64,000 bases of DNA, from the NCBI RefSeq assembly GCF_020514235.1, contig NZ_VTLB01000002.1, positions 496,001 to 560,000 on the forward strand. Reading direction: 5' to 3'. A model generated the notes under the pieces. The model had not been told where the DNA came from. It saw nothing but the letters and a program-made list of their open reading frames with translations, and ran no database searches. Position numbers and translations under genes: made by a program. This document shows, piece by piece, positions 1 to 64,000 of the stretch. This DNA comes from Synechococcus sp. MU1617. Its GTDB lineage: Bacteria; Cyanobacteriota; Cyanobacteriia; PCC-6307; Cyanobiaceae. How positions within the stretch are numbered: the first letter of the stretch is position 1; each line of letters begins with the position of its first letter.

Positions 1-188
1 TTGTTCCACCAGGGAATGAAATTGGTGGGCCCCTGGTAGCCAAGTTCTTTGCGAATTTTCTCGTCTCGACCTAAGGGAGTAATCACATCTTTGTGATTGC
101 AGCTGCTCGATAGCGCAATAGCTGTCGATGTTGATGCTGTCTTTCGGTTGGCGAAAAATATGAATTTCTTCGAGTGATTGATGATCAC
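1..188 (-). CDS. Sulfotransferase-family protein, N-terminal part (runs off the window)
   Basis: An open frame of 62 codons without a stop runs from a GTG at 188 to the window edge; the C-terminal part lies outside. The reading begins V-I-I-N-H-S-K-K-F-I-F-F and has a P-loop-like segment RKTASTSTAIAL in the place where family 2 sulfotransferases carry the PAPS 5'-phosphosulfate loop (KTAGTS type), followed by DVITPLGRDEKIRKELGY, which resembles a stretch I know from cyanobacterial sulfotransferase-like proteins. The GTG is preceded by AGG six bases upstream, and the in-frame stop upstream is the icd stop codon, so the start is well bounded. It lies 21 nt downstream of icd on the same strand and may be cotranscribed. 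A role in sulfating envelope polysaccharide is inference from the family. Confidence 0.75.
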   Translation of the reverse strand, partial: MIINHSKKFIFFANRKTASTSTAIALSSSCNHKDVITPLGRDEKIRKELGYQGPTNFIPWWN

Positions 189-209
189 AGATGACCTGTT
201 GTTGAGTGT

Positions 210-1634
210 TCAGAAACGGGCGATGACTGCTTCGGCGAAACCGCTGCAGCTCACCGGATCCACCTGGGGTTCCATCAATCGCGCTAGGTCGTAGGTGACC
301 TGCTTGTCGGCGATGGCGGCACTGAGACCCTTGGTCACCAGATCAGCAGCCTCCTGCCAGCCGAGGAATTCCAGCATCATCACGCCGCTGAGGATCACCG
401 AACCGGGGTTGATCCGATCGAGGCCGGCGTGTTTCGGGGCGGTGCCGTGGGTGGCTTCGAAGATGGCAGCGTTCTCGCCGATGTTGGCGCCGGGGGCCAT
501 TCCCAGACCGCCCACCATCGCAGCTGCGGCGTCTGAGATGTAGTCGCCGTTGAGGTTGAGCGTGGCGAGGATCGAATACTCCTGGGGGCGGGTCTGGATC
601 TGCTGAAAGATGCTATCGGCGATGCGGTCGTCCACCAGCACCATCTCCTTCCACTTGCCGCCGCCGTGGCTGCGGCCAATGGCATCGAGCACCGCTTGCA
701 CCTCGGCATCGATGTCGGCCTTTTTCTCAGGAGTGAGGCTGTCGTAACCCGGCTCAATCATCCGGCCGTTGTCCTGCACGCTCAGGTTGGGATCCTTCTC
801 GAGGTTGCCGAGGATCCAGCTTTCCCGCTCGGTGATGCACACGTCGCGGAATTCGGTGGTGGCCAGTTCATAGCCCCAGTCACGGAAGGCCCCTTCCGTG
901 AACTTCATGATGTTGCCTTTGTGCACCAGGGTTACGTGACGCTTGTCGCCTTCCAGGCGTAGGGCGTGTTGGATCGCCTTGCGGATGTGGCGCTGGCTGC
1001 CGTGTTTGCTCACGGGTTTGATGCCGATGCCGGATCCTTCGGGGATCTGGCGCTTGCCAAGCTTGCCGTTGGCGGGGATGACCACTTCATTGAGATGCTT
1101 TCGCAGCTCCTGGCCGACGGCGTCATCGGCTTCCCATTCCACCCCCATGTAGATGTCTTCGGTGTTCTCCCGATAGACGATCACGTCCAAATCCTGGGGA
1201 CGCTTGTGGGGGCTTGGGGTGCCCTCGTAGTAACGGCATGGGCGCACGCAGGAATACAGATCAAAGATCTGTCTCAGGGCTACGTTCAGCGATCGGATGC
1301 CGCCGCCCACCGGCGTGGTGAGGGGGCCTTTGATGGCTACGCCGTAGGCGCGGATTGCCTCGAGGGTGTCCTCAGGCAGGTACTGGTAGGTGCCATAGAG
1401 GTCGCAGGCCTCATCGCCGGCGTACACCTTGAACCATTCGATGCTCTTGCTGCCGCCGTAGGCCTTGGCCACGGCCGCATCCAGCACCTTCTGCGTTGCG
1501 GGCCAGATGTCTACACCGGTGCCATCACCTCGGATGAAGGGGATGATCGGGTTGTCGGCCACCACGGGCTGACCGTTCTCGAAGCGAATTGGTGTGCCCT
1601 GGCTGGGGGTGGTGAGCTTCTCGAACTGGGCCAT
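210..1634 (-). CDS. icd: NADP-dependent isocitrate dehydrogenase
   Basis: Oxidative decarboxylation of isocitrate to 2-oxoglutarate with NADP+, in the cytosol. In cyanobacteria this supplies the carbon skeleton for ammonium assimilation and the nitrogen-status signal. The 474-residue length matches cyanobacterial Icd. The nucleotide-site segment IRGDGTG is at residues 34-40, and the substrate-binding stretch RSLNVALRQ is at 114-122, with Ser115, Asn117, Arg121 and Arg131 lining up with the E. coli isocitrate ligands. The sequence [14 protein letters not shown] near residue 335 fits the conserved Asp region that binds metal. The gene is divergent from the glycosyltransferase at 1717. I looked for an NtcA-type GTA-N8-TAC site in the 82-nt gap and saw none. 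Identification is firm. Confidence 0.97.
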
Positions 1635-1692
1635 GTCGGTTGGTCGGGCGTCAGCAGGCTGAGCCTATGACTGAGCCGGGAGACCTACGGTT

Positions 1693-1702
1693 CACTGCAG
1701 TG
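1693..1702. promoter_or_regulatory. Perfect 10-bp palindrome in the icd / glycosyltransferase divergent gap
   Basis: CACTGCAGTG lies in the 82-nt gap (1635-1716) between divergent icd and the GT2 gene. It could be an operator half-shared by both promoters, but a palindrome of this length can occur by chance and no clear -10/-35 pair stands out. Confidence 0.2.
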
Positions 1703-1716
1703 CAGACCTTGCATTA

Positions 1717-2667
1717 ATGGCCAGCGAGCAGGTGTGGGTGGTAGCGGCCTGCTTCAACGAAGCTGAGGTCATCAGCACCTTTATGGAGCGGGTCACGGCC
1801 TTGCAGGAGGTGGACCATTTGCTGCTCATTGATGACGGATCGTCCGATGCCACGGTGGCGGTGATCCGTGCCTGGCAGCAGAGCCATGCCGACCAGGCCG
1901 TCACCCTTTTGGAACTCACCCGCAACTTCGGCAAGGAGGCGGCGATGCTCGCGGGCCTGGACTACGCCAACGGCCGCTGTGCTGCTGCGGTGCTGATTGA
2001 TTCTGATCTGCAACATCCCCCGGAGCGGATTCCGGCGATGGTGCAAGCCTGGCGCAACGGCGCTGAGGTGGTCACCGCGGTGCGGGATGACCGTGATGCC
2101 GAAGGGCTAGTGAAGGTGGCCACGGCCTCCTGGTTCTATCGGGTGTTCAACCGCCTGGTTGATTCGATCCAGCTTCAGGAGGGGGCCGGCGACTTTCGAC
2201 TCTTGAGTGCTCCAGTGGTGGAGGCGGTGACCCAGTTGCGTGAGGCCACCCGCTTCTCGAAAGGGTTGATGCCTTGGACCGGCTACCGCAGTGAGGAGAT
2301 CGCATACAGCCGTGTGGCCAGGGTTGGTGGCACCACCTCCTGGAGCTCCCTCAAGCTCTGGCGCTATGCCTTGGACGGCATCTTTTCGTTCACCGTGAAG
2401 CCCTTGAAAGTCTGGGGTGTGATTGGTGTGCTGATTTCGTTTCTGAGCTTTGTCTATGCCGCCCTGATCGTGTTGCGCACCCTGGTTTTTGGTGTCGACC
2501 TGCCGGGCTACGCCTCATTGATCGTGGCCGTTCTGTTCCTGGGGGGGATCCAGTTGATCGGCATTGGCGTGCTGGGCGAATACATCGGCCGGATCTACAT
2601 CGACGTCAAACGGCGTCCGCACTATTTCGTCCGCGCAGTGCATCAGGGCTCAGAGCTGTTGCGCTAA
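1717..2667 (+). CDS. Polyprenyl-phosphate glycosyltransferase (GT2, GtrB/DPM1-like)
   Basis: Probably transfers a sugar from a nucleotide donor to undecaprenyl phosphate on the cytoplasmic face of the membrane. The 316-residue protein has the GT2 fold at residues 1-215: LLLIDDGSSD near 37, the DxD-type metal motif in DSDLQHPPE near 93, and GDFRLLS near 155, all typical of the GtrB/YkcC/DPM1 group. Two C-terminal membrane segments follow (about 228-250 and 262-285), ending in the family signature GEYIGRIY. The start ATG at 1717 has no strong Shine-Dalgarno. Its last codons fall in a 16-bp sequence repeated at 3870-3885. The convergent gene beyond the insert encodes a GtrA domain, the usual partner of GtrB enzymes, so the two likely act together. 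The sugar cannot be read from the sequence. Confidence 0.9.
   Translation: MASEQVWVVAACFNEAEVISTFMERVTALQEVDHLLLIDDGSSDATVAVIRAWQQSHADQAVTLLELTRNFGKEAAMLAGLDYANGRCAAAVLIDSDLQHPPERIPAMVQAWRNGAEVVTAVRDDRDAEGLVKVATASWFYRVFNRLVDSIQLQEGAGDFRLLSAPVVEAVTQLREATRFSKGLMPWTGYRSEEIAYSRVARVGGTTSWSSLKLWRYALDGIFSFTVKPLKVWGVIGVLISFLSFVYAALIVLRTLVFGVDLPGYASLIVAVLFLGGIQLIGIGVLGEYIGRIYIDVKRRPHYFVRAVHQGSELLR
2650..2665. repeat. Left copy of a 16-bp direct repeat bounding an AT-rich insert
   Basis: TCAGAGCTGTTGCGCT occurs here, at the very end of the GT2 gene (codons S-E-L-L-R), and again at 3870-3885, where it is the 3' end of the convergent GtrA–YdjC gene. Between the two copies lies AT-rich DNA carrying one methyltransferase gene. 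The pattern is that of a target-site duplication or of recombination at a short homology. Confidence 0.85.
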
Positions 2668-3869
2668 AGCCGATTTTTTGGGAGTCAGTTGCGTTGAAAA
2701 ATATTCGGGTATTTTTTTAGGTTAACTTTTTGGATGCAGGCATCATGAAAGTAGAGCAGTAATATCTACAATGAAACCCATTTTGAGGCTATTTATTGCT
2801 TGCGTTACATCATTATTTTCATAGATTTTCGTTGTACTATTTTACTGGGGGGAGCAAATTACAGGTATATTTTTGAGTCTGCCCGCACGTCTTTCGAAAT
2901 CGTTTGAGATGCAAGCTTGTTTCCTTTTGATCCTGCTTTGCTTGAATTCGTAATCCCTCTTTTAATCTTTAGGGAGACTATCGACTCAAAAATTATTAGA
3001 TTTTCTACTGAGGTTCTCACTGTGTCATTGTCTTTTATATAGGACAATCTAGAGCTTGGGTCGTTTAATAGTCTTATGGAGCGAGAGTTTATTCTTTCAA
3101 TGATATCGTTTACTTTGTCGAAAAAGTTTACTCCTGTGCCGTCGCCAAGAAAGTGATCGATATATGCGGTGTGTGTATCTTCTATGATAACAATTCCCTC
3201 GTCGCCGATGGCTCCATTTAGCGCGAAATCTATTGTTTTTGCTTGCGAAAATCCAATGTGACTGCCATCGTCAATAATGATATCAAATTGTCCGCAATTG
3301 TTGATTAGATTTTGCCATACTCTAGGATCGCTTTGGTCTCCAATGAAAACTGAATAATCGTCGCAGCTTAGACGCTTACACTCAGGATTGAGGTCAAGCC
3401 CATAAACCTTAGAGTTTGAGCCTAGGATTTTCTTCCAAGCCTCTAGAGAGCCCCCGTCCATTACACCAATTTCTAGTAATTTTATTGGCTCACCGGTTTC
3501 TTTCTTTTCAGTTAAAAATTTTTCAAGGGCAGACGCATATGATAGATAGTAGCTGTCGTACTTCCCGGTTTTTCTGCTTGAAGATGTAAATGATTCTTCG
3601 ATTAGCTGGTGGAGCGAAGGCATGTGTCGCGGGGAGCTGTGGTGAGATATTGATCCATTTTACTACTTTAGCAAGAATATCAGTATTGTCCCTGTCCCTG
3701 TCCCTAATCTCTTGCTCAATCGCGCGAATATTTATCTATGCAAATGATTCACATATTTTTGTTTCGAATTGGTTTTCAATCATTTTGGAAAGATCTGTGG
3801 ATGCCTTCGTTTTTGTGAATTTATGCGCTTTTAAGATTTTCTGTCGGAGTTTGGGGCTGGATGCAGCTT
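2666..3869. mobile_element. AT-rich 1.2-kb inserted segment carrying a methyltransferase gene
   Basis: This stretch is visibly AT-rich compared with both neighbours and is bounded by exact 16-bp direct repeats. Removing it with one repeat copy leaves two convergent genes that overlap at their 3' ends, each still ending correctly: the GT2 gene would read S-E-L-L-R-stop through TGA, and the other gene reads Q-Q-L-stop. No transposase, integrase or terminal inverted repeat is visible, so the agent of insertion is unknown. Besides the gene at 2859-3623, the flanks 2668-2858 and 3624-3869 hold no convincing ORF; a threefold TGTCCC tandem lies near 3687-3704. Confidence 0.6.
2859..3623 (-). CDS. 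Class I SAM-dependent methyltransferase
   Basis: A 254-residue protein with the Rossmann methyltransferase core: KLLEIGVMDGGSLEAW near residues 48-63 is motif I (SAM-binding glycine loop), VYGLDLNPECKRL near 73 carries the acidic residue at the end of strand 2, and FDIIIDDGSH near 114 with the later VIIEDTHTAY resembles the metal-linked DDGSH...EDxH pattern of the CmcI / sugar O-methyltransferase group. The substrate is probably a sugar on an envelope glycan, an inference from the glycan neighbourhood. The ATG at 3623 lacks a clear ribosome-binding site. Base composition is much more AT-rich than the adjacent genes, and the gene sits between direct repeats, so recent acquisition is likely. 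Confidence 0.75.
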   Translation of the reverse strand: MPSLHQLIEESFTSSSRKTGKYDSYYLSYASALEKFLTEKKETGEPIKLLEIGVMDGGSLEAWKKILGSNSKVYGLDLNPECKRLSCDDYSVFIGDQSDPRVWQNLINNCGQFDIIIDDGSHIGFSQAKTIDFALNGAIGDEGIVIIEDTHTAYIDHFLGDGTGVNFFDKVNDIIERINSRSIRLLNDPSSRLSYIKDNDTVRTSVENLIIFESIVSLKIKRGITNSSKAGSKGNKLASQTISKDVRADSKIYL

Positions 3870-3885
3870 TCAGAGCTGTTGCGCT
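3870..3885. repeat. Right copy of the 16-bp direct repeat
   Basis: Same 16 bases as 2650-2665, in the same orientation. Read on the minus strand it supplies the last codons and TGA stop of the GtrA–YdjC gene. It marks the right boundary of the AT-rich insert. Confidence 0.85.
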
Positions 3886-5084
3886 GACGTCCACTCCTTT
3901 TGACGGTTGGTTGAATTGAAAAAGGCCACAGACTGCTGAAACGCCTCCTGATCCATGCCTGATACGGCATCAGGGAGGGCTGGGTGGATCAGAACAACCG
4001 GCTGTGAAGCACGGTCGACATTGATTGAGCTGTAGGCCGTTTCCCAGCTGCGGCGAAACGCTGTTCCGAACATCCATCCGCTGAACAACACCCCGGCGAA
4101 GTGCTGGTTGGTTTCAAGGCCAGCCCGGCGCAGACGGTGGATCGCTAGCCCGCTCAGCAGCTGCAGAACCAGCCACTTGATCAGGCCGCCTGTCTGCAGG
4201 CTGCGCCACCAAAGCCTGAGCGATAGACCTTCCGGCAAGGGTTCCCGCGTCGTGCGCACCCAGGTGATCGATTCGGAAGGGGCCAGATCCAGCACGACAT
4301 CCAGCACCAGGGGCACAAGGTGGATGTGCTGGTGGCCATCGAGGCGGATCTGGCTCAGGCCTGTGAGTTGGCGGTAGCGGCTGATCTGCTGCTGCAGAAC
4401 CATGCGCAGCTGGGGGGCGATGCGTCGGCGCTGCCAGGGCAGGAGCGAAGCCAGCAGCAAGGTGCCGAATCCGCTCGGCAGATCTGGGCATTTGGCCAGA
4501 CGATGCCCTTCGGTGAGGCAGAGATGAAGGGTGAGCGGTGGTGGATCGGCAAGGTCGCGCCAGGCCTCTATGGCATCGGCCGCACTGGGACCATGCACCA
4601 GAAGACTGGCCCCCTGAAGCCGTCCGCTTTGGGCGAGATCGATGATGGCCGCATCCACCCCCTCCGCTAGGCCGAGGTCGTCGGCGTGGAGCAGTGGGGG
4701 TTGGCCGTTTTGTTGCTGACGGGCCTTGGCACTGAAGCGGGCCGCTCGGCTCCAGATCAGGGCATTCAGCAGCGTGGGTGTGAACACCAGCACCAGGGTC
4801 GGGGCCTGGAGCAGCGGCAGCAGGGCGCACACACTGATATTGACCACGTACTGCAGCAGCAGCCAGCGCCGGGCGAACTGGCGGCCTCCGGTCTCTTCAC
4901 GGAAGGTCAGCAGGGCATGGCCGACATAGCCCGCCACCGATGCGGCCAGGAAGGCGATGGGGTTGGCCAGGCTCAGGCTCATCCACTGGCCCAGCAGCAG
5001 CAGCACGCCGATGTGAACGGCCGCGGCGCTGACCCCCACCAGGCCATACCGCATCAACCGATTCAGCACAGGCGTCATCCGCAT
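3870..5084 (-). CDS. GtrA-type flippase fused to a YdjC-type carbohydrate deacetylase
   Basis: The 404-residue protein has two recognisable parts. Residues 1-120 form a GtrA domain: four hydrophobic helices (about 13-33, 38-60, 74-92, 95-112) with the family look RYGLVGVSAAAVHIG and GYVGHALLTF; GtrA proteins are thought to flip polyprenyl-phosphate sugars across the inner membrane. Residues 130-390 are a YdjC/ChbG-type deacetylase with metal-ligand motifs HADDLG at 133-138, the LTLHL histidine near 187, and LDGHQHIH at 248-255. YdjC-family NaxD of Francisella deacetylates undecaprenyl-phosphate GalNAc, so the fusion plausibly couples flipping with deacetylation of a lipid-linked sugar. It overlaps the MTA nucleosidase gene upstream by 10 nt. 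Which side of the membrane the deacetylase faces is not known. Confidence 0.85.
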   Translation of the reverse strand: MRMTPVLNRLMRYGLVGVSAAAVHIGVLLLLGQWMSLSLANPIAFLAASVAGYVGHALLTFREETGGRQFARRWLLLQYVVNISVCALLPLLQAPTLVLVFTPTLLNALIWSRAARFSAKARQQQNGQPPLLHADDLGLAEGVDAAIIDLAQSGRLQGASLLVHGPSAADAIEAWRDLADPPPLTLHLCLTEGHRLAKCPDLPSGFGTLLLASLLPWQRRRIAPQLRMVLQQQISRYRQLTGLSQIRLDGHQHIHLVPLVLDVVLDLAPSESITWVRTTREPLPEGLSLRLWWRSLQTGGLIKWLVLQLLSGLAIHRLRRAGLETNQHFAGVLFSGWMFGTAFRRSWETAYSSINVDRASQPVVLIHPALPDAVSGMDQEAFQQSVAFFNSTNRQKEWTSAQQL

Positions 5085-5836
5085 TGTGGGGGCGTGGGCG
5101 CGTCACCGCAGCGCTTCAGCAGGGCCTCAATCAGCCGCCAGGCCTGTTGTTCGTAGCGCTTGACGAAGTCTTCGAAGCTCTGGGCGGCTGCTTCATCGGC
5201 ACCATCGGAGATCACCCGCAGCACCAACCAGGGGACGCCCTCCTGTTCGGCCACCTGCGCGACGGCCGCACCTTCCATTTCAACGGCCCGCAGATCCGGA
5301 ATGGCATCCCGCAGTTTCTGCAGCACCGCTGGATCGCCGATGAAGCGATCCCCTGTGGCGATCAGCCCACTGCTTGGCTGTGCGAAACCGTCCAGGTCGC
5401 CCGCGTCGTGGGCCTCCAGCAGAGCGCTCTTGGCCCAGTGGAACCAAGCCGGCTGTGGTTGGAGCCGGTCCTTGTTCAGCGCTGGCAGCGTGAACCTTGG
5501 GAACAGGGGCCGGGCATCCATGTCGTGCTGCACCACGGCATCGGCCAACACCACATCCCACTGACGCAGAGCAGGATCGGCAGCGCCGGCAACACCGGTA
5601 AACACCAGCAAATCGATGCTGGGATCGCTGGCGAGCAGGCGTGTTGCCGCCCGCGCCGCGCTGACTTTGCCCCAACCGCTCCAGGCCAAGCTGAGGCGCA
5701 CCGTGTCGCTCCACGATCCCCTGTGGATTGCGAGGTCTCCGTGGTTGCTGCAGCTCAGATCCTTCAGGTGGCTGAGATCCGAGCCGATCTCCTCCGGCAT
5801 GGCGCCCAGCAGGCCGAGGTGCAGCGGTTGCGTCAT
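5075..5836 (-). CDS. 5'-methylthioadenosine / S-adenosylhomocysteine nucleosidase-like protein
   Basis: Cytosolic hydrolase expected to remove adenine from MTA or SAH, feeding methionine and quorum-compound recycling. The open frame extends upstream to 5959, but the ATG at 5836 gives a 253-residue protein that starts M-T-Q-P-L and places the family N-terminus LGLLGAMPEE correctly; Glu16 aligns with the catalytic Glu12 of E. coli MTAN. FTGVAGA near 80, the VEMEGAA segment near 193 and the RVISDGAD segment near 213 (catalytic Asp) complete the purine nucleosidase signature. It overlaps the GtrA–YdjC start by 10 nt on the same strand, so the two are probably cotranscribed. It is divergent from the ORF at 5914. 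Substrate preference within the family is not proven. Confidence 0.85.
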   Translation of the reverse strand: MTQPLHLGLLGAMPEEIGSDLSHLKDLSCSNHGDLAIHRGSWSDTVRLSLAWSGWGKVSAARAATRLLASDPSIDLLVFTGVAGAADPALRQWDVVLADAVVQHDMDARPLFPRFTLPALNKDRLQPQPAWFHWAKSALLEAHDAGDLDGFAQPSSGLIATGDRFIGDPAVLQKLRDAIPDLRAVEMEGAAVAQVAEQEGVPWLVLRVISDGADEAAAQSFEDFVKRYEQQAWRLIEALLKRCGDAPTPPQCG

Positions 5837-5902
5837 GGTTTCGTAAACCTCGGGCAACCGTAACGGCGACCTCTTGCTTCTCCCTGCACACTGTGCGGAA
5901 TC

Positions 5903-5908
5903 AGGAGG
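5903..5908 (+). promoter_or_regulatory. Strong Shine-Dalgarno AGGAGG deciding the start at 5914
   Basis: A full AGGAGG lies five bases before GTG 5914. Many genes here have no evident Shine-Dalgarno, so this settles the start over the upstream GTG at 5893. Confidence 0.7.
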
Positions 5909-5913
5909 TTGCA

Positions 5914-6357
5914 GTGAACGCGGGCGAGTCGGTACATAGCGTTGCCCGGATGCGAGCACTGGCTTCCACGATCACCCTTGTTCGCCGTCAGTTTCCGGCT
6001 GCGCAGGCCAACCTCAGCCCCTGGCGGGACGACCCGCAGACCCGACAGTGGAGTGAAACGGAATCACTCGACCTTGCCTTTCACTTCCCTGGCTGGAGTC
6101 CGCGATTGGAATGCCGCAGTTTGCTGATGCAATTGCGGATTTGCGCGGAGCGCGGTGATGACCAGCTGCGCCTGCTGGGGGTGTTGATGCGGGGCATGAC
6201 CTACGACGGTGAACGCTGGCGTCTCGCCACGGTCGGTGAATGGTTACCGGAAGGCCCCCACCTGCCCCAGCAGCATCAGGTGAAGCAGCTTCAGCAGATC
6301 TGTCGCGAGCTGTTCGAACTGTTTGATCGGAATGCTTCGTCCGATACAGCGGCGTAA
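5914..6357 (+). CDS. Hypothetical protein (147 aa)
   Basis: No family was recognised. The protein is soluble, without signal peptide or membrane segment. It has a basic N-terminal third, a middle section rich in Trp and acidic residues (WRDDPQTRQWSETESLDLAF), a short EWLPEGPHLP segment, and a C-terminal helix rich in Gln and Leu (QQHQVKQLQQICRELFELF). The start is set by the AGGAGG five bases upstream of GTG 5914. It lies head-to-head with the MTA nucleosidase and 75 nt before heme oxygenase. Codon use matches the core genome, so it is likely a lineage-conserved gene rather than a shadow. Confidence 0.65.
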   Translation: MNAGESVHSVARMRALASTITLVRRQFPAAQANLSPWRDDPQTRQWSETESLDLAFHFPGWSPRLECRSLLMQLRICAERGDDQLRLLGVLMRGMTYDGERWRLATVGEWLPEGPHLPQQHQVKQLQQICRELFELFDRNASSDTAA

Positions 6358-6432
6358 CCCTTCGCAACGCTCGTGGCCACCCTGACGTGGACTGCTTATA
6401 GGGTCCTCCTATCGGTCCAATCACAAGCATTC

Positions 6433-7146
6433 ATGTCCGTTGCACTGGCTGCCCAGATTCGTGAAGGCACGAAAAAGTCGCACACCATGGCCGAGAACAC
6501 CGGCTTTGTGAGCTGCTTCCTGAAGGGTGTCGTCGACAAATCCAGCTATCGCAAGCTTGTTGCAGACCTCTACTTCGTCTACGAGGCGATGGAAGAAGAG
6601 ATCGACAAGTTGGGTGATCATCCGATTGTCGGACCGATTGGCAAGAAAGAGCTCAATCGTCGTGAATCTCTCGAGCAAGACCTCACCTATTACTTCGGTG
6701 CGGGTTGGAAAGAGCAGATTCAACCGTCTCCGTCCGCAGCGGCTTACGTTGAACGGATTCATGCCGTAGCGAAGGAGTCCCCTGAGCTCTTGGTTGGCCA
6801 TCACTACACCCGTTATCTCGGTGATCTCTCTGGTGGTCAGATCCTCAAAAACATCGCTCAGAAAGCGATGAATATGGATGGTGACGACGGTCTTCGTTTC
6901 TACGTCTTCGATGACATCGCCGATGAGAAGGCGTTCAAGACCAACTACCGCGCTGCGATGGATAGTCTTCCGATCGATCAGGCCACAGCCGACCGCATCG
7001 TCGAAGAAGCCAATCATGCTTTCCACCTGAACATGAACATGTTCAAGGAACTGGAAGGCAATCTTGTTGCAGCCATTGGCAAAGTGCTGTTTGGTTTCCT
7101 CACCCGCCGACAGCGGGCAGGCAGTACCGAGGCTGCAGCCGCTTGA
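6433..7146 (+). CDS. ho1: Heme oxygenase (biliverdin-forming)
   Basis: Opens heme to biliverdin IXalpha, CO and iron using ferredoxin; biliverdin is the precursor of phycobilins for the phycobilisome. The 237-residue length fits cyanobacterial HO-1. The proximal histidine is His17 in GTKKSHTMAENTGF, and the distal-helix glycine segment YLGDLSGGQIL is near residue 130. The frame opens earlier at 6373, but only the ATG at 6433 gives the usual M-S-V-A-L-A N-terminus. The 75-nt upstream gap has a possible -10 TTATAG around 6397-6402, with no convincing -35. The next glycosyltransferase starts 10 nt downstream, so a shared transcript is possible although the functions differ. Confidence 0.95.
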   Translation: MSVALAAQIREGTKKSHTMAENTGFVSCFLKGVVDKSSYRKLVADLYFVYEAMEEEIDKLGDHPIVGPIGKKELNRRESLEQDLTYYFGAGWKEQIQPSPSAAAYVERIHAVAKESPELLVGHHYTRYLGDLSGGQILKNIAQKAMNMDGDDGLRFYVFDDIADEKAFKTNYRAAMDSLPIDQATADRIVEEANHAFHLNMNMFKELEGNLVAAIGKVLFGFLTRRQRAGSTEAAAA

Positions 7147-7156
7147 GTTTTCACTG

Positions 7157-8194
7157 GTGCCCACCCAACTGATTCGTTTTCTGGTCCCAGGGATCAGCCG
7201 TCGCTTTCGTTGTGGTGGGCTCAGCGTCGAACAGCAGACCGCTCGATTGGTGGCGAATCTGTGCTCAACAGAACTGGTCACCTATCGCGAACGTTCCGTC
7301 GATCATCCGTACTTGGACGACTGCCTTCGCCAAGAGCCTCCCAGTGCACAGGTCCTTTGGGTGGTGAGTTGGGGCTTTGACGTTCCTGGCTTGATCAGGC
7401 GCTTGAATGGCCGCCGGGTGGTGTATCACGCCCACAGCAGTCAGTACGGATTTGGCTTGCCGCCAGGGGTTCCTGTGATGGCTGTCAGCCGCAACACCTT
7501 GGGCTATTGGGGGAACAAGGCTCCCCGCAATCCCCTGTTCCTAGTTCCGAATGCCCTGGACCAGGCCTGGCTCAACCGTGGCGACCGTTCGGCCCGTCAT
7601 CGTCGACCGATCGATGTGCTGGTGCAGGCCCGCAAGAGCAGTCCCTATGTGCTGAAGCAACTGGTGCCGGCGTTGCGGCAGGCGGGTCTTGAGGTGGAGG
7701 TGCAGACAGGCTGGGTGGATGACTTGGTGGATCTGTTCAACCGCTCCACGGTGTACCTCTACGACTCAGCGGAGTATTGGCGCGGCCGCGGCGTGACTGA
7801 GGGTTTTGGGTTGCCGCCGCTAGAGGCATTGGCCTGCGGCTGCGTTGTGTTCAGCAGCCTGAATCATGCTTTGGCCGACTACGGCGACCCCGGTCAGACC
7901 GTGCATCAGATCGGTTGTGGCCGACTGCGTTTCGACCTTGAACGGATCAAGGCTGCTGTTGCTTCGCCGCAGCGTTGGCGCCCCGCGGACGATCGCTTGG
8001 AGGCTCTTCTTCAGGAGTGTTCAGAAACTGCGCTGTTGGACCGCTGGCGTAACGCCTTCGCTCAACTGGATGCCCTTGAGGATGCATCGGGACCACCGCT
8101 GAACAGCCCTCCCACGTGGCGGTTGCAACTGCAGCAACTGCTCGCTCGGCTGCAGCGAGTGGTCAATCGGTTGCCCGGCTGGCCTTCCCGCTAG
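7157..8194 (+). CDS. Glycosyltransferase family 1/4-like
   Basis: A GT-B type sugar transferase of about 345 residues, probably acting on an envelope polysaccharide. The frame is open from 7064 inside heme oxygenase, but the first sensible start after the ho1 stop is GTG 7157, giving V-P-T-Q-L-I-R-F-L-V-P-G. The C-terminal half has the donor-site pattern EGFGLPPLEALACGCVVFSS, typical of family 4 enzymes, followed by a weak acidic loop. The N-terminal acceptor domain is short. It opens the co-directional glycan cassette that runs to 16831; the gap to the ABC exporter gene is 66 nt. Sugar and acceptor are unknown. Confidence 0.8.
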   Translation: MPTQLIRFLVPGISRRFRCGGLSVEQQTARLVANLCSTELVTYRERSVDHPYLDDCLRQEPPSAQVLWVVSWGFDVPGLIRRLNGRRVVYHAHSSQYGFGLPPGVPVMAVSRNTLGYWGNKAPRNPLFLVPNALDQAWLNRGDRSARHRRPIDVLVQARKSSPYVLKQLVPALRQAGLEVEVQTGWVDDLVDLFNRSTVYLYDSAEYWRGRGVTEGFGLPPLEALACGCVVFSSLNHALADYGDPGQTVHQIGCGRLRFDLERIKAAVASPQRWRPADDRLEALLQECSETALLDRWRNAFAQLDALEDASGPPLNSPPTWRLQLQQLLARLQRVVNRLPGWPSR

Positions 8195-8260
8195 TTCAGC
8201 CTGATCCCTGACGCGTACGGTCATTGAAGAGGTTGATGCGTCGGTTCTGGCTTGGGAAAG

Positions 8261-10099
8261 ATGAGCCGTCAGTTTCCAAGATTTTCGCTGCAGAGTCAGA
8301 CCTGGAAAGATATTTCGGCGTTGCTGGGTAAGTTGCCGGCACAGAGGAAGCGGTTGGTTGGTTTTGTTCTCCTTGCCTCGTTCTTTCAGGGGATTCTTGA
8401 TCTCCTTCTGATTGCTTTTTTGGCCCGATTTGTGGGCCTTTTTTCAGGTGCAAAACTTGCTGACCGTTTGCCTGGAATTTGGGTTTTTGGTGGGGGGATT
8501 TTAGATCAAACGGGTTGGTTGTTGGCCTTGTTGATTGCTTCCTTCTGGCTCACGTCTTTCGTGCGCTTTCTTGTGTCTTTGATGCAAAGCCTCTTGAGTG
8601 CAGAAATATGGAATGACCTTGTCAATCAGGTGTACCAAAATGTTCTTCAGCAGCGATATGAATTTTTTATTGAAAATCGCACGGCCAATCTCTCTGAAAA
8701 ATTCAATCGAATACTAAACAGTGTTTCGACGAAAGTTGTCATTCCTTTGATCGCGATTGCTGGTAATGCCTTGTCGGTGACGTCATTGCTGATTGGGGTT
8801 GTTTTTGTCCTTGGATATCAGGCTTTGGCCATCTTCTTGCTCATGCTGATGGCCTACGCGCTGGCTTCAGTTCTTATCACTCCATATCTGAGGTTGGCCA
8901 CCAAGCAACGCGTCCGTTATGGCCGCCGCATCAATCTTTTGCTTATGGAGTCATTGCGATCTATTCGTGATGTTCACCTGTATTCCGCTGACAAATATTT
9001 TGTGACTCGCTTTTCTTCCGATGGAGTCATCGCAAAGCGGTACGATCGATTAACACGTTTGTTGCCCGATGTTCCTCGTTTTTTGATCGAGCCTGCTGGC
9101 ATCTCGATTCTTTTCTTGGTTGGTTTGGCTCCGGCAGTTTTGAATGGAGACCCGAGCGATGTGCGTAATGCGATTCCAGATTTATTCGCAATCATGTTCA
9201 CACTGCTGAAGATTTCTGGGCCACTCCAGAACACGTTTCGCAGTCTCAATCGTTTGCGTGGTGGTCTTCCTGAGATTAAAGATGCACTGGACTTGTTGGA
9301 TCTGAAGTCTGAGCGACTTCTGTTGTCTTCTCCTGGAGTTCCAACTCCGGAAGGGCTGTTGCCCCGCAGACTTATCCAGTTGAAGGATGTCAGTTTTTCG
9401 TATCGCCGGAGTGAAAAATTAATTCTTGATTCTATCAATATATCTATTCCGATTGGATCTCGTTTTGCTTTGGTTGGGCGCACCGGAAGCGGAAAAACAA
9501 CGATTGCTCATTTGCTTCTGGGTTTGCTACAGCCATCTTCGGGCCAACTCATGTTGGACGGCATTCCTGTGAGTGCGCAGGACTTGCCGGCATGGCAGGC
9601 CAATTGCGCTTTGGTTCCGCAGGATATTCGTCTTTTTGATGGAAGTATTCGCGATAATGTTGCTTTTGGATTGGACAACGATTTGATCGATGATGAAGAT
9701 ATTTGGGCGGCTTTGAAAACAGCTCAGTTCGATGATGTTGTTGCTCAAATGCCGTACGGGCTTTACACCATGATTGGTGAGAATGGCGTGAAATTGTCTG
9801 GGGGGCAGCGTCAGCGTCTTGCTCTAGCGCGAGCTTTTTACCGTGGGGCCAAAGTTCTTGTTCTGGATGAAGCGACGAGTGCTCTCGATAACAGGACGGA
9901 GCATGATGTTCTCCAGGCCTTGGATCTGGTTGGGCGTCGATGCACAACGATTGTCATCGCCCATCGCTTATCGACGGTCAAAAAGTGTGATCGAATTGTC
10001 GAGATCGAAAATGGCAGGATTCATGCTCAGGGTGATTTTGTCTCTCTTTGCGAGTCCTCCGAGACGTTCAGAGATATGTATCGCATTGAAAATACTTGA
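8261..10099 (+). CDS. ABC exporter, fused membrane and ATPase domains (MsbA/PglK-like)
   Basis: A 612-residue half-transporter with six hydrophobic helices in residues 30-320 and an ATP-binding domain after 360: Walker A GRTGSGKTT near 410, signature LSGGQRQRLALARAF near 510, Walker B VLVLDEATSALDN near 533 and the switch histidine in IAHRLSTV. Such proteins flip lipid A or lipid-linked oligosaccharides (MsbA, PglK). Its position among glycosyltransferases suggests it exports the lipid-linked glycan made by this cassette. A TTG at 8252 is an alternative start three codons upstream. Base composition is a little more AT-rich than the following genes. The TGA overlaps the next ATG (TGATG). Confidence 0.88.
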   Translation: MSRQFPRFSLQSQTWKDISALLGKLPAQRKRLVGFVLLASFFQGILDLLLIAFLARFVGLFSGAKLADRLPGIWVFGGGILDQTGWLLALLIASFWLTSFVRFLVSLMQSLLSAEIWNDLVNQVYQNVLQQRYEFFIENRTANLSEKFNRILNSVSTKVVIPLIAIAGNALSVTSLLIGVVFVLGYQALAIFLLMLMAYALASVLITPYLRLATKQRVRYGRRINLLLMESLRSIRDVHLYSADKYFVTRFSSDGVIAKRYDRLTRLLPDVPRFLIEPAGISILFLVGLAPAVLNGDPSDVRNAIPDLFAIMFTLLKISGPLQNTFRSLNRLRGGLPEIKDALDLLDLKSERLLLSSPGVPTPEGLLPRRLIQLKDVSFSYRRSEKLILDSINISIPIGSRFALVGRTGSGKTTIAHLLLGLLQPSSGQLMLDGIPVSAQDLPAWQANCALVPQDIRLFDGSIRDNVAFGLDNDLIDDEDIWAALKTAQFDDVVAQMPYGLYTMIGENGVKLSGGQRQRLALARAFYRGAKVLVLDEATSALDNRTEHDVLQALDLVGRRCTTIVIAHRLSTVKKCDRIVEIENGRIHAQGDFVSLCESSETFRDMYRIENT

Positions 10100-11286
10100 T
10101 GGCAGATATCGTTCTGCTCTCTACGGCGGATTGGGATCACCCACTCTGGACAAATAAACAGCACGTTGCCTGTGCATTAGCGGCTGAAGGTGAGCGTGTT
10201 CTGTACGTTGAATCCCTCGGCTTGCGCTCAGTTCAGGTCAAAACTCAGGATTTCAGAAGGATTCTTCGGAGGCTGTTTCTCGGACTGCGCTTTGTGCGGG
10301 CTGTGCGACCGGGGATCTGGGTGTTATCGCCGTTGGTGTTGCCGGGGGGCTCCCGTGGGGTTTCGCTTCGCCTGAACCGCATGGTTGTGCATTTGAGTAT
10401 CTCAATCGCTTGTTGGTTGCTGCGCTTCCGCTCCCCTTGGCTCTGGACGTACAACCCGTTGACGTTGCTTTATCTGCCGTTAAAGGGGTTCGAACTATCG
10501 GTTTATCACGCAGTTGATGCTGTTCAAGAGCAACCCTGCATGCCCAAGAGTTTGATCGAATCACAGGAAGCACGTTTGTGTCATGTTGTCGATCAGGTCT
10601 TCACTACGTCGCCGTATCTCGCTGAGCAACTGGCCAGGCATACGGATAAAATTTGTTATGAGCCTAATGTGGCGGATCGGGATCATTTTTCAGCCTCAAT
10701 TGCGCTGCGTCAGGCCCCAGGGTTTGTTGATCCGCCTGAGTTGGCGGGAATCCCTGAACCCAAAATTGGTTTTGTTGGCGCGATCAGCAGCTACAAACTT
10801 GATTTTGGCTTGATCCGCGCTGTTGCCCTCCGCCACCCTGAGTGGCACTTCGTTTTTATTGGCCCACAGTCAGAGGGGGAGCCCAGCACCGATCTTTCTC
10901 AGTTGTTTGGCCTCAGCAATGTGCATTGGCTCGGCCCCAAGCCCTACAGCCAACTCCCGAGGTTTTTGGCTGCCTTTCAGTGCGCCTGGCTGCCACTGCA
11001 GTGCAACGGCTACACCCGGGCAATGTTCCCGATGAAATTTTTTGAGTATCTTTTCGCTGGTTTGCCAGTGGTATCCACACGGATTCACGCTCTGCGTTCC
11101 TTCGAAGCGATTTGCAGCCTCTGCCCACCGGATCCTTTGGAGTTCAGCCAGCAGCTCCAACGGGTGCTGGGTGGAGAAGGGCCCAGCCTTGAAAAGCGAT
11201 TGACTGGGATCGACGGTTACACCTACGCCGGTCGCACGCGTCGCATGCTGAAGTTGCTGCGTTCTCAAGCGGAATGCGCTGGATGA
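10099..11286 (+). CDS. Glycosyltransferase (GT4-like, TuaH-type N-terminus)
   Basis: 395 residues, GT-B fold. The N-terminus (IVLLSTADWDHPLWTNKQH) resembles the TuaH-like glycosyltransferases that begin with an 'xxDWD..W..kqH' stretch. The middle has FVGAISSYKLDFGLI near residue 220 and the C-terminal donor site has KFFEYLFAGLPVVSTRIHAL near 313. The start ATG shares its A with the TGA of the ABC gene. It is the second transferase of the cassette; together with the exporter it may assemble and move a lipid-linked oligosaccharide. Substrate unknown. Confidence 0.8.
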   Translation: MADIVLLSTADWDHPLWTNKQHVACALAAEGERVLYVESLGLRSVQVKTQDFRRILRRLFLGLRFVRAVRPGIWVLSPLVLPGGSRGVSLRLNRMVVHLSISIACWLLRFRSPWLWTYNPLTLLYLPLKGFELSVYHAVDAVQEQPCMPKSLIESQEARLCHVVDQVFTTSPYLAEQLARHTDKICYEPNVADRDHFSASIALRQAPGFVDPPELAGIPEPKIGFVGAISSYKLDFGLIRAVALRHPEWHFVFIGPQSEGEPSTDLSQLFGLSNVHWLGPKPYSQLPRFLAAFQCAWLPLQCNGYTRAMFPMKFFEYLFAGLPVVSTRIHALRSFEAICSLCPPDPLEFSQQLQRVLGGEGPSLEKRLTGIDGYTYAGRTRRMLKLLRSQAECAG

Positions 11287-12455
11287 AGGAGCAGCTCTCT
11301 CGACAGCTAGCTGCTTTCAAGAAATGGCTCAAACGAGTTGCTCCGCCGATTTTTGCGTTACTGAAAGCTCTGAACCAGCGGCGTGAACGGGTCTGGACCA
11401 GTTCGTTGGCGTATGTCTGGCGAAACAGTCGCTTGGGTCATGCTTTCGGCGTTGTTGTGTTTCGGCTCACGCAGGGGAGGCTCACGTCAGCGTCAACCAG
11501 CTACCTCATGTTTGATGCCAGCCTTCGCCTTCACGACTATCAACAAGCGTCCTGGATTGCTGATTCGGCACGCCGCCGCTGGCCGGATGCCATCGATGTT
11601 GTTGCAATGCAGTGCACCTTGGCGCTGAGGTCTGGTGCCTTGTCCGAAGCCTTTGCTCTGCTGGAGCGCTGCCTGTTGGCTTCCGATTATCGGGCTGTGG
11701 ATCGTGTTCTATTTCGTACCGGATCCCGCCCCCGTGATCTCCACCAAAGCGATGAGGTCTTTCGTTGGCTCGCGCATCGTGCGGACCTTGACCTCACCCG
11801 GCGCTCCTATGCGCTGGTCGCTGAGGCCTATCTGATTCTTCGCTTGAAGAATATGGCGCGTGCCCAGCAGTTGGTTGTGGCATTGGAGGACGTCGCGGAG
11901 ACGTTGCGCAGCGATGGAGCAACAACCTGTTGCTTGCAGTCCAATCGCCAAAACCTAGGAAAGCTGTACGTGTCCATTAGCAGTGCCACTTATCACCTCG
12001 CTCTGCTTCAAGGGGACATGCCATTGTTGGCGCGCTGTTGGCAACGCTTGGCTGCATTCAGTCATGCGATCAACAGGGATCAGATGAATCCTGATGCCTT
12101 GTTCCGCATGTCCAGCAACCTCGGACGAGGTCTTGCCCTTGGCTTTCTGCTGGATCCCCGTCAATACGGAACGGTCCGCAGTGATGCGTTGACCCTGTTG
12201 AAAGCTTGGTCGAGCGCCAACGCTGTAGGACTTGCTCCGAGGCGACGTGTCAGGGGAAGGACGCCTCAGGAAAACCATCTCCTCTTCCTTGAGTCGTTGC
12301 AGAAAAGTTGTGAGGAGCTTCACCAGGCGGGTGGTTCCGTGACCCCAGAGGCATGCCGTGATTGGGCCCGACTGCTAAATCACTCCTCGGAAGGGAGCTT
12401 GACTGACACGATCGCGGCCTTGGTGCAGAGGCAATTGAACGAGCCAGAGCCATGA
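11283..12455 (+). CDS. Unknown alpha-helical protein inside the glycan cassette
   Basis: No family was recognised in this 390-residue protein. It is predicted largely helical, with repeated Leu/Ala-rich segments (for example ALALRSGALSEAFALLERCLLA near 115 and AYLILRLKNMARAQQLVVALE near 175) that look like degenerate TPR-type repeats. There is a basic N-terminus (RQLAAFKKWLKR) and no signal peptide. Two in-frame ATGs exist; 11283 is chosen because it makes the ATGA overlap with the preceding stop, the same arrangement as most junctions here. Tight coupling to glycosyltransferases on both sides suggests a scaffold or unrecognised enzyme of the same pathway; this is inference. Confidence 0.7.
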   Translation: MKEQLSRQLAAFKKWLKRVAPPIFALLKALNQRRERVWTSSLAYVWRNSRLGHAFGVVVFRLTQGRLTSASTSYLMFDASLRLHDYQQASWIADSARRRWPDAIDVVAMQCTLALRSGALSEAFALLERCLLASDYRAVDRVLFRTGSRPRDLHQSDEVFRWLAHRADLDLTRRSYALVAEAYLILRLKNMARAQQLVVALEDVAETLRSDGATTCCLQSNRQNLGKLYVSISSATYHLALLQGDMPLLARCWQRLAAFSHAINRDQMNPDALFRMSSNLGRGLALGFLLDPRQYGTVRSDALTLLKAWSSANAVGLAPRRRVRGRTPQENHLLFLESLQKSCEELHQAGGSVTPEACRDWARLLNHSSEGSLTDTIAALVQRQLNEPEP

Positions 12456-13591
12456 AGGCAGCAGCTCAGCAGCGCAGGTCGGTCCTGCTTTTCATTGATT
12501 CTCTCAAGCTTGGTGGTGCTGAGCGCGTCACTCTTCAATGGGCCGAATGGTTGTCGGAAGCCGGTTGGAACGTCACCTTGTTGACCTCGAAGCCCGCTAG
12601 CCACGATTTCTATCCCGTCCCCTCTGGTCTCCGTCGCTTGCGGGAGCCTGGCCTCTTGGGCTTGTTGGATCGTTCCTTGTTTTGGCCGTTGAAGCTTTTG
12701 CGCTTGCGCAAGTTGCTTCGACGAGAGCAACCAGATCTCTTGATCGGTATGACGACGCTGCCATCGATCAAGTTGGCGCTGGCGGCGATCGGTCTGTCGT
12801 CGCGCTTGGTGATCTCGGAGCGCAACTATCCTCCGGCCCGTCCATTGGCTTGGCGTTGGCGTCTGCTGCGTCGTTTGGCGTATCCCAGAGCTGATTTGCA
12901 TTTGGTGCAAACGCAGGGCATTGCCCAATGGCTTCATCAACGGGGCTTGGCCCGCCGCACCGCGGTTTTGCCCAATGCGATCGTTTGGCCGATCCCAAGA
13001 CTTGCTCCCCAGCTCACTCCCGAGGCTTTTGTTCCGTCGGGGCAGAAGATGATCTTGGCGGTTGGTACCAAGCTCCATCAGAAAGGCTTTGACCGCTTGG
13101 TGGCCGCTTTTGCTGGCCTACAGGCTGACTTCACCGATTGGTCGCTGGTGATTTTGGGCATCGAGGACGAGCCGTATCGCGGTCTCCATCAGGCGGCACG
13201 GCTGCGCCAGCTGATGGGTTCAGACTCCTCCCGTTTGGTCCTTCCGGGGAACGTCGGCAACGTGGGGGATTGGTACAGGGCCAGTGATCTGTTTGTTCTT
13301 GCATCTCGGTTTGAGGGCTATCCCAATGTGTTGCTTGAGGCGATGGCCTCTGGTCTTGCCTGCCTTGCGGTGGACTGTCCGACGGGCCCCGCGGATCTGA
13401 TTGATCCAGGATTGAACGGTTGGCTTGTGTCCGAGCACGTCGCTTCCACCGACATGGCAACACCTTTGCGCCGGGCCTTGGAGGACGTCGCTGCGCGTGC
13501 GGCCTTTGGGTCCAAGGCGCAAGCGGTCCGCCAACGCAATGCACCGGAGAGTTTGCGTCCTCTGTTTCTCGATTTGGTGGGGTCTCTTTGA
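12452..13591 (+). CDS. Glycosyltransferase family 4
   Basis: 379-residue GT-B enzyme. The N-terminal domain has the glycine-rich acceptor loop SLKLGGAERVTLQWAEWL, the middle has ILAVGTKLHQKGFDRLV near 195, and the donor site is the classic EGYPNVLLEAMASGLACLA with the EX7E pattern, then GLNGWLV. This is the WcaL/PimB-like retaining class. ATGA overlap upstream and TGATG overlap downstream indicate translational coupling. It is likely to add one sugar to the growing repeat unit; donor unknown. Confidence 0.88.
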   Translation: MKAAAQQRRSVLLFIDSLKLGGAERVTLQWAEWLSEAGWNVTLLTSKPASHDFYPVPSGLRRLREPGLLGLLDRSLFWPLKLLRLRKLLRREQPDLLIGMTTLPSIKLALAAIGLSSRLVISERNYPPARPLAWRWRLLRRLAYPRADLHLVQTQGIAQWLHQRGLARRTAVLPNAIVWPIPRLAPQLTPEAFVPSGQKMILAVGTKLHQKGFDRLVAAFAGLQADFTDWSLVILGIEDEPYRGLHQAARLRQLMGSDSSRLVLPGNVGNVGDWYRASDLFVLASRFEGYPNVLLEAMASGLACLAVDCPTGPADLIDPGLNGWLVSEHVASTDMATPLRRALEDVAARAAFGSKAQAVRQRNAPESLRPLFLDLVGSL

Positions 13592-14853
13592 TGCAAGAGC
13601 CTTTGGTCGTGAATTCAAGCCGTGATGATCTGTGGCTGGTGCTGCCGCATCTGGGGGCGGGGGGCGCTCAGAAAGTGGCTCTGATTGCCGCCCGTCATTT
13701 CGCCGCTCAGGGATTGAAGGTGAAGCTGGTCACGCTCATCCCAGGGCATGCCGTGGCCCACGCCCTTCCCGAAGGGATCCCACTGCTTGAACTGGGAGCA
13801 CCGACCCATCGCTCCTGGTGGGCCCGCGCTGGTCGTTTTGCCCTTGCCCAATTGGACAAGCTGATCCGACTGGTCTTTCAGCTGCAGCTTCGCTGGTTTG
13901 CCGGCTGGTTCCAAGCCCGGGTTGATCCAGGGGCGCAGGGCCTGGCCATGCAGCTGTTTCGAGTCGGAACCGAGGCGACAGCTGGTTTTCGCTTTCGGCA
14001 GCTGCGCCGGCAGTTCCGCCGTCAGCGGCCCCATCGGGTCTTGGCCCTGCTCACCCGCACCAACATCACCTGTTGTTGTGCCGCCTGGGATTTGCCGATC
14101 CACCTCGTGGTGTCGGAGCGCAACGATCCCTCGCTTCAGCTGCTGCCGGAGGTGTGGCAACGCCTGCGGCCCCTTGCCTATCGCCGGGCGGATGTAGTGA
14201 CCGCCAACACAGCAGGCGTTCTCACGGCTTTGGAATCCATGGGGCCCTGGGAGCGTTTAGCCCTGCTGCCCAATCCATTGCCCTGTGCGCCTGCACCTGC
14301 CGTCGACAGCGGGACGACCAACGCCATCGGCTTCATCACCGTGGCCAGGTTGGTGCCCCAGAAGGGGCTGGATGTGTTGATTGAAGCCTTACCCAGGTTG
14401 AGCGGCGCTGCAGCGGCTTGGCCCGTCACGTTGGTGGGTGATGGACCGGAGCGCGACCGATTGCAGGCGCAGGCGCAGGATCTGGGCGTGTCGGATCAGC
14501 TGCGATTGCTGGGGTTCCGCTCTGATCCGGAGCGCTTCCTGCTGGCAGCGGCTGTGTTTGTGCTGCCTTCCCGTTTTGAAGGCATGCCCAATGCTCTGCT
14601 GGAGGCCATGGCTGCTGGTCTGGCCGTGATCGTGACGAATGCCTCGCCAGGTCCATTGGAGTTGGTGGAACCGGGGGTGAGCGGTTTGGTCGTGCCGAGC
14701 GATGATCCTGTCGCTCTGGCTGCAGCCATGAAGTCGCTGGCCGCGGATCCAGAGCGTTGCCGACGCATGGGTGCGGCGGCCAGGGAGCGAATCGCTGCGT
14801 TGGATTGGCCCCAGTTGGAGCCGCTCTGGCGGTCGATCCTGGCCTTGTCATGA
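13591..14853 (+). CDS. Glycosyltransferase family 4
   Basis: 420-residue GT-B enzyme and a clear relative of the preceding one: LGAGGAQKVALIAARHF near residue 18, SERNDPSL near 175 (also SERNYP in the upstream gene), TVARLVPQKGLDVLIEALP near 252, and donor site EGMPNALLEAMAAGLAVIV. The shared SERN segment and overall layout suggest an old tandem duplication of the two genes. The open frame continues upstream into the previous gene, but ATG 13591 overlapping the TGA is the natural start. It carries a longer inter-domain basic stretch (RFRQLRRQFRRQRPHR) that could touch membrane phospholipid. Confidence 0.88.
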   Translation: MQEPLVVNSSRDDLWLVLPHLGAGGAQKVALIAARHFAAQGLKVKLVTLIPGHAVAHALPEGIPLLELGAPTHRSWWARAGRFALAQLDKLIRLVFQLQLRWFAGWFQARVDPGAQGLAMQLFRVGTEATAGFRFRQLRRQFRRQRPHRVLALLTRTNITCCCAAWDLPIHLVVSERNDPSLQLLPEVWQRLRPLAYRRADVVTANTAGVLTALESMGPWERLALLPNPLPCAPAPAVDSGTTNAIGFITVARLVPQKGLDVLIEALPRLSGAAAAWPVTLVGDGPERDRLQAQAQDLGVSDQLRLLGFRSDPERFLLAAAVFVLPSRFEGMPNALLEAMAAGLAVIVTNASPGPLELVEPGVSGLVVPSDDPVALAAAMKSLAADPERCRRMGAAARERIAALDWPQLEPLWRSILALS

Positions 14854-15974
14854 CAGCACGTGTTCTAGTGCTGGCGCCGACCCGGCGGGCGCGGACGGAA
14901 ACCTTCGTGCGCGCGAATTTGGTCCGCTTGCCGTTTGCGGTGGAGGCCTGTTTCGGGGATGAGATTCCCTGGCGCGAGCCCCTCAAAGCGCTGTATGGCC
15001 TGGCGGTCCTCACCAGCAAGGTCTGCACCCGGTTGGGTTGGCTTCGGCTGGCCACCCTGCCCGCGTCCGTCGTGGCTGTGCTGTTGGTGCGCCGCCACCG
15101 GCCGGATGTGGTGATGGTGGAGTTCGGCTTTCATGCCGTTCGGGTGATGGAGCTGGCCCGCACGGGAGTTCCCCTGGCGGTTCACTTCCGCGGAGCCGAT
15201 GCTTCCGCGGAGCGTTACGTGAGGCGCCTGGAGCAGCGTTATCGCCGTTTGTTTGAGCTCACCTCGGCTGTGATCGTCAAGAACCAGACGATGTGGAGTC
15301 GTTTGGTCGCCCTGGGTGCCAAGCCGGCACAGCTTTTGATCAGTCCATCCGGTGCCGATGAGCAGCGGTTTCAGGGGGCCACTCCCGCCTCCATGCCACC
15401 ACGGTTTCTGGCGGTGGGCCGCTTTGTGTCCAAAAAGGGTCCGCTGGACACCCTGGAAGCCTTTGCACTCTTACGGGGCCTGACGGACCAGGCCGATGCC
15501 TGCAGCTTGGTGATGGTGGGTGATGGACCTCTGTTCCCCCTCGTGCAGGACAGGGCCCGCCAGCTCGGCCTTGAGCAGTTTGTTCAGTTCCCTGGCGTGC
15601 TGTCACCCGATGCGGTGGCCCAGGAGATGCGTCGTGCACGGGTGTTTGTCCAGCATTCCCGCACGGCGGAGGATGGGGATGAGGAGGGATGCCCGGTCTC
15701 CGTGATGGAAGCTCAACTTTGCGGTCTGCCCGTTGTGGCCACCCGTCATGGCGGGATTCCTGATGTGGTTGTGGATCAGCAGACCGGGCGGCTGGTGGAG
15801 GAAGGTGACCGTCAGGCGATGGCGGAGGCGATGGCCTTGCTGGTGGATCAGCCGGATCTCGCGGCTGCTTGGGGTGCGGCTGGGCAGCTGCGGGCTCAGG
15901 CTCGGTTCACCGTGGCCCATCACGTGGATCAGATCACAATGCTTCTCAACGATCTGGTGGGCCATAGCCGATGA
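14850..15974 (+). CDS. Glycosyltransferase family 4 (AmsK/ExoL-like)
   Basis: 374 residues. The N-terminus VLVLAPTRRARTETFVRANL and the later AVHFRGADAS resemble colanic-acid and amylovoran type transferases (WcaL/AmsK). The C-terminal Rossmann domain has AVGRFVSKKGPLDTLEAF near 189 and an unusually extended acceptor loop EDGDEEGCPVSVMEAQLCGLPVVATRHGG, also a mark of that group. The start ATG overlaps the preceding TGA (ATGA). Probably a late-acting sugar transferase of the cassette. Confidence 0.87.
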   Translation: MTARVLVLAPTRRARTETFVRANLVRLPFAVEACFGDEIPWREPLKALYGLAVLTSKVCTRLGWLRLATLPASVVAVLLVRRHRPDVVMVEFGFHAVRVMELARTGVPLAVHFRGADASAERYVRRLEQRYRRLFELTSAVIVKNQTMWSRLVALGAKPAQLLISPSGADEQRFQGATPASMPPRFLAVGRFVSKKGPLDTLEAFALLRGLTDQADACSLVMVGDGPLFPLVQDRARQLGLEQFVQFPGVLSPDAVAQEMRRARVFVQHSRTAEDGDEEGCPVSVMEAQLCGLPVVATRHGGIPDVVVDQQTGRLVEEGDRQAMAEAMALLVDQPDLAAAWGAAGQLRAQARFTVAHHVDQITMLLNDLVGHSR

Positions 15975-16831
15975 GCAGCAAGCGATTGAAGTTGCTGCTG
16001 ATTCGTGGTCTCGGCCACAGCGGCACAACAATGTTGGATTTGGCCCTGGGGGCGCATCCGCAGATCATTGGCCTGGGTGAGGCGGCGCGAATTCTGGCGA
16101 CGCCACGGCCGGGGGATGAGCATCGCGGGCCCAGCCAACTGCGCGGTGCTCACCGGTTTGAGCGGCGTTGCACCTGTGGGGTCGTTGCCGCGGAGTGCCC
16201 AATCTGGGGCCCTCAGCTTGAGTGGTTGCGCTTGCACGACCAAGCGCCGATGCAGGAGAAAGTGCAGCGGCTGCTGATGGATTCACCCCACGCCGGTGAG
16301 GCGGTATGGCATGTCGACTCGTATCAGGATGATCTGCAGATGACGCGGTTGCCCGAGGCGTTGTTTGACATCCGGATCATCCATCTCGTGCGCGATGTGC
16401 GCTCCTGGGTTCATTCCCGGGCGCAGGCCGGCCGTAAGGCAGGCCAACGCTGGCCGGCAGCGCGTCAGCTGGCGCGCTGGTGGCGTGTCAACGCCAAGTT
16501 TGAACGGGCCTTTCGGCAGTCTTCGTACCCGGTGTTTCGTCTCGGATATGAGGAATTTGCGCTTCAGCCCCAGCGCAGTTTGCAGTTGCTCTGCTCCTGG
16601 CTGTCCATCGAGTTCCAAGAGACGATGCTGGCGCCTGGTCTGAACAGCAGCAGTCACATTCTCGCGGGAAACCGGGTGCGTTTCGATGCGGATCGCAGTC
16701 GAAAGATTGCCTACGACGGTGCCTGGCTGGCGGAGCCAGGGCCCACGGCTGCGCATCTCGGCTTGCTCTTGCCCGGGGTGGCCCGGATGAACCGCCGCCT
16801 GGTGTATTTCAACGACCTGCTCCGCCGCTGA
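15971..16831 (+). CDS. Sulfotransferase
   Basis: Transfers sulfate from PAPS, probably to a hydroxyl of the cassette's polysaccharide. The 286-residue protein has the 5'-phosphosulfate loop LIRGLGHSGTTMLDLALGAHP at residues 10-30 and the 3'-phosphate segment IRIIHLVRDVRSWVHSRAQAG near 133, the two hallmarks of the family. A Cys pair (RRCTCGVVAAECPIWG) in residues 67-83 is often seen in bacterial members. It ends the seven-gene chain (ATGA overlap with the preceding gene) and is convergent, 5 nt apart, with another sulfotransferase. Sulfated exopolysaccharide is the simplest product. Confidence 0.85.
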   Translation: MSSKRLKLLLIRGLGHSGTTMLDLALGAHPQIIGLGEAARILATPRPGDEHRGPSQLRGAHRFERRCTCGVVAAECPIWGPQLEWLRLHDQAPMQEKVQRLLMDSPHAGEAVWHVDSYQDDLQMTRLPEALFDIRIIHLVRDVRSWVHSRAQAGRKAGQRWPAARQLARWWRVNAKFERAFRQSSYPVFRLGYEEFALQPQRSLQLLCSWLSIEFQETMLAPGLNSSSHILAGNRVRFDADRSRKIAYDGAWLAEPGPTAAHLGLLLPGVARMNRRLVYFNDLLRR

Positions 16832-16836
16832 TGGCC

Positions 16837-17667
16837 TTAGGCCTCCCGCCAGGTCATGGCGGTGGCCCAGTGCTCCTCAACGTTCAGATCCGGGCAGCGC
16901 TCCTGCACAGCCGTCACCAAAGGGGCGAAATGCCGGCCCAGGCGCTGAAGCACTTCCCGCGGCACCGACGTGGTGGCCTGACTGGCATTCACGCGGTGGC
17001 TCAAATCAGGGACGTGTTCCGGGATGCCGAGATACCGGCACAACTCTCGATGTGTCGCTGGTTTGAACAGGGTTTCGTACAGGCCGATGAAGATCTCCGA
17101 TTCAGCAAGTCCGCCCCGCACTGCATCGAGGGTTGCGGGGTAATCGTTTCGTGGAGATTCACGTTTGAGCAGCTTGAGGCTGGCTTTGTTCAGGTGCTCG
17201 ATTTCATGCGCGGGTGTGAGCAAACCACGCTTGCGCAGTTGCATGCGTTGTTGCGACAAGAACCGTTCCACTGGGTCGCGCATGATGAACACCGCCCGCG
17301 TTTTCACGTTCCGTTGCGCGAAGGCTTTCTGGATGCGCTGATAGCTTTCAGCGCTCAACCCGGCATAGGAGGGGGTGATGTCTCCTGTCAGGCGGATCTT
17401 GGCTGGCTTGAGCCGTGAGGCGAAGTAGTCGAAGTAGCGCTCGGGATTTGCGATGAATCGCGCCCGACGCCAGGTGCGCCACTTCAGTGGTGAGGGGCGC
17501 TTGGGCCTGAAGCCGGCAAACCGCTCCAGCTCGAGAGCATCGAAGACGTGGTACTCCTTGAGAAAACCAAAATCGGCGTCGCTACGGCGATGCAGTTGAT
17601 CGTGTAGCCAGGAGGTTCCTGCTTTCTGGGCACCAACGCCGAGCAGAAAGGTTGCGTCAGAGGCCAA
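16837..17667 (-). CDS. Sulfotransferase (heparan-type)
   Basis: 276 residues with LGVGAQKAGTSWLHDQL at residues 9-25 (PAPS loop KAGTS), KEYHVFD near 36 as in heparan N-/3-O-sulfotransferase-like proteins, and RAVFIMRDPVERFLSQQRM near 125 as the 3'-phosphate site. It differs from the convergent neighbour at 15971, so the two are not recent duplicates. It lies 24 nt downstream of kdsA on the same strand and may be in its transcript, which would link sulfation with a KDO-containing glycan; this link is inference. Confidence 0.86.
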   Translation of the reverse strand: MASDATFLLGVGAQKAGTSWLHDQLHRRSDADFGFLKEYHVFDALELERFAGFRPKRPSPLKWRTWRRARFIANPERYFDYFASRLKPAKIRLTGDITPSYAGLSAESYQRIQKAFAQRNVKTRAVFIMRDPVERFLSQQRMQLRKRGLLTPAHEIEHLNKASLKLLKRESPRNDYPATLDAVRGGLAESEIFIGLYETLFKPATHRELCRYLGIPEHVPDLSHRVNASQATTSVPREVLQRLGRHFAPLVTAVQERCPDLNVEEHWATAMTWREA

Positions 17668-17691
17668 GACGTTCTGCCCTTTGAACTCGCA

Positions 17692-18570
<879 letters not shown>

Positions 18571-18604
18571 CTACCCGCCTTCAATCCATTCGCTTCTGGG
18601 TGGA

Positions 18605-20413
18605 TCATCGGCGGCGGAAGATCCGTGCGTATTCACGGTTTGGATCCTCTTGATAGAGCACGTCGTAGTTGGAGAGATCAATGCCGTATTTGGTTAGTTT
18701 TTTGCCCGTGTCAAAGTCGACCAAATAATCGCCTGGTTGAGGTGTGTAGAGCTCCCCTTTCCCGATGCCGGCTTTGATGATGTAGCGCCGGGTGTCAATG
18801 TCGTAATACACAAGACGGTCGTAGGTCAGAGCTTTCATCTGATCGGAATGTTTGAACCATCCTTTGGAGTAGATGAGGTTGACGGTTTCGCCATTCTCTT
18901 TGGCGCGTTGTGTGATGGCTCTGGCTTCGTTCAGGGTTGTTCGCCATGAACGTTGTTTCCAGCTGATTAGTTGTGCGCGTTGTCGGAATGTGGCGGCTTG
19001 TCGATCTTCAATGTTCAGCAGCAGCAACGTGGTGCCGAGGGCAACAGCTTGAGCCTGACGACTGTTGATGCGTTGTTGCAGCTTCGGTGCCACAAGGCTT
19101 TCCCAGATCATCAAGATGTCGAGAACGGCAACAAACTGAATTGGCAGGCTCATGTAGTTGCTGCCTTCCAGGCCCACCAAGGCATACAGGGCAAACCCAT
19201 AGGCCAGTGCGGCAATGTTGAACCCATCGAGGGCGGTGACGTTGGCTTGTCTGCGACAGATCAGCCAGAATCGTATTGCGATGAAGCCCAGCAAGACGAT
19301 CATGCGAACATCCAGTGCCAGGACCGAAAAGCCCAGATGTGCGTCATAGCGCGGTACATCTGCGGCAAGGCTGGGAAGAGCACTGAGAATCGCAAACGAG
19401 GCCAGAAAGAACAGCGCCAGGCTGACGATTGCGATGTCCAACGCATAAGCCTCTCTCCATTGGGAGGGCTTGATCGATCCCCATGCTGGGCGGTTGGGTA
19501 TGGCTCCAAGGCCGCCGGCGATGAGCGTGTTTGCTGGAGGGATGACGGCCAGAAGCACGGCCGTGTCTTTGAAAAATGGGATAAACAGCGCGAAAAGTAG
19601 TGCGAGTCGACCGTTCCGAGGCTGGCCTGAGTCCAGGTAAATGCAGTAGTGATAGGCGTATAGCGCGAGCAGAAATGTGAGAAATCTCTCGCTGTATATG
19701 AATTGAAAATAGTTGTAAGCGGATGCACTTGTGAAGAGGAACAGAAGCGTTCCCATCAGGATGAGTGAAGCGCTAGTGCCGTTTTTCTTGATCCGTTCAA
19801 TCAGCTTGCAGCCCAGGATGATGGTGGCGATGAGTTCAAGGGCGCTCACCAGTGACCAGACCTTGGTGTAGGGCGTCACCCAGCTGAGGATGTGAAGATC
19901 TTGATGCGAAAGAGGAAAGAAGCGAAAGTCATTGCGTCCCATCGTTTCGTTGATCAGCCTTTCCCTGATGCTGAAATTGTTCAGGAGCTGGTCGTTGAGT
20001 ATCTCGTTATACCAAGTGAGAATTTCTTTATAGAACCAGCTGCTTTCCTGAATCATCAGCACCACATAAATTGTCAGGACAACCGTGACAACTGGATGTT
20101 GTTTGATGAAATCTGTGACCGCAAATGGCCAGGACTTTTGTGGCCCTGGTCTCTCGTCCTCTGTGCTGGTTTTGACGATTGAATGAATCAGCAGTCCAGC
20201 AAGAACAGCCAAAACAGCGATCCATCCCCCATGGGCGATGGCGTTGTATTGGCTCAGTAGAGATTCCCTTGTCGTTTCTGGAAGAGTGCTGAATCCGCTT
20301 GTGCCGGACTGAAGCCAAAGCGCCAGGCATGGGCTGATAATCAATGCGGTTCCAGACAGCGTTGACAGCCAGAAGGTCCAGCGTTGTTCAAAGACCGTGG
20401 TCGTGTCTCGCAT
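18605..20413 (-). CDS. Large polytopic membrane protein of unknown function
   Basis: 602 residues with roughly ten hydrophobic helices spread over residues 15-480, then a soluble C-terminal domain of about 120 residues rich in charged and aromatic residues (TRRYIIKAGIGKGELYTPQ). A large loop between the second and third helices (about 95-190) is hydrophilic. The layout (many helices and a terminal soluble domain) is reminiscent of GT-C type polyprenyl-sugar glycosyltransferases, but I see no certain catalytic motif. It is 46 nt upstream of kdsA on the same strand. It sits between kdsA and a kdsA fragment, suggesting insertion or duplication at this point, and its base composition is somewhat more AT-rich than its neighbours. 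Confidence 0.6.
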   Translation of the reverse strand: MRDTTTVFEQRWTFWLSTLSGTALIISPCLALWLQSGTSGFSTLPETTRESLLSQYNAIAHGGWIAVLAVLAGLLIHSIVKTSTEDERPGPQKSWPFAVTDFIKQHPVVTVVLTIYVVLMIQESSWFYKEILTWYNEILNDQLLNNFSIRERLINETMGRNDFRFFPLSHQDLHILSWVTPYTKVWSLVSALELIATIILGCKLIERIKKNGTSASLILMGTLLFLFTSASAYNYFQFIYSERFLTFLLALYAYHYCIYLDSGQPRNGRLALLFALFIPFFKDTAVLLAVIPPANTLIAGGLGAIPNRPAWGSIKPSQWREAYALDIAIVSLALFFLASFAILSALPSLAADVPRYDAHLGFSVLALDVRMIVLLGFIAIRFWLICRRQANVTALDGFNIAALAYGFALYALVGLEGSNYMSLPIQFVAVLDILMIWESLVAPKLQQRINSRQAQAVALGTTLLLLNIEDRQAATFRQRAQLISWKQRSWRTTLNEARAITQRAKENGETVNLIYSKGWFKHSDQMKALTYDRLVYYDIDTRRYIIKAGIGKGELYTPQPGDYLVDFDTGKKLTKYGIDLSNYDVLYQEDPNREYARIFRRR

Positions 20414-20416
20414 GGC

Positions 20417-20520
20417 CTAGCGAATGTCTTGATCGGGTTTGGGTTCGACCAGGTCGACGACCTTGGCCTGCAGAGCCTGGGTCAAGTCGAAGCTCAGAGG
20501 AAGGCCATCGCAGCTGCGTT
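20417..20520 (-). pseudogene. Remnant of a second kdsA copy
   Basis: On the minus strand the frame reads ...SCDGLPLSFDLTQALQ-AKVVDLV..., matching [16 protein letters not shown]...GQVVDLA of the intact kdsA. By eye about 37 of 48 bases agree over the best stretch (20467-20514), after which the remnant lacks roughly 40 bases and then resumes with the VVDL codons. It ends at a TAG and has no start of its own. Same orientation as kdsA. Confidence 0.65.
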
Positions 20521-20551
20521 GGAGGCATCTAAGCACCACTAATCTCCACCC

Positions 20552-22942
20552 ATGAGCTTTTTGGCCGGCCTCAACGACGCCCAGCGACGGGCTGTAGACC
20601 ATCACGAGGGGCCCCTGCTGGTGGTGGCAGGCGCTGGCAGTGGAAAAACGCGCGCCCTCACCCATCGGATTGCTCACTTGATCGGTGAGCACGGTGCTGA
20701 TCCCGCCCAGATCCTGGCGGTGACCTTCACCAACAAAGCCGCCCGCGAGATGAAGGAGCGGCTCGAGGTTCTCCTTGCGCAGCGTTTGGCCCAAAGCCAG
20801 TACGGCCAGCCCTGGAGCACCCTTCCACCAGTGGAGCAACGTCAGTTGCGTTCACGCATCTACCGGGAGGTGACCAAGGAGCTGTGGATCGGCACCTTCC
20901 ACGCTCTGTTTGCGCGGATGCTCCGCTACGACATCGACAAGTTCAAGGACGCCGAAGGACTCAGCTGGACAAAGCAGTTCTCGATCTACGACGAAGCGGA
21001 CGCCCAGAGCCTGGTGAAGGAGATCGTGACCCAGGAGCTGCAGTTGGATCCCAAGCGGTTCGAGCCCAAGAAGACCCGCTGGGCCATTAGCAATGCCAAG
21101 AACCAGGGTTGGCTGCCGGACCAGCTGGAGGCGAATGCCGAAGGCCAGCGGGGCAAGCTCACGGCCGATGTCTACCGGCGTTACCGCAAAGCCTTGGCGG
21201 CCAACAACGCTCTGGATTTCGACGATTTGCTGTTGCTGCCTGTGCAGTTGCTCCAGCAGAACGAGCAGGTGCGCAGCTACTGGCACCGCCGTTTTCGCCA
21301 TGTGCTCGTGGATGAATACCAGGACACCAACCGCACCCAGTACGACTTGATCAAGCTGCTGGTCACCGACGGCAAGGAGCCTCAGGATGTTGAGGACTGG
21401 TCAGGCCGCTCGGTTTTTGTAGTTGGTGACGCCGACCAGAGCATTTACAGCTTCCGAGCGGCTGACTTCACGATCCTGATGGGGTTCCAGGACGATTTCG
21501 GCGATCAGGCACCGGATGACTCCACCCGAACGATGGTGAAGCTGGAGGAGAACTACCGCTCCACCGCCACGATTCTCGAGGCAGCGAATGCCTTGATCGC
21601 CAACAACAGCGAACGGATCGACAAGGTGCTCCGTCCCACCCGCGGGGAAGGAGAGCTGATCACCCTCACCCGCTGTGACGACGAGATCGCCGAGGCGGAA
21701 GCCGTCGTGCACCGCATGCGCACGATGGAAGCCGCCAACCCCGAGTTGAGCTGGGGCGATATGGCGGTGCTGTATCGCACCAATGCCCAGTCCCGTGCGA
21801 TTGAGGAATCTCTGGTGCGCTGGGGCATCCCTTACATCGTTGTGGGGGGGCTGCGCTTCTACGACCGGCGTGAAATCAAGGATCTGCTGGCCTATTTGCG
21901 GCTGTTGGTGAATCCGGCTGACACCGTGAGCCTGCTGCGGGTAATCAATGTGCCCAAACGAGGCATCGGTAAGACCACGATTCAGCGCCTCACCGATGCG
22001 GCCAATCAACTGGGAATCCCGCTCTGGGATGTGGTGAGTGATCCCGAGGCGGTGCGCTCCCTCGGCGGCCGCTCCGCCAAGGGGCTTCTCCAGTTCTGTG
22101 AGCTGGTGAACGATCTGAAAGCCCGCAGCCGTGATGTAGCGCCATCGGAATTGATTCAGCAGGTGATGGAGAAGAGCGGCTACGTCAGTGAGTTGATTGC
22201 CGATGGCACCGATGAGGCTGATGAGCGGCGCCGCAACCTCCAGGAACTGGTCAATGCCGCTCTCCAGTACCAGGAGGAAAACGAGGAGGGTGACCTGGAG
22301 GGATTCCTGGCCACGGCGGCCCTCTCCAGCGATGCCGACAGCAAAGACACGGCGGCCGATCGCGTCACCTTGATGACCCTGCACAGCAGCAAGGGCCTCG
22401 AATTCCCTGTGGTGTGCTTGGTGGGTCTTGAGCAGGGATTGTTCCCCAGTTACCGATCCCTGGATGACCCGGCCTCGCTGGAGGAAGAACGCCGGCTTTG
22501 TTATGTGGGCATTACTCGAGCCAAGGAACGTCTGTTCCTCTCCCATGCCTGTGAGCGTCGTCTCTGGGGCGGCATGCGTGAAGCGGCGGTGCCTTCAGTG
22601 TTTCTCTCAGAGCTGCCGGAAGCCCTGATCCAGGGCGATATCCCGCAGACCGGTGGGGCGGCGCTCCGGCGTGAACGCCGCCTCGACCGGCTCACCCGGG
22701 TGGACCGCGACAAGCCGACATCGGCCCCCGCCAATGCTGTGCGTCGCCGGCAGGCCGGCCCTGCTCCAGGCCGCAGCTGGCAGGTCGGCGATCAGGTCAT
22801 CCACGCCAGCTTCGGGGTTGGTGAAATCACCCACACCTTCGGCAGCGGCGAGAAAGTGTCGATCGCGGTCAAGTTTGCGGGGATGGGCCCCAAGATCCTC
22901 GATCCGCGCCTGGCACCGATCGAACCCGTGACCACCGCTTAA
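20552..22942 (+). CDS. pcrA: UvrD/PcrA-type 3'-5' DNA helicase
   Basis: Superfamily 1 helicase for nucleotide-excision repair, mismatch repair and clearing of stalled forks. 796 residues with motif Ia/Walker A VVAGAGSGKTRALTHRI near 28, TFTNKAAREMKERL, motif II VDEYQDTNRTQYDL near 255, GDADQSIYSFRAAD near 295, motif IV/V YRTNAQSRAIEE and TLMTLHSSKGLEFPVV near 612, and motif VI YVGITRAKERL near 652. The C-terminal 60 residues (GDQVIHASFGVGEI) form the Tudor-like RNA-polymerase binding tail. It begins 35 nt after the kdsA remnant. It could equally be called uvrD; the family does not separate cleanly in cyanobacteria. Confidence 0.95.
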   Translation: MSFLAGLNDAQRRAVDHHEGPLLVVAGAGSGKTRALTHRIAHLIGEHGADPAQILAVTFTNKAAREMKERLEVLLAQRLAQSQYGQPWSTLPPVEQRQLRSRIYREVTKELWIGTFHALFARMLRYDIDKFKDAEGLSWTKQFSIYDEADAQSLVKEIVTQELQLDPKRFEPKKTRWAISNAKNQGWLPDQLEANAEGQRGKLTADVYRRYRKALAANNALDFDDLLLLPVQLLQQNEQVRSYWHRRFRHVLVDEYQDTNRTQYDLIKLLVTDGKEPQDVEDWSGRSVFVVGDADQSIYSFRAADFTILMGFQDDFGDQAPDDSTRTMVKLEENYRSTATILEAANALIANNSERIDKVLRPTRGEGELITLTRCDDEIAEAEAVVHRMRTMEAANPELSWGDMAVLYRTNAQSRAIEESLVRWGIPYIVVGGLRFYDRREIKDLLAYLRLLVNPADTVSLLRVINVPKRGIGKTTIQRLTDAANQLGIPLWDVVSDPEAVRSLGGRSAKGLLQFCELVNDLKARSRDVAPSELIQQVMEKSGYVSELIADGTDEADERRRNLQELVNAALQYQEENEEGDLEGFLATAALSSDADSKDTAADRVTLMTLHSSKGLEFPVVCLVGLEQGLFPSYRSLDDPASLEEERRLCYVGITRAKERLFLSHACERRLWGGMREAAVPSVFLSELPEALIQGDIPQTGGAALRRERRLDRLTRVDRDKPTSAPANAVRRRQAGPAPGRSWQVGDQVIHASFGVGEITHTFGSGEKVSIAVKFAGMGPKILDPRLAPIEPVTTA

Positions 22943-22967
22943 TCTCCCCAACAGCCATCCCCGGCCT

Positions 22968-23678
22968 GTGTCGACCATCAGCCAGCCGATTCCTATTTTC
23001 ATCGGCTACGACCCAAGAGAGAGGGCCGCCACCAACGTCCTGATCGACAGCCTGTACCAGAACAGCAGTGTTCCTCTGGCGATCACGCCGCTGGTGACCC
23101 CGCAGTTGGAGGCTCAAGGGTTGTTCAGGCGCGAACGGGACCCCAAGCAGAGCACAGCGTTTTCCTTCACGCGTTTTCTCGTACCCCATCTGATGGGGTA
23201 TCAGGGCTGGGCCCTGTTCATGGATTGCGACATGCTCTGCCGGGCCGACATCAAGGCGCTCTGGGATCAGCGCGATGACGCCTATGGCGCCATGTGCGTG
23301 CAGCACGAGCATGTGCCTGGGGAGACTGTGAAATTTCTCGGCGAGGTGCAGAGCCCCTACCCCAAGAAGAACTGGAGTTCCCTGATGCTGCTCAACTGCA
23401 GCCGCTGCACCAAACTCACGCCTGATTACGTGAACACGGCAACGGGGCTTGAGCTGCACCGCTTCCACTGGCTCGAGGGTGACCATGAGATCGGCGCCAT
23501 CCAGGGGGGCTGGAACCATCTAGTGGATGTGCAGGCTCCGCCGGAGTCCGAGCAGGCTGCCCCGATGCTGCACTGGACCCTGGGAGGCCCCTGGTTCCGC
23601 GAACAGCGCACCATGGGAGGCCCCCTGGCCGCTGAATGGTTCAGCGCCCGCGACGATGCAATGAAACTCTGGGATTGA
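22968..23678 (+). CDS. Putative glycosyltransferase (GT-A, GT8-like) paired with kdsB
   Basis: 236 residues starting at GTG 22968. The DxD-type metal motif is in ALFMDCDMLCRADI near residue 84, preceded by an N-terminal IFIGYDPRERAATNVLI strand-loop typical of GT8-like and DUF-type sugar transferases. A conserved-looking HWTLGGPWF closes the domain near 205. TGATG overlap with kdsB shows translational coupling and suggests that it handles KDO or the glycan carrying it; the enzymatic role is inference. Confidence 0.7.
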   Translation: MSTISQPIPIFIGYDPRERAATNVLIDSLYQNSSVPLAITPLVTPQLEAQGLFRRERDPKQSTAFSFTRFLVPHLMGYQGWALFMDCDMLCRADIKALWDQRDDAYGAMCVQHEHVPGETVKFLGEVQSPYPKKNWSSLMLLNCSRCTKLTPDYVNTATGLELHRFHWLEGDHEIGAIQGGWNHLVDVQAPPESEQAAPMLHWTLGGPWFREQRTMGGPLAAEWFSARDDAMKLWD

Positions 23679-24457
23679 TGGCGATTCGTAAGTGTGTGGT
23701 GGCCGTTCCGGCCCGGCTTCAGTCATCTCGACTGCCCAACAAGGTGTTGGCTGACATTGGTGGCAAACCAATGATCCAGCGTGTTCTGGAACGCTGCCGT
23801 GAGGCCAGCGGCGTTGAAGCGGTGGTGCTGTGCACCGATAGCGCCAAGCTTCAGACCTTGGCTGAGGGATGGGGGTTTCCGGTGCTGATGACCGCGGAAT
23901 CCTGCAACTCCGGTAGTGAGCGCATCGCTTCAGTGGCCCATCCATTGATGGCCTTGGGTTGGGGAGATGCGGTCCCCGTGGCCGAAGAGACCGCCGTGAT
24001 CAACGTTCAGGGCGATCAACCGTTCATCGATCCTGCCGTGATCGATGCCATGGCTGAGGAATTTCGGAGTCAGGATCCTGTGCCAGCAGTGGTTACTCCC
24101 GTTTACGGGCTGAAGCCTGAATCGGTGCACAACCCCAATGTCGTGAAAACGTTGCTGGCCCACGACGGCCGCGCCCTGTATTTCTCGCGCTCCGCCATCC
24201 CCCATGTGCGCGATGTGGCCGAGGCGGATTGGCATCAGCACACCACCTACTGGGGGCATGTGGGCATGTACGGCTTCCGGGGAGATGTGTTGGCCGCATG
24301 GGATCAGCTGCCGGCATCACCACTGGAGGATCTCGAACGCCTCGAGCAGCTGCGGCTGATCGAGGCTGGCCTTACTATCGCCACCTTCCGGGTTCAGGGC
24401 ACGTCGCTGTCGGTGGACACCGCCGAGCAGCTCGAACAGGCCCGGGCGATGGTCTGA
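23678..24457 (+). CDS. kdsB: 3-deoxy-manno-octulosonate cytidylyltransferase
   Basis: Activates KDO with CTP to CMP-KDO. The 259-residue protein has the nucleotide-binding N-terminus VPARLQSSRLPNKVLADIGG at residues 10-29, VLCTDS near 51, NVQGDQPFIDP near 109 (Mg ligand Asp) and YGFRGDVLAAW near 196. The ATG at 23678 overlaps the preceding TGA; upstream residues in the same frame belong to the GT8-like gene read out of frame. Convergent with kdsC, 10 nt apart. Confidence 0.96.
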   Translation: MAIRKCVVAVPARLQSSRLPNKVLADIGGKPMIQRVLERCREASGVEAVVLCTDSAKLQTLAEGWGFPVLMTAESCNSGSERIASVAHPLMALGWGDAVPVAEETAVINVQGDQPFIDPAVIDAMAEEFRSQDPVPAVVTPVYGLKPESVHNPNVVKTLLAHDGRALYFSRSAIPHVRDVAEADWHQHTTYWGHVGMYGFRGDVLAAWDQLPASPLEDLERLEQLRLIEAGLTIATFRVQGTSLSVDTAEQLEQARAMV

Positions 24458-24467
24458 CCTCTAAACC

Positions 24468-25019
24468 TCAATCGTTGCGGTCTTTCCAGCCGTCGCGGCG
24501 TAAGCGGCCCCAGCGTCCACGCCCCTGAAGGATGCGCTCCGCCAGCTCACGGACGGCCCCATGGCCGCCCTGACGGCGGAGCACCGCATCGGCACCGCGC
24601 CGGACGGGCCAACAGGCGTCGGCGGGTGCGAACAACAGTGCCACCACCGGCCTGACGGCCAGATCGTTGAGGTCATCGCCCACAAAGGCCGTTTGCTCGG
24701 CGCTAACTCCCAGTTCGTTTTGCAGGGCTGTGAGGGCCGCCGGCTTGTCCTTGATGCCGACAAGGCAATGGCTGATGCCCAGTTGCCGGGCACGCACCTC
24801 TGTCGCTCCTCCCTGGCCACCACTGAGGAAGGCGATATGAAGCCCCGCCTGTTGAAGCAGGCGGATCCCAAGACCATCGCGCACATCGAAGCGTTTGATC
24901 AGCTGCCCCTCGGCATCGAACCAGAGGCCTCCGTCGGTGAGGACGCCATCCACGTCCAGCACGAGCAGTTCAATTGATCTCAGGCGGCGCCGTAGCAACC
25001 ACCAGCGCAGTTTTTTCAC
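24468..25019 (-). CDS. kdsC: KDO-8-phosphate phosphatase (HAD family)
   Basis: Dephosphorylates KDO-8-phosphate. 183 residues with the HAD nucleophile motif LLVLDVDGVLTDGGLWFD near residues 18-35, FLSGGQGGATEVRA near 64, a lysine in the KPAAL segment near 87, and FVGDDLNDLAV near 105 as motif IV. The start is GTG 25019, which overlaps the kdsD stop (GTGA). The basic N-terminus (KKLRWWLLRRRLRS) is longer than usual and could be trimmed by a later start, but the overlap supports the GTG. Confidence 0.93.
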   Translation of the reverse strand: MKKLRWWLLRRRLRSIELLVLDVDGVLTDGGLWFDAEGQLIKRFDVRDGLGIRLLQQAGLHIAFLSGGQGGATEVRARQLGISHCLVGIKDKPAALTALQNELGVSAEQTAFVGDDLNDLAVRPVVALLFAPADACWPVRRGADAVLRRQGGHGAVRELAERILQGRGRWGRLRRDGWKDRND

Positions 25020-26029
25020 GCGAGACCGGCCTGAACCAGATCGTGCAGGCGCAGCAGGCCCATCAGTTGGTGCTCTTGATTCACCACGGGCAGCACGGAG
25101 ACGGGTTTTCGTCGGTTGTGTTCCATCTGCTCCAGAGCCTTCACCACCAAAACATCGGCCTTTGCTGTGATCGGATCGGCGGTCATCAGATCCTTTGCCG
25201 TTAATTGGCTCCAGGTTTCAGCGCCGTGATCCTGCAGGGCACGGCGCAGGTCGCCATCGGTGAGGATGCCCAGCAGGCTCCCCGGGCTGTCTGGGTTTTC
25301 AACCCAACCACTGCCGATGCCGTCGCGCGTCAGCCCGCCGATTACTTCGGGCAAGGGGGTATGGGGCTGAAAAGGATGCAGTTGGCTGGCGGGAACCATT
25401 AGGTCGGCGGCCGTGAGGGTCAGCTGCTTGCCCAGGGATCCGGCGGGGTGATTCAGGGCGAAATCCGCCGGTGAGATGCCGCGTCGTTCCATCCACACGG
25501 CTGCCAGGGCGTCCCCGATCGCCATGGCTACGGCTGTGCTGGCGGTGGGGGCCAGGTTTAGAGGACACACTTCCCGGTCCACACCGGCTTCCAGCACCAC
25601 GTCACTGCCGCGGGCCAAGGAGGAGTCAGCCCGTCCGACGATGGCGATCCGCCCGGTTCCCCGTCGGGTCAGGTGGGGCAGCACCTCCAGCAGTTCGGTG
25701 GTCTCTCCGCTATTGGAGAGCAGCAGACAGACGTCCTCGGCGGCCACCACACCCAGATCGCCATGGAGTGCATCGGTGGGATTGAGGAATAGGGCCATGA
25801 GCCCGATGGACGAGAACGTGGCTGCGATCTTGCGGGCCACGATTCCGCTCTTGCCCACACCAGTAATCACAAGCTTGGCCTTACGGTCTGCACAGCGCTC
25901 CAGCAGGGCCAGGGCGGCTTCCACCTGGTCGCTGCTCAAGCGTGCGGCAGCGGCAGCGATCGCTGAGGCTTCCTCCTCAAGGCAGCGGGTGAGTGCGGAC
26001 AAGGACTTGATCCGTGATGATCGGCCCAT
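25016..26029 (-). CDS. kdsD: Arabinose-5-phosphate isomerase
   Basis: Interconverts ribulose-5-phosphate and arabinose-5-phosphate, the KdsA substrate. 337 residues: an SIS domain at about 35-190 with VITGVGKSGIVARKIAATF near 54 and LLLSNSGETTELLEVLP near 102, then two CBS modules (about 210-330) ending GLLRLHDLVQAGL. Coupled to kdsC by a 4-nt overlap, so the two successive-pathway enzymes share a transcript. Divergent from the CCA-adding enzyme gene 18 nt away. Confidence 0.95.
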   Translation of the reverse strand: MGRSSRIKSLSALTRCLEEEASAIAAAAARLSSDQVEAALALLERCADRKAKLVITGVGKSGIVARKIAATFSSIGLMALFLNPTDALHGDLGVVAAEDVCLLLSNSGETTELLEVLPHLTRRGTGRIAIVGRADSSLARGSDVVLEAGVDREVCPLNLAPTASTAVAMAIGDALAAVWMERRGISPADFALNHPAGSLGKQLTLTAADLMVPASQLHPFQPHTPLPEVIGGLTRDGIGSGWVENPDSPGSLLGILTDGDLRRALQDHGAETWSQLTAKDLMTADPITAKADVLVVKALEQMEHNRRKPVSVLPVVNQEHQLMGLLRLHDLVQAGLA

Positions 26030-26047
26030 TCTCCTGCACGCCCTGCA

Positions 26048-27259
26048 ATGGATCTTCCAGGTGTGCCGTCTTCCGTTCTGGAGGCGTTGCAGGGTGCTGC
26101 GCGATCACTCGGCATCCCGCGTTTGGCCCTTGTTGGCGGGGTTGTGCGCGATCAGCTGCTGCATCAGCGCTGTGGGCGCGTCTGGTCGGGTGTTCCCGAT
26201 CTGGACTGGGTGGTTGAGGGAGATGCCGCTGCGTTAGTGGCGGAACTGGATCGCCAGCTCGGCTCTAAGCGCATCAGTTGTGTTCAGGAGCATGGGGCTT
26301 TCGGCACGGTGGCGTTTCAGCTGGATGGAATTCCCCTGGATCTGGCTACGGCGCGGCAGGAGCACTACCCCGCCCCTGCGGAGAATCCCGTGGTGAGAGC
26401 GGGAACCCTCCAGGCTGACCTCGCACGCCGGGACTTCACGATCAATGCCATGGCCCTCGATCTGGTGACCGGTGAGCTGATTGATCTCCACAATGGCCAG
26501 GAGGATCTGGCCTCAGGCCAGCTCCGCTTCTTGCACGCGGGCAGCGTGCAGGACGATCCCACCCGGGTGATCCGCGCTGCCCGTTACGCCGCCCGGCTTG
26601 GGTTCCAGCTCGCGCAGGAGAGCAGTGAGCAGATCCGCAGCACCATTAAGCAGTGGCCATGGGCCTGGGGCCACCGTGATGCAGCGTTGTCGGCTCCGCC
26701 GGCTCTTGCCAGTCGTCTGCGGATGGAGTTGGAGCGGCTGCTGGAGCGGGAACCCTGGCCGCAGGCGCTGGACTTGTTGGAGCAATGGCAGGCCTTGCTG
26801 CTGTTGGACCCCCAGCTTCAGCAGGATCCAGGACGCATGCAGCGGCTGCACTGGGCCCAACGGCTAGGTCTTCCCTTGATGCCGGCTCTTCTCGTGGGAG
26901 CAGCAGATCCGGTTGCTGTCGCCCAACGGCTGCAAATTCCTGGCCGACAACAGCAATGGCTTCAGCAGTGTGTGGCTCTCTGCGACTGGCTGGTTGAGAC
27001 GCCCCCACCTTTGGAGGCCACTCCGTCGATCTGGTCCACGGCCCTTGAACAACAGGGTTGGCCGCCGGAGGCGGTGGCTCTAGCGGTGACCCTCCGCCTA
27101 AAGCAATGGAAACCGCTGCTGCGCTGGTGGGGGCGCTGGCGCAGGATTCAGGCGCCGCAGACAGCGCGCGACCTGATTGCTGCTGGATGGCAACCCGGGC
27201 CTGGGATCGGTGAAGAGTTGCGCCGGCAGCGCAGTGCTGCTCAGGACCGCAGCCGATGA
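26048..27259 (+). CDS. cca: CCA-adding tRNA nucleotidyltransferase / poly(A) polymerase family
   Basis: Adds or repairs the 3' CCA (or its A) of tRNAs. 403 residues, class II nucleotidyltransferase: LALVGGVVRDQLL near residue 25, catalytic DLDWVVEGD near 50, the template-type region RRDFTINAMALDL near 126 and the RNA-binding segment DDPTRVIRAARYAARLGF near 170. The C-terminal helical part is shorter and more divergent than in E. coli, as often in cyanobacteria, where two paralogues may split CC- and A-addition. Stop overlaps the GT39 start (ATGA). Confidence 0.9.
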   Translation: MDLPGVPSSVLEALQGAARSLGIPRLALVGGVVRDQLLHQRCGRVWSGVPDLDWVVEGDAAALVAELDRQLGSKRISCVQEHGAFGTVAFQLDGIPLDLATARQEHYPAPAENPVVRAGTLQADLARRDFTINAMALDLVTGELIDLHNGQEDLASGQLRFLHAGSVQDDPTRVIRAARYAARLGFQLAQESSEQIRSTIKQWPWAWGHRDAALSAPPALASRLRMELERLLEREPWPQALDLLEQWQALLLLDPQLQQDPGRMQRLHWAQRLGLPLMPALLVGAADPVAVAQRLQIPGRQQQWLQQCVALCDWLVETPPPLEATPSIWSTALEQQGWPPEAVALAVTLRLKQWKPLLRWWGRWRRIQAPQTARDLIAAGWQPGPGIGEELRRQRSAAQDRSR

Positions 27260-28680
27260 AACGCAGCTGGATTTTGGTGGTGGTGGCCCTTTGTCTGGCC
27301 TTTGGTCTGCGGGCCTTGCTGTTGATCGATGCCACGGCCCTCTGGAGCGATGAGCTCTACAGCGTCGGCAAAAGTTTTCAGCCCAGCTTCCGCAGCCTGC
27401 TGGCGATGTTGCGGGAAGACACCCATCCCCCGGCTTACTACGGCCTGCTGTGGCTCTGGGGGCATTGGGTCGGCCAGAGCCCAGTCAGCCTTCGCTTGCT
27501 GTCTTGGCTGGCGTATCTGGCCGGTGGCCTGGTGATGGTCCGTCAGGCGATGGCCCTTGCCCAGGTGGGAGCAAGAACCAGGGTGGCGGCCACAGCAATG
27601 CTGTTGGCCTTTTGCAGCCCGTATCCGATCCGTTTTGCGATCGAGGGCAAGAGCTATGCCGTGCTTGTGCTGTTGGTGGCTCTGGCCTGGTGGTGGCGCC
27701 GTTCGGCCCATCCCATCGCTTACGGGGCGGTGGCCGTGCTGGCCGGACTGACCCACTTCTATGGATTGTTTCTGGTGCTTGCGGCCGCGGCTTGGGATGG
27801 CTGGCAGCGCCGCTGGACATCTGCTGCCGCAGCCTTGATCGGAGCCATCCCGGCCTTGGCCTGGATGGCTTACGCCGCGGACTATTTATTCAGCTCCCGG
27901 GCTGGCAGTTGGATTGGCGTGCCGGATTACGCCTTGTTTGAGGAGACCTTGGCCCGCGGCCTTGGTCTCTGGCCGTTACCCAAATTGGCCCTGATTCTGC
28001 TGTTACTGGTTTCTCTGCGGCGTTGGGGAGGGCTGCGCCGTCTGCCTTGGCCGAGCTGGGAACTGCTTGATCGAAGCGGTTTGATGCCGTCCCTGTTGAT
28101 GGTTCTTGGGGTTGTTGCCGTGTCGTTCGTAAAGCCGATGGCTTTCAGCCGTTATTTCGTCGTGCTGTTGCCGGCTGTGGTTCCCGTTGTGGCGGTGCAG
28201 ATCGGTGCTCTGGAGCTCAATCGTTTGGGCCGCGGCTGTGGTCTTGTTGTGTTGAGTTTGTTGTTAATCAGCTGGTGGGGCCCGGGATTCAGCGAGCTCG
28301 ATGCTGGCGTCGGTGGTGTGCGGGAACAGGACCAGTTCTGGCTGCTCAGTCAGCGCACCAGTGGGTTGGAGGAGCGCTACAGCCCCCGCCCGCGTCTGTT
28401 CAACCTCAGCGACCGGATGGAGCTGGCGATGGGTCGGATTCCTGCGCCTTCATCGCCCTGGGGCGGAAAGGCGGATCTGACGCAACGGCTGAAGGGTCAG
28501 GATCTGCCGCAGCAGCTTTGGCTGGCCAGCAGTGGGCCGCCGCCGGCCATGGAGCGCAAGCTCAAACCTCTGCTATCACAGGTTGAGCAGGCGGGTTTCC
28601 ACTGCGAACCGCAAGTCAACGACCTCACCCATGGGCGGCTGTTGCGTTGCCGATTTGAAGCCATGGGCCGTTCTGAGTGA
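27256..28680 (+). CDS. GT39-type (ArnT/PMT-like) membrane glycosyltransferase
   Basis: A 474-residue protein with about nine to eleven hydrophobic helices. The first periplasmic loop has LWSDELYSVGKSF near residues 31-43 and REDTHPPAYYGLLWLW near 54, the acidic residue and D-T/x-H-P-P pattern of dolichol/undecaprenyl-phosphate-sugar using GT-C enzymes (ArnT, FlmK, PMT). It should take a sugar from a polyprenyl phosphate on the periplasmic side and put it on lipid A, glycan or protein. ATGA-coupled to cca, an odd pairing. Its last 56 nt overlap the convergent selD gene. Confidence 0.82.
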   Translation: MKRSWILVVVALCLAFGLRALLLIDATALWSDELYSVGKSFQPSFRSLLAMLREDTHPPAYYGLLWLWGHWVGQSPVSLRLLSWLAYLAGGLVMVRQAMALAQVGARTRVAATAMLLAFCSPYPIRFAIEGKSYAVLVLLVALAWWWRRSAHPIAYGAVAVLAGLTHFYGLFLVLAAAAWDGWQRRWTSAAAALIGAIPALAWMAYAADYLFSSRAGSWIGVPDYALFEETLARGLGLWPLPKLALILLLLVSLRRWGGLRRLPWPSWELLDRSGLMPSLLMVLGVVAVSFVKPMAFSRYFVVLLPAVVPVVAVQIGALELNRLGRGCGLVVLSLLLISWWGPGFSELDAGVGGVREQDQFWLLSQRTSGLEERYSPRPRLFNLSDRMELAMGRIPAPSSPWGGKADLTQRLKGQDLPQQLWLASSGPPPAMERKLKPLLSQVEQAGFHCEPQVNDLTHGRLLRCRFEAMGRSE

Positions 28681-30652
28681 GCTGTGCCGCGGCTTCGGCG
28701 GTGCAGCCCAGCAGCAGGGGGCCGCATGTTTGCGGGTCCACCAGCAGCTCAAGTAGGGCTGCGGAGGGATGTTGTTTCAGCTGAACCGGGCCCTCCAGCC
28801 ATCGCCAGGCAGCTCGGTTGGAGGGGGCCAGCGTGCTGGAGACGCCGCGTTCGAACAGTTCCAGTGCACCGGGATACGCAGGGATGGCAGAACCGTCCAG
28901 CTTGACGGTCAGTTCTGGGCTGTTCTGGAGCATTTCGCCCAGATGCCCAAGCAGGCCGAAACCGGTGATGTCGGTGCAGGCGTGAATGCCCTCGCGGATC
29001 GGCTCAAGCTGCTCAAGCAGCGTGTGCTGGCTGTAAGCCATGGTCCCCAGCGCATTATCCAGATCAGCCGCCTTGGTGGCGCCACTCATAGCTCCTGCAA
29101 ACAGCACCCCGGTGCCAAGGGGTCGACTAATCAGCAGGGCATCTCCTGGGTGCATGCCCGTTTTCAGCCAGGGTGATTTGGGGCTGTTGCCGTTCACCGT
29201 GAGGGTGATCTGCACCCCAAGGCTTGCTGGCACCGGTGAAGCGCTGCGGGATTCCATCGTGTGTCCACCGATCAGCTCGGCGCCCTGTTCATCCAACACC
29301 GAGCGGATGCCGGCCAGGGTCTGCACCAGCAGCTCCTGCTGCTCATTGGCTGAGGCCATTGGCAGCGTGATCGTTGTCATGGCGCTAGTGACAGCAGCAC
29401 CGCAGGCCCAGAGATCCGAGCAGGCATGCAGGGCCGTCAGCCGGCCGTTAAGCCAGGGGTCACTCACCAGGGCCGGAAAGCCATCCATGCTCTGAAGCAG
29501 CTCTTCACTGCCGGGAAGAGAGGCGGCGTCTTCGGGCTGTCCCCCCAGCCCCACTTGCTCCAGTGCTGCGGCCAGGGGTTGGGCCGCCAGCTTGGCTGCG
29601 CAGCCCCGGCAGGCCATCGGGGCTGCATCGGCCATGGACGCCGGCTGCAGAAATCCAGCCATGAAGGCGCGATCGATGCGTTGCTTCAGGCGCCAGAGCA
29701 GAGGGGATGGCCCCAGTCGCCAGCTACCCCACCGCGCCCAGGCGGCATCTTCATGACTGCCGATCAGTTGCAGTGCTTGGCGTTGTGGGTGCCAGGGGCG
29801 CACGGGTTGGCCCTGGCAGACCGCTTCCAGATTGGTGGCCAAGGGGCGTCCGGCGCGTACTGCCCATACCCCTGATGCCGGGCGGGGTGATGCGCTGATC
29901 ACGGCACAGTCGCCGCTGGCGAACAGGGATGGATGGTCTTCCACCCTCAGGTAGCGATCGGTGCGGATCCGGCCATTGGGATCCAGCGGTAGGCCGGTCG
30001 TCGTCAGCCAGTCAGGCCCCTGGCTTCCTGTGCAGAGCAGGTTGGGACCACTGTCTGGAGTGTCGTTCTCGATCAATGCGATCCGGGCCCGTTGCAGCAC
30101 CTCTTGGATGCCTGGATCGAGCTGGCCGCTGCGCTGTTGCAGTTGCAACTCTCGCTGCGGCCAGCGGCGTCGCAGTGCCAGGACGACTTCCAGGCCGGCA
30201 GCTCCCGCTCCGATCACCCGCAGGGGCTTCGGATCAGCTGAATTTTCGCTTTCGAGAAAGGCGAGCGACGCTTCCAAGGGCTTGATTGGGATCCCAGCGG
30301 CGCTTGGTCGGCTCACGGATCCCACGTCCAGGCTGAGCCAATTGAAGTGAAGTGCAGGCCGATCGCGCAGCCTCAGACATTTGGCCTGAGGGTTCAATCC
30401 CGTGATTTCCGCTTCCACGAAGGCCACCCCGGCCCGGTCACAGAGCTGGCGCAGGTCGATGGCGAGCTCGTCTCGCTTGTAGAGGTCGGCGATCAACCCT
30501 GGCACCATCCCGGAATACAGGACTGTGCTGGTCCGGTTGACCAGCGTGATGCTGTGCTGTGGGCGTCGCTCCGGCCGCATGGCCCAGCGTTTGAGTAGAA
30601 GCGCATGGCTGTGTCCGCCGCCGGCCAAAATCAGCCCACCAGCTGCAGTCAT
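28625..30652 (-). CDS. selD: Fusion of an NADH-dehydrogenase-like flavoprotein and selenide, water dikinase
   Basis: 675 residues. Residues 5-330 are a pyridine-nucleotide/FAD oxidoreductase (LILAGGGHSHALLLKRW at the N-terminus, RVIGAGAAGLEVVLAL near 145, LFASGDCAVI near 243). Residues 340-675 are SelD: the catalytic pair in MACRGCAAKL (Cys351, Lys354), SDPWLNGRLTALHACSDLWACGA near 397, and GGHTMES near 462. SelD makes selenophosphate from selenide and ATP; the oxidoreductase half may deliver or reduce selenium. The catalytic position is Cys, not Sec. This fusion is known in cyanobacteria and algae. ATGA-coupled to galE upstream. Confidence 0.9.
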   Translation of the reverse strand: MTAAGGLILAGGGHSHALLLKRWAMRPERRPQHSITLVNRTSTVLYSGMVPGLIADLYKRDELAIDLRQLCDRAGVAFVEAEITGLNPQAKCLRLRDRPALHFNWLSLDVGSVSRPSAAGIPIKPLEASLAFLESENSADPKPLRVIGAGAAGLEVVLALRRRWPQRELQLQQRSGQLDPGIQEVLQRARIALIENDTPDSGPNLLCTGSQGPDWLTTTGLPLDPNGRIRTDRYLRVEDHPSLFASGDCAVISASPRPASGVWAVRAGRPLATNLEAVCQGQPVRPWHPQRQALQLIGSHEDAAWARWGSWRLGPSPLLWRLKQRIDRAFMAGFLQPASMADAAPMACRGCAAKLAAQPLAAALEQVGLGGQPEDAASLPGSEELLQSMDGFPALVSDPWLNGRLTALHACSDLWACGAAVTSAMTTITLPMASANEQQELLVQTLAGIRSVLDEQGAELIGGHTMESRSASPVPASLGVQITLTVNGNSPKSPWLKTGMHPGDALLISRPLGTGVLFAGAMSGATKAADLDNALGTMAYSQHTLLEQLEPIREGIHACTDITGFGLLGHLGEMLQNSPELTVKLDGSAIPAYPGALELFERGVSSTLAPSNRAAWRWLEGPVQLKQHPSAALLELLVDPQTCGPLLLGCTAEAAAQLTQNGPWLQIGNATAAHG

Positions 30653-31683
30653 GGGTTGGGCCGATACCCCGTTGGATTGGCCTGCTGCCAGGCCCAGCCA
30701 TCACGGCACATCTCCTCCAGGCTTCGGCGGGCGCTCCAACCGAGCACGGTTTGCGCGGTCTGGGGGCAGGCCTCCAGGCGGGGCACATCGCCGGGTCGAC
30801 GCTCCACCACCTCGTAGGGGATGGTCAGTCCTGTGGCCTGTTCGAAGCCGTGCACCACGTCCAGCACGCTTAGTCCACGGCCGGTGCCGATGTTGAGCGT
30901 CAAGGGCTCGGACGCTTGGCGTTTGAACAAGTGGTCAAGGGCCATGCCATGGGCTTCGGCCAGATCCATCACATGTAAGTAGTCGCGGATGCCTGTGCCA
31001 TCCGGTGTGGGGTAGTCCTGGCCGAAGACGCGCAATCGCTCGCGGCGTCCTGCCGCCACCTGCGTGATGAAGGGGAACAGGTTGTTGGGAATGCCCAGCG
31101 GGTCTTCACCGATTCGTCCACTGGGGTGTGCGCCGACGGGATTGAAATAACGCAGGCAGGCCACCTGCCAGGAGCCCGAGCGGCAGAGGGCAGCCAGCAT
31201 CTGTTCCACTGCCACTTTGGTCTGGGCATAGGGGTGCACTGGCGCCGTTGGCATGTTTTCCAGCAATGGGAATGTCTCGGGTTCTCCGTAGGCGGTGGAT
31301 GTGCTGCTGAAGACCAGGGTTCGGCATCCATGGCGCTCCATCGCTGCAGCAAGAACGCGGCTGCCGTTCACATTCACATCCCAGTACAGGAGTGGGTTGG
31401 CGACCGATTCCCCAACGGCTTTTAGTCCGGCGAAATGAATCACGCCATCCACGCTTCCGGCCGTGCTGAACGCCTGATCCACGGCGCTGGGGTTGCGCAC
31501 GTCCCCCTCCACCAGGGTCAGCTGGGTTGAATCCGCCAGCTCCTGCACCCGCCGCAGAGCTTCGGGACTGCTGTTGTCGAAACTGTCCAGCACCACAAGC
31601 TCATGGCCCTGTTCCAGCAGCACAAGGCAGGTGTGACTCCCAATAAATCCGGCACCGCCGGTGATGAGGAAGCGCCGGCCCAT
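30649..31683 (-). CDS. galE: UDP-glucose 4-epimerase
   Basis: Interconverts UDP-glucose and UDP-galactose for glycan synthesis. The frame is open to 31869, but ATG 31683 gives a standard 344-residue protein starting M-G-R-R-F-L-I-T-G-G. It shows the NAD loop TGGAGFIGSHTCLVLLEQG, FSSTSTAYGEPE near 120 (catalytic Ser), and YAQTKVAVEQML near 145 (Tyr-xxx-Lys). RDYLHVMDLAEAH near 230 is typical of GalE. Followed at 4-nt overlap by selD. Confidence 0.94.
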   Translation of the reverse strand: MGRRFLITGGAGFIGSHTCLVLLEQGHELVVLDSFDNSSPEALRRVQELADSTQLTLVEGDVRNPSAVDQAFSTAGSVDGVIHFAGLKAVGESVANPLLYWDVNVNGSRVLAAAMERHGCRTLVFSSTSTAYGEPETFPLLENMPTAPVHPYAQTKVAVEQMLAALCRSGSWQVACLRYFNPVGAHPSGRIGEDPLGIPNNLFPFITQVAAGRRERLRVFGQDYPTPDGTGIRDYLHVMDLAEAHGMALDHLFKRQASEPLTLNIGTGRGLSVLDVVHGFEQATGLTIPYEVVERRPGDVPRLEACPQTAQTVLGWSARRSLEEMCRDGWAWQQANPTGYRPNP

Positions 31684-31705
31684 GTCGTCATCCGTTTTGA
31701 TCTGA

Positions 31706-31730
31706 TGATTCTGAATCAGCTTGCATGCAA
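31706..31730. promoter_or_regulatory. Two adjacent palindromes in the galE / secretion-operon divergent gap
   Basis: Within the 100-nt gap 31684-31783 are TGATTCTGAATCA (6-1-6 inverted repeat, 31706-31718) and TTGCATGCAA (perfect 10-bp palindrome, 31721-31730), two bases apart. This looks like an operator that could control the divergent galE-selD and type I secretion transcripts. No factor can be named. Confidence 0.35.
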
Positions 31731-31783
31731 AAGGCTGACGCCTTAAGCGATTCAACCTAGTTTTCGCCCATTGCGCTGGGCTT

Positions 31784-32569
31784 GTGAATAGCGGAACAGT
31801 GGTTCCGGAGTTGCAGCGAACAATCGGTGCTGAGGGTCTGGCTCTGCTCGATCGCTTCAACTTGCTCAAGCCCTTGGTGGAGCAGATGGTGACCAGCCAG
31901 GCGATTGCGCACGTCGTGGTTTCCGAAGAGCAGTTGGAGCAGGCTCGGGTGGTCTTGCTCCAGCAGCGTGGGTTCGATGGCCTGGCTCAGTGGGCGGATC
32001 TGCTGGAGATGCTGGGCCGCAGCGAAGACGAGGTTCTTGAGCGTCTTCGCCACAGCATCCGCCGTCGCAGCTTGATGCGGGAGCGTTTCGCAGCCAAGGC
32101 GGAGGCCCGTTTCCTTGAACGAAAGAACGAACTGGATCAGGTGATTTACAGCCTGCTTCGCCTCGAGAACAGCTTTCTGGCCCGAGAGCTGTACCTGCAG
32201 ATCGAATCCGGCGAATCCAACTTCGCTGACCTGGCCAGGCGCTACGCCGAGGGACCGGAACGCAACACCAACGGAATCGTCGGCCCCGTCTCCCTCACCC
32301 AGGCGCATCCGGTTTTGGTCGAGAAGCTGCGGGTCGCTCAGCCAGGCGTCCTGTTGGAACCCTTTCGGATCGCGGACTGGTGGCTGGTGGTGCGGATGGA
32401 GCGTTATGCGCCAGCGACATTCACCGATGAGGTCTCCGACCAGATGTGCCAGGAGATGTTCGACATCTGGGTTGACCAAGAAACCACCGCCAGCTTGAGC
32501 CAGCTGGGTTCCGAAACCTCAGAACCATCTTCCACCAGCGGCTTTATCGACTTCAGCATCTCCCGATGA
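31784..32569 (+). CDS. Parvulin-like peptidylprolyl isomerase of the type I secretion operon
   Basis: 261 residues starting at GTG 31784. An N-terminal helical chaperone-like region (about 1-125) precedes a parvulin-type domain (about 128-225): FLARELYLQIESGESNFADLARRYAEGPERNTNGIVGPVS-type layout, with the GIVGPV and PFRIADWWLVVRME strands usual in PpiC-family proteins. There is no signal peptide, so it works in the cytosol or on the exporter's inner face. Coupled by ATGA overlap to the ABC exporter, it probably keeps the exported protein unfolded or helps its recognition. Confidence 0.78.
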   Translation: MNSGTVVPELQRTIGAEGLALLDRFNLLKPLVEQMVTSQAIAHVVVSEEQLEQARVVLLQQRGFDGLAQWADLLEMLGRSEDEVLERLRHSIRRRSLMRERFAAKAEARFLERKNELDQVIYSLLRLENSFLARELYLQIESGESNFADLARRYAEGPERNTNGIVGPVSLTQAHPVLVEKLRVAQPGVLLEPFRIADWWLVVRMERYAPATFTDEVSDQMCQEMFDIWVDQETTASLSQLGSETSEPSSTSGFIDFSISR

Positions 32570-35496
32570 CCCAGACACCGCCTTTCCCATTGCTGGAGCA
32601 TCCGGCCTTCCGGGGCGTCTCCGAAGCCTCGCTCTCCAATTTGGAGAATTCTTGCCGTGTGCTCCGGTTTGATCTCGGGGGTCAGTTGTCAGATCCCAAC
32701 GACATCCCAGCTCGAATCCTGGTCATCCTCCAGGGCCAGGCCAGGCTTGTTGGTCGTCATAACGGCCGTCTCACCACGGTGGGCAAGTTCGGCCCCGGCA
32801 GTGTGATCGGAGCCGCAAGCCTGCTGTGCGGTGCTCCCTGCGAAAACGTGATCGCTGCTGAGGAGGTGATTGCTTGTGCCATCTCGGATCAACTCTGGAG
32901 CGAGCTCTATGCCAACGAAGCCTCATTCCGTTACTGGTGCGATCAACAGCTCTGGCCCCAGGAACTGCTCAAGCTGCTGGAGGTTCTTGAGCGGAAGACT
33001 CCTGAAGCCGACAGCTTTGCACTTGAAAAGCTGGAGGGTGCCCTGCAATCGGCCGAGCGTTGTTCTCCTGATCAAGCAGCAGTGGATTTGGCTCTGGCAG
33101 CTGGCAAGCTCCTTTTCGTCACCAGTGCCTGGGGCGACCTGACGGTCGGTCAGCCCATCCGTTCATCCACTGGCCTTCCGGCTTGCGAGCCGTTTTCGCT
33201 GCGGTTGGTTTCCCTGCCCGCCTCTGGTTTCTCTGGTAACGCCGAAGAGATGCCGGCCAACAGCTCTGGCTCACTCGTCTCCGCTTCGTCCATTCAGGAC
33301 GCAGAAGTGCTGCCTCCCGTGAGCAGCTTCAGTCCGGAGCGCAATGTTGTTGACAACCTGCGTTTGATCCGAGCCGAGGGTTCGCTCCAGGAAACCCTGG
33401 CCTGTTTCCAGATGCTGGCGCAGCTGATGAAGCTGCCGTTCCGCCGTGATGCGATCGAGAAAGTCCTGCAGGACAATTTCCGCCGCGGTCTCACCCCCAC
33501 TCTCCAGCTCTGCGGTCAGCTGGCGGCAAGCCTTGGCCTCCACGTGATGGCTGCACGGGTTCCGGCGGCAGCAGGGACCCGGCTCCAGGTGCCCTCCATG
33601 CTGCCCTGGCAGGGTGGATTTGCGCTGGTGATCGCCAGCAACGAGCGCGGGCTGCAGCTGGCCTCGCCCAAGCAGGGCATGGTGACCTTGGCGCCGGATG
33701 ATCTGGCCGAGCAGTTTACCGAAGGGATCGAGCTGCTCTTGATGGAACGGTCCAACAGCAGCCCCGATCAGAAGTTCGGTCCCGGTTGGTTTTGGCCCGC
33801 TCTGAAGCGCTACCGCGGCGTGTTGATTCAGGTGCTGGCTGCCAGCTTTGTGGTGCAGCTGTTCACCCTCGCCAATCCCTTGCTGATCCAGGTGATCATC
33901 GACAAGGTGATCAGCCAGCGCAGCCTCGACACCCTGCAGGTGCTGGGTATTGCCCTTGTGATGGTCACCATCCTGGAAGGGGTGCTCGGCAGCCTTAAGA
34001 CCTTCCTTTTTGCTGAAACCACCAACCGCATCGATCAGCGACTCGGGGCTGAGGTGATCGATCACCTGTTGCGTCTACCCCTGGGCTATTTCGACCGTCG
34101 CCCTGTGGGCGAACTGGGCACCCGGGTGGCTGAACTGGAGAAGATCCGCAACTTCCTCACCGGTCAGGCCCTCACCACCATCCTGGATGCCGCCTTTTCC
34201 GTGATCTACATCGCGGTGATGCTGATCTACAGCTGGCTGCTCACCTTGATCGCCCTCTCCGTTCTTCCGATCCAGATCGGTCTGACAGTGCTGGGGGCTC
34301 CCCTTTTCCGCCGTCAGTTCCGTGCTGCCGCCGAAGAAAACGCCAAGACCCAGAGCCATCTGGTGGAGGTGCTCACCGGCATCCAGACGGTGAAGGCTCA
34401 GAACGTGGAGATGGTCAGCCGCTGGCGCTGGCAGGGGTTCTATTCCCAGTACATCGCCCGCACCTTTGAGAAAACGATTACAGGTACGGCCCTGAATCAG
34501 ACCAGCCAGGTGCTGCAGAAGATTTCTCAGCTGATGGTGCTCTGGATCGGTGCCTCCATGGTGCTGAGTGGCGATCTCACCCTCGGTCAGCTGATCGCGT
34601 TCCGGATCATCTCCGGTTACGTGACCCAGCCCCTGCTGCGCTTGTCCACGATCTGGCAAAACATCCAGGAGTTGCGCGTCAGCTTTGAACGGCTTGCGGA
34701 TGTGATCGATACGCCTGAGGAATCCGATGAAGTTGATAAGTCGAAGGTGATGCTGCCTCCGCTCAGAGGGGATGTGCGGTTTGAGAATCTCTCCTTCCGC
34801 TTCCGCCCCGGGCAGCCGCAGGTGCTGAAAGAGGTGAATCTTGAGATTCCCGCAGGCACCTTTGTTGGCATCGTTGGCCAGAGCGGCAGTGGCAAGAGCA
34901 CCTTGATGAAACTGTTGCCCCGGCTCTATGCGCCTGAGGAAGGCCGGATCCTGATTGACGACTACGACATTGGAAAGGTCGAGCTTTATTCCCTGCGCCG
35001 TCAGATCGGCGTCGTTCCGCAAGACCCTCTGTTGTTCAGCGGAACCGTGAGCGACAACATTGCGCTCACCAATCCGGAAGCCTCCAGTGAGGAGATCGTG
35101 CGGGCTGCGCGTCTCGCCAATGCCCACGACTTCATCATGGATCTTCCCAGTGGCTACAGCACGCCTGTGGGTGAACGTGGCGCTGCCCTCAGCGGAGGAC
35201 AGCGACAGCGCGTTGCCATTGCTCGCACCCTGCTCAGCAACCCCAAGCTGCTGGTGATGGACGAGGCCACCAGCGCCCTCGACTACGAAACTGAACGGAA
35301 GGTCTGCGACAACCTTCTTAGCAATCTCAACGACCGCACTGTCTTTTTCATCACCCATCGTTTGTCGACCATCCGTCAGGCCGACATGATCGTGATGCTT
35401 CACCAGGGAGCTGTTGTTGAAGTCGGCACGCACGACGAATTAATCATCCAGCGCGGTCGCTACTACGCCCTCTACCGCCAGCAGGAGAGTTCCTGA
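32566..35496 (+). CDS. Type I secretion ABC exporter with N-terminal cyclic-nucleotide-binding-like and degenerate C39 domains
   Basis: 976 residues. Residues 10-130 resemble a cNMP-binding beta-roll (LVILQGQARLVG, FGPGSVIGAASLLCGAPCE). Residues about 262-390 are a C39-peptidase-like domain without the catalytic Cys motif, as in HlyB. Then a six-helix exporter domain (about 410-700) and an ATPase: Walker A GQSGSGKST near 770, signature LSGGQRQRVAIARTL near 875, Walker B LLVMDEATSALD. It should drive an RTX-type or S-layer-type protein out together with the HlyD partner next door. Similar exporters have been linked with cell-surface protein export in swimming Synechococcus (my recollection). 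Confidence 0.9.
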   Translation: MTQTPPFPLLEHPAFRGVSEASLSNLENSCRVLRFDLGGQLSDPNDIPARILVILQGQARLVGRHNGRLTTVGKFGPGSVIGAASLLCGAPCENVIAAEEVIACAISDQLWSELYANEASFRYWCDQQLWPQELLKLLEVLERKTPEADSFALEKLEGALQSAERCSPDQAAVDLALAAGKLLFVTSAWGDLTVGQPIRSSTGLPACEPFSLRLVSLPASGFSGNAEEMPANSSGSLVSASSIQDAEVLPPVSSFSPERNVVDNLRLIRAEGSLQETLACFQMLAQLMKLPFRRDAIEKVLQDNFRRGLTPTLQLCGQLAASLGLHVMAARVPAAAGTRLQVPSMLPWQGGFALVIASNERGLQLASPKQGMVTLAPDDLAEQFTEGIELLLMERSNSSPDQKFGPGWFWPALKRYRGVLIQVLAASFVVQLFTLANPLLIQVIIDKVISQRSLDTLQVLGIALVMVTILEGVLGSLKTFLFAETTNRIDQRLGAEVIDHLLRLPLGYFDRRPVGELGTRVAELEKIRNFLTGQALTTILDAAFSVIYIAVMLIYSWLLTLIALSVLPIQIGLTVLGAPLFRRQFRAAAEENAKTQSHLVEVLTGIQTVKAQNVEMVSRWRWQGFYSQYIARTFEKTITGTALNQTSQVLQKISQLMVLWIGASMVLSGDLTLGQLIAFRIISGYVTQPLLRLSTIWQNIQELRVSFERLADVIDTPEESDEVDKSKVMLPPLRGDVRFENLSFRFRPGQPQVLKEVNLEIPAGTFVGIVGQSGSGKSTLMKLLPRLYAPEEGRILIDDYDIGKVELYSLRRQIGVVPQDPLLFSGTVSDNIALTNPEASSEEIVRAARLANAHDFIMDLPSGYSTPVGERGAALSGGQRQRVAIARTLLSNPKLLVMDEATSALDYETERKVCDNLLSNLNDRTVFFITHRLSTIRQADMIVMLHQGAVVEVGTHDELIIQRGRYYALYRQQESS

Positions 35497-36749
35497 TGAA
35501 GATGAATCCGCAAAAGGTGACGGCTCTCGTTAAGCAGGGCTCCAGCAACCTGGTCAACACATCACGCGACTTTCTGCGCCGCTTCGACCCCGGTGCCCCG
35601 CAAGATGCCTCCGATCTCACCATCTACGACGAGTCGATCCTTCAACAGGGTCGTTTCTGGATGCGCACCGTCACCTGGGCCTTGATCGGTAGCACTGTGT
35701 TTGGGGTGGCTTGGCTGGCCTTCGCTCGTACCGAAGAAATTGTCGTGGCCCCCGGCAAACTCGAGCCGATTGGTTCCGTTCAGGACATTCAGATGCCTGT
35801 GGGAGGTGTGGCCGATCAGATCCTTGTGAAGGAGGGTGATCGGGTGAAGGCTGGCCAGGTGTTGATGAAGCTGGACACCGAAGCCAGCGAGGAACTCCGC
35901 AACAGCTTGGAGAAGACGATCAAGCTTAAACAGGAGCAACTGACGCTCAAGGAGGAGGAAAAACGCAACACCATGCAGATGAACCAGGAAGAGGTGCTGA
36001 TGCTGGAGAACAATCTCGCCCTTCAGGCTGAAATTTTGGAGCGTTATGAGCAGTTGCAGGCCGCTGGTGCTTTCTCAGAAGTGCAGTACCTCAAGCAGCA
36101 AAATATCGTTGCTGAAACCCGCGGCAAACTGATGCAGAGCAAGTCGGAACGCCTGCGTCAGATTGCTCTGCTCGATCAACAGATGGCCCAGTTGAAGTCT
36201 GAGCTTGCCGATCTCAATGGACGCTTCGTGGAGAGCAGGGTCACCCTTCGATATCAGCAGCTGCGGTCGCCTGTTGATGGTGTGGTCTTTGATCTCAAGC
36301 CCACCTCCCGTGGCTTTACGGCCCAATCCACCCAGACGGTGATGAAGGTGGTGCCGATGGGTTCGCTCGAAGCGAAAGTAGAGGTGCCGAGCAACAAGAT
36401 CGGTTTCGTGCAGGTGCCAAAGGATTGCCCGGAGGACCGTGATGCCTGCATGTCTGCTGACATCAGCATCGACTCCTTCCCTTCCACTGATTTCGGCGTT
36501 CTCAAGGGCAAAGTGTCCCGTATTGGTTCCGATGCCCTGGAGCCTGACCCTCAGGAGCAGCGTCAGGAACTCAGTTTCCCGGTCACGATTCAGCTGGATG
36601 ATCAACAGCTGAAGCTCAAGACTGGATCGTCTTTGCCCCTGCAGGTGGGCATGAGCCTGACGGCGAACATCAAGCTGCGCAAGGTGTCCTACCTGCAACT
36701 GCTGTTGGGAGAATTCCAGGACAAGGCGAAATCGCTTCAGCGTCTCTGA
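35496..36749 (+). CDS. HlyD-family membrane fusion protein
   Basis: Periplasmic adaptor linking the ABC exporter to a TolC-like pore. 417 residues: cytosolic N-terminus, one membrane helix near residues 49-68 (VTWALIGSTVFGVAWLAFA), a split biotinyl-lipoyl domain (VAPGKLEPIGSVQDIQMPVGG and later LRSPVDGVVFDLKP), a long Glu/Gln-rich coiled coil about 125-250, and a C-terminal beta domain. ATG 35496 overlaps the exporter's stop (TGATGA). The outer-membrane channel and the substrate gene are not in the window. Confidence 0.92.
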   Translation: MKMNPQKVTALVKQGSSNLVNTSRDFLRRFDPGAPQDASDLTIYDESILQQGRFWMRTVTWALIGSTVFGVAWLAFARTEEIVVAPGKLEPIGSVQDIQMPVGGVADQILVKEGDRVKAGQVLMKLDTEASEELRNSLEKTIKLKQEQLTLKEEEKRNTMQMNQEEVLMLENNLALQAEILERYEQLQAAGAFSEVQYLKQQNIVAETRGKLMQSKSERLRQIALLDQQMAQLKSELADLNGRFVESRVTLRYQQLRSPVDGVVFDLKPTSRGFTAQSTQTVMKVVPMGSLEAKVEVPSNKIGFVQVPKDCPEDRDACMSADISIDSFPSTDFGVLKGKVSRIGSDALEPDPQEQRQELSFPVTIQLDDQQLKLKTGSSLPLQVGMSLTANIKLRKVSYLQLLLGEFQDKAKSLQRL

Positions 36750-36753
36750 ATTC

Positions 36754-38004
36754 GTGCGGATTCTTTTCGTTCATCAGAACTTTCCAGGTCAGTACGTCCA
36801 CATCATTCAGCGCCTGGCCCAGCAGGGTCAGCACCAAATGGTGGCTTTGGGCATCAATGCTCTGGATCGCGGGCGTGGAATGCCCGAGAGCCTCAACCAT
36901 TTCCGTTACCGCCTCGATCGCGGCAACACCAAGGGTGTTCATCCCCTGGTGATGGAAACGGAAACCAAGATCATCCGAGCTGAGGGCTGTGCCCGTGCTG
37001 CTGAGCAGCTCAAGGCGAAGGGCTTCACGCCCGATTTGATCTGTGCCCATCCCGGATGGGGTGAACCACTGTTCCTGAAGGCGATCTGGCCCGATGCTCC
37101 ACTGCTTTGCTACCAGGAATTTTTCTACAACGAGTTCGGCTTCGACTCCAACTTCGATCCGGAATTTCAGGACGACGGCAGTTGGCAAGAGCAGGCGAAG
37201 CTCACCATGAAGAACGCCTATCTGCATCTCACTCTCGAGCAGGCCGATTGGAACGTCTCTCCCACCCATTTCCAGGCCAGCAGCTTTCCGGAGCACTGGC
37301 GCCGAAAAATCAGCGTGATTCATGACGGCGTTGATCTTCAGCAGGCCAGTCCCAATCCATCACCGGCTCCGCTGAAGCTGCCTGATGGAACCGTTCTGGA
37401 GAAGGGCCAACCGATCGTCACCTTTGTGAACCGCTGCCTGGAGCCCTACCGGGGCTGCCACACCTTCATCCGAGCCATCCCTGAACTGCAGCGGCTACAC
37501 CCTGAAGCGCGGTTGGTCGTTGTTGGTAAGACCAAGGGAGTGAGCTATGGCGCTGCATGCCCTGATGGCGAATGGAGTGATCGCTTCCTGGCGGAGATCG
37601 AGGGTCAATACGACCCTGGCCGGGTGCATTTCACGGGGGCATTGCCCTACAGCCAGTTCATTTCCTTGCTGCAGCTCAGTTCCTGTCACGTTTATCTCAC
37701 CTATCCCTTCGTGATGAGCTGGAGCCTGCTGGAGGCGATGGGCTGTGGTTGTGCAGTGGTGGGGTCCGACACGGCTCCAGTGCGGGAGGTCATCCGTCAC
37801 GGTCAGAACGGCGTGCTGGTGAATTTCTTTTCGCCCACTGATTTGGCCGCGGCGGTGGTTGAGATGCTCAACGACTCAGAGCGCGCTGCTGCGTTTGGTG
37901 TGGCCGCTCGCGAGACGGTCGAACGCGCTTATGAACTGAATGCCTGTGTCACCCGACAGCTGGCCTTGATGGATCTGGTGGCGAGTCGCAGCATCATGGC
38001 CTGA
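36754..38004 (+). CDS. Glycosyltransferase family 4 at the end of the secretion operon
   Basis: 416 residues starting at GTG 36754, 4 nt after hlyD. The N-terminal domain begins [22 protein letters not shown], the mark of the 'group 3' family 4 N-terminal domain, and has [11 protein letters not shown] near 111; the C-terminal domain has [20 protein letters not shown] near 228 and [20 protein letters not shown] near 325. Its place in the type I secretion operon suggests glycosylation of the exported surface protein, though it could also serve general polysaccharide synthesis. Confidence 0.85.
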
Positions 38005-38045
38005 GGCCACCCGGCAGACTGAGCTGCTGTACCTGCATCCCGCAC

Positions 38046-39338
38046 GTGAGTCAGCTCCAGAGCCTCAGGGGCATGGTGGATCTGCTGCCCGAGGCGCTTC
38101 AGCATTGGCAGGCGGTGGAGGCCATGGCGCGGGAGCAGTTCCATCGGTCTGGGTTCGGCGAGATCCGGACGCCGCTCCTGGAGACAACGGATCTGTTCTG
38201 CCGTGGCATCGGTGAGGGCACCGATGTGGTGGGGAAGGAGATGTATAGCTTTCAGGATCGGGGCGATCGCTCCTGCACATTGCGGCCGGAAGGCACCGCA
38301 TCCGTGGTGCGTGCTGCCCTCCAACACGGCTTGCTCAGCCAGGGTGCCCAGAAGCTCTGGTATGCGGGGCCGATGTTTCGCTACGAACGTCCCCAGGCGG
38401 GCCGGCAGCGGCAGTTCCACCAGATCGGTGTGGAGTGGCTCGGGGCGGAACGAGCCCGAAGCGATGTAGAGGTGATTGCTTTGGCCTGGGATCTGCTGGC
38501 CAGCCTTGGCGTGGGTGGCTTGCAGCTGGAACTGAACAGCCTCGGTACGTCCGAGGACCGGCACTCCTACCGCAATGCTCTGGTGGCCTGGCTCGAGCAG
38601 CGGTTTGAGGCTCTTGATCCCGATTCCCAGGCACGGCTCAGCACCAATCCGTTGCGCATCCTCGACTCCAAAAACAAAGACACCCAGGCGCTGTTGGTGG
38701 ACGCGCCCACCTTGGCTGATTCACTGTCTGATGCCAGCCGTGAACGTTTTGAAGAGGTGCAGCGAGGTCTGACTGCCCTTGGGATTCCCTTCCGGCTTAA
38801 TCCCCGGTTGGTGCGTGGCTTGGACTACTACAGCCACACGGCCTTTGAGATCACCAGTGATCAACTGGGGGCCCAGGCCACCGTGTGCGGTGGTGGTCGT
38901 TACGACGGCCTGATCGGCCAGTTGGGCGGCCCCCAGACCCCAGCTATCGGTTGGGCTCTCGGCATGGAACGGTTGTTGCTGGTGTTGGAAGCCGCTGCGC
39001 AGGCGGATCCTCAGGGTGTCGCTGCCCGGCTAACGGCGACGGCTGCACCTCAGGTTTACCTGGTGAACCGGGGTGGGGAGGCCGAGCGTGTCGCCTTGGC
39101 CTTGGCACGGGATCTGCGGGCCGTTGGGCTGCGGGTGGAGTTGGATGCGTCGGGTTCGGCTTTCGGTAAGCAGTTCAAGCGGGCCGATCGCAGCGGTGCT
39201 CAATGGGCGTTGGTGCTCGGCGATGAGGAGGCTGAGCGTGGGGAGGTGCGTCTGAAGTCGTTGAATCAGCAGGCTGAAGAATGCACCGTTGCGATCGCGC
39301 CAGTGTCCGCGATTGTGGAGAGACTGCTCACCCCCTGA
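38046..39338 (+). CDS. hisS: Histidyl-tRNA synthetase
   Basis: Charges tRNA-His. 430 residues from GTG 38046. Class II synthetase motif 1 region [14 protein letters not shown] at the N-terminus, motif 2 [21 protein letters not shown] near 113, the histidine-specific [15 protein letters not shown] near 257, motif 3 [13 protein letters not shown] near 300, and an anticodon-binding C-terminal domain. The Uxs gene begins 2 nt after the stop. Confidence 0.96.
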
Positions 39339-39340
39339 GG

Positions 39341-40291
39341 ATGCAGATCCACCTCGTCACTGGCGGTGCCGGTTTCCTTGGCTCCCATTTGATCGACCGT
39401 CTGATGGAGGCCGGCGATGAGGTGATCTGTCTCGATAACTACTTCACCGGTCGTAAGTGCAACATCGAGCGCTGGATTGGCCATCCCCGTTTCGAACTCA
39501 TCCGCCACGACGTCACTGAACCGATCAAGCTCGAGGTGGATCGGATCTGGCATCTGGCATGTCCCGCCTCGCCGATTCATTACCAGTTCAATCCGGTTAA
39601 GACGGCCAAGACCAGCTTCCTCGGCACTTACAACATGCTGGGCCTGGCCCGGCGGGTGGGGGCCCGTTTGCTGCTGGCCAGCACCAGCGAGGTCTACGGC
39701 GACCCTGAGGTGCATCCCCAGCCTGAGAGTTACTGGGGCTCTGTGAATCCGATCGGTGTGCGCAGTTGTTACGACGAGGGCAAGCGCATCGCTGAAACAC
39801 TCTGTTTTGACTATCAGCGCATGAACGGTGTTGAGGTGAGGGTGGCGCGCATCTTCAACACCTACGGCCCGCGGATGCTCCTCGACGACGGTCGGGTGGT
39901 GAGCAATTTCATCGTTCAGGCCCTGCGGGGCGAACCGCTGACGCTGTACGGCGATGGCAGCCAAACCCGTTCGTTCTGTTACGTCAGTGATCTGGTCGAG
40001 GGCTTGATTCGCCTGATGAACGGTTCCGAGATGGGGCCGATCAACCTTGGCAATCCCGAGGAATTCACGATCCGACAGCTTGCGGAGCTGGTGCGGATGC
40101 AAATCAACCCGGAGCTGCCGTTGGTGGAGAAACCCTTGCCGGAAGACGACCCACAGCAGCGCCAGCCAGCGATTGACCTTGCTCGTCAGCAGCTGGATTG
40201 GCAGCCGACTGTGTCACTGGAGCAGGGCCTGGCTCCCACCATCGACTCCTTCCGTAATCTCCTTGGACTTGCCCAAGGCCGCAGGACGTGA
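39341..40291 (+). CDS. UDP-glucuronate decarboxylase (UDP-xylose synthase)
   Basis: Converts UDP-glucuronate to UDP-xylose. 316 residues from ATG 39341 (the frame is open earlier inside hisS). NAD loop [36 protein letters not shown] near 36, [14 protein letters not shown] near 115 and Tyr-xxx-Lys in [17 protein letters not shown] near 143 are all characteristic of Uxs rather than GalE. GTGA overlap with ugd downstream places two consecutive steps in one operon in reverse metabolic order. Confidence 0.93.
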
Positions 40292-41691
40292 CCATTCAAC
40301 GGATCTGCTGCATCGGTGCGGGGTATGTGGGTGGCCCGACCATGGCGGTGATCGCTGACCGCTGCCCGCAGGTTCAAGTGCAGGTGGTGGACATCAATCA
40401 AGCGCGCATCGACGCCTGGAATGATCCCGATCTCAGCAAGTTGCCGGTGTATGAACCGGGGCTCGATCGCGTTGTGGAACGGGCGCGGGGGCGCAACCTG
40501 CATTTCTCCACTGATGTGGCGGCTTCGATTGCCGCTGCAGACATGGTGTTCATTTCGGTGAACACGCCCACCAAGACCAAGGGACTGGGAGCTGGACAGG
40601 CAAGTGATCTCCGCTGGGTGGAAGCCTGTGCCCGTGAGGTGGCTCAGGCGGCCACTGGTCACACGATCGTGGTGGAAAAAAGCACCCTGCCTGTGCGCAC
40701 AGCTGCGGCAATCAAAACCATCCTGGAAGCCGCCAGTGAGGGAGAGGAGCAGCGCACGTTCTCGGTGCTTTCCAATCCCGAGTTTCTGGCGGAGGGAACG
40801 GCCATCCGTGATCTGGAGGCTCCGGATCGCGTGCTGATCGGTGGCGATGATCCTGACTCCATTGATGCTCTCGCTGCCATTTACGCCCATTGGGTTTCGC
40901 AGCAGCAGATCTTGCGCACCAACCTCTGGAGTAGCGAGCTCTCCAAGCTCACCGCCAATGCCTTTCTGGCGCAGCGGATCAGTTCGATCAATTCGATCGC
41001 GGCGTTCTGTGAGGCCAGCGGGGCGGACGTGCGCGAAGTGGCCCGGGCCATTGGCACTGACAGTCGGATCGGTCCGAAGTTTCTTAATGCCGGCCCAGGT
41101 TTTGGGGGCAGCTGTTTTCAGAAGGACATTCTCAATCTGGTGTATCTCTGCCGCCATTTCGGGCTGCCGGAGGTGGCGGACTACTGGGAGAGTGTGGTTG
41201 CTCTAAACACCTGGCAACAGCACCGTATTGCCCGCTTGGTGGTGGAAAAACTCTTCGGCACCGTGACCGGAAAGCGATTGGCGATTCTTGGTTTTGCCTT
41301 CAAAGCCGATACCAACGACACCCGTGAAGCGCCGGCTATTCGCATTTGCCGCGACTTACTGGAAGAAGGCGCTCAGCTGGCCATTCACGATCCCAAGGTC
41401 GCGGCCCATCAGATGGCTCGTGACCTTCAACAGGAGCCAGCATTCCAGGCTGAAGCTCTCAGTGGAACCGGTTGTTGGGCGCAAGTAAGAAGTATTGAGG
41501 ATGCCGTTGAGGGGGCTGATGCCGTTCTGGTGCTTACCGAATGGAAGGAGTACTGCAATCTGAATTGGATGTCTCTTGCTCGTCGGATGCGAAAGCCGGC
41601 ATGGGTTTTTGATTCGAGGGCTGTAGCCGATCCTGAAAAGGTCAGAGCAGCGGGCCTCACCCTCTGGCGCGTCGGGGATGGAGAGGGTTGA
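40288..41691 (+). CDS. ugd: UDP-glucose 6-dehydrogenase
   Basis: Oxidises UDP-glucose to UDP-glucuronate with two NAD+. 467 residues from GTG 40288, longer than short bacterial Ugd and closer to the eukaryote-like class. NAD loop [20 protein letters not shown] at the N-terminus, FISVNTPTK near 89, [12 protein letters not shown] near 129, catalytic Cys in [16 protein letters not shown] near 270 and [15 protein letters not shown] near 337. Product feeds the decarboxylase before it and the epimerase after it. Confidence 0.95.
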
Positions 41692-42713
41692 TGGCGCGGA
41701 CGGTTCTGGTCACCGGCGCCGCCGGTTTCATCGGTGCAGCCTTGTCGATACGACTGCTGCAGCGTGGTGATCGAGTTGTTGGTCTCGATAATCTGAACGA
41801 CTACTACGATCCCAATCTCAAACAAGCGAGGCTGCGTCAGATCGAAGCGGTGGCTCCGGCTGGAGCTTGGCGGTTTGAGCGCATGGCTTTGGAAGATGTT
41901 GAAGCATTGAATGCACTGTTTTCTGCAGAACAGCCCCAAGTGGTGGTGAATCTGGCTGCTCAGGCCGGTGTCCGTTACTCCTTGGAGAACCCTGCGGCTT
42001 ACATCCAGAGCAATCTGGTGGGCTTTGGGAATGTGCTGGAAGGCTGTCGCCATTACGGCACAGAAAACCTTGTCTATGCCTCCAGCAGTTCGGTCTACGG
42101 CGGCAACCGCAACCTGCCCTTTCATGAGGGTCAGCCGGTGAACCACCCGGTGAGTCTCTATGCCGCGAGTAAAAAGGCCAACGAGCTGATGGCCCATACC
42201 TACAGCCATCTTTATGGTTTGCCAGCCACGGGATTGCGCTTTTTCACGGTGTATGGCCCCTGGGGGCGACCCGACATGGCCCCGATGTTGTTTGCGCGAG
42301 CGATTTTGGCTGGTGAGCCGATCAAGGTGTTCAATCACGGCAAGATGCAGCGCGACTTCACTTACATCGACGACATTGTTGAGGGCGTCATCCGTTGCTG
42401 CGACAAACCAGCGATGGCTAATCCTGAGTTTGATCCGCTTCACCCGGACCCCGCTACGGCTGCGGCACCCCATCGGGTATTCAACATCGGGAATAGTCAG
42501 CCGACGGAACTACTGCGTTTCATCGAGGTGATGGAGAAGGCGCTGGGACGTGAAGCAGTCAAAGACTTTCAGCCAATGCAGCCTGGTGATGTGGTGGCGA
42601 CGGCAGCTGATACCCAGGCTTTGGAGGAGTGGATAGGATTTCGGCCTTCAACAAAGATTGAGAACGGAATAAGATTCTTCGCCGACTGGTATCAAGACTT
42701 CTACAATCACTAA
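41691..42713 (+). CDS. NAD-dependent epimerase, probably UDP-glucuronate 4-epimerase
   Basis: Likely makes UDP-galacturonate. 340 residues from ATG 41691, overlapping the ugd stop. TGAAGFIGAALSIRLLQRGD at the N-terminus, DNLNDYYDPNLKQARL near 35 and SLYAASKKANELMAHTYSHLY near 155 are typical of the LpsL/CapI family; FFTVYGPWGRPDMAP near 184 also fits. Base composition drifts toward AT near its 3' end, at the edge of the AT-rich island that follows. Confidence 0.88.
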   Translation: MARTVLVTGAAGFIGAALSIRLLQRGDRVVGLDNLNDYYDPNLKQARLRQIEAVAPAGAWRFERMALEDVEALNALFSAEQPQVVVNLAAQAGVRYSLENPAAYIQSNLVGFGNVLEGCRHYGTENLVYASSSSVYGGNRNLPFHEGQPVNHPVSLYAASKKANELMAHTYSHLYGLPATGLRFFTVYGPWGRPDMAPMLFARAILAGEPIKVFNHGKMQRDFTYIDDIVEGVIRCCDKPAMANPEFDPLHPDPATAAAPHRVFNIGNSQPTELLRFIEVMEKALGREAVKDFQPMQPGDVVATAADTQALEEWIGFRPSTKIENGIRFFADWYQDFYNH

Positions 42714-42724
42714 ATAATTAACCA

Positions 42725-43879
42725 ATGAATTTTCTATTTATATCTTCGACTTCAAGAAGTAATATTGCACTTGATCCATCGGTTTTGTACCGATGTATCC
42801 ATCCGGCTCGATTTGTAAATTCTCACCCTGGTTGGAAAGCTTGCGTTACGTCTCTGAATAATTTTATAAGTGAATTTGAAGAATTTCGAAGTACAGGGGT
42901 TAGAAGTGACTTGATTGCCTACGCCTTCTCCTGTAAAAAAATTATTTTTCATCGACCCATTTTCTCGATATCTCTTGCCTTTGCTTTAGAGACAATCAAA
43001 AATCTCGGCATCGATACGGCAGCTGATTATGATGATTATGTATTCTCTGTTGAGAATTATATGTTCACATCTGCGCACGAAAAAATTAAGAGCATTACGG
43101 ACGAAAAAAAATTAATAACCAGTATTTCAAAGTTTGAGGAGTGTCTGGATTTATTTTCTTCCTTTACCGTCTCCACCCCGCAATTGGCTGACAAGCTTAG
43201 GGAGACTTATTCAGGTAGAAATCCAATCAGTGTTCTTAGGATCCCTAATGTTCCTCCAATGGCTTGGATTGAGATGGCTGAGATAAACTATCATTCATAC
43301 ATGATGCAAAGAAATCCTTACTCTTATGTCTCCAGAAATAAAACTGTCGGCTATTTTGGAGGAACAGCTTCACACAGTCAAGATTTCAATATAGCGAAAC
43401 AATCAATCATCCAATTTTTGAGATTGAACCCATCTCACAATTTTTTATATTGTAGTGTCGCGTTTAATGATTTTGCAAATGAGTGCATTCAAGTTGCCAA
43501 TCAAATTCATTCATTTAGGCCCGTTTGTTATAATGAAATGGTCTCAATTTACGACAAAGTAGGCGTCTGCATAGCTCCCTTGAAATACTCCGAGTTTAAT
43601 AAATGTAAAAGTTCTCTCAAATTTTTTGAGGCAGCACTTTTTGGTAAACCCGTCGTAGCATCTTTTAATCCTTCTATTATTGAACGCTATGAGCAGTCAT
43701 CCTTGCTATTCTCGGTTACAGAAGAAGCCTCTTTTTTAACTCAGATAACGAATGCATTCTCGTTTATGCATGATTCAACGAACAAATATATCAATGCCTG
43801 GAGAGCTGCAATTGATCTTATAACAAACGAAATTGAGTTGGCACATAAGTCTATCATTGATTTTATGGAGCAAGTATGA
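42725..43879 (+). CDS. Putative GT-B glycosyltransferase in an AT-rich island
   Basis: 384 residues, strongly AT-rich. There is no close family match, but the C-terminal half has the glycosyltransferase layout: KTVGYFGGTASHSQDF near 209 as the inter-domain start of the nucleotide-binding half, then CIAPLKYSEFNKCKSSLKFFEAALFGKPVVAS near 283-315, matching the 'K..EaaLfGkPVVas' donor loop of CgeB/GT4-like proteins. The N-terminal half is divergent. Coupled by ATGA overlap to the next gene. Confidence 0.68.
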   Translation: MNFLFISSTSRSNIALDPSVLYRCIHPARFVNSHPGWKACVTSLNNFISEFEEFRSTGVRSDLIAYAFSCKKIIFHRPIFSISLAFALETIKNLGIDTAADYDDYVFSVENYMFTSAHEKIKSITDEKKLITSISKFEECLDLFSSFTVSTPQLADKLRETYSGRNPISVLRIPNVPPMAWIEMAEINYHSYMMQRNPYSYVSRNKTVGYFGGTASHSQDFNIAKQSIIQFLRLNPSHNFLYCSVAFNDFANECIQVANQIHSFRPVCYNEMVSIYDKVGVCIAPLKYSEFNKCKSSLKFFEAALFGKPVVASFNPSIIERYEQSSLLFSVTEEASFLTQITNAFSFMHDSTNKYINAWRAAIDLITNEIELAHKSIIDFMEQV

Positions 43880-45723
43880 AGAAGACTCTGCTATATTTCC
43901 CTCCGTATTTTTTTAGAGATAGCTATAATGAATATGGTTGGATCATAAAGAAAATTGTTGACTATCTTTCCTCGGAAAATTGTCCGCACATTCATCAATA
44001 TAAAATTTTCTGCTCTAAATTTCAAAGAGAATTCATTCTTGAGGGAAATTCAAAATTAAACCCTGGCAGCTTTGTTGATGTAGAAGATGATGGTGGTGTT
44101 TTCAAGCTTATGAGGGAAATATGCTTTAAAAAATATAACCTTAAGCAGGCAAAACTTATTACTAATTTTCAGCTTGGCCAAGATAATAGCAAAAAGCTAA
44201 TACTTTTAAAGTCATACCAACATATTATCTTAGAAAGTCTATACGATGCGTATCCTTTTGATGTAATTGCTACATGGGGAAATAATTTTCATATGAAGCA
44301 CTGGGCTAAAGCCAAGACTATAAATACTTTGTTCGTTGAACTTGGATATTTAAGATCACCATCGTTGCCTTCCTTGATTATTGATGAAAATGGCGTCAAT
44401 TCCGAAAGTTCATTGTCACTCCTCCGTGAAGCTGATTTTGATAAAGTTCCCATTGTTCCATTTGAACTAATATCGCAAAGTATTTTCGAAAATCATCGTG
44501 GAAAATTAAAAGTCCACGAAAAATCATTAAAAACATTCAACGGTTGTTCTCAATTTGATTGCACATGGCTACCAAGTAAAAATGATCAACTTCTTGACGA
44601 ATTAAATGATGAGACTCCTTGTGTTTGTATTTATTTGCAGTTAGCAGATGACACTCAAGTTTTGGGAGGCAGTGGCTTCACTTCAATGCTTCAATATGTA
44701 CGGTTTATCATTAATTATATTCAATCAAACTGGCCTAAAGGTACTCAAGTTTATTTACGATACCATCCTGCAGCTTTAGGTTCATCTGCAAGAGCTATTA
44801 ATGCTTTTGATGCTTTGGAGGTTGCACAATATATTAAAATGTATTCAAACGTCCATATGATGGAAGCATCATGGATGGATGCATCCATGAATTGTGATGC
44901 TATTTTCGGCATTAACTCTTCTTCCTTATTTGAGAGTTGGTTATTTAATCCGCGTATAAAGCTATATATTTCTGGCTTCGCTGGTTGGTATCCTTGTAAA
45001 GATTTAAGATTAAAGTATCGGTCTGAAAATTATATTCTGCCATTTGTATCTCAATGCAATCCAAATATATTGAAAAAGATTTCATTGTTGACTGTTAGTG
45101 GTTACCTCAAAAAGTGGGATAACACTGGAAAGTCTTTGATTAATTTAATTGAATATTCTTCATTATTTGCGGTTAAATCCCTGAACTTGCATCCTTTTTC
45201 CTACGCACCAGTCCACCCTTATGCAACTTTAGATCGATCACCAATGTATGCAGCTAAATCAATACTGGCGGCTGCAGTTCAATCATTTGGGTTAAAACTG
45301 TCAGTCAAAGACATAGAATTATGGTTGACTTGGATGTCTAAAATGACTCAACCTTTTAATTATTTTACCTCAACTTTTTCGCTCTTGGAACTACTTGTAG
45401 GCGAAGAGAATGTAATTAATTGCGAAAATTTATCTATTCGCGAATTTGTATCTGAAAACAAAGCCAGTTTTGCTATCAATTTTGAGAAAGAATCTTTGCC
45501 TGATATGACTTTTCTTGATGTTTTTGTGTTCGATGAGATGGATAGTTTGTTGCTAGGTAGAGCTGATATTCGGTATAGTGAAAAATCTAGCAACATAATT
45601 GAGATTCAATTTGTGCTTCATCAGAATAATTATATAGAGACTCTTCGAGACTACTCATTTGTCTTTCTTTCAAGGTCCCATATTGGCAAGAACTATCTTT
45701 GTAAATGCAGGCATCAGTTTTAG
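43876..45723 (+). CDS. Capsule-polysaccharide-like glycosyltransferase (KpsS/KpsC-related)
   Basis: 615 residues, AT-rich. The middle of the protein resembles the PF05159-type capsule synthesis fold: CIYLQLADDTQVLGGSGF near 252, VYLRYHPAA near 292, and DAIFGINSSSLFESWLF near 340 (acceptor/donor loop with N-S-S and Glu), then a glycine-aromatic FAGWYP. Proteins of this class include the beta-KDO transferases that make the capsule lipid linker, which would fit the complete KDO gene set nearby. Assignment rests on motif resemblance only. The C-terminal 180 residues are not recognised. Confidence 0.5.
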   Translation: MKKTLLYFPPYFFRDSYNEYGWIIKKIVDYLSSENCPHIHQYKIFCSKFQREFILEGNSKLNPGSFVDVEDDGGVFKLMREICFKKYNLKQAKLITNFQLGQDNSKKLILLKSYQHIILESLYDAYPFDVIATWGNNFHMKHWAKAKTINTLFVELGYLRSPSLPSLIIDENGVNSESSLSLLREADFDKVPIVPFELISQSIFENHRGKLKVHEKSLKTFNGCSQFDCTWLPSKNDQLLDELNDETPCVCIYLQLADDTQVLGGSGFTSMLQYVRFIINYIQSNWPKGTQVYLRYHPAALGSSARAINAFDALEVAQYIKMYSNVHMMEASWMDASMNCDAIFGINSSSLFESWLFNPRIKLYISGFAGWYPCKDLRLKYRSENYILPFVSQCNPNILKKISLLTVSGYLKKWDNTGKSLINLIEYSSLFAVKSLNLHPFSYAPVHPYATLDRSPMYAAKSILAAAVQSFGLKLSVKDIELWLTWMSKMTQPFNYFTSTFSLLELLVGEENVINCENLSIREFVSENKASFAINFEKESLPDMTFLDVFVFDEMDSLLLGRADIRYSEKSSNIIEIQFVLHQNNYIETLRDYSFVFLSRSHIGKNYLCKCRHQF

Positions 45724-45985
45724 CATGATGGTTTTGAAATCCTAGAAATTCATTCTTGTTTTTCCGGCTTAACAAACTTCTAGCAAAAGGTTTGATTTTT
45801 GTCTTTATGTACTAGTACCGCTCTCTGCAGAGGCTTTTACATGAGAAGTATGCGTTTTTCATGATTTCCATTTCTCGCTTAGTCATAGCTTGCTGTTTTG
45901 TTCCACGAATGTGCGACCTTTGTCGCCTTGTCGTGTCTTCTATTGTGCTATTATCTAATTATAGGAGATTTTGTGCTAAAAATCT
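45724..45985. other. AT-rich intergenic stretch before a sulfotransferase
   Basis: 262 nt without a convincing gene. It holds a 10-bp palindrome CTCTGCAGAG in the middle, and near its end a possible promoter (TTGTCG at 45928-45933 and TTATCT at 45951-45956, 17 nt apart) followed by AGGAG at 45963-45967. The promoter is a weak call. Confidence 0.3.
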
Positions 45986-47209
45986 GTGAAAAAAATTCAG
46001 AGGTTTGCAAGTTTTTTGATCTCATCCCTGAAGCGTTCCCATGCTGGGAGAAAGTATCTACTTGCAGTAATCAATAATTATTTCCCTGCGGATGCGAAGA
46101 GATTAATTGAAAGCACAAACTCATCGTGTTTCTCTGCCGATCTGATTCTTCCTGAGTGTGCAGAAGTAGAACCAACTTATTTGGAGAGTTTGTCGGATGT
46201 GGCAATTAGGCACGACTTAATCGCCGATAGTATTTTGTCGAGTTTTCTAGGAGCAAACAGAGATGCTTTTTTCAATCACTATCCAGATCATCCCTCTCTT
46301 GCCAGCGACTCTTCTGCAGTGTCTACAGATTCGCTGCACGTAAATCAACAATCCTGTAGAACTTCGAATAGGGTCTTGTATCAAAAGCTTTCAAGAACAA
46401 AGCTAGCCAATAACAATAGGTTTGACTTCGCACAGAAGCACACAATTGTTCACTACCGATCTGGTGCTGTCTGTTCTTTTATTCCAAAGAATGCGTGTTC
46501 CTGCATTCGATATTCCTTTGGGGTGGCCAATGGGTGCATTCAATCTTCGAAAGACTTTGATTGGATTCACCAAAATAATTATTCATTTAATGCCAAAGAT
46601 GCTCAGCTATTTTCAGCACCTTATTCTTTTGTTTTCTTGAGGAACCCTTTCGCGCGACTTGTTTCCTATTATTTGGATAAGATTTGTGGATCGTCTCAGC
46701 ACTCTTCTGATGTCAGCTACGATGTTGCTAAAAAATTATTTGCAGTCAAGAACGATCAATATACTTTTCGAGACTTTGTCGACTACCTTTATTTGAGGCC
46801 GTCTTTAATGCAGAATGATGTTCATATCCGTCCGCAGAATGAATTCTTGATTTTCGAGCGATATCATGATTATTTTGCTGTTGAAGATTTTGCAGAATCT
46901 TCTCGTAAAATTCGTGAGGCATATGGTATTGAATTGCTTGATGTTAGGGGGTTAAGTGATGGCCATACACAAGCTGAACTTAAAAAGTATTCAGGCTCTG
47001 ATAATTTTTGTGATGCAACAATTGCTGATATCCGTGCGATGGCTGCTGAGGGAATTTCTCCTGGTTACTATAATATCTACGACGATGTAACTGCTGCGAA
47101 GGTCGCAAAGCTATATTTTGGTGACATTATGCTTTACTGTCGTCAAATTAAGCCAGATGTTTCAAGGCCTATTTGGAATTGGCTTGACAAAGTCCAGGCT
47201 ACAATTTAA
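45986..47209 (+). CDS. Family 2 carbohydrate sulfotransferase
   Basis: 407 residues. The C-terminal two-thirds shows the chondroitin/dermatan-type sulfotransferase pattern: CSFIPKNACSCIRYSF near 160-175 (PAPS loop), SFVFLRNPFARLVSYYLDKI near 214 (3'-phosphate site) and the DVHIRPQNEF segment near 278 as in Golgi-type enzymes. The first 120 residues are not recognised. The GTG at 45986 is forced because a stop lies nine bases upstream in frame; the AGGAG at 45963 is better spaced for an out-of-frame GTG at 45973, which would make only a 35-codon peptide. AT-rich like its neighbours. Confidence 0.8.
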   Translation: MKKIQRFASFLISSLKRSHAGRKYLLAVINNYFPADAKRLIESTNSSCFSADLILPECAEVEPTYLESLSDVAIRHDLIADSILSSFLGANRDAFFNHYPDHPSLASDSSAVSTDSLHVNQQSCRTSNRVLYQKLSRTKLANNNRFDFAQKHTIVHYRSGAVCSFIPKNACSCIRYSFGVANGCIQSSKDFDWIHQNNYSFNAKDAQLFSAPYSFVFLRNPFARLVSYYLDKICGSSQHSSDVSYDVAKKLFAVKNDQYTFRDFVDYLYLRPSLMQNDVHIRPQNEFLIFERYHDYFAVEDFAESSRKIREAYGIELLDVRGLSDGHTQAELKKYSGSDNFCDATIADIRAMAAEGISPGYYNIYDDVTAAKVAKLYFGDIMLYCRQIKPDVSRPIWNWLDKVQATI

Positions 47210-47228
47210 AAAGTTCGGAAATTTTGTG

Positions 47229-47477
47229 ATGGACGAATTTGGTGGAGATTGCACAATAGAGAAGCTCGAGGTCATGCTGGAAGAGCTAAATAAGGAGCTC
47301 GAAGATCTTGTTCTTGAAAACGAGGAGTACCAAAAAGGCTTTGAGTCTTCTCTTCAACCTCTGCATGATCTTCAGAAAGAATTGACTAGTCAAAGGAAAA
47401 TAATTAGAGAATATGAGCATCTTCAGGCAAAAACAAATGCCCTACTGTTTCGACTAAATGAAACAGTAGGGTTCTAG
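47229..47477 (+). CDS. Small acidic coiled-coil protein
   Basis: 82 residues, no family recognised. After a short N-terminus (DEFGGDCTIEKL) the rest is one long heptad-type helix rich in Glu, Leu and Lys (EVMLEELNKELEDLVLENEE), predicted coiled coil, with a short non-helical tail. The frame is open from 47118 within the sulfotransferase, but ATG 47229, 19 nt after that gene's stop, is the likely start. Its last twelve codons fall on the perfect inverted repeat at 47441-47472. Possibly an assembly partner of the sulfotransferase; this is a guess. Confidence 0.5.
   Translation: MDEFGGDCTIEKLEVMLEELNKELEDLVLENEEYQKGFESSLQPLHDLQKELTSQRKIIREYEHLQAKTNALLFRLNETVGF
47441..47472 (-). terminator. 12-bp perfect hairpin, probable terminator of psbEFLJ
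   Basis: CCCTACTGTTTC (47441-47452) and GAAACAGTAGGG (47461-47472) are exact complements around an 8-nt loop. Read on the minus strand, downstream of psbJ, the stem is followed by CATTTGTTTTTGCC, a T-rich run fitting rho-independent termination. On the plus strand the following bases are not T-rich. It lies inside the 3' end of the convergent coiled-coil ORF. Confidence 0.7.
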
Positions 47478-47541
47478 AAAGCCTCTAAAAAACAAGGTGT
47501 GCAGTCTGCTTTTTGTTTCTGAAGAGGTGTCGTGATGCGTC

Positions 47542-47742
47542 TCAGGCGGAACCAACTCCGGTGTACGACCCATAGAAGAACAGGCCTACAACGAACAGAA
47601 CGGCCATTCCGCCTGCAGTGGCAACCAGCCATAGGGGAAGAACGCCTTCGGTCCAACGGCTTCTCCAGGGTACAGCCGGTGTTCCATCAGGATTGCGATC
47701 GGGAATTCGACCGTCGGGATACGGGGATTTTTTTCCGCTCAT
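47542..47742 (-). CDS. psbJ: Photosystem II protein J
   Basis: 66-residue single-helix subunit of PSII that aids electron flow from QA and assembly of the core. The hydrophilic N-terminus ([10 protein letters not shown]) precedes [17 protein letters not shown] and a membrane helix ending VGLFFYGSY, the conserved PsbJ C-terminal motif. It is longer than plant PsbJ by an N-terminal extension, as in marine Synechococcus. Last gene of the psbE-F-L-J operon, 10 nt after psbL. Confidence 0.95.
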
Positions 47743-47752
47743 CGAATAATCC

Positions 47753-47872
47753 TCAGTTGAAGAAGTAGCTGGACATGAGCACTCCGGTTACGAAGACAAA
47801 CAGCAGGCCCAAGTACAGGCTGGTGCGGTTGAGCTCAACCGGAAGGTTGTTGGGGTTGGGATTGCGTTCCAT
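47753..47872 (-). CDS. psbL: Photosystem II protein L
   Basis: 39-residue subunit needed for PSII dimer stability and QA function. Translation of the gap between psbF and psbJ gives [20 protein letters not shown] and a single membrane helix ending SSYFFN, the textbook PsbL sequence. It is 8 nt after psbF. Confidence 0.97.
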
Positions 47873-47880
47873 GGGTCAGA

Positions 47881-48021
47881 TCAGCGGCGAATGAACTGCA
47901 TCGCGCCGAGGGCGCCAAGGAAGAAGACCGTCGGGATGCCAAGGGTGTGCAACGCCAGCCAACGCACCGTGAAGATCGGATAGTTGCGTGGGGTGGTGGC
48001 GACGGGTGGAGATTGTGTCAT
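47881..48021 (-). CDS. psbF: Cytochrome b559 subunit beta
   Basis: 46-residue PSII subunit that binds the b559 heme together with PsbE. The translation has [20 protein letters not shown] with the heme-ligand histidine in LALHTLG and ends GAMQFIRR, as in all PsbF. Starts 3 nt after the psbE stop. Confidence 0.97.
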
Positions 48022-48024
48022 GAC

Positions 48025-48273
48025 TTATTTCAGGCGGATGTCGAGTTCAGATTTGCCCTCATAGCGCTGGCTCACCACGGGAGCCTTGCTTTCAGATGCT
48101 TGGAAATAAGCATCGGGGCGAGGGGTGCCGAAAGCGTCGTAGGCGAGGCCGGTGGACACGAACAGGAAGCCTGCCAAAAAGATGGAAGGCAGTGTCACGG
48201 CGTGGATCACCCAGTAACGGATGCTCGTGATGATTTCGAAGAACGGTCGTTCTCCTGTTGAGCCGGCGGCCAT
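48025..48273 (-). CDS. psbE: Cytochrome b559 subunit alpha
   Basis: 82-residue PSII reaction-centre subunit. [24 protein letters not shown] carries the heme-ligand histidine in YWVIHAV; the membrane helix continues to [11 protein letters not shown] and the lumenal tail includes [10 protein letters not shown]. First gene of the psbEFLJ operon; 71 nt separate it from ycf48 upstream, where its own promoter may lie. Confidence 0.98.
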
Positions 48274-48327
48274 AGCGTTGGGCGTGTCAGAACAAGGATC
48301 TTAGGAGGTGGCTCTGGTGTGGTGAGG

Positions 48328-48344
48328 CTGAGGCGTTACCTCAG
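48328..48344 (-). other. Short hairpin between ycf48 and psbE
   Basis: CTGAGG and CCTCAG pair around a 5-nt loop immediately after the ycf48 stop. Without a T-run it is more likely an RNA-processing or attenuation hairpin that separates ycf48 from the highly expressed psbEFLJ message than a full terminator. Confidence 0.35.
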
Positions 48345-49346
48345 TTACACAGCGTTGCCCACCCAACGGAGCAGGTTGCCCCGCTCACCCAGCACAAAGG
48401 CATGCTCTCCGTCGAAGACCATGCGGGTGAAGTTGCTGGGTTGACGGTCCCCGACAGGGTCGTTTTCCCAGCTGTCGCCGCCGTCTTTGCTCACCAGAAG
48501 GGTGCCGTTGCCGCCGCCGGCCCAAATGGCTCCGTCGTCATCCCACGCCAGATCCATGTAGCCGTAGCCGTTAGTGATCGGGATGATCGCCTTGCTCCAG
48601 CTGTCGAAATTTCCAGGCTCATCGTTCAGGCGGATCTGAGCACCGCGAGCAACCATCCAGAGATTGCCATCGGGTTGGAAGCCGATGCTTTGCAGCCGCT
48701 GGCTGCTCACGCGCTGGTGCACCTGCCAGACGGAATCTCCCGGTTCCCATGTGGCATAGAAGTTGCCGAGGCCACTCACGCTCACGTAGCTGCCATCGTT
48801 GCTTCGACGCAGATCCCGGACGGCACCCGCGGCATCGGTCACCTTGGCTTCCCAGCTGCTGCCATCGTTATGGGTCTCGTAGACCGCCCCCACGTTGGTG
48901 GCCAGTTCTGCGGAATGGCTTCCCAGGGCAGTGATTAGGTAGGGCTCGCCGGGCAATTTGGTGTCGAGGAACAGGCGGGTCCAGTTCTGCCCGCCGTCAT
49001 CGCTGTGCATCAGCAGCCCTGGCTGTCCTGCGATCCAGCCTTCATCGCCATTGAAGTCGATGCTGATCAGACGGAAGTTTTCTTCGTCGGGTAGGTCCAG
49101 GCTGCGCTCATTCCAGTGGGCGCCACCGTCATTGGTTTCCCGGATCATCCGGTTACTGCCCACCAGATAGCCGTGGCGGCTGTCGGTGAAGGCCACATCC
49201 AGTGGGTTGGCCTGGGTGTCGAGATCCATGGCCTGCCAGGGGCTGGTGGTGGCCGTGGGGACGTGGGTCGTAACGCAGCCGCTGAGGCTGATCCCCAACA
49301 CAAAAACCAGTATGAGCTGGGTCGCAGAGTTCAACAGACGTTTCAT
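48345..49346 (-). CDS. ycf48: Photosystem II assembly factor Ycf48 (HCF136)
   Basis: Lumenal assembly factor that binds precursor D1 and early PSII intermediates. 333 residues: an N-terminal lipoprotein signal with lipobox L-S-G-C at about 21-24, then a seven-bladed beta-propeller with repeated blades visible as SRHGYLVGSNRMIRETNDGG, EGWIAGQPGLLMHSDDGGQNW and GNGTLLVSKDGGDSWE. It lies between rubA and psbE, the arrangement conserved in cyanobacteria. Confidence 0.96.
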   Translation of the reverse strand: MKRLLNSATQLILVFVLGISLSGCVTTHVPTATTSPWQAMDLDTQANPLDVAFTDSRHGYLVGSNRMIRETNDGGAHWNERSLDLPDEENFRLISIDFNGDEGWIAGQPGLLMHSDDGGQNWTRLFLDTKLPGEPYLITALGSHSAELATNVGAVYETHNDGSSWEAKVTDAAGAVRDLRRSNDGSYVSVSGLGNFYATWEPGDSVWQVHQRVSSQRLQSIGFQPDGNLWMVARGAQIRLNDEPGNFDSWSKAIIPITNGYGYMDLAWDDDGAIWAGGGNGTLLVSKDGGDSWENDPVGDRQPSNFTRMVFDGEHAFVLGERGNLLRWVGNAV

Positions 49347-49355
49347 GGGTTGGCC

Positions 49356-49754
49356 TCAGCGCAGGGAATAAAGGGATAGGAAGAAGGCGAAGCCGAGGGC
49401 AAGGCCGCCAAAGATCAGAACATTCTTCTGTCCTGGGGTCATTCGGTTGACACCGAGGCCGAAATTCAGATTTTCGTCGAAGCCGCTGGCTTTGGCGCGC
49501 GGGCCGATGTCGCGGAAAGCGGCCACTCTGCTCCTGCAGACCGGACAACGAAATGACATCGGATCGAGATCTTCGAAAGCCGTGCCGGCTTCGATACCAA
49601 CCTTTTTGACGCCTTCCTCTGGGTCGTAGACGTAGCCACAGCTGCGACATTCGAAACGGTGGGTCCGTGTGTCGCTCTCCGGGGTGGTTTCAACCGCTGG
49701 CTCCACCGCTTCGGTCGATTCGACCGGCTGGACGGACTGTTGTTCGTCGCTCAC
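49356..49754 (-). CDS. rubA: Membrane-anchored rubredoxin
   Basis: Thylakoid rubredoxin required for early PSII (and in some reports PSI) assembly. From GTG 49754 the protein has 132 residues: an acidic N-terminal extension, a rubredoxin fold with FECRSCGYVYDPEEG near 35 and FRCPVCRSRVAAF near 68 (four Cys ligands of one iron), and a C-terminal membrane helix VLIFGGLALGFAFFLSLY. The second Cys pair lacks the usual glycine after Cys. Nine nt before ycf48 and divergent from ndhC (83-nt gap). Confidence 0.93.
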   Translation of the reverse strand: MSDEQQSVQPVESTEAVEPAVETTPESDTRTHRFECRSCGYVYDPEEGVKKVGIEAGTAFEDLDPMSFRCPVCRSRVAAFRDIGPRAKASGFDENLNFGLGVNRMTPGQKNVLIFGGLALGFAFFLSLYSLR

Positions 49755-49837
49755 CGCTGTGATGCTGGGCGAGTCGACTCTATCGGCGACAACTCTCGGC
49801 AGTGAATGCCAGACTGACTCGACCAACGGGGACCTCC

Positions 49838-50200
49838 ATGTTTGCCCTGCCCGGCTATGACGCCTTCCTGGGGTTTCTGCTGATTGCAGCAGCTGTACCT
49901 GTGTTGGCTCTGGTGACCAACAAGTTGGTGGCCCCGAAAAGCCGTGCCGGTGAGCGCCAGCTCACCTACGAATCCGGCATGGAACCCATTGGCGGGGCCT
50001 GGATTCAATTCAATATCCGCTACTACATGTTTGCGTTGGTCTTCGTCATCTTTGATGTGGAGACTGTGTTTCTTTATCCCTGGGCTGTTGCGTTCAACCG
50101 TCTCGGCTTGTTGGCCTTCATTGAGGCCTTGATTTTCATCGCCATTCTCCTGGTGGCATTGGCCTACGCCTGGCGCAAAGGCGCCCTTGAGTGGAGCTAG
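49838..50200 (+). CDS. ndhC: NAD(P)H-quinone oxidoreductase subunit 3
   Basis: Membrane subunit of the NDH-1 complex for respiration and cyclic electron flow. 120 residues from ATG 49838 (an earlier frame-open region adds 12 spurious codons). Three helices, with [20 protein letters not shown] in the loop and [15 protein letters not shown] in the second, the NdhC signatures. Confidence 0.97.
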
Positions 50201-50202
50201 TC

Positions 50203-50943
50203 ATGTCTGAAAACACATCCCCCTCCATTTCTGCTGTTCGTGATCTGCGCGAAGCCAGCTGCGGTCCGATTGGTACCCCGACGGTCACCAACGACCTCAG
50301 CGAAAACGTCATCCTCACCAGCTTGGATGATCTGCACAACTGGGCTCGTTTGAGCAGTCTCTGGCCCCTCCTCTATGGAACGGCCTGCTGCTTTATTGAG
50401 TTCGCAGCTTTGCTCGGCTCCCGTTTCGACTTTGACCGTTTTGGTCTTGTTCCGCGCAGTTCTCCGCGTCAGGCCGACCTTTTGATCGTGGCTGGCACGG
50501 TGACCATGAAAATGGCCCCAGCCCTGGTGCGGCTTTATGAGCAGATGCCAGAGCCGAAGTACGTGATCGCTATGGGTGCCTGCACCATCACCGGTGGCAT
50601 GTTCAGCGCTGACTCCACCACCGCGGTGCGCGGCGTCGACAAATTGATTCCGGTGGATCTTTATCTACCGGGCTGTCCGCCCCGCCCCGAAGCCATTTTT
50701 GACGCCGTGATCAAGCTGCGCAAGAAAGTTGGGGATGAGTCGTTGGCGGAGCGGCGCAAGCATCAGCAGACCCATCGCTATTTGACGGTCTCCCATCAGA
50801 TGAAGCGTGTGGAGCCTGTTGTGACCGGCGCCTACCTCCGGGCTGAATCCCAAAAAGCTGCCCTGGCTGCAGCTCCGGCCGGTCAGACCCTGGCCACCGA
50901 TGCAGCCGTGCTCACCCCTGCTGCTGATCCTGTCGAGTCATGA
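50203..50943 (+). CDS. ndhK: NAD(P)H-quinone oxidoreductase subunit K
   Basis: Peripheral-arm subunit carrying the N2 [4Fe-4S] cluster. 246 residues from ATG 50203. Cluster ligands are in [18 protein letters not shown] near 60, [10 protein letters not shown] near 125 and [14 protein letters not shown] near 156. The C-terminal 50 residues are Ala-rich, a cyanobacterial tail. Two nt after ndhC, and ATGA-coupled to ndhJ. Confidence 0.97.
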
Positions 50944-51506
50944 GCGAAACCCCTTCCAAAAAAACTGTCGCCTCCGATGAAGCGGGTGCTGTTGTTGCTC
51001 CCGAGTCCGGTCCTGTAAGCCAATGGCTGAATAAGCAAGGCTTTGATCACAACAGCCTGGAGCCTGACCATCTCGGCGTTGAGCAGATCGGTGTTGAAGC
51101 TGCCGTGCTTCCGATGATTGTTGCTGCTCTTAAGAGCAACGGTTTCGACTATCTGCAGTGTCAGGGGGGCTACGACGAAGGCCCTGGTGAGCAGCTGGTT
51201 TGCTTCTATCACCTGTTGGCGATGGCGGAACAGGTTGAGGCGATGGCTTCTGACCCTTCCGCCACATTGCGGGAAGTGAGGATCAAAGTCTTCCTCAGCC
51301 GTGAGGGAACCCCTTCGCTCCCATCCATCTATGGGTTGTTCCGCGGTGCGGATTGGCAGGAGCGTGAAACCTTCGACATGTATGGCATCCATTTCGAGGG
51401 GCACCCGCATCCCAAGCGCTTGCTGATGCCTGAAGACTGGAAAGGTTGGCCGCTGCGTAAGGACTACGTTCAGCCTGATTTCTACGAAATGCAGGACGCT
51501 TATTGA
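50940..51506 (+). CDS. ndhJ: NAD(P)H-quinone oxidoreductase subunit J
   Basis: 30-kDa peripheral-arm subunit of NDH-1. 188 residues with [20 protein letters not shown] near 139 and [20 protein letters not shown] at the C-terminus, the complex I 30-kDa signature. It completes the conserved ndhC-K-J set and overlaps the convergent yvcK gene by 7 nt. Confidence 0.97.
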
Positions 51507-52894
51507 TCGCGCTCTCGGCGATGGGATCGGTAAAAGCGCATCACGGCCAAGGCCAAGCTGCGTGAGTCGTGGCGAAGGGTTGCTGTCGGTCTCACTCCCT
51601 GTAGTGGAGCCTGGGTGACGTCATAGCCATCCGAGCGGAGGCCCTCGGCATCGCAAAGCACCGGATCGGCTCCGCGGCTTTGGTAATAGCGCACCAGATT
51701 TGAATCTGGCAGGTCGTCCTGGGCCAGGACGGCATTAAAAAGTCTGGGTTCAATACCAAGGCTGGCAAGCTGTGCTTCGATCGCTCGGATGTGACCTCGT
51801 ACATCTAGGCCATCGGTCTCGCCGGGTTGCGTCATCAGGTTGCAGATGTAGAGCCTTGGTGCCTTGCTGCGTTTGATGGCGCTCACCAGTTCTGGCACCA
51901 GCAGATTGGGGAGCAAGGATGTGTAAAGGCTGCCCGGCCCGAGCACGACCAGGTCGGCATTGGCGATCGCTTCGAGTGCCCGGGGCAGGGCCGGCGGTCG
52001 TTCAGGACTGCAGCCCAGACGAACAATGGGGCTGCGGGCGTGACCGATGTTGCTTTCCCCTTCGATCCGTTGGCCGTTTTCAAGTTCGGCCCAGAGCTGC
52101 ACATCCACGTTGGTGGCCGGCACCACCTGACCTTGCACGGCCAGCACTCGACTTGAAGCGGTGATGGCTGTTTCCAGATTGCCCGTGATCGCTGAGAGGG
52201 CTGAGAGAAACAAATTGCCGAAGCTGTGCCCCTCCAGACCGCTCCCGGCGGCAAAGCGGTATTGGAACAGGCGGGTGAGCAGTGGCTCTTCGGTGGATAG
52301 AGCAGCCAGACAATTGCGGATGTCGCCCGGGGGGAGCACCCCCAGTTCCCGTCGGAGAACCCCGCTGCTGCCGCCGTCGTCAGCGACGGTGACAATGGCC
52401 GTGATGTGGCTGCTGTAACGCTTCAGGCCGCTCAGCAGGGTCGATAAGCCTGTTCCGCCCCCGATGGCCACGATGTTGGGCCCCCTGTTCAAGCGGCTTT
52501 TGGCCCGCAGGGCATCCACCAGAACGGTGTCTTTGTCGGGGGCGAGAGCTTGTTGAATCGAGCCGAAGCTGCGGCTCTGCCCCCAAAGCAAAAGGCCACT
52601 GCCGATGACCACCACCAGGGGGCCTGTGATCTCGCGGGGTAACACGGTGGTGAGGGTGCTCAGCAGCCAGCTGAGGGTTTCCAGAATCCAGTAGATCGGT
52701 TTCAGGTCGGCCCAGACTGCGGCCCCCAGCAGCGCCATCAACAGGCCCAGGCCGGAAGTCAGCAGCCAGCGTTTGACCACCAGGCCAGGTTGCAACCAGC
52801 GCACGGCCCTTTGGGATCGGGTCATCAGATCCCGTCGCCGTTGATCGCGCATCATCCGGGCTTGGCGTCTGCTTGTCGGGGGCTTTCGCGCCAA
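51500..52894 (-). CDS. YvcK-family (CofD-like) putative gluconeogenesis factor
   Basis: 464 residues. Residues 1-125 contain a basic start and two membrane helices (about 55-75 and 88-115), then a CofD/YvcK Rossmann domain with [21 protein letters not shown] near 145 and [27 protein letters not shown] near 172. YvcK proteins bind UDP-GlcNAc-type nucleotides and affect cell-wall metabolism and morphology; the biochemical role is not settled. The N-terminal membrane anchor is typical for the cyanobacterial form. Divergent from the lipid-transport ABC gene. Confidence 0.88.
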
Positions 52895-52977
52895 GGAACG
52901 GCTTGGTCAGCAAGTTCACCGAACTGTACGGAGCTTGCGGAAAGGCGGCAGGATGTCTGTGTTTTTCGGCCCAGATC

Positions 52978-53763
52978 GTGCCGCAGCTTCAACCCGTCGT
53001 GGAGATGCGGGACCTCACGATGCAGTGGGGACCTCGGCCTGTTCTTGATCGGGTCAACCTGACACTGCGTGCAGGGGAGCGCTTGGCTGTTGTGGGCCCA
53101 TCAGGGGCTGGCAAGTCAACGGTGTTACGCCTGCTGGCTGGTTTGCAGTTGCCCACCAGCGGTGAGCTGCGCTTGTTCAACAAACCGCAGACCTACCTGC
53201 GGCTGGACCAGACCGATCCGCCGGACGTGCGGCTGGTGTTTCAAAACCCCGCTCTGTTGGCATCGCTAACCGTTGAGGAGAACGTCGGCTTCCTGCTGCG
53301 GGAACGGGCGCAGCTGTCGCGGCAAGAGATTCGCGAACGTGTGTATGGCTGCCTTGAGGCGGTGGGGCTTTACGACGTGGCCCACCTCTATGCCGGTGAA
53401 TTGAGTGGTGGCATGCAGAAGCGGGTGAGTTTCGCCCGTGCCCTGATTGATGATCCTCAGCGGGGGGATCAGTCGATGCCTTTGCTGTTGTATGACGAGC
53501 CCACAGCAGGGCTTGATCCCGTGGCTTGCACGCGGATCGAAGACTTGATTGTGAAAACCACCACCGTGGCGCAGGGATGTTCGGTGGTGGTGAGCCACGT
53601 GCGCAGCACGATTGAACGGTCTGCGGAACGGGTGGTGATGCTTTACGACGGTCAGTTCCAGTGGGAAGGCTCGGTGGATGCGTTCCGCACCACGGACAAC
53701 CCCTATGTCGTCCAGTTCAGGACGGGTAGCCTGCGCGGACCGATGCAACCGGCGGAGCACTGA
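52978..53763 (+). CDS. ABC transporter ATP-binding protein (MlaF-like)
   Basis: ATPase of an MCE-type lipid transport system. From GTG 52978 the protein has 261 residues beginning V-P-Q-L-Q-P; the frame is open to 52873, but that part overlaps the yvcK start and does not look like ABC sequence. Walker A VGPSGAGKSTVLRLL near 39, LVFQNPALLASLTV Q-loop near 86, signature LSGGMQKRVSFARAL near 142 and Walker B LLYDEPTAGLDPVA near 170. The MCE-domain gene follows 5 nt on; the permease (MlaE) is not here. Confidence 0.9.
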   Translation: MPQLQPVVEMRDLTMQWGPRPVLDRVNLTLRAGERLAVVGPSGAGKSTVLRLLAGLQLPTSGELRLFNKPQTYLRLDQTDPPDVRLVFQNPALLASLTVEENVGFLLRERAQLSRQEIRERVYGCLEAVGLYDVAHLYAGELSGGMQKRVSFARALIDDPQRGDQSMPLLLYDEPTAGLDPVACTRIEDLIVKTTTVAQGCSVVVSHVRSTIERSAERVVMLYDGQFQWEGSVDAFRTTDNPYVVQFRTGSLRGPMQPAEH

Positions 53764-53768
53764 CCACC

Positions 53769-54629
53769 ATGCGACGCAGCGTTCGTGATGCCATCGTCGG
53801 ATTCACGGTGATCGGCGGCATCATCGGATTTGCTTCAACGGCCCTTTGGCTCAGAGGGGTTCGTTTGGGGTCCAGCCACTGGTCCCTGACCGCCCGTTTC
53901 AACGATGCGGCTGGTCTGGCAGAGCGTTCTCCTGTCACCTATCGGGGCATCCTTGTTGGTTCGGTGCGCTCGATTGAGGTCACGCCTGAGGCTGTGGTGG
54001 CTGAGCTTGAGATTGACAAAGGTGATCTGCGCTTGCCTCTCCCCGTGACGGCCACGGTGGGAGCAGGCTCGCTGCTGGGTGGTGACGCCCAGGTGGCACT
54101 GTTCAGCGGTGGACCTCCACTTCCCAAGAACGCACCCTTACCCCGTGGGGCCGATTGTCAGCCAACGCGTCAGCTCTGCAACGGTGGAACTGTTGTGGGT
54201 CGAGAGGCCCCCAGCCTCTCGACCGTGACCGCAACCATGCAGGAACTGCTGGCACAGGTTCAGGACGAACGGGTGATCCCCAATGTGGCTGCCTCACTCG
54301 AGCAGATTGAGGCCACCACGAAGGAATTCCAGGCGCTGACGGTGCAGTTGCAGGATGAATTGGCCAAGGCCGCTCCCGTGATTCGCAATTTGGAGGCGGC
54401 CACGGCTCACGTGAACAACATCGTCTCCTCCCTCGACAATCCCCAGACGGTGAGTGAGCTCAAGCAAACGGCCGCCAATGCTGCCCAGCTCACCGCCAAG
54501 ATCGATGCTGTGGGTGGCGATGTGGCGCAACTGACAGGTGACCCTGAATTCATGAAGGGTGTGCGCAATCTCACCATCGGCTTGGGTGAATTGTTTGGCG
54601 AAATCTATCCGGCGCAAACCGCTCAGTAG
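53769..54629 (+). CDS. MCE/MlaD-domain lipid-binding protein
   Basis: 286 residues with one N-terminal membrane anchor (IVGFTVIGGIIGFASTALWL) and a single MCE domain (about 40-120) showing VTYRGILVGSVRSIEV, then a long helical tail (about 150-285) such as forms the hexameric tunnel in MlaD-like proteins. Together with the upstream ATPase it should move phospholipid or galactolipid between membranes, as TGD2 does in chloroplasts. Confidence 0.9.
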   Translation: MRRSVRDAIVGFTVIGGIIGFASTALWLRGVRLGSSHWSLTARFNDAAGLAERSPVTYRGILVGSVRSIEVTPEAVVAELEIDKGDLRLPLPVTATVGAGSLLGGDAQVALFSGGPPLPKNAPLPRGADCQPTRQLCNGGTVVGREAPSLSTVTATMQELLAQVQDERVIPNVAASLEQIEATTKEFQALTVQLQDELAKAAPVIRNLEAATAHVNNIVSSLDNPQTVSELKQTAANAAQLTAKIDAVGGDVAQLTGDPEFMKGVRNLTIGLGELFGEIYPAQTAQ

Positions 54630-54636
54630 GCACTGT

Positions 54637-54671
54637 ATCGGGTCGATATTGGTGTGATTTCGATCCGATAT
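54637..54671. terminator. Inverted repeat between convergent mlaD-like and chlD genes
   Basis: TATCGGGTCG (54637-54646) pairs with CGATCCGATA (54662-54671) with one G-T pair, around a 15-nt loop, in the 50-nt gap between the two stop codons. It may act as a terminator for both strands, but has no clear T-run. Confidence 0.4.
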
Positions 54672-54679
54672 CGTGCTGC

Positions 54680-56788
54680 TTAGATGTTGCTGATGGCGTC
54701 CATCGCAACCGCTGCAATTGCCTGATCGCTGGCCTTGGGCAGTTGAACGTATTTGCCGCCTGCGGCTTCGGCGAGGTCTTTGCCCATGCCGCTGCCGATG
54801 AACTTACGCTCGGTGTCGATTACCAGCAGCTTGATGCCGAGCATCCGGTAGCGGGCCGCTACATCCAACACCTCCTGTTTGAGGTCGGGCTTCTCTTCGC
54901 CTTCCAGTTCGGGTTGGCCCAGAGAGGTGCTCAGGGGCACGTTGCCGCGTCCGTCGGTAATTGCCACCACCACCACCTGGCCGAGATCGCCAGTGGCCAG
55001 CGCATTGGCGCCGACGCGGGCCGCCTGGGTGAGGCCATGGGCCAGCGGTGACCCACCGCCACAGGGCATGGATTCCAACCGGCGCCGGGCCGCCGTGATC
55101 GAGCGGGTGGGCGGCAGTAACACCTCGGCCTGATCGCCTCGGAAGGGGATCAGGGCTACTTCATCGCGGTTCTCATAGGCCTCGGTGAGCAGCCGGATCA
55201 CGGCGCCTTTGGCGCTCTGCATTCGGTTCAGGGCCATCGAGCCGCTCGCATCCACCAGAAACACCACCAGAGCACCGGCCTTGCGCTGCAGCAACTTGGC
55301 CCGCAGGTCCCCTTCTTCCACGATCACGCTGCGGCCTGGTTCCCGTTCCCGGCGGATTTTCTGGTAAGGCGCGGCTGCCCGCAGGGTCGCGTCCACGGCG
55401 ATCCGGCGGACTGGCCCGCGGGGCAGCATCGGTTTCACGTAGCGACCACGGCTGTCGCTGAGCACCACGGAACGGCTGCCGCTGTTGCCACTTTTTGCTT
55501 TCGCGGCATTAAACAGCAGCAGATCGGGGTCAACCTCGATCGCTTCGGGATCGAGCATGAACTCCTCAGGGACTGCCGGAGGAGCTTGGTCCTCCTCGCC
55601 ATCACCCTCGTCATCATCGGTGTTGTCGTCCTCGCTGTTGTCTTCCGGAGGTTCGTTCTCCTCCTCTCCGGATCCCTCCGGCGGTGGGGGTGGGTTCTCC
55701 TGTTGTTGATCGCCCTGGTCCTGGGGCGGTGGCGGCGGCTCCTGCTCCTGTGGCGGTGGTGGTTCCATCTGCTGGTCCGGTGGCGGCATCTGGGAGGCCC
55801 GCGGGGCGATCACCAGGGCCACGGCCACCTGCAAGTCTTCGGCTTCCACCCGGTCCCGACCGCTGAGGGCGGCATGGGCCTTGGCCACCCGTACGGCGTA
55901 GAGCTCGGAGCGGTGCCCTTCTACGCCGCCGCGGATGGCTTCGGTGACGAGGTATTCGATCTGTTCGCCGCTGATCTGCACATCCGGAAGCCACTGGCGG
56001 GCCAGCAGCAGTTGGGTGGCCAGGGCATCGGTTTCCTCGCTCCACTTCTCAGCGAAGCTGCGGCTGCATTGGCCGTGGCTGATCACCGCGTTGGTGATTT
56101 CCACCCGCTGCTCGGTGCTCACCAGCTGATTGGCCGATAGCGCGATGGCAAAGCGATCCAATAGATGATCGCGAACGTTGCCCTCTTCTGGGTTGTATGT
56201 GGCGATCAGCAGGGGGCGGCAGGGGTGGCTGAGGCTGAGACCTTCCCGCTCAACGCGGTTTTCGCCGCTGCCGACGGCCGCCAGCATCAAATTGACGATG
56301 CCGTCATCCAGAAGGTTGAGCTCGTCGACGTAGAGCACTCCCCGATGGGCATCCGCCAGCAGCCCGGGCTGAAACACAGCACTACCGCTGGAGAGTGAGG
56401 CAGCCACATCAACAGCTCCCACCAGACGGTCTTCTGTGATGCCGAGGGGGATCTGAACGAAGGGGGCAGGGATCACCGTTGATGGAGCTTCACCGCTGAT
56501 CTGTTCACGTGTGGCGTCGTCCCATTCCTCTGGATTTTGTGGATCAAGATTTCGCCCCACACCCCCTTCAGCGTCAAGAACGTCGATCGGGGGAAGAAGG
56601 GCATGTAATCCCCTTGCCAAGACTGATTTGCCGGTGCCGCGCCCACCCGCGATCACCACTCCCCCCAAGCCCGGGTCGACTGCCGCCAGTAAGAGGGCGA
56701 GCTTGAGGGTCCCATGGCCGGTAATGGCAGCCAGGGGAAAGGCGCGGGTCGCCTGGTCGTCTTTGATCGCTACACCGCTTGCCACCAT
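54680..56788 (-). CDS. chlD: Magnesium chelatase subunit D
   Basis: Part of the ATP-driven Mg insertion into protoporphyrin IX for chlorophyll synthesis. About 702 residues from ATG 56788 (a TTG at 56800 would add four and overlap the upstream stop). Residues 20-340 are a AAA+ domain ([31 protein letters not shown]). Residues about 345-425 are a Pro-rich then acidic linker with several PPPPP runs. The C-terminal integrin-I domain has the MIDAS motif [12 protein letters not shown] near 515. Confidence 0.96.
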
Positions 56789-56796
56789 GGAGGCGT

Positions 56797-58206
56797 TCAA
56801 CCCGCTTTCGGGCCAGTCTTGCGGATCGTGCCAGGCTTTTGAGCCGCCGCTGCAGCCGGATTTAAACGGCCTTGCTCACGCAGATGAGTCTCGAGAAATT
56901 CGATTGTCAGAGTGTTGAGGTGGAGCTGGAGCTGGTGTTGTCGTAACTCCGGGACAAACGAATCAGAATTTAAAGGCTCGATTTTTAAGAGAATTTCACT
57001 TATTTCTTTGTTTAATTCAGGCACAAGATTGTATTGTAGATGTTGTTTTATGAGGGATGAAATCACGGCTTTTGGGGGCCTGTTAGCGCTGACTGGACCT
57101 GCTTCTTGTGTCAAGACCAAAGAGATTAGTGCGCGGGCCTTTTTGGCAACTTTTTCGGTTTTTGAGTGTGTGAGTTCTTTCCAGATTTGTATTGCTTCAT
57201 CGTTTTGTTTTAGCTCTGCAAGCGCTTCTCCTTTTAATTGAAGAGAGGCGAGGTCTCCTGGAAAGTAGTCGAGAATTGAGTCAACAAGGCTGAGGCATGC
57301 CTGAGGGTTGTCGCCCAGGCAGGCTCTGGCTTGTTTGAAGACGAGTGCTTTTATGTTGGTTCTTTCATTGATTTTTTCCGGGAGTTGAAAATTGAGTTTT
57401 TTGGCCTTGGCTGCTAGTACTGACTGCTTGGCGAGACATGCCTTTGATTTTAATTGATTTTGCTTTGAATTTTTCTTGATTTCATCGATATTTTTTTGGA
57501 TAGACTTATTAAGTTTTTCTCCCGTTCTGTCTTTTTTGAGCTCCTCTAAAAGGCTCAGCGCTTTCTCTCGCTGGCCCATCATGCTGAGGGATATGGCCTT
57601 GTCATGGAGCAGCCAGGGTGATTCGTGGCCCGCTTCTAGTGTTAGTTCAATCAACTCGCAGGAAAGCTTTGGCAGTTCTGTAGTTCGTGCTCTGCGAGCT
57701 TCCTTGCGTATCTGTTGAGTTAATTCAAAATCATTGCATTGATTTTCTGCTTGAGGCAAGTCAAGTAGTTTTTGGTGATACTTTTTGGCGGTTTTATTTA
57801 AATGCTCGAAAAGATTATTGGTTTTATTCGCACTGGTTTTTTGTTGGAGTTGTTGAGATAGCTTCAGTAATTTTTTGGCTGAATTTGACGCTTTTGAGTC
57901 GTTTTTGCTTTGGCTGAGCTCGTTGAGGATTCGTCGTGCTTGATGGAATTTGCCCTTGCGCAAGAGCAGGTCTGCCTTTTTGAGTAGGAGTTCGTTCGAG
58001 GGGCCTTCACTTTGGATGGCCTTCTCAATATCAATGAACGCTGTGTTCAGTTTTCTTTTTGTATTGAAGTTTTCGTTGGGCTGAAGGTGAGCTTGTTCAG
58101 TTAACGATCTGGATCTTGGTTCCCCTTGTTGGGCTCCAGTCTGTTTGTTGCCGATTCGCTTGGCTGAATTGGTTCGAAATTTTGCGAGGAGTTGATCGAA
58201 AAACAT
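56797..58206 (-). CDS. Unknown alpha-helical (TPR-like) protein upstream of chlD
   Basis: 469 residues, no family recognised. It is rich in Lys, Glu, Leu and Asn and predicted nearly all helical; segments such as [23 protein letters not shown] near 73 and [28 protein letters not shown] near 197 look like TPR repeats. No signal peptide or membrane helix. More AT-rich than neighbours, which hints at acquisition. Its stop is 8 nt before the chlD ATG. The neighbouring 87-nt gap to folK (58207-58293) is AT-rich and probably holds divergent promoters. Confidence 0.65.
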
Positions 58207-58293
58207 TCCCTCAACCTGCTCAGCAATTTAATAAATTAATCATTGCACGCTTCGGTTCGTAGGGTTGAGTCGTGCTTTGCCATCACGATTGCA

Positions 58294-58791
58294 ATGGCAT
58301 CGTTTCCGCTTGAATCAGCGCTTGCCATTGGACTTGGGGCCAATCTGAGCAGCTCCTATGGACCTCCTGAATCCACGTTGCGTTGGATCGCGCCGCGACT
58401 GAGCGAGTTGCTTGTGGAGTGGGGCGATGCTGATGCTCGAGATGTGCGTTGTTCATCGTTCCTAAAGACCCAGCCGGTCGGGGGGCCGCCAGGCCAAGAC
58501 GGATATTGCAATGCCGTCCTTCTGATGTCTCGCGTGAAACGGCCGCCGTCTGAAATGGCGGCGCTCGAGTTGCTGGAGCAGCTGCAGCGCTTGGAGCAGA
58601 GCTGCGGCCGCGATCGTCAGCGAGAGCAGCGCTGGGGACCCCGACCATTGGATCTTGACCTGTTGTTTTGGGGTGAGTTGCGGCTCGAGCATTCCCGCTT
58701 GGTTTTGCCCCATCCCCGGATGCACCTGCGCCGCTTTGTGCTGGAGCCGCTGCTCCAGGCGATGCAGTGCTCTCACCCGCCATGCTGGTGA
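58294..58791 (+). CDS. folK: 2-amino-4-hydroxy-6-hydroxymethyldihydropteridine pyrophosphokinase
   Basis: Pyrophosphorylates the pterin precursor of folate. 165 residues from ATG 58294. LAIGLGANLSSSYGPP at the N-terminus, FLKTQPVGGPPGQDGYCNAV near 54 and the catalytic-metal motif RWGPRPLDLDLLFWGE near 112 are diagnostic. Followed after 18 nt by a nudix hydrolase gene. Confidence 0.94.
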   Translation: MASFPLESALAIGLGANLSSSYGPPESTLRWIAPRLSELLVEWGDADARDVRCSSFLKTQPVGGPPGQDGYCNAVLLMSRVKRPPSEMAALELLEQLQRLEQSCGRDRQREQRWGPRPLDLDLLFWGELRLEHSRLVLPHPRMHLRRFVLEPLLQAMQCSHPPCW

Positions 58792-58809
58792 CCCATCTCG
58801 CCTGATCCC

Positions 58810-59370
58810 ATGGCGCCGCTGCCGGCCCCGGAGCCCTTTGAGTTGCTCGACACCGTTGAGGCGGTGGATGCTCGCAAGCTTCGTTTCGAGCGCAACAGGA
58901 TCAAGTTGCCGATGGGGGTGGAGGCCACCTTCGGGATGATCCGTCACCCAGGCGCTTCCCTCGCGGTGCCGATTACGGATAACGGCCAGGTGGTGCTGTT
59001 GCGCCAGTACCGCTTCGCAGTGCAGGCTCGACTGCTCGAGTTCCCCGCCGGCACGCTTGAAGAGGGCGAAGACCCATTGGAATCGATGCAGCGGGAGCTG
59101 GGGGAAGAAGCCGGTTACAGCGCTGCACGCTGGGATGTTCTGGGCCCGATGCTCCCTTGCCCCGGGTATTCGGATGAGGTGATCCACTGCTTCCTGGCCC
59201 GGGAACTCACCCCTTTGGAGAACCCACCCGCTGGTGACGACGATGAAGACCTGGAGGTGGTGCGGATGAGTCCGGCAGCCCTGGATGCCGCCCTTGCCTC
59301 CGGTGATGAATGGCTCGATGGCAAGAGCGTCACGGCCTGGTTCCGCGCCAAGCAGCTTCTCGGCCTCTGA
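58810..59370 (+). CDS. Nudix hydrolase (ADP-ribose pyrophosphatase type)
   Basis: 186 residues with an intact Nudix box at 81-103 (G-x5-E-x7-R-E-L-x-E-E-x-G-Y), flanked by the LLEFPAGT lead typical of ADP-sugar pyrophosphatases. It likely hydrolyses ADP-ribose or related compounds. TGATG overlap with the photolyase gene, so possibly part of a damage-related operon. Confidence 0.9.
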   Translation: MAPLPAPEPFELLDTVEAVDARKLRFERNRIKLPMGVEATFGMIRHPGASLAVPITDNGQVVLLRQYRFAVQARLLEFPAGTLEEGEDPLESMQRELGEEAGYSAARWDVLGPMLPCPGYSDEVIHCFLARELTPLENPPAGDDDEDLEVVRMSPAALDAALASGDEWLDGKSVTAWFRAKQLLGL

Positions 59371-60803
59371 TGACCACCGCTCGCGTTCTGTTCTGGCACC
59401 GCCGCGATCTGCGCATGTCGGACAACCTCGGCTTGGTGGCTGCTGCGGACATCAGTCCGGCGGTGACAGGGGTGTACGTCCTCGACCCGCAGGTGATCAA
59501 CCCGCCTGACCATCTGCCACCAATGGCGCCGGCCCGGCTTTGGTTTCTGATCGAGAGCCTGGTGGAACTGCAGCAGCGCTGGCGCGAGGCCGGTAGTCGG
59601 CTGTTGATCGTGGATGGCGACCCGGTGGTGGTATTGCCGCAGCTGGCGGAGCAGATCGGTGCTGATGCTGTGGTTTGGAACCGCGACGTGGAGCCCTATG
59701 CCCGTGAGCGGGATCGCCAGGTGGCCAAAAAATTACAGGCCGATGGTCGCAAGGTGGTGGTGGATTGGGATCAGCTGCTGATCGCTCCTGAGCTGCTCAA
59801 GACCGGGGGTGGTGCCCCATACCGTGTGTATGGCCCTTTTTTGCGCAACTGGCGAGGCCAGGTGTTGGCCAAGCAACCCAGCAGTGTTGCTGCCCCCACC
59901 GCTCTGGTGGATCTCGATCTCGCTCAGGTGTCGGCCGGAGATCCTCTGGAGGTGCTGCGGGGGAGCCATGGTTTCAAGGGCGCCGAGATCTGCCCCTGTC
60001 GTCCTGGCGAGGCGGCGGCGCTGGCGCAACTCACTGCGTTTTGCGATGGGCCGTTGCTCGGCTATGAGCCTGACCGCAATTTCCCCGGCACTCCCGGCAC
60101 CTCTTACCTCAGTGCTGCCCTGAGCGTCGGCACGCTCAGCCCCCGCCAGGCTTGGTGTGCTGCCCAGGACTCCCGTGAGCAAGCCCGTAGTGAGGAGCAT
60201 TTGCAGGCCATCGCCGTGTGGGAGCAGGAGCTGGGCTGGCGCGAGTTTTACCAGCAGGCTCTGTTCCACTTCCCGGAACTGGCGGATGGCCCTTACCGCG
60301 AGCAGTGGCGCCGCTTCCCCTGGGAGAACAATGAGGACTGGTTCGACTTCTGGAAGGAAGGCCAGACCGGCATGCCGATCATCGATGCCGCCATGCGCCA
60401 GCTCAACCAGACCGGCTGGATGCACAACCGCTGCCGCATGATCGTGGCCTCTTATCTGGTGAAAGACCTGATCTGCGACTGGCGCTGGGGTGAGCGCGCC
60501 TTCATGGAACTGGAGGTGGATGGCGACCTAGCTGCCAACAACGGTGGTTGGCAGTGGAGTGCCAGCAGCGGCATGGATCCCAAGCCTCTGCGAATCTTTA
60601 ACCCCGCTACTCAAGCCTCCAAGTTCGATTCAGCAGGTGATTACATCCGCCAGTGGGTGCCGGAGCTGCGCCATGTGAACACCAAGGATTTGCTCAGCGG
60701 AGAGATCGGTGCCCTCGAGCGGAGGGATTACCCCGAACCACTGGTGGATCACAAGAGGCAGCAGGCCAAGTTCAAGGCGCTTTACGCCACCATCCGGTCC
60801 TGA
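59370..60803 (+). CDS. phrA: Deoxyribodipyrimidine (CPD) photolyase, class I
   Basis: Light-driven repair of cyclobutane pyrimidine dimers with FAD and an antenna pigment. 477 residues from ATG 59370. Alpha/beta antenna domain (1-130) with FWHRRDLRMSDNLGLV; FAD domain with LGWREFYQQALFHFPE near 305, GWMHNRCRMIVASYLVKDL near 350 and WQWSASSGMDPKPLRIFNP near 394. Its last 22 nt overlap the convergent aminotransferase gene. Confidence 0.95.
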   Translation: MTTARVLFWHRRDLRMSDNLGLVAAADISPAVTGVYVLDPQVINPPDHLPPMAPARLWFLIESLVELQQRWREAGSRLLIVDGDPVVVLPQLAEQIGADAVVWNRDVEPYARERDRQVAKKLQADGRKVVVDWDQLLIAPELLKTGGGAPYRVYGPFLRNWRGQVLAKQPSSVAAPTALVDLDLAQVSAGDPLEVLRGSHGFKGAEICPCRPGEAAALAQLTAFCDGPLLGYEPDRNFPGTPGTSYLSAALSVGTLSPRQAWCAAQDSREQARSEEHLQAIAVWEQELGWREFYQQALFHFPELADGPYREQWRRFPWENNEDWFDFWKEGQTGMPIIDAAMRQLNQTGWMHNRCRMIVASYLVKDLICDWRWGERAFMELEVDGDLAANNGGWQWSASSGMDPKPLRIFNPATQASKFDSAGDYIRQWVPELRHVNTKDLLSGEIGALERRDYPEPLVDHKRQQAKFKALYATIRS

Positions 60804-62023
60804 TCGCGCCCTTCGCTGCGGGGGAACTGGGCTGGAGTATTGGACACCAGCAGTTGGCGCAGGGTGTCGATCACCGTTTGTTGCTGGTCTTCCTTTAGCT
60901 CAGGGAAGATCGGCAGGCTGAGAACTTGGCTGCAGAGTTGTTCTGTCACCGGCAGGGAGCCCTGCTTTAAGCCGAGGTGGGTGTAGGCCGGTTGCCGGTG
61001 AATCGGGATCGGGTAATAGATGATCGTGCTCACACCGCGCTCCTGCAGGGTTTGTTTGAGCCAGTCGCGGCAGCAGCTCTCCGGGATCCCGTGGCGTGCA
61101 CTGGTGGTGGAGGGATTACAGCTGGCGTTGCAGAGCGGTTGACCGGTGGGGCAGCTGCCGATGCGCACGACGAACTGGTTCCAGCTGTGGCCTTCGTTGG
61201 AGGACGGCAGGGTGAGTCCTTGGAGATCCCCGAGGGCATCTCGGTAACGGGAGGCAATGGCTTTGCGGTTGCTGATCCAGCTCTCCAGCTTCGGCAGTTT
61301 CACATTCAGAACTGCTGCCTGAATTGCATCAAGTCGGCTGTTGTATCCAAGGCTTGTGTGCAAGTAGCGCTCGGGCATGCCATGCACGGCAAGCTCGCGC
61401 ATGGCCTGAGCTAGCTCGGCATCGCGGGTGGTGACGGCACCACCGTCTCCAGCCGCACCAAGGTTCTTGGTGGGGAAGAAACTGAAGCAGCCCGCATCTC
61501 CGAAGCTCCCCACCGCCTGGCCCTGCCAACGGGCTCCCGTCGCCTGGGCGCAGTCTTCGATCACCTTCAGCTGATGGCGCTCGGCAATGGCCATCAGACG
61601 AGTCATGTCCACCGCACGGCCAAATAGATGCACCGGCATCAGGGCCTTGGTGGCCGGGGTGATCGCGGTTTCGATTTGTTCGAAATCGATCAGGTAGGTG
61701 CTGGGGTCGACATCCACAAACACCGGTGTGGCGCCGACGGCGCTGATGGCCTCAGCGGTGGCGAAAAAACTGAACGAGCAGGTGATCACCTCATCACCTG
61801 CACCAATCCCAAGGCCACGCAGGGCAAGGATCAACGCGTCGGTGCCGCTGTTGCAGCCCACGGCATGCTCGCAGCCGACGCTGACGGCAAAGGCCTCTTC
61901 GAATTGTTTGATCTGCGGTCCGCCGATGTAATGACCGCTTCGCAACACCGCAAGAACTGCCTCTTCGAGGTCCACACCGAGATCGTTGATCTGCTGGCCG
62001 AGGCTGAAGGGAGGTACCTGCAT
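60782..62023 (-). CDS. DegT/DnrJ/EryC1-type sugar aminotransferase
   Basis: PLP enzyme that probably makes an amino sugar nucleotide from a keto sugar. 413 residues: VGCNSGTDALILALRG near 55, EDCAQATGA near 156, PLP lysine Lys186 in SFFPTKNLGAAGDGGAV and RLDAIQAAVLNVKL near 230. An extra Cys-rich stretch of about 30 residues (289-320, five Cys) sits just before the conserved YYPIPIHRQPAY, where the family usually has a short loop. Ten nt downstream of the redoxin gene on the same strand. Confidence 0.9.
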   Translation of the reverse strand: MQVPPFSLGQQINDLGVDLEEAVLAVLRSGHYIGGPQIKQFEEAFAVSVGCEHAVGCNSGTDALILALRGLGIGAGDEVITCSFSFFATAEAISAVGATPVFVDVDPSTYLIDFEQIETAITPATKALMPVHLFGRAVDMTRLMAIAERHQLKVIEDCAQATGARWQGQAVGSFGDAGCFSFFPTKNLGAAGDGGAVTTRDAELAQAMRELAVHGMPERYLHTSLGYNSRLDAIQAAVLNVKLPKLESWISNRKAIASRYRDALGDLQGLTLPSSNEGHSWNQFVVRIGSCPTGQPLCNASCNPSTTSARHGIPESCCRDWLKQTLQERGVSTIIYYPIPIHRQPAYTHLGLKQGSLPVTEQLCSQVLSLPIFPELKEDQQQTVIDTLRQLLVSNTPAQFPRSEGRDQDRMVA

Positions 62024-62033
62024 AAAGGAAAGC

Positions 62034-62627
62034 TTAAGTGGCTCCGCCGAACCACTCCGGTTCTTGTCCGGGGTTCCACTTCACATTGCATCCCACCGAG
62101 GCCGTCTGGTCTGTGCTGACAGGAGTTCCCGTCAGCACGGCATCGAGGGCGGCCCGCAGGTCTCGGCCGTCGAGGGGCTGATCATTGCCGGGTCGGCTGT
62201 CGTCCAACTGGCCGCGATAGCGCAGGCTTTGTACGCCTTTGCCGTCGGGTGAGAACAGATAGAACTCCGGCGTGCAGGCGGCCTTGAGAGCTCGGGCCAG
62301 GATTTGCTGCTCATCCAGGAGGTAGGGAAAGCTCCAGCCGTGACGCTGGGCTTGATCTGCCAGTTGTCCCGGTCCGTCCTGGGGGTGGGTGATCAGGCTG
62401 TTGCTGCTGACGCCGACCAACTGCACCGCATTGCTGAAGTCGTTGTCCAGCCGAGTGAGCTCAGGTTCCACGTGTTTCACAAACGGGCAATGGGCGCAAA
62501 GCACCATCAGCAGCACGGGTCGCTGGTCCAGAGAACCGCTGCTCAGCCGGCCGCCGGTGACCTGGGGAAGATCAAAACTAGGAAGGCATGTGCTGAGCGC
62601 CAGCATCGTGGATGGTGTCAGGGCCAT
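62034..62627 (-). CDS. Thioredoxin-fold redoxin (AhpC/TSA-like)
   Basis: 197 residues from ATG 62627 (a long frame-open region upstream is not coding in this frame). SFDLPQVTGGRLSSGSL strand-loop at the N-terminus, then VLCAHCPFVKHVEPELTRL with a Cys-x-x-Cys at 44-47, as in a cyanobacterial thioredoxin-family group with the CPFVKH signature. It may act as a thiol peroxidase or disulfide reductase. Followed by the aminotransferase; it could keep that enzyme's Cys cluster reduced, a speculation. Confidence 0.82.
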   Translation of the reverse strand: MALTPSTMLALSTCLPSFDLPQVTGGRLSSGSLDQRPVLLMVLCAHCPFVKHVEPELTRLDNDFSNAVQLVGVSSNSLITHPQDGPGQLADQAQRHGWSFPYLLDEQQILARALKAACTPEFYLFSPDGKGVQSLRYRGQLDDSRPGNDQPLDGRDLRAALDAVLTGTPVSTDQTASVGCNVKWNPGQEPEWFGGAT

Positions 62628-62684
62628 AACGCGCAGGCAGATGCGGCGAATCTGCTTCAGGATGGCCACCTCCGGTGGTGATGG

Positions 62685-63203
62685 ATGCCGCGCCTGCGTC
62701 TGCTTTGGGGATTTGCCCTGCTGCTGGGGGCCTGCGGTGCTCCAAAGGAACCACCCAGCTGGCGGTTGTACCCCCTGCAGCGCCATTCCCCACATGACGG
62801 GGTGGCTGTGGTGAACCAGCCCGATGGCTATGGGCTCCACATCTATCTGGAGACAGACACCAGCTTCCCGGGGGTGTGTCGTCCTCGATGGCTGCCGGAT
62901 CCTGCCCGCTTGTTCAACGGCAATGGAGCCACTCCGTTCAGTTCCGGGCTGGCGACCCGTCAGGAGTTTTTCGATGCCGTGGCCCGGCGCGATGTGCGAG
63001 CTCTGTTGGAGAAGGAGCTGGAGGCTCTGTGCCAGGCACGCGCCCCTGAGGACCGCTGGCAGTGGACTGAGCCGCCCCGGAGCGACGATCAGGTGGTTCC
63101 TGTGCAGCTGCCCTCACTCGAAGAGGAAGACCTGCTCACCAATCCCGTGGAGGAATTGAAGCGGGCCCGGCAGCTGTTGAGGGATCAACGGGCTGGTGAG
63201 TAG
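62685..63203 (+). CDS. Hypothetical lipoprotein
   Basis: 172 residues with a bacterial lipoprotein signal: basic start, hydrophobic core and lipobox LLGAC with Cys17. The mature part (rich in Trp, Pro and Arg, with a helical C-terminal tail) has no recognised family. It starts 57 nt from the divergent redoxin and overlaps the convergent photolyase-like gene by 19 nt. Likely anchored to a membrane facing the periplasm. Confidence 0.7.
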   Translation: MPRLRLLWGFALLLGACGAPKEPPSWRLYPLQRHSPHDGVAVVNQPDGYGLHIYLETDTSFPGVCRPRWLPDPARLFNGNGATPFSSGLATRQEFFDAVARRDVRALLEKELEALCQARAPEDRWQWTEPPRSDDQVVPVQLPSLEEEDLLTNPVEELKRARQLLRDQRAGE

Positions 63204-63625
63204 CCCTCCCACACCACAGCTTCGGCTGCGCGCCAGTAGCGGCTGAATCGCCCCAGCCGGGGTGGCCGCGGAAGCTCCACGAACGGTTCGGGTTCCAGCA
63301 GTTCAAGCGGCAGTTCTGCATCGATGGCTTCGCCGATCCGCTCCAGGCGTGGATCCACCGTGCTGCTGCTGATCACACCATCGGCCAGATGGCGACGGGC
63401 AAAGGCCAGCACCTCAGCGGCCACATCCCCCTTGCGCAAGGTGAGGGGAAGGTCGAGGGCGTTTTCGTAGAGGAAACCAAGCCGTTTGCGGCTGATTCGT
63501 GCGTTTTGGATCCAGCGGGTGTCGAACACGAACACCGCTGGGGCATCAGGCCAGGCCTGCAGTGCTGGGTTGTTAGGACCAAGAGCCTCCTCGTGAATCC
63601 AGAGGATGGGGCGTTGAAACGTCAT
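63185..63625 (-). CDS. Short photolyase-like alpha/beta (antenna) domain protein
   Basis: 146 residues from ATG 63625. It resembles the N-terminal antenna domain of photolyases and cryptochromes: ILWIHEEALGPNNPAL in place of the usual 'wfrrDLRl.DN.AL', then AVFVFDTRWI and a conserved-type LRKGDVAAEVLAFARRH. It has no FAD domain of its own; that lies in the gene just upstream (14-nt gap). The pair seems to be a photolyase-like flavoprotein split in two polypeptides, with the domain order reversed along the transcript. Confidence 0.65.
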   Translation of the reverse strand: MTFQRPILWIHEEALGPNNPALQAWPDAPAVFVFDTRWIQNARISRKRLGFLYENALDLPLTLRKGDVAAEVLAFARRHLADGVISSSTVDPRLERIGEAIDAELPLELLEPEPFVELPRPPRLGRFSRYWRAAEAVVWEGYSPAR

Positions 63626-63639
63626 GGAGGATCTCCTGC

Positions 63640-64000
63640 TTATCGCTTGGGACGGTCCAGGGCGGCACTGGCGCCCCCGCTGTTCCGGCGTTGGCGGTTG
63701 CGTTGCTGGTTTCGGTCGTTGCCGTTGTCTCGGATGGCTGGCATCGGAGCGAACAGCTGGTTCTCCAGTTGGTCGTAGCTGCCCTCGAAGGGGCAGGAGT
63801 TGGCACTGGGGCAGCCGTCGCAGTAATGCCCGTCGCTGTAGCGCTCCAGGTTGCCGCGGTTGAAGAAGTAGGGCTTGTGGCTGAAGGTGCTGGCCACCCA
63901 TTGCCAGCTCAGATGGTTGCTGGCCGGATCGCCATCCAGCAGGTGCTCCAGGAACCAGTCGGCACCGGCTTTCCAGTGCACCCGTCGCCAATGCACGAGC
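63640..64000 (-). CDS. FAD-binding photolyase/cryptochrome-like domain protein, C-terminal part (runs off the window)
   Basis: The last 120 codons of a frame that continues past the window. GADWFLEHLLDGDPASNH and LSWQWVASTFSHKPYFFN correspond to the FAD-site helices of photolyases (compare 'W..GE..F...L.D.D...N...W.W' ). After it come GHYCDGCPSANSCPF with a C-x2-C-x5-C cluster and an Asn/Gln/Arg-rich tail. A GTG at 63996 is in frame, but the domain is truncated there, so the true start lies upstream. Likely functional partner of the 146-residue antenna-like protein that follows. Confidence 0.7.
   Translation of the reverse strand, partial: LVHWRRVHWKAGADWFLEHLLDGDPASNHLSWQWVASTFSHKPYFFNRGNLERYSDGHYCDGCPSANSCPFEGSYDQLENQLFAPMPAIRDNGNDRNQQRNRQRRNSGGASAALDRPKR

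Follow-up and report, generated by a model that had tools for sequence, protein, structure and literature searches.

A conserved GtrA–YdjC fusion in picocyanobacteria as a candidate membrane-bound de-N-acetylase of a polyprenyl-phosphate amino sugar

The window analysed here is the whole stretch of 64,000 nucleotides from Synechococcus sp. MU1617, whose genome (G000) comprises 2.32 Mb and holds one YdjC match. The gene under study is a single frame of 404 codons on the minus strand, running from an ATG at 5084 to a stop codon ending at 3870; the plus strand over the same positions is interrupted by stops (Table 1). The Pfam profile PF04138 (GtrA_DPMS_TM) matches residues 12-104 of the product (E 1.5e-11, 44.9 bits against a cut-off of 26.1), spanning profile positions 1-92 of 117, and PF04794 (YdjC) matches residues 132-399 (E 1.9e-38, 133.3 bits against a cut-off of 29.7). 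With both matches above their cut-offs and within one frame, the first-pass annotation of this gene as a GtrA domain joined to a YdjC-type deacetylase holds. The product of the facing GT2 gene matches the solved Synechocystis GtrB (sll0501, 5ekp; E 4.2e-85) and the solved ArnC (9hwj; E 1.8e-39). Between the two genes lies an insert of about 1.2 kb with a G+C content of 39.1% against 57.8% for the window, which carries an open reading frame of 254 aa (2859-3623, minus strand) and is flanked by a 16-bp direct repeat (2650-2665 and 3870-3885), so that the GT2 and the fusion both retain their own ends. In none of the other 35 fusion loci is the gap wide enough to contain it (22 nt at most), and by alignment it is absent from genomes G004, G061 and G131. 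The insert frame has no Pfam or NCBIfam match; weak tblastn matches to it occur in 6 phage records, some of them annotated as methyltransferases. On the other flank a PNP_UDP_1 nucleosidase-type gene (5075-5959, minus strand) shares 10 nt with the start of the fusion, and a relative of it is present in 8 of the 36 fusion loci (two of the 36 stretches being short) and in G131.

Table 1. Positions of the features in the window, with the basis of each assignment
Feature	Position	Strand	Basis
gtrA-ydjC fusion gene, 404 aa	3870..5084	-	ORF, Pfam, structure model, same architecture in 36 loci
GtrA part, residues 1-125, four predicted TM helices	4710..5084	-	PF04138, model helices, charge counts, Foldseek row
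YdjC/ChbG-type deacetylase part, residues 130-404	3873..4697	-	PF04794, 7vi8 structure match, phmmer
H56 in TM2, histidine signature of YdjC-linked GtrAs	4917..4919	-	alignments
D135 + D136 (general base and metal ligand, by match to ChbG D10, D11)	4677..4682	-	27/27; PMC9402603
H187 (metal ligand, = ChbG H61)	4524..4526	-	27/27; PMC9402603
H251 (metal ligand, = ChbG H125)	4332..4334	-	27/27; PMC9402603
H367 (general acid, = ChbG H206 by invariance)	3984..3986	-	27/27 and 30/30
Partner GT2, GtrB/ArnC-like polyprenyl-phosphate glycosyltransferase	1717..2667	+	Pfam Glycos_transf_2, structure matches
A+T-rich insert, 39.1% G+C, between GT2 and fusion	2668..3869	.	alignment, G+C, repeats

A model of the fusion protein predicted with AlphaFold2 from 30 aligned rows (mean pLDDT 90.7, pTM 0.78) has four long helices (residues 3-32, 37-65, 72-92 and 96-125), the fourth of which extends into the linker, followed by an alpha/beta domain. 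The four-helix GtrA domain previously placed in roughly the first 120 residues agrees with these helices and with the PF04138 match. In a Foldseek search the helical part retrieved Pyrococcus furiosus DPMS (9ep0) over 125 columns at 21% identity, with a probability of 1.00 but an E of 0.081; the table of solved-structure comparisons bears mainly on residues 127-404, and the GtrA assignment therefore rests on Pfam, the model helices and this one weak Foldseek row. The deacetylase part is predicted to have the ChbG fold, its model superposing on ChbG 7vi8 with Z 22.1 (rmsd 2.9 over 227 residues) and on EF3048 (2i5i) with Z 21.8; the top five structural matches all belong to the YdjC family, the next entry has Z 12.6, and phmmer aligns the fusion with 7vi8 at E 6.7e-7. 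The HADDLG, LHL and DGHQHIH motifs listed in the earlier reading are all present, and D135, D136, H187, H251 and H367 are invariant in 27/27 aligned fusion proteins and in all 30 rows of an alignment that takes in ten standalone YdjCs. In K. pneumoniae ChbG the active site is made up of D10, D11, H61, H125 and H206 (PMC9402603); the residues of the fusion were paired with these through the offset seen when phmmer aligns it with 7vi8, H367 by invariance only. By profile, active-site set and predicted fold the fusion belongs to the YdjC/ChbG superfamily, and N-deacetylase activity may be expected of it on those grounds.

On which side of the membrane the deacetylase works is a question that the fusion had been expected to help settle, with topology prediction proposed as the means. 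The prediction gives the GtrA part four transmembrane helices with both ends cytoplasmic (N-in/C-in). Across 27 aligned fusions the mean number of K+R is 3.1 at the N-terminus, 4.2 in loop 2 and 4.5 in the linker, against 0.0 and 0.9 in outer loops 1 and 3, and by these positive-inside counts both ends of the GtrA part and the deacetylase would be cytoplasmic. The deacetylase should thus face the cytoplasm, a predicted placement supported by inference from the charge counts.

It is clear that the fusion is not peculiar to this sequence. A YdjC match was found in 37 of 151 genomes drawn from the window's family, the other 114 having none, and 38 family YdjC loci were read, namely those of all 37 matching genomes together with that of G413. 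A single-frame GtrA-YdjC fusion is present in 36 of the 38, in 21 genera by genome labels, and several of the 36 sit in genomes listed as one contig; the remaining two are a lone YdjC (G005, L053) and a broken copy (G120, L097) in which a GtrA frame is followed by a YdjC part with stops. L111, L112 and L113 are among the 36. The nearest named hits are from Synechococcus and 87-89% identical, that of MU1642 being one of them. Of 22 named loci (Synechococcus, Prochlorococcus, Cyanobium, Vulcanococcus and others), which overlap partly with the family genomes, 21 carry the full-length fusion, and a frame change near the end shortens the other (L150). Synechococcus RCC307 (L164) has the fusion. Within the genus the orthologous GtrA stretch occurs in 25 of 34 genomes; frame lengths were taken for all 25, with an open frame of 375-482 codons in 24, not every one of which was read as a locus, and of 144 codons in one (G131). 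The stretch is absent from G416 and G436, two genomes of the genus that are at least 98% complete. In six comparisons dN/dS was 0.125-0.32 over the GtrA part and 0.17-0.30 over the YdjC part, which marks both domains as constrained by purifying selection. The earlier annotation had set as its refutation a fusion unique to this sequence with a frame joint; that was looked for and failed against the family count, and the fusion is confirmed as real. A frame joint or misassembly, for which the stops in G120 and the frame change in L150 might be cited, was rejected in view of the single-frame fusions across the family, some of them in one-contig genomes, and of the selection on both domains, and its probability is negligible.

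A draw of 292 genomes from the phylum gave YdjC matches outside the family too, in frames 185-403 codons long; the window's GtrA part has no match in L109 and L110, two of the longest of these frames. Origin from a phage or plasmid was considered and rejected: no record found by tblastn covered 80% of the fusion protein. Among 50,697 phage records one matched weakly, and 72,556 plasmid records gave 20 matches, all of which begin at residue 111 or later and so concern the YdjC part.

The association with the GT2 is as regular as the fusion itself. The GT2 gene is convergent to the fusion in 36/36 fusion loci, the 3' ends overlapping in 28, lying 1-22 nt apart in 7 and standing 1202 nt apart in the window alone. 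A GT2 match of more than 380 bits, a threshold chosen afterwards at the gap between 381 and 303 bits, occurs in 36 of the 151 family genomes, and a fusion locus (the broken one of G120 counted) likewise in 36, with 35 genomes in common; the match is broken by G131, which has the GT2 and a GtrA without YdjC, and by G052, which has the fusion with another GT2. In 18 further family genomes without the fusion, GT2 matches of 140-303 bits are interpreted as different proteins of what is a large family. A pairing kept up across 21 genera would be difficult to account for if the GT2 and the fusion did not act in one pathway; the convergent overlap is an odd layout for partners of this kind. In G052 (L045, 5589-7883) the convergent gene is a GT2 with only 31% identity to the usual partner, possibly the result of a partner swap. 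The window's own genome also encodes a DPMS-type GT2-GtrA fusion (L002, contig C7, 1489-2619), with Asn at the site in TM2 discussed below and a PMT_2 match about 0.2 kb away.

The same parts recur in other lineages, mostly as separate genes. A set of 58 non-cyanobacterial YdjC loci was made up of the best matches to the fusion, a sample that leans to its relatives, and was counted with GtrA and GT2 models trained on the fusions. A GT2 is present in the stretch in 45 of the 58 and within 300 bp in 31, a GtrA in 16 and 11, respectively, and GT2, GtrA and YdjC form a chain of separate neighbours in four, some proteobacteria among them; in Herminiimonas (L199) all three follow one another on the same strand, preceded by a PMT_2 gene in divergent orientation. 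The fusion-trained model found no fusion in the 58 loci, and a wider GtrA model found one (L183, 4980-6236, in a metagenome-assembled genome), a frame of 418 aa in which the order is reversed (YdjC 3-280, GtrA 298-412) and which comes after PMT_2 and GT2 genes. The number of GtrA helices being even (four), the deacetylase of this reverse fusion would lie on the same side of the membrane. Among 148 genomes of the order of L183, four have a YdjC match and only the frame of L183 is long enough for a fusion, so that the reverse fusion rests on one assembly. Within the phylum, 30 YdjC loci of the matches listed (L004, L067-L095) were examined with 1.5-kb flanks; a GT2 is present in 8 and a GtrA in none by the fusion-trained model, and the wider model found one GtrA beside a YdjC among them, in L088. 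In that locus (G240 contig C21, another family of the phylum) GtrA and YdjC are separate genes, the GtrA overlapping the end of the YdjC; a GT2 lies on the other side, and the TM2 site holds Gln.

The GtrA parts of the fusions share a signature. N41, H56, Q78, N82 and N107 are invariant in 27/27 of them, and the motif in TM2 is (G/A/L/M)-H-x3-(T/S)-(F/Y). The TM2 histidine is present in 22/22 fused loci compared and in 11 of 13 separate GtrAs at most 500 bp from a YdjC (the exceptions being L208 with Phe and L088), and in 2 of 6 that lie further than 500 bp away; the reverse fusion L183 has Gln at the site, and L276, 1.06 kb from a YdjC, has Asn. Among 49 GtrAs with no YdjC within 1.5 kb the residue is Asn in 43, Ser in 3, Gln in 1 and His in 1, with one unaligned (L268), and the single unlinked His belongs to a Halothiobacillus gene (L275) whose YdjC lies 1.7 kb away in L196. 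These 49 consist of the 30 best phylum matches, mostly long frames and not independent, and of 19 proteobacterial GtrAs from 20 genomes picked out of the 58, in which 30 of 35 matches were read; within those 20 genomes the histidine occurs in 10 of 11 linked against 1 of 19 unlinked GtrAs. H24 in TM1 is less specific, being found also in 9 of the 49. The site was matched by motif spacing, without alignment, to N69 of Listeria GtcA, which is more than 99% conserved among homologues, yet the N69A variant kept function; R95 and N132 are required in GtcA (PMC7389260), and N132 likely corresponds by TM4 position to N107 of the fusion, with R95 unplaced and the GtcA sequence itself outside the comparison. 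In a GtrA tree of 53 rows, four of them duplicates, 25 His rows and L100 (Gln) form one 26-row group with support 94/90 that spans cyanobacteria and proteobacteria, L291 (Asn) having been set aside. As judged from this tree, the signature was most likely inherited with the YdjC-linked GtrA lineage and not invented repeatedly. A bolder proposal, tentative and on balance doubtful, is that YdjC-linked GtrAs are a separate flippase lineage for de-N-acetylated, cationic polyprenyl-phosphate sugars, marked by H56 and usually also by H24, in which de-acetylation gates the flip, the two steps having been fused on at least two occasions, with GtrA first in picocyanobacteria and YdjC first in L183.

One genome of the genus offers a natural loss of the deacetylase. 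G131, listed as one contig and 99% complete, has at this locus (L096, 5824-7170) a GT2 and a GtrA-only protein of 132 aa that ends in the fusion's own C-terminal tail, the YdjC part being missing in frame. The surrounding DNA is 83-97% identical to the window in 150-bp steps; over most of the length of the GT2, identity falls to 61-77%, and that GT2 groups with those of two fusion loci of another genus (support 94/79). It lacks the Arg of the GD(F/Y)R motif, which is kept in all 36 partners and in 7 outgroup GT2s. At partner-invariant columns it is changed in 2 of 99, no more than other members (0-2; 14 in L054) in a test that omitted L045 as too divergent, so that a general change of specificity is unsupported and only the loss of the Arg stands out. 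The dN/dS of its GtrA is near 0.2, most of which may predate the deletion. The locus may represent a decaying pathway or one rebuilt for another sugar.

The reading judged moderately probable is that the fusion is a membrane-bound, cytosol-facing de-N-acetylase of a polyprenyl-phosphate amino sugar with its own GtrA unit. The GT2, as its family suggests, would work at the cytosolic face and attach an N-acetylated hexosamine to polyprenyl phosphate, and the YdjC part, by its predicted fold, would remove the acetyl group through an Asp-His-His metal site. The GtrA part may hold the polyprenyl chain of the same molecule and present or flip the de-acetylated lipid-sugar to the periplasm, where, in what is the least certain step, a PMT_2/ArnT-type GT-C transferase might transfer the sugar to a glycan of the envelope, lipid A or LPS core being possible acceptors; the window's genome has three PMT_2 matches, and a link of any of them to the pathway is conjectural at most. 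With the two steps joined, the flippase would receive the de-acetylated form exclusively, or receive it first. In favour of this reading are the conserved fusion, the constraint on both domains, the GT2 partner with its GtrB and ArnC matches, the GT2 and GtrA neighbours of YdjC outside cyanobacteria (L199 included), the reverse fusion, the ChbG fold and the positive-inside topology. From the literature, the YdjC protein NaxD de-acetylates undecaprenyl-P-GalNAc (PMC11279074), and GtcA, of the GtrA family, is needed together with a GT2 for C55-P-GlcNAc-based glycosylation (PMC7389260). Against it stand the partner genes, which are convergent and not one operon; G131, which keeps GtrA and GT2 without YdjC, though that GT2 lacks the motif Arg; the divergent GT2 in the slot of G052; and the patchiness of the locus, with 114 of 151 family genomes lacking a YdjC match. 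The closest solved relative of the GT2, sll0501/GtrB, is presumably a glucosyltransferase, which also counts against it because such an enzyme makes no acetylated sugar. In the published excerpts on marine Synechococcus LPS, glucosamine and galacturonic acid are named and no amino sugar added in this way; the composition given there neither proves nor excludes a free amino sugar made by this route.

Whether the GtrA part flips or merely holds is the point at which the main rival enters. The first-pass suggestion that the joining of a putative flippase to the deacetylase couples the two steps has fared well as to the coupling of the GtrA and YdjC domains, which is well supported by the conserved fusion, the constrained domains, the GT2 in every fusion locus, the four chains elsewhere and the reverse fusion; flipping by GtrA stays putative. 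In print GtrA proteins are 'putative' flippases, and an anchor role has been argued for Rv3789 (PMC7389260); the four-helix transmembrane domain of the GT2 P. furiosus DPMS, the same 9ep0 of the Foldseek list, is expendable for catalysis (PMC5526996), so that GtrA need not flip. It is accordingly conceivable, if unlikely, that the GtrA part is only a membrane and polyprenyl-binding platform that keeps the deacetylase near the GT2 and its lipid product, and that another protein flips the sugar. By the fusion-trained model, no GtrA lies within 300 bp of the YdjC in 47 of the 58 non-cyanobacterial loci, and only four are full chains, a count that favours a mere platform and weighs against the de-N-acetylase with its own GtrA unit. 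The GtrA part is nevertheless constrained and keeps its five residues in every aligned fusion, which an anchor need not do, and in G131 it is retained without a deacetylase. A second alternative, that the protein is a membrane-tethered HpnK/ChbG-type enzyme acting on some other glycan or lipid than the sugar made by the GT2, takes its force from the best NCBIfam rows, which are HpnK (75.8 bits) and chitin disaccharide deacetylase (ChbG, PRK02134; 59.8 bits). Both fall far under their cut-offs of 232.6 and 227 bits, and both equivalog assignments were rejected; with the GT2 in 36/36 fusion loci and a near-identical pattern of presence, a different substrate is improbable.

Comparison with known systems helps to place the proposed de-N-acetylase. 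NaxD resembles the fusion in YdjC family, polyprenyl-phosphate sugar logic and GT2 partner. NaxD is a separate protein not known to carry a GtrA domain, and its GT2 is Francisella FlmF2; the GT2 partner of the fusion fits the NaxD type by its GtrB/ArnC match. The ArnC-ArnD-ArnE/F-ArnT pathway, which adds L-Ara4N to lipid A in enterobacteria, follows the same logic, a lipid-sugar being made, de-acylated, flipped and transferred, and the window's GT2 matches ArnC; ArnD is of NodB type and ArnE/F are SMR-like, whereas the fusion unites YdjC and GtrA in a single polypeptide. GtrA/GtcA flippase candidates with GtrB/CsbB-type GT2s share the four-helix GtrA and the GT2 partner, and differ in that the window's GtrA is joined to a deacetylase and has His for Asn in TM2. 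In P. furiosus DPMS a GtrA-type domain is likewise joined to an enzyme acting on a polyprenyl-phosphate sugar, there a synthase and here a deacetylase. ChbG (7vi8) is alike in fold and active-site residues; it lacks a membrane domain and acts on N,N'-diacetylchitobiose, and the fusion scores under the NCBIfam cut-off for it. A search of one open-access library found no paper naming GtrA and YdjC together. PMC11851481 uses gtrA for a glutamate transporter, and the passages of PMC7716237 mention a YdjC and a MurJ-like flippase candidate without a GtrA. Each part is known, and what would be new, by these searches, is the GtrA-YdjC joining within a scheme of synthesis, de-acetylation, flipping and transfer.

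The role of GtrA, flip or anchor, is still argued (PMC7389260), and a GtrA joined to an enzyme whose product can be measured by mass spectrometry makes that question testable, the histidine signature identifying positions to mutate. The fusion gives an indication, too, of the membrane side on which this type of lipid-sugar deacetylase works, and it would predict an amino sugar absent from the descriptions of Synechococcus LPS consulted. Its position in the genome is conserved in Synechococcus and Prochlorococcus, organisms whose envelope chemistry matters for phage attachment and grazing. Together with its constant GT2 partner, the fusion suggests that three activities may work on one envelope building block at the inner face of the membrane.
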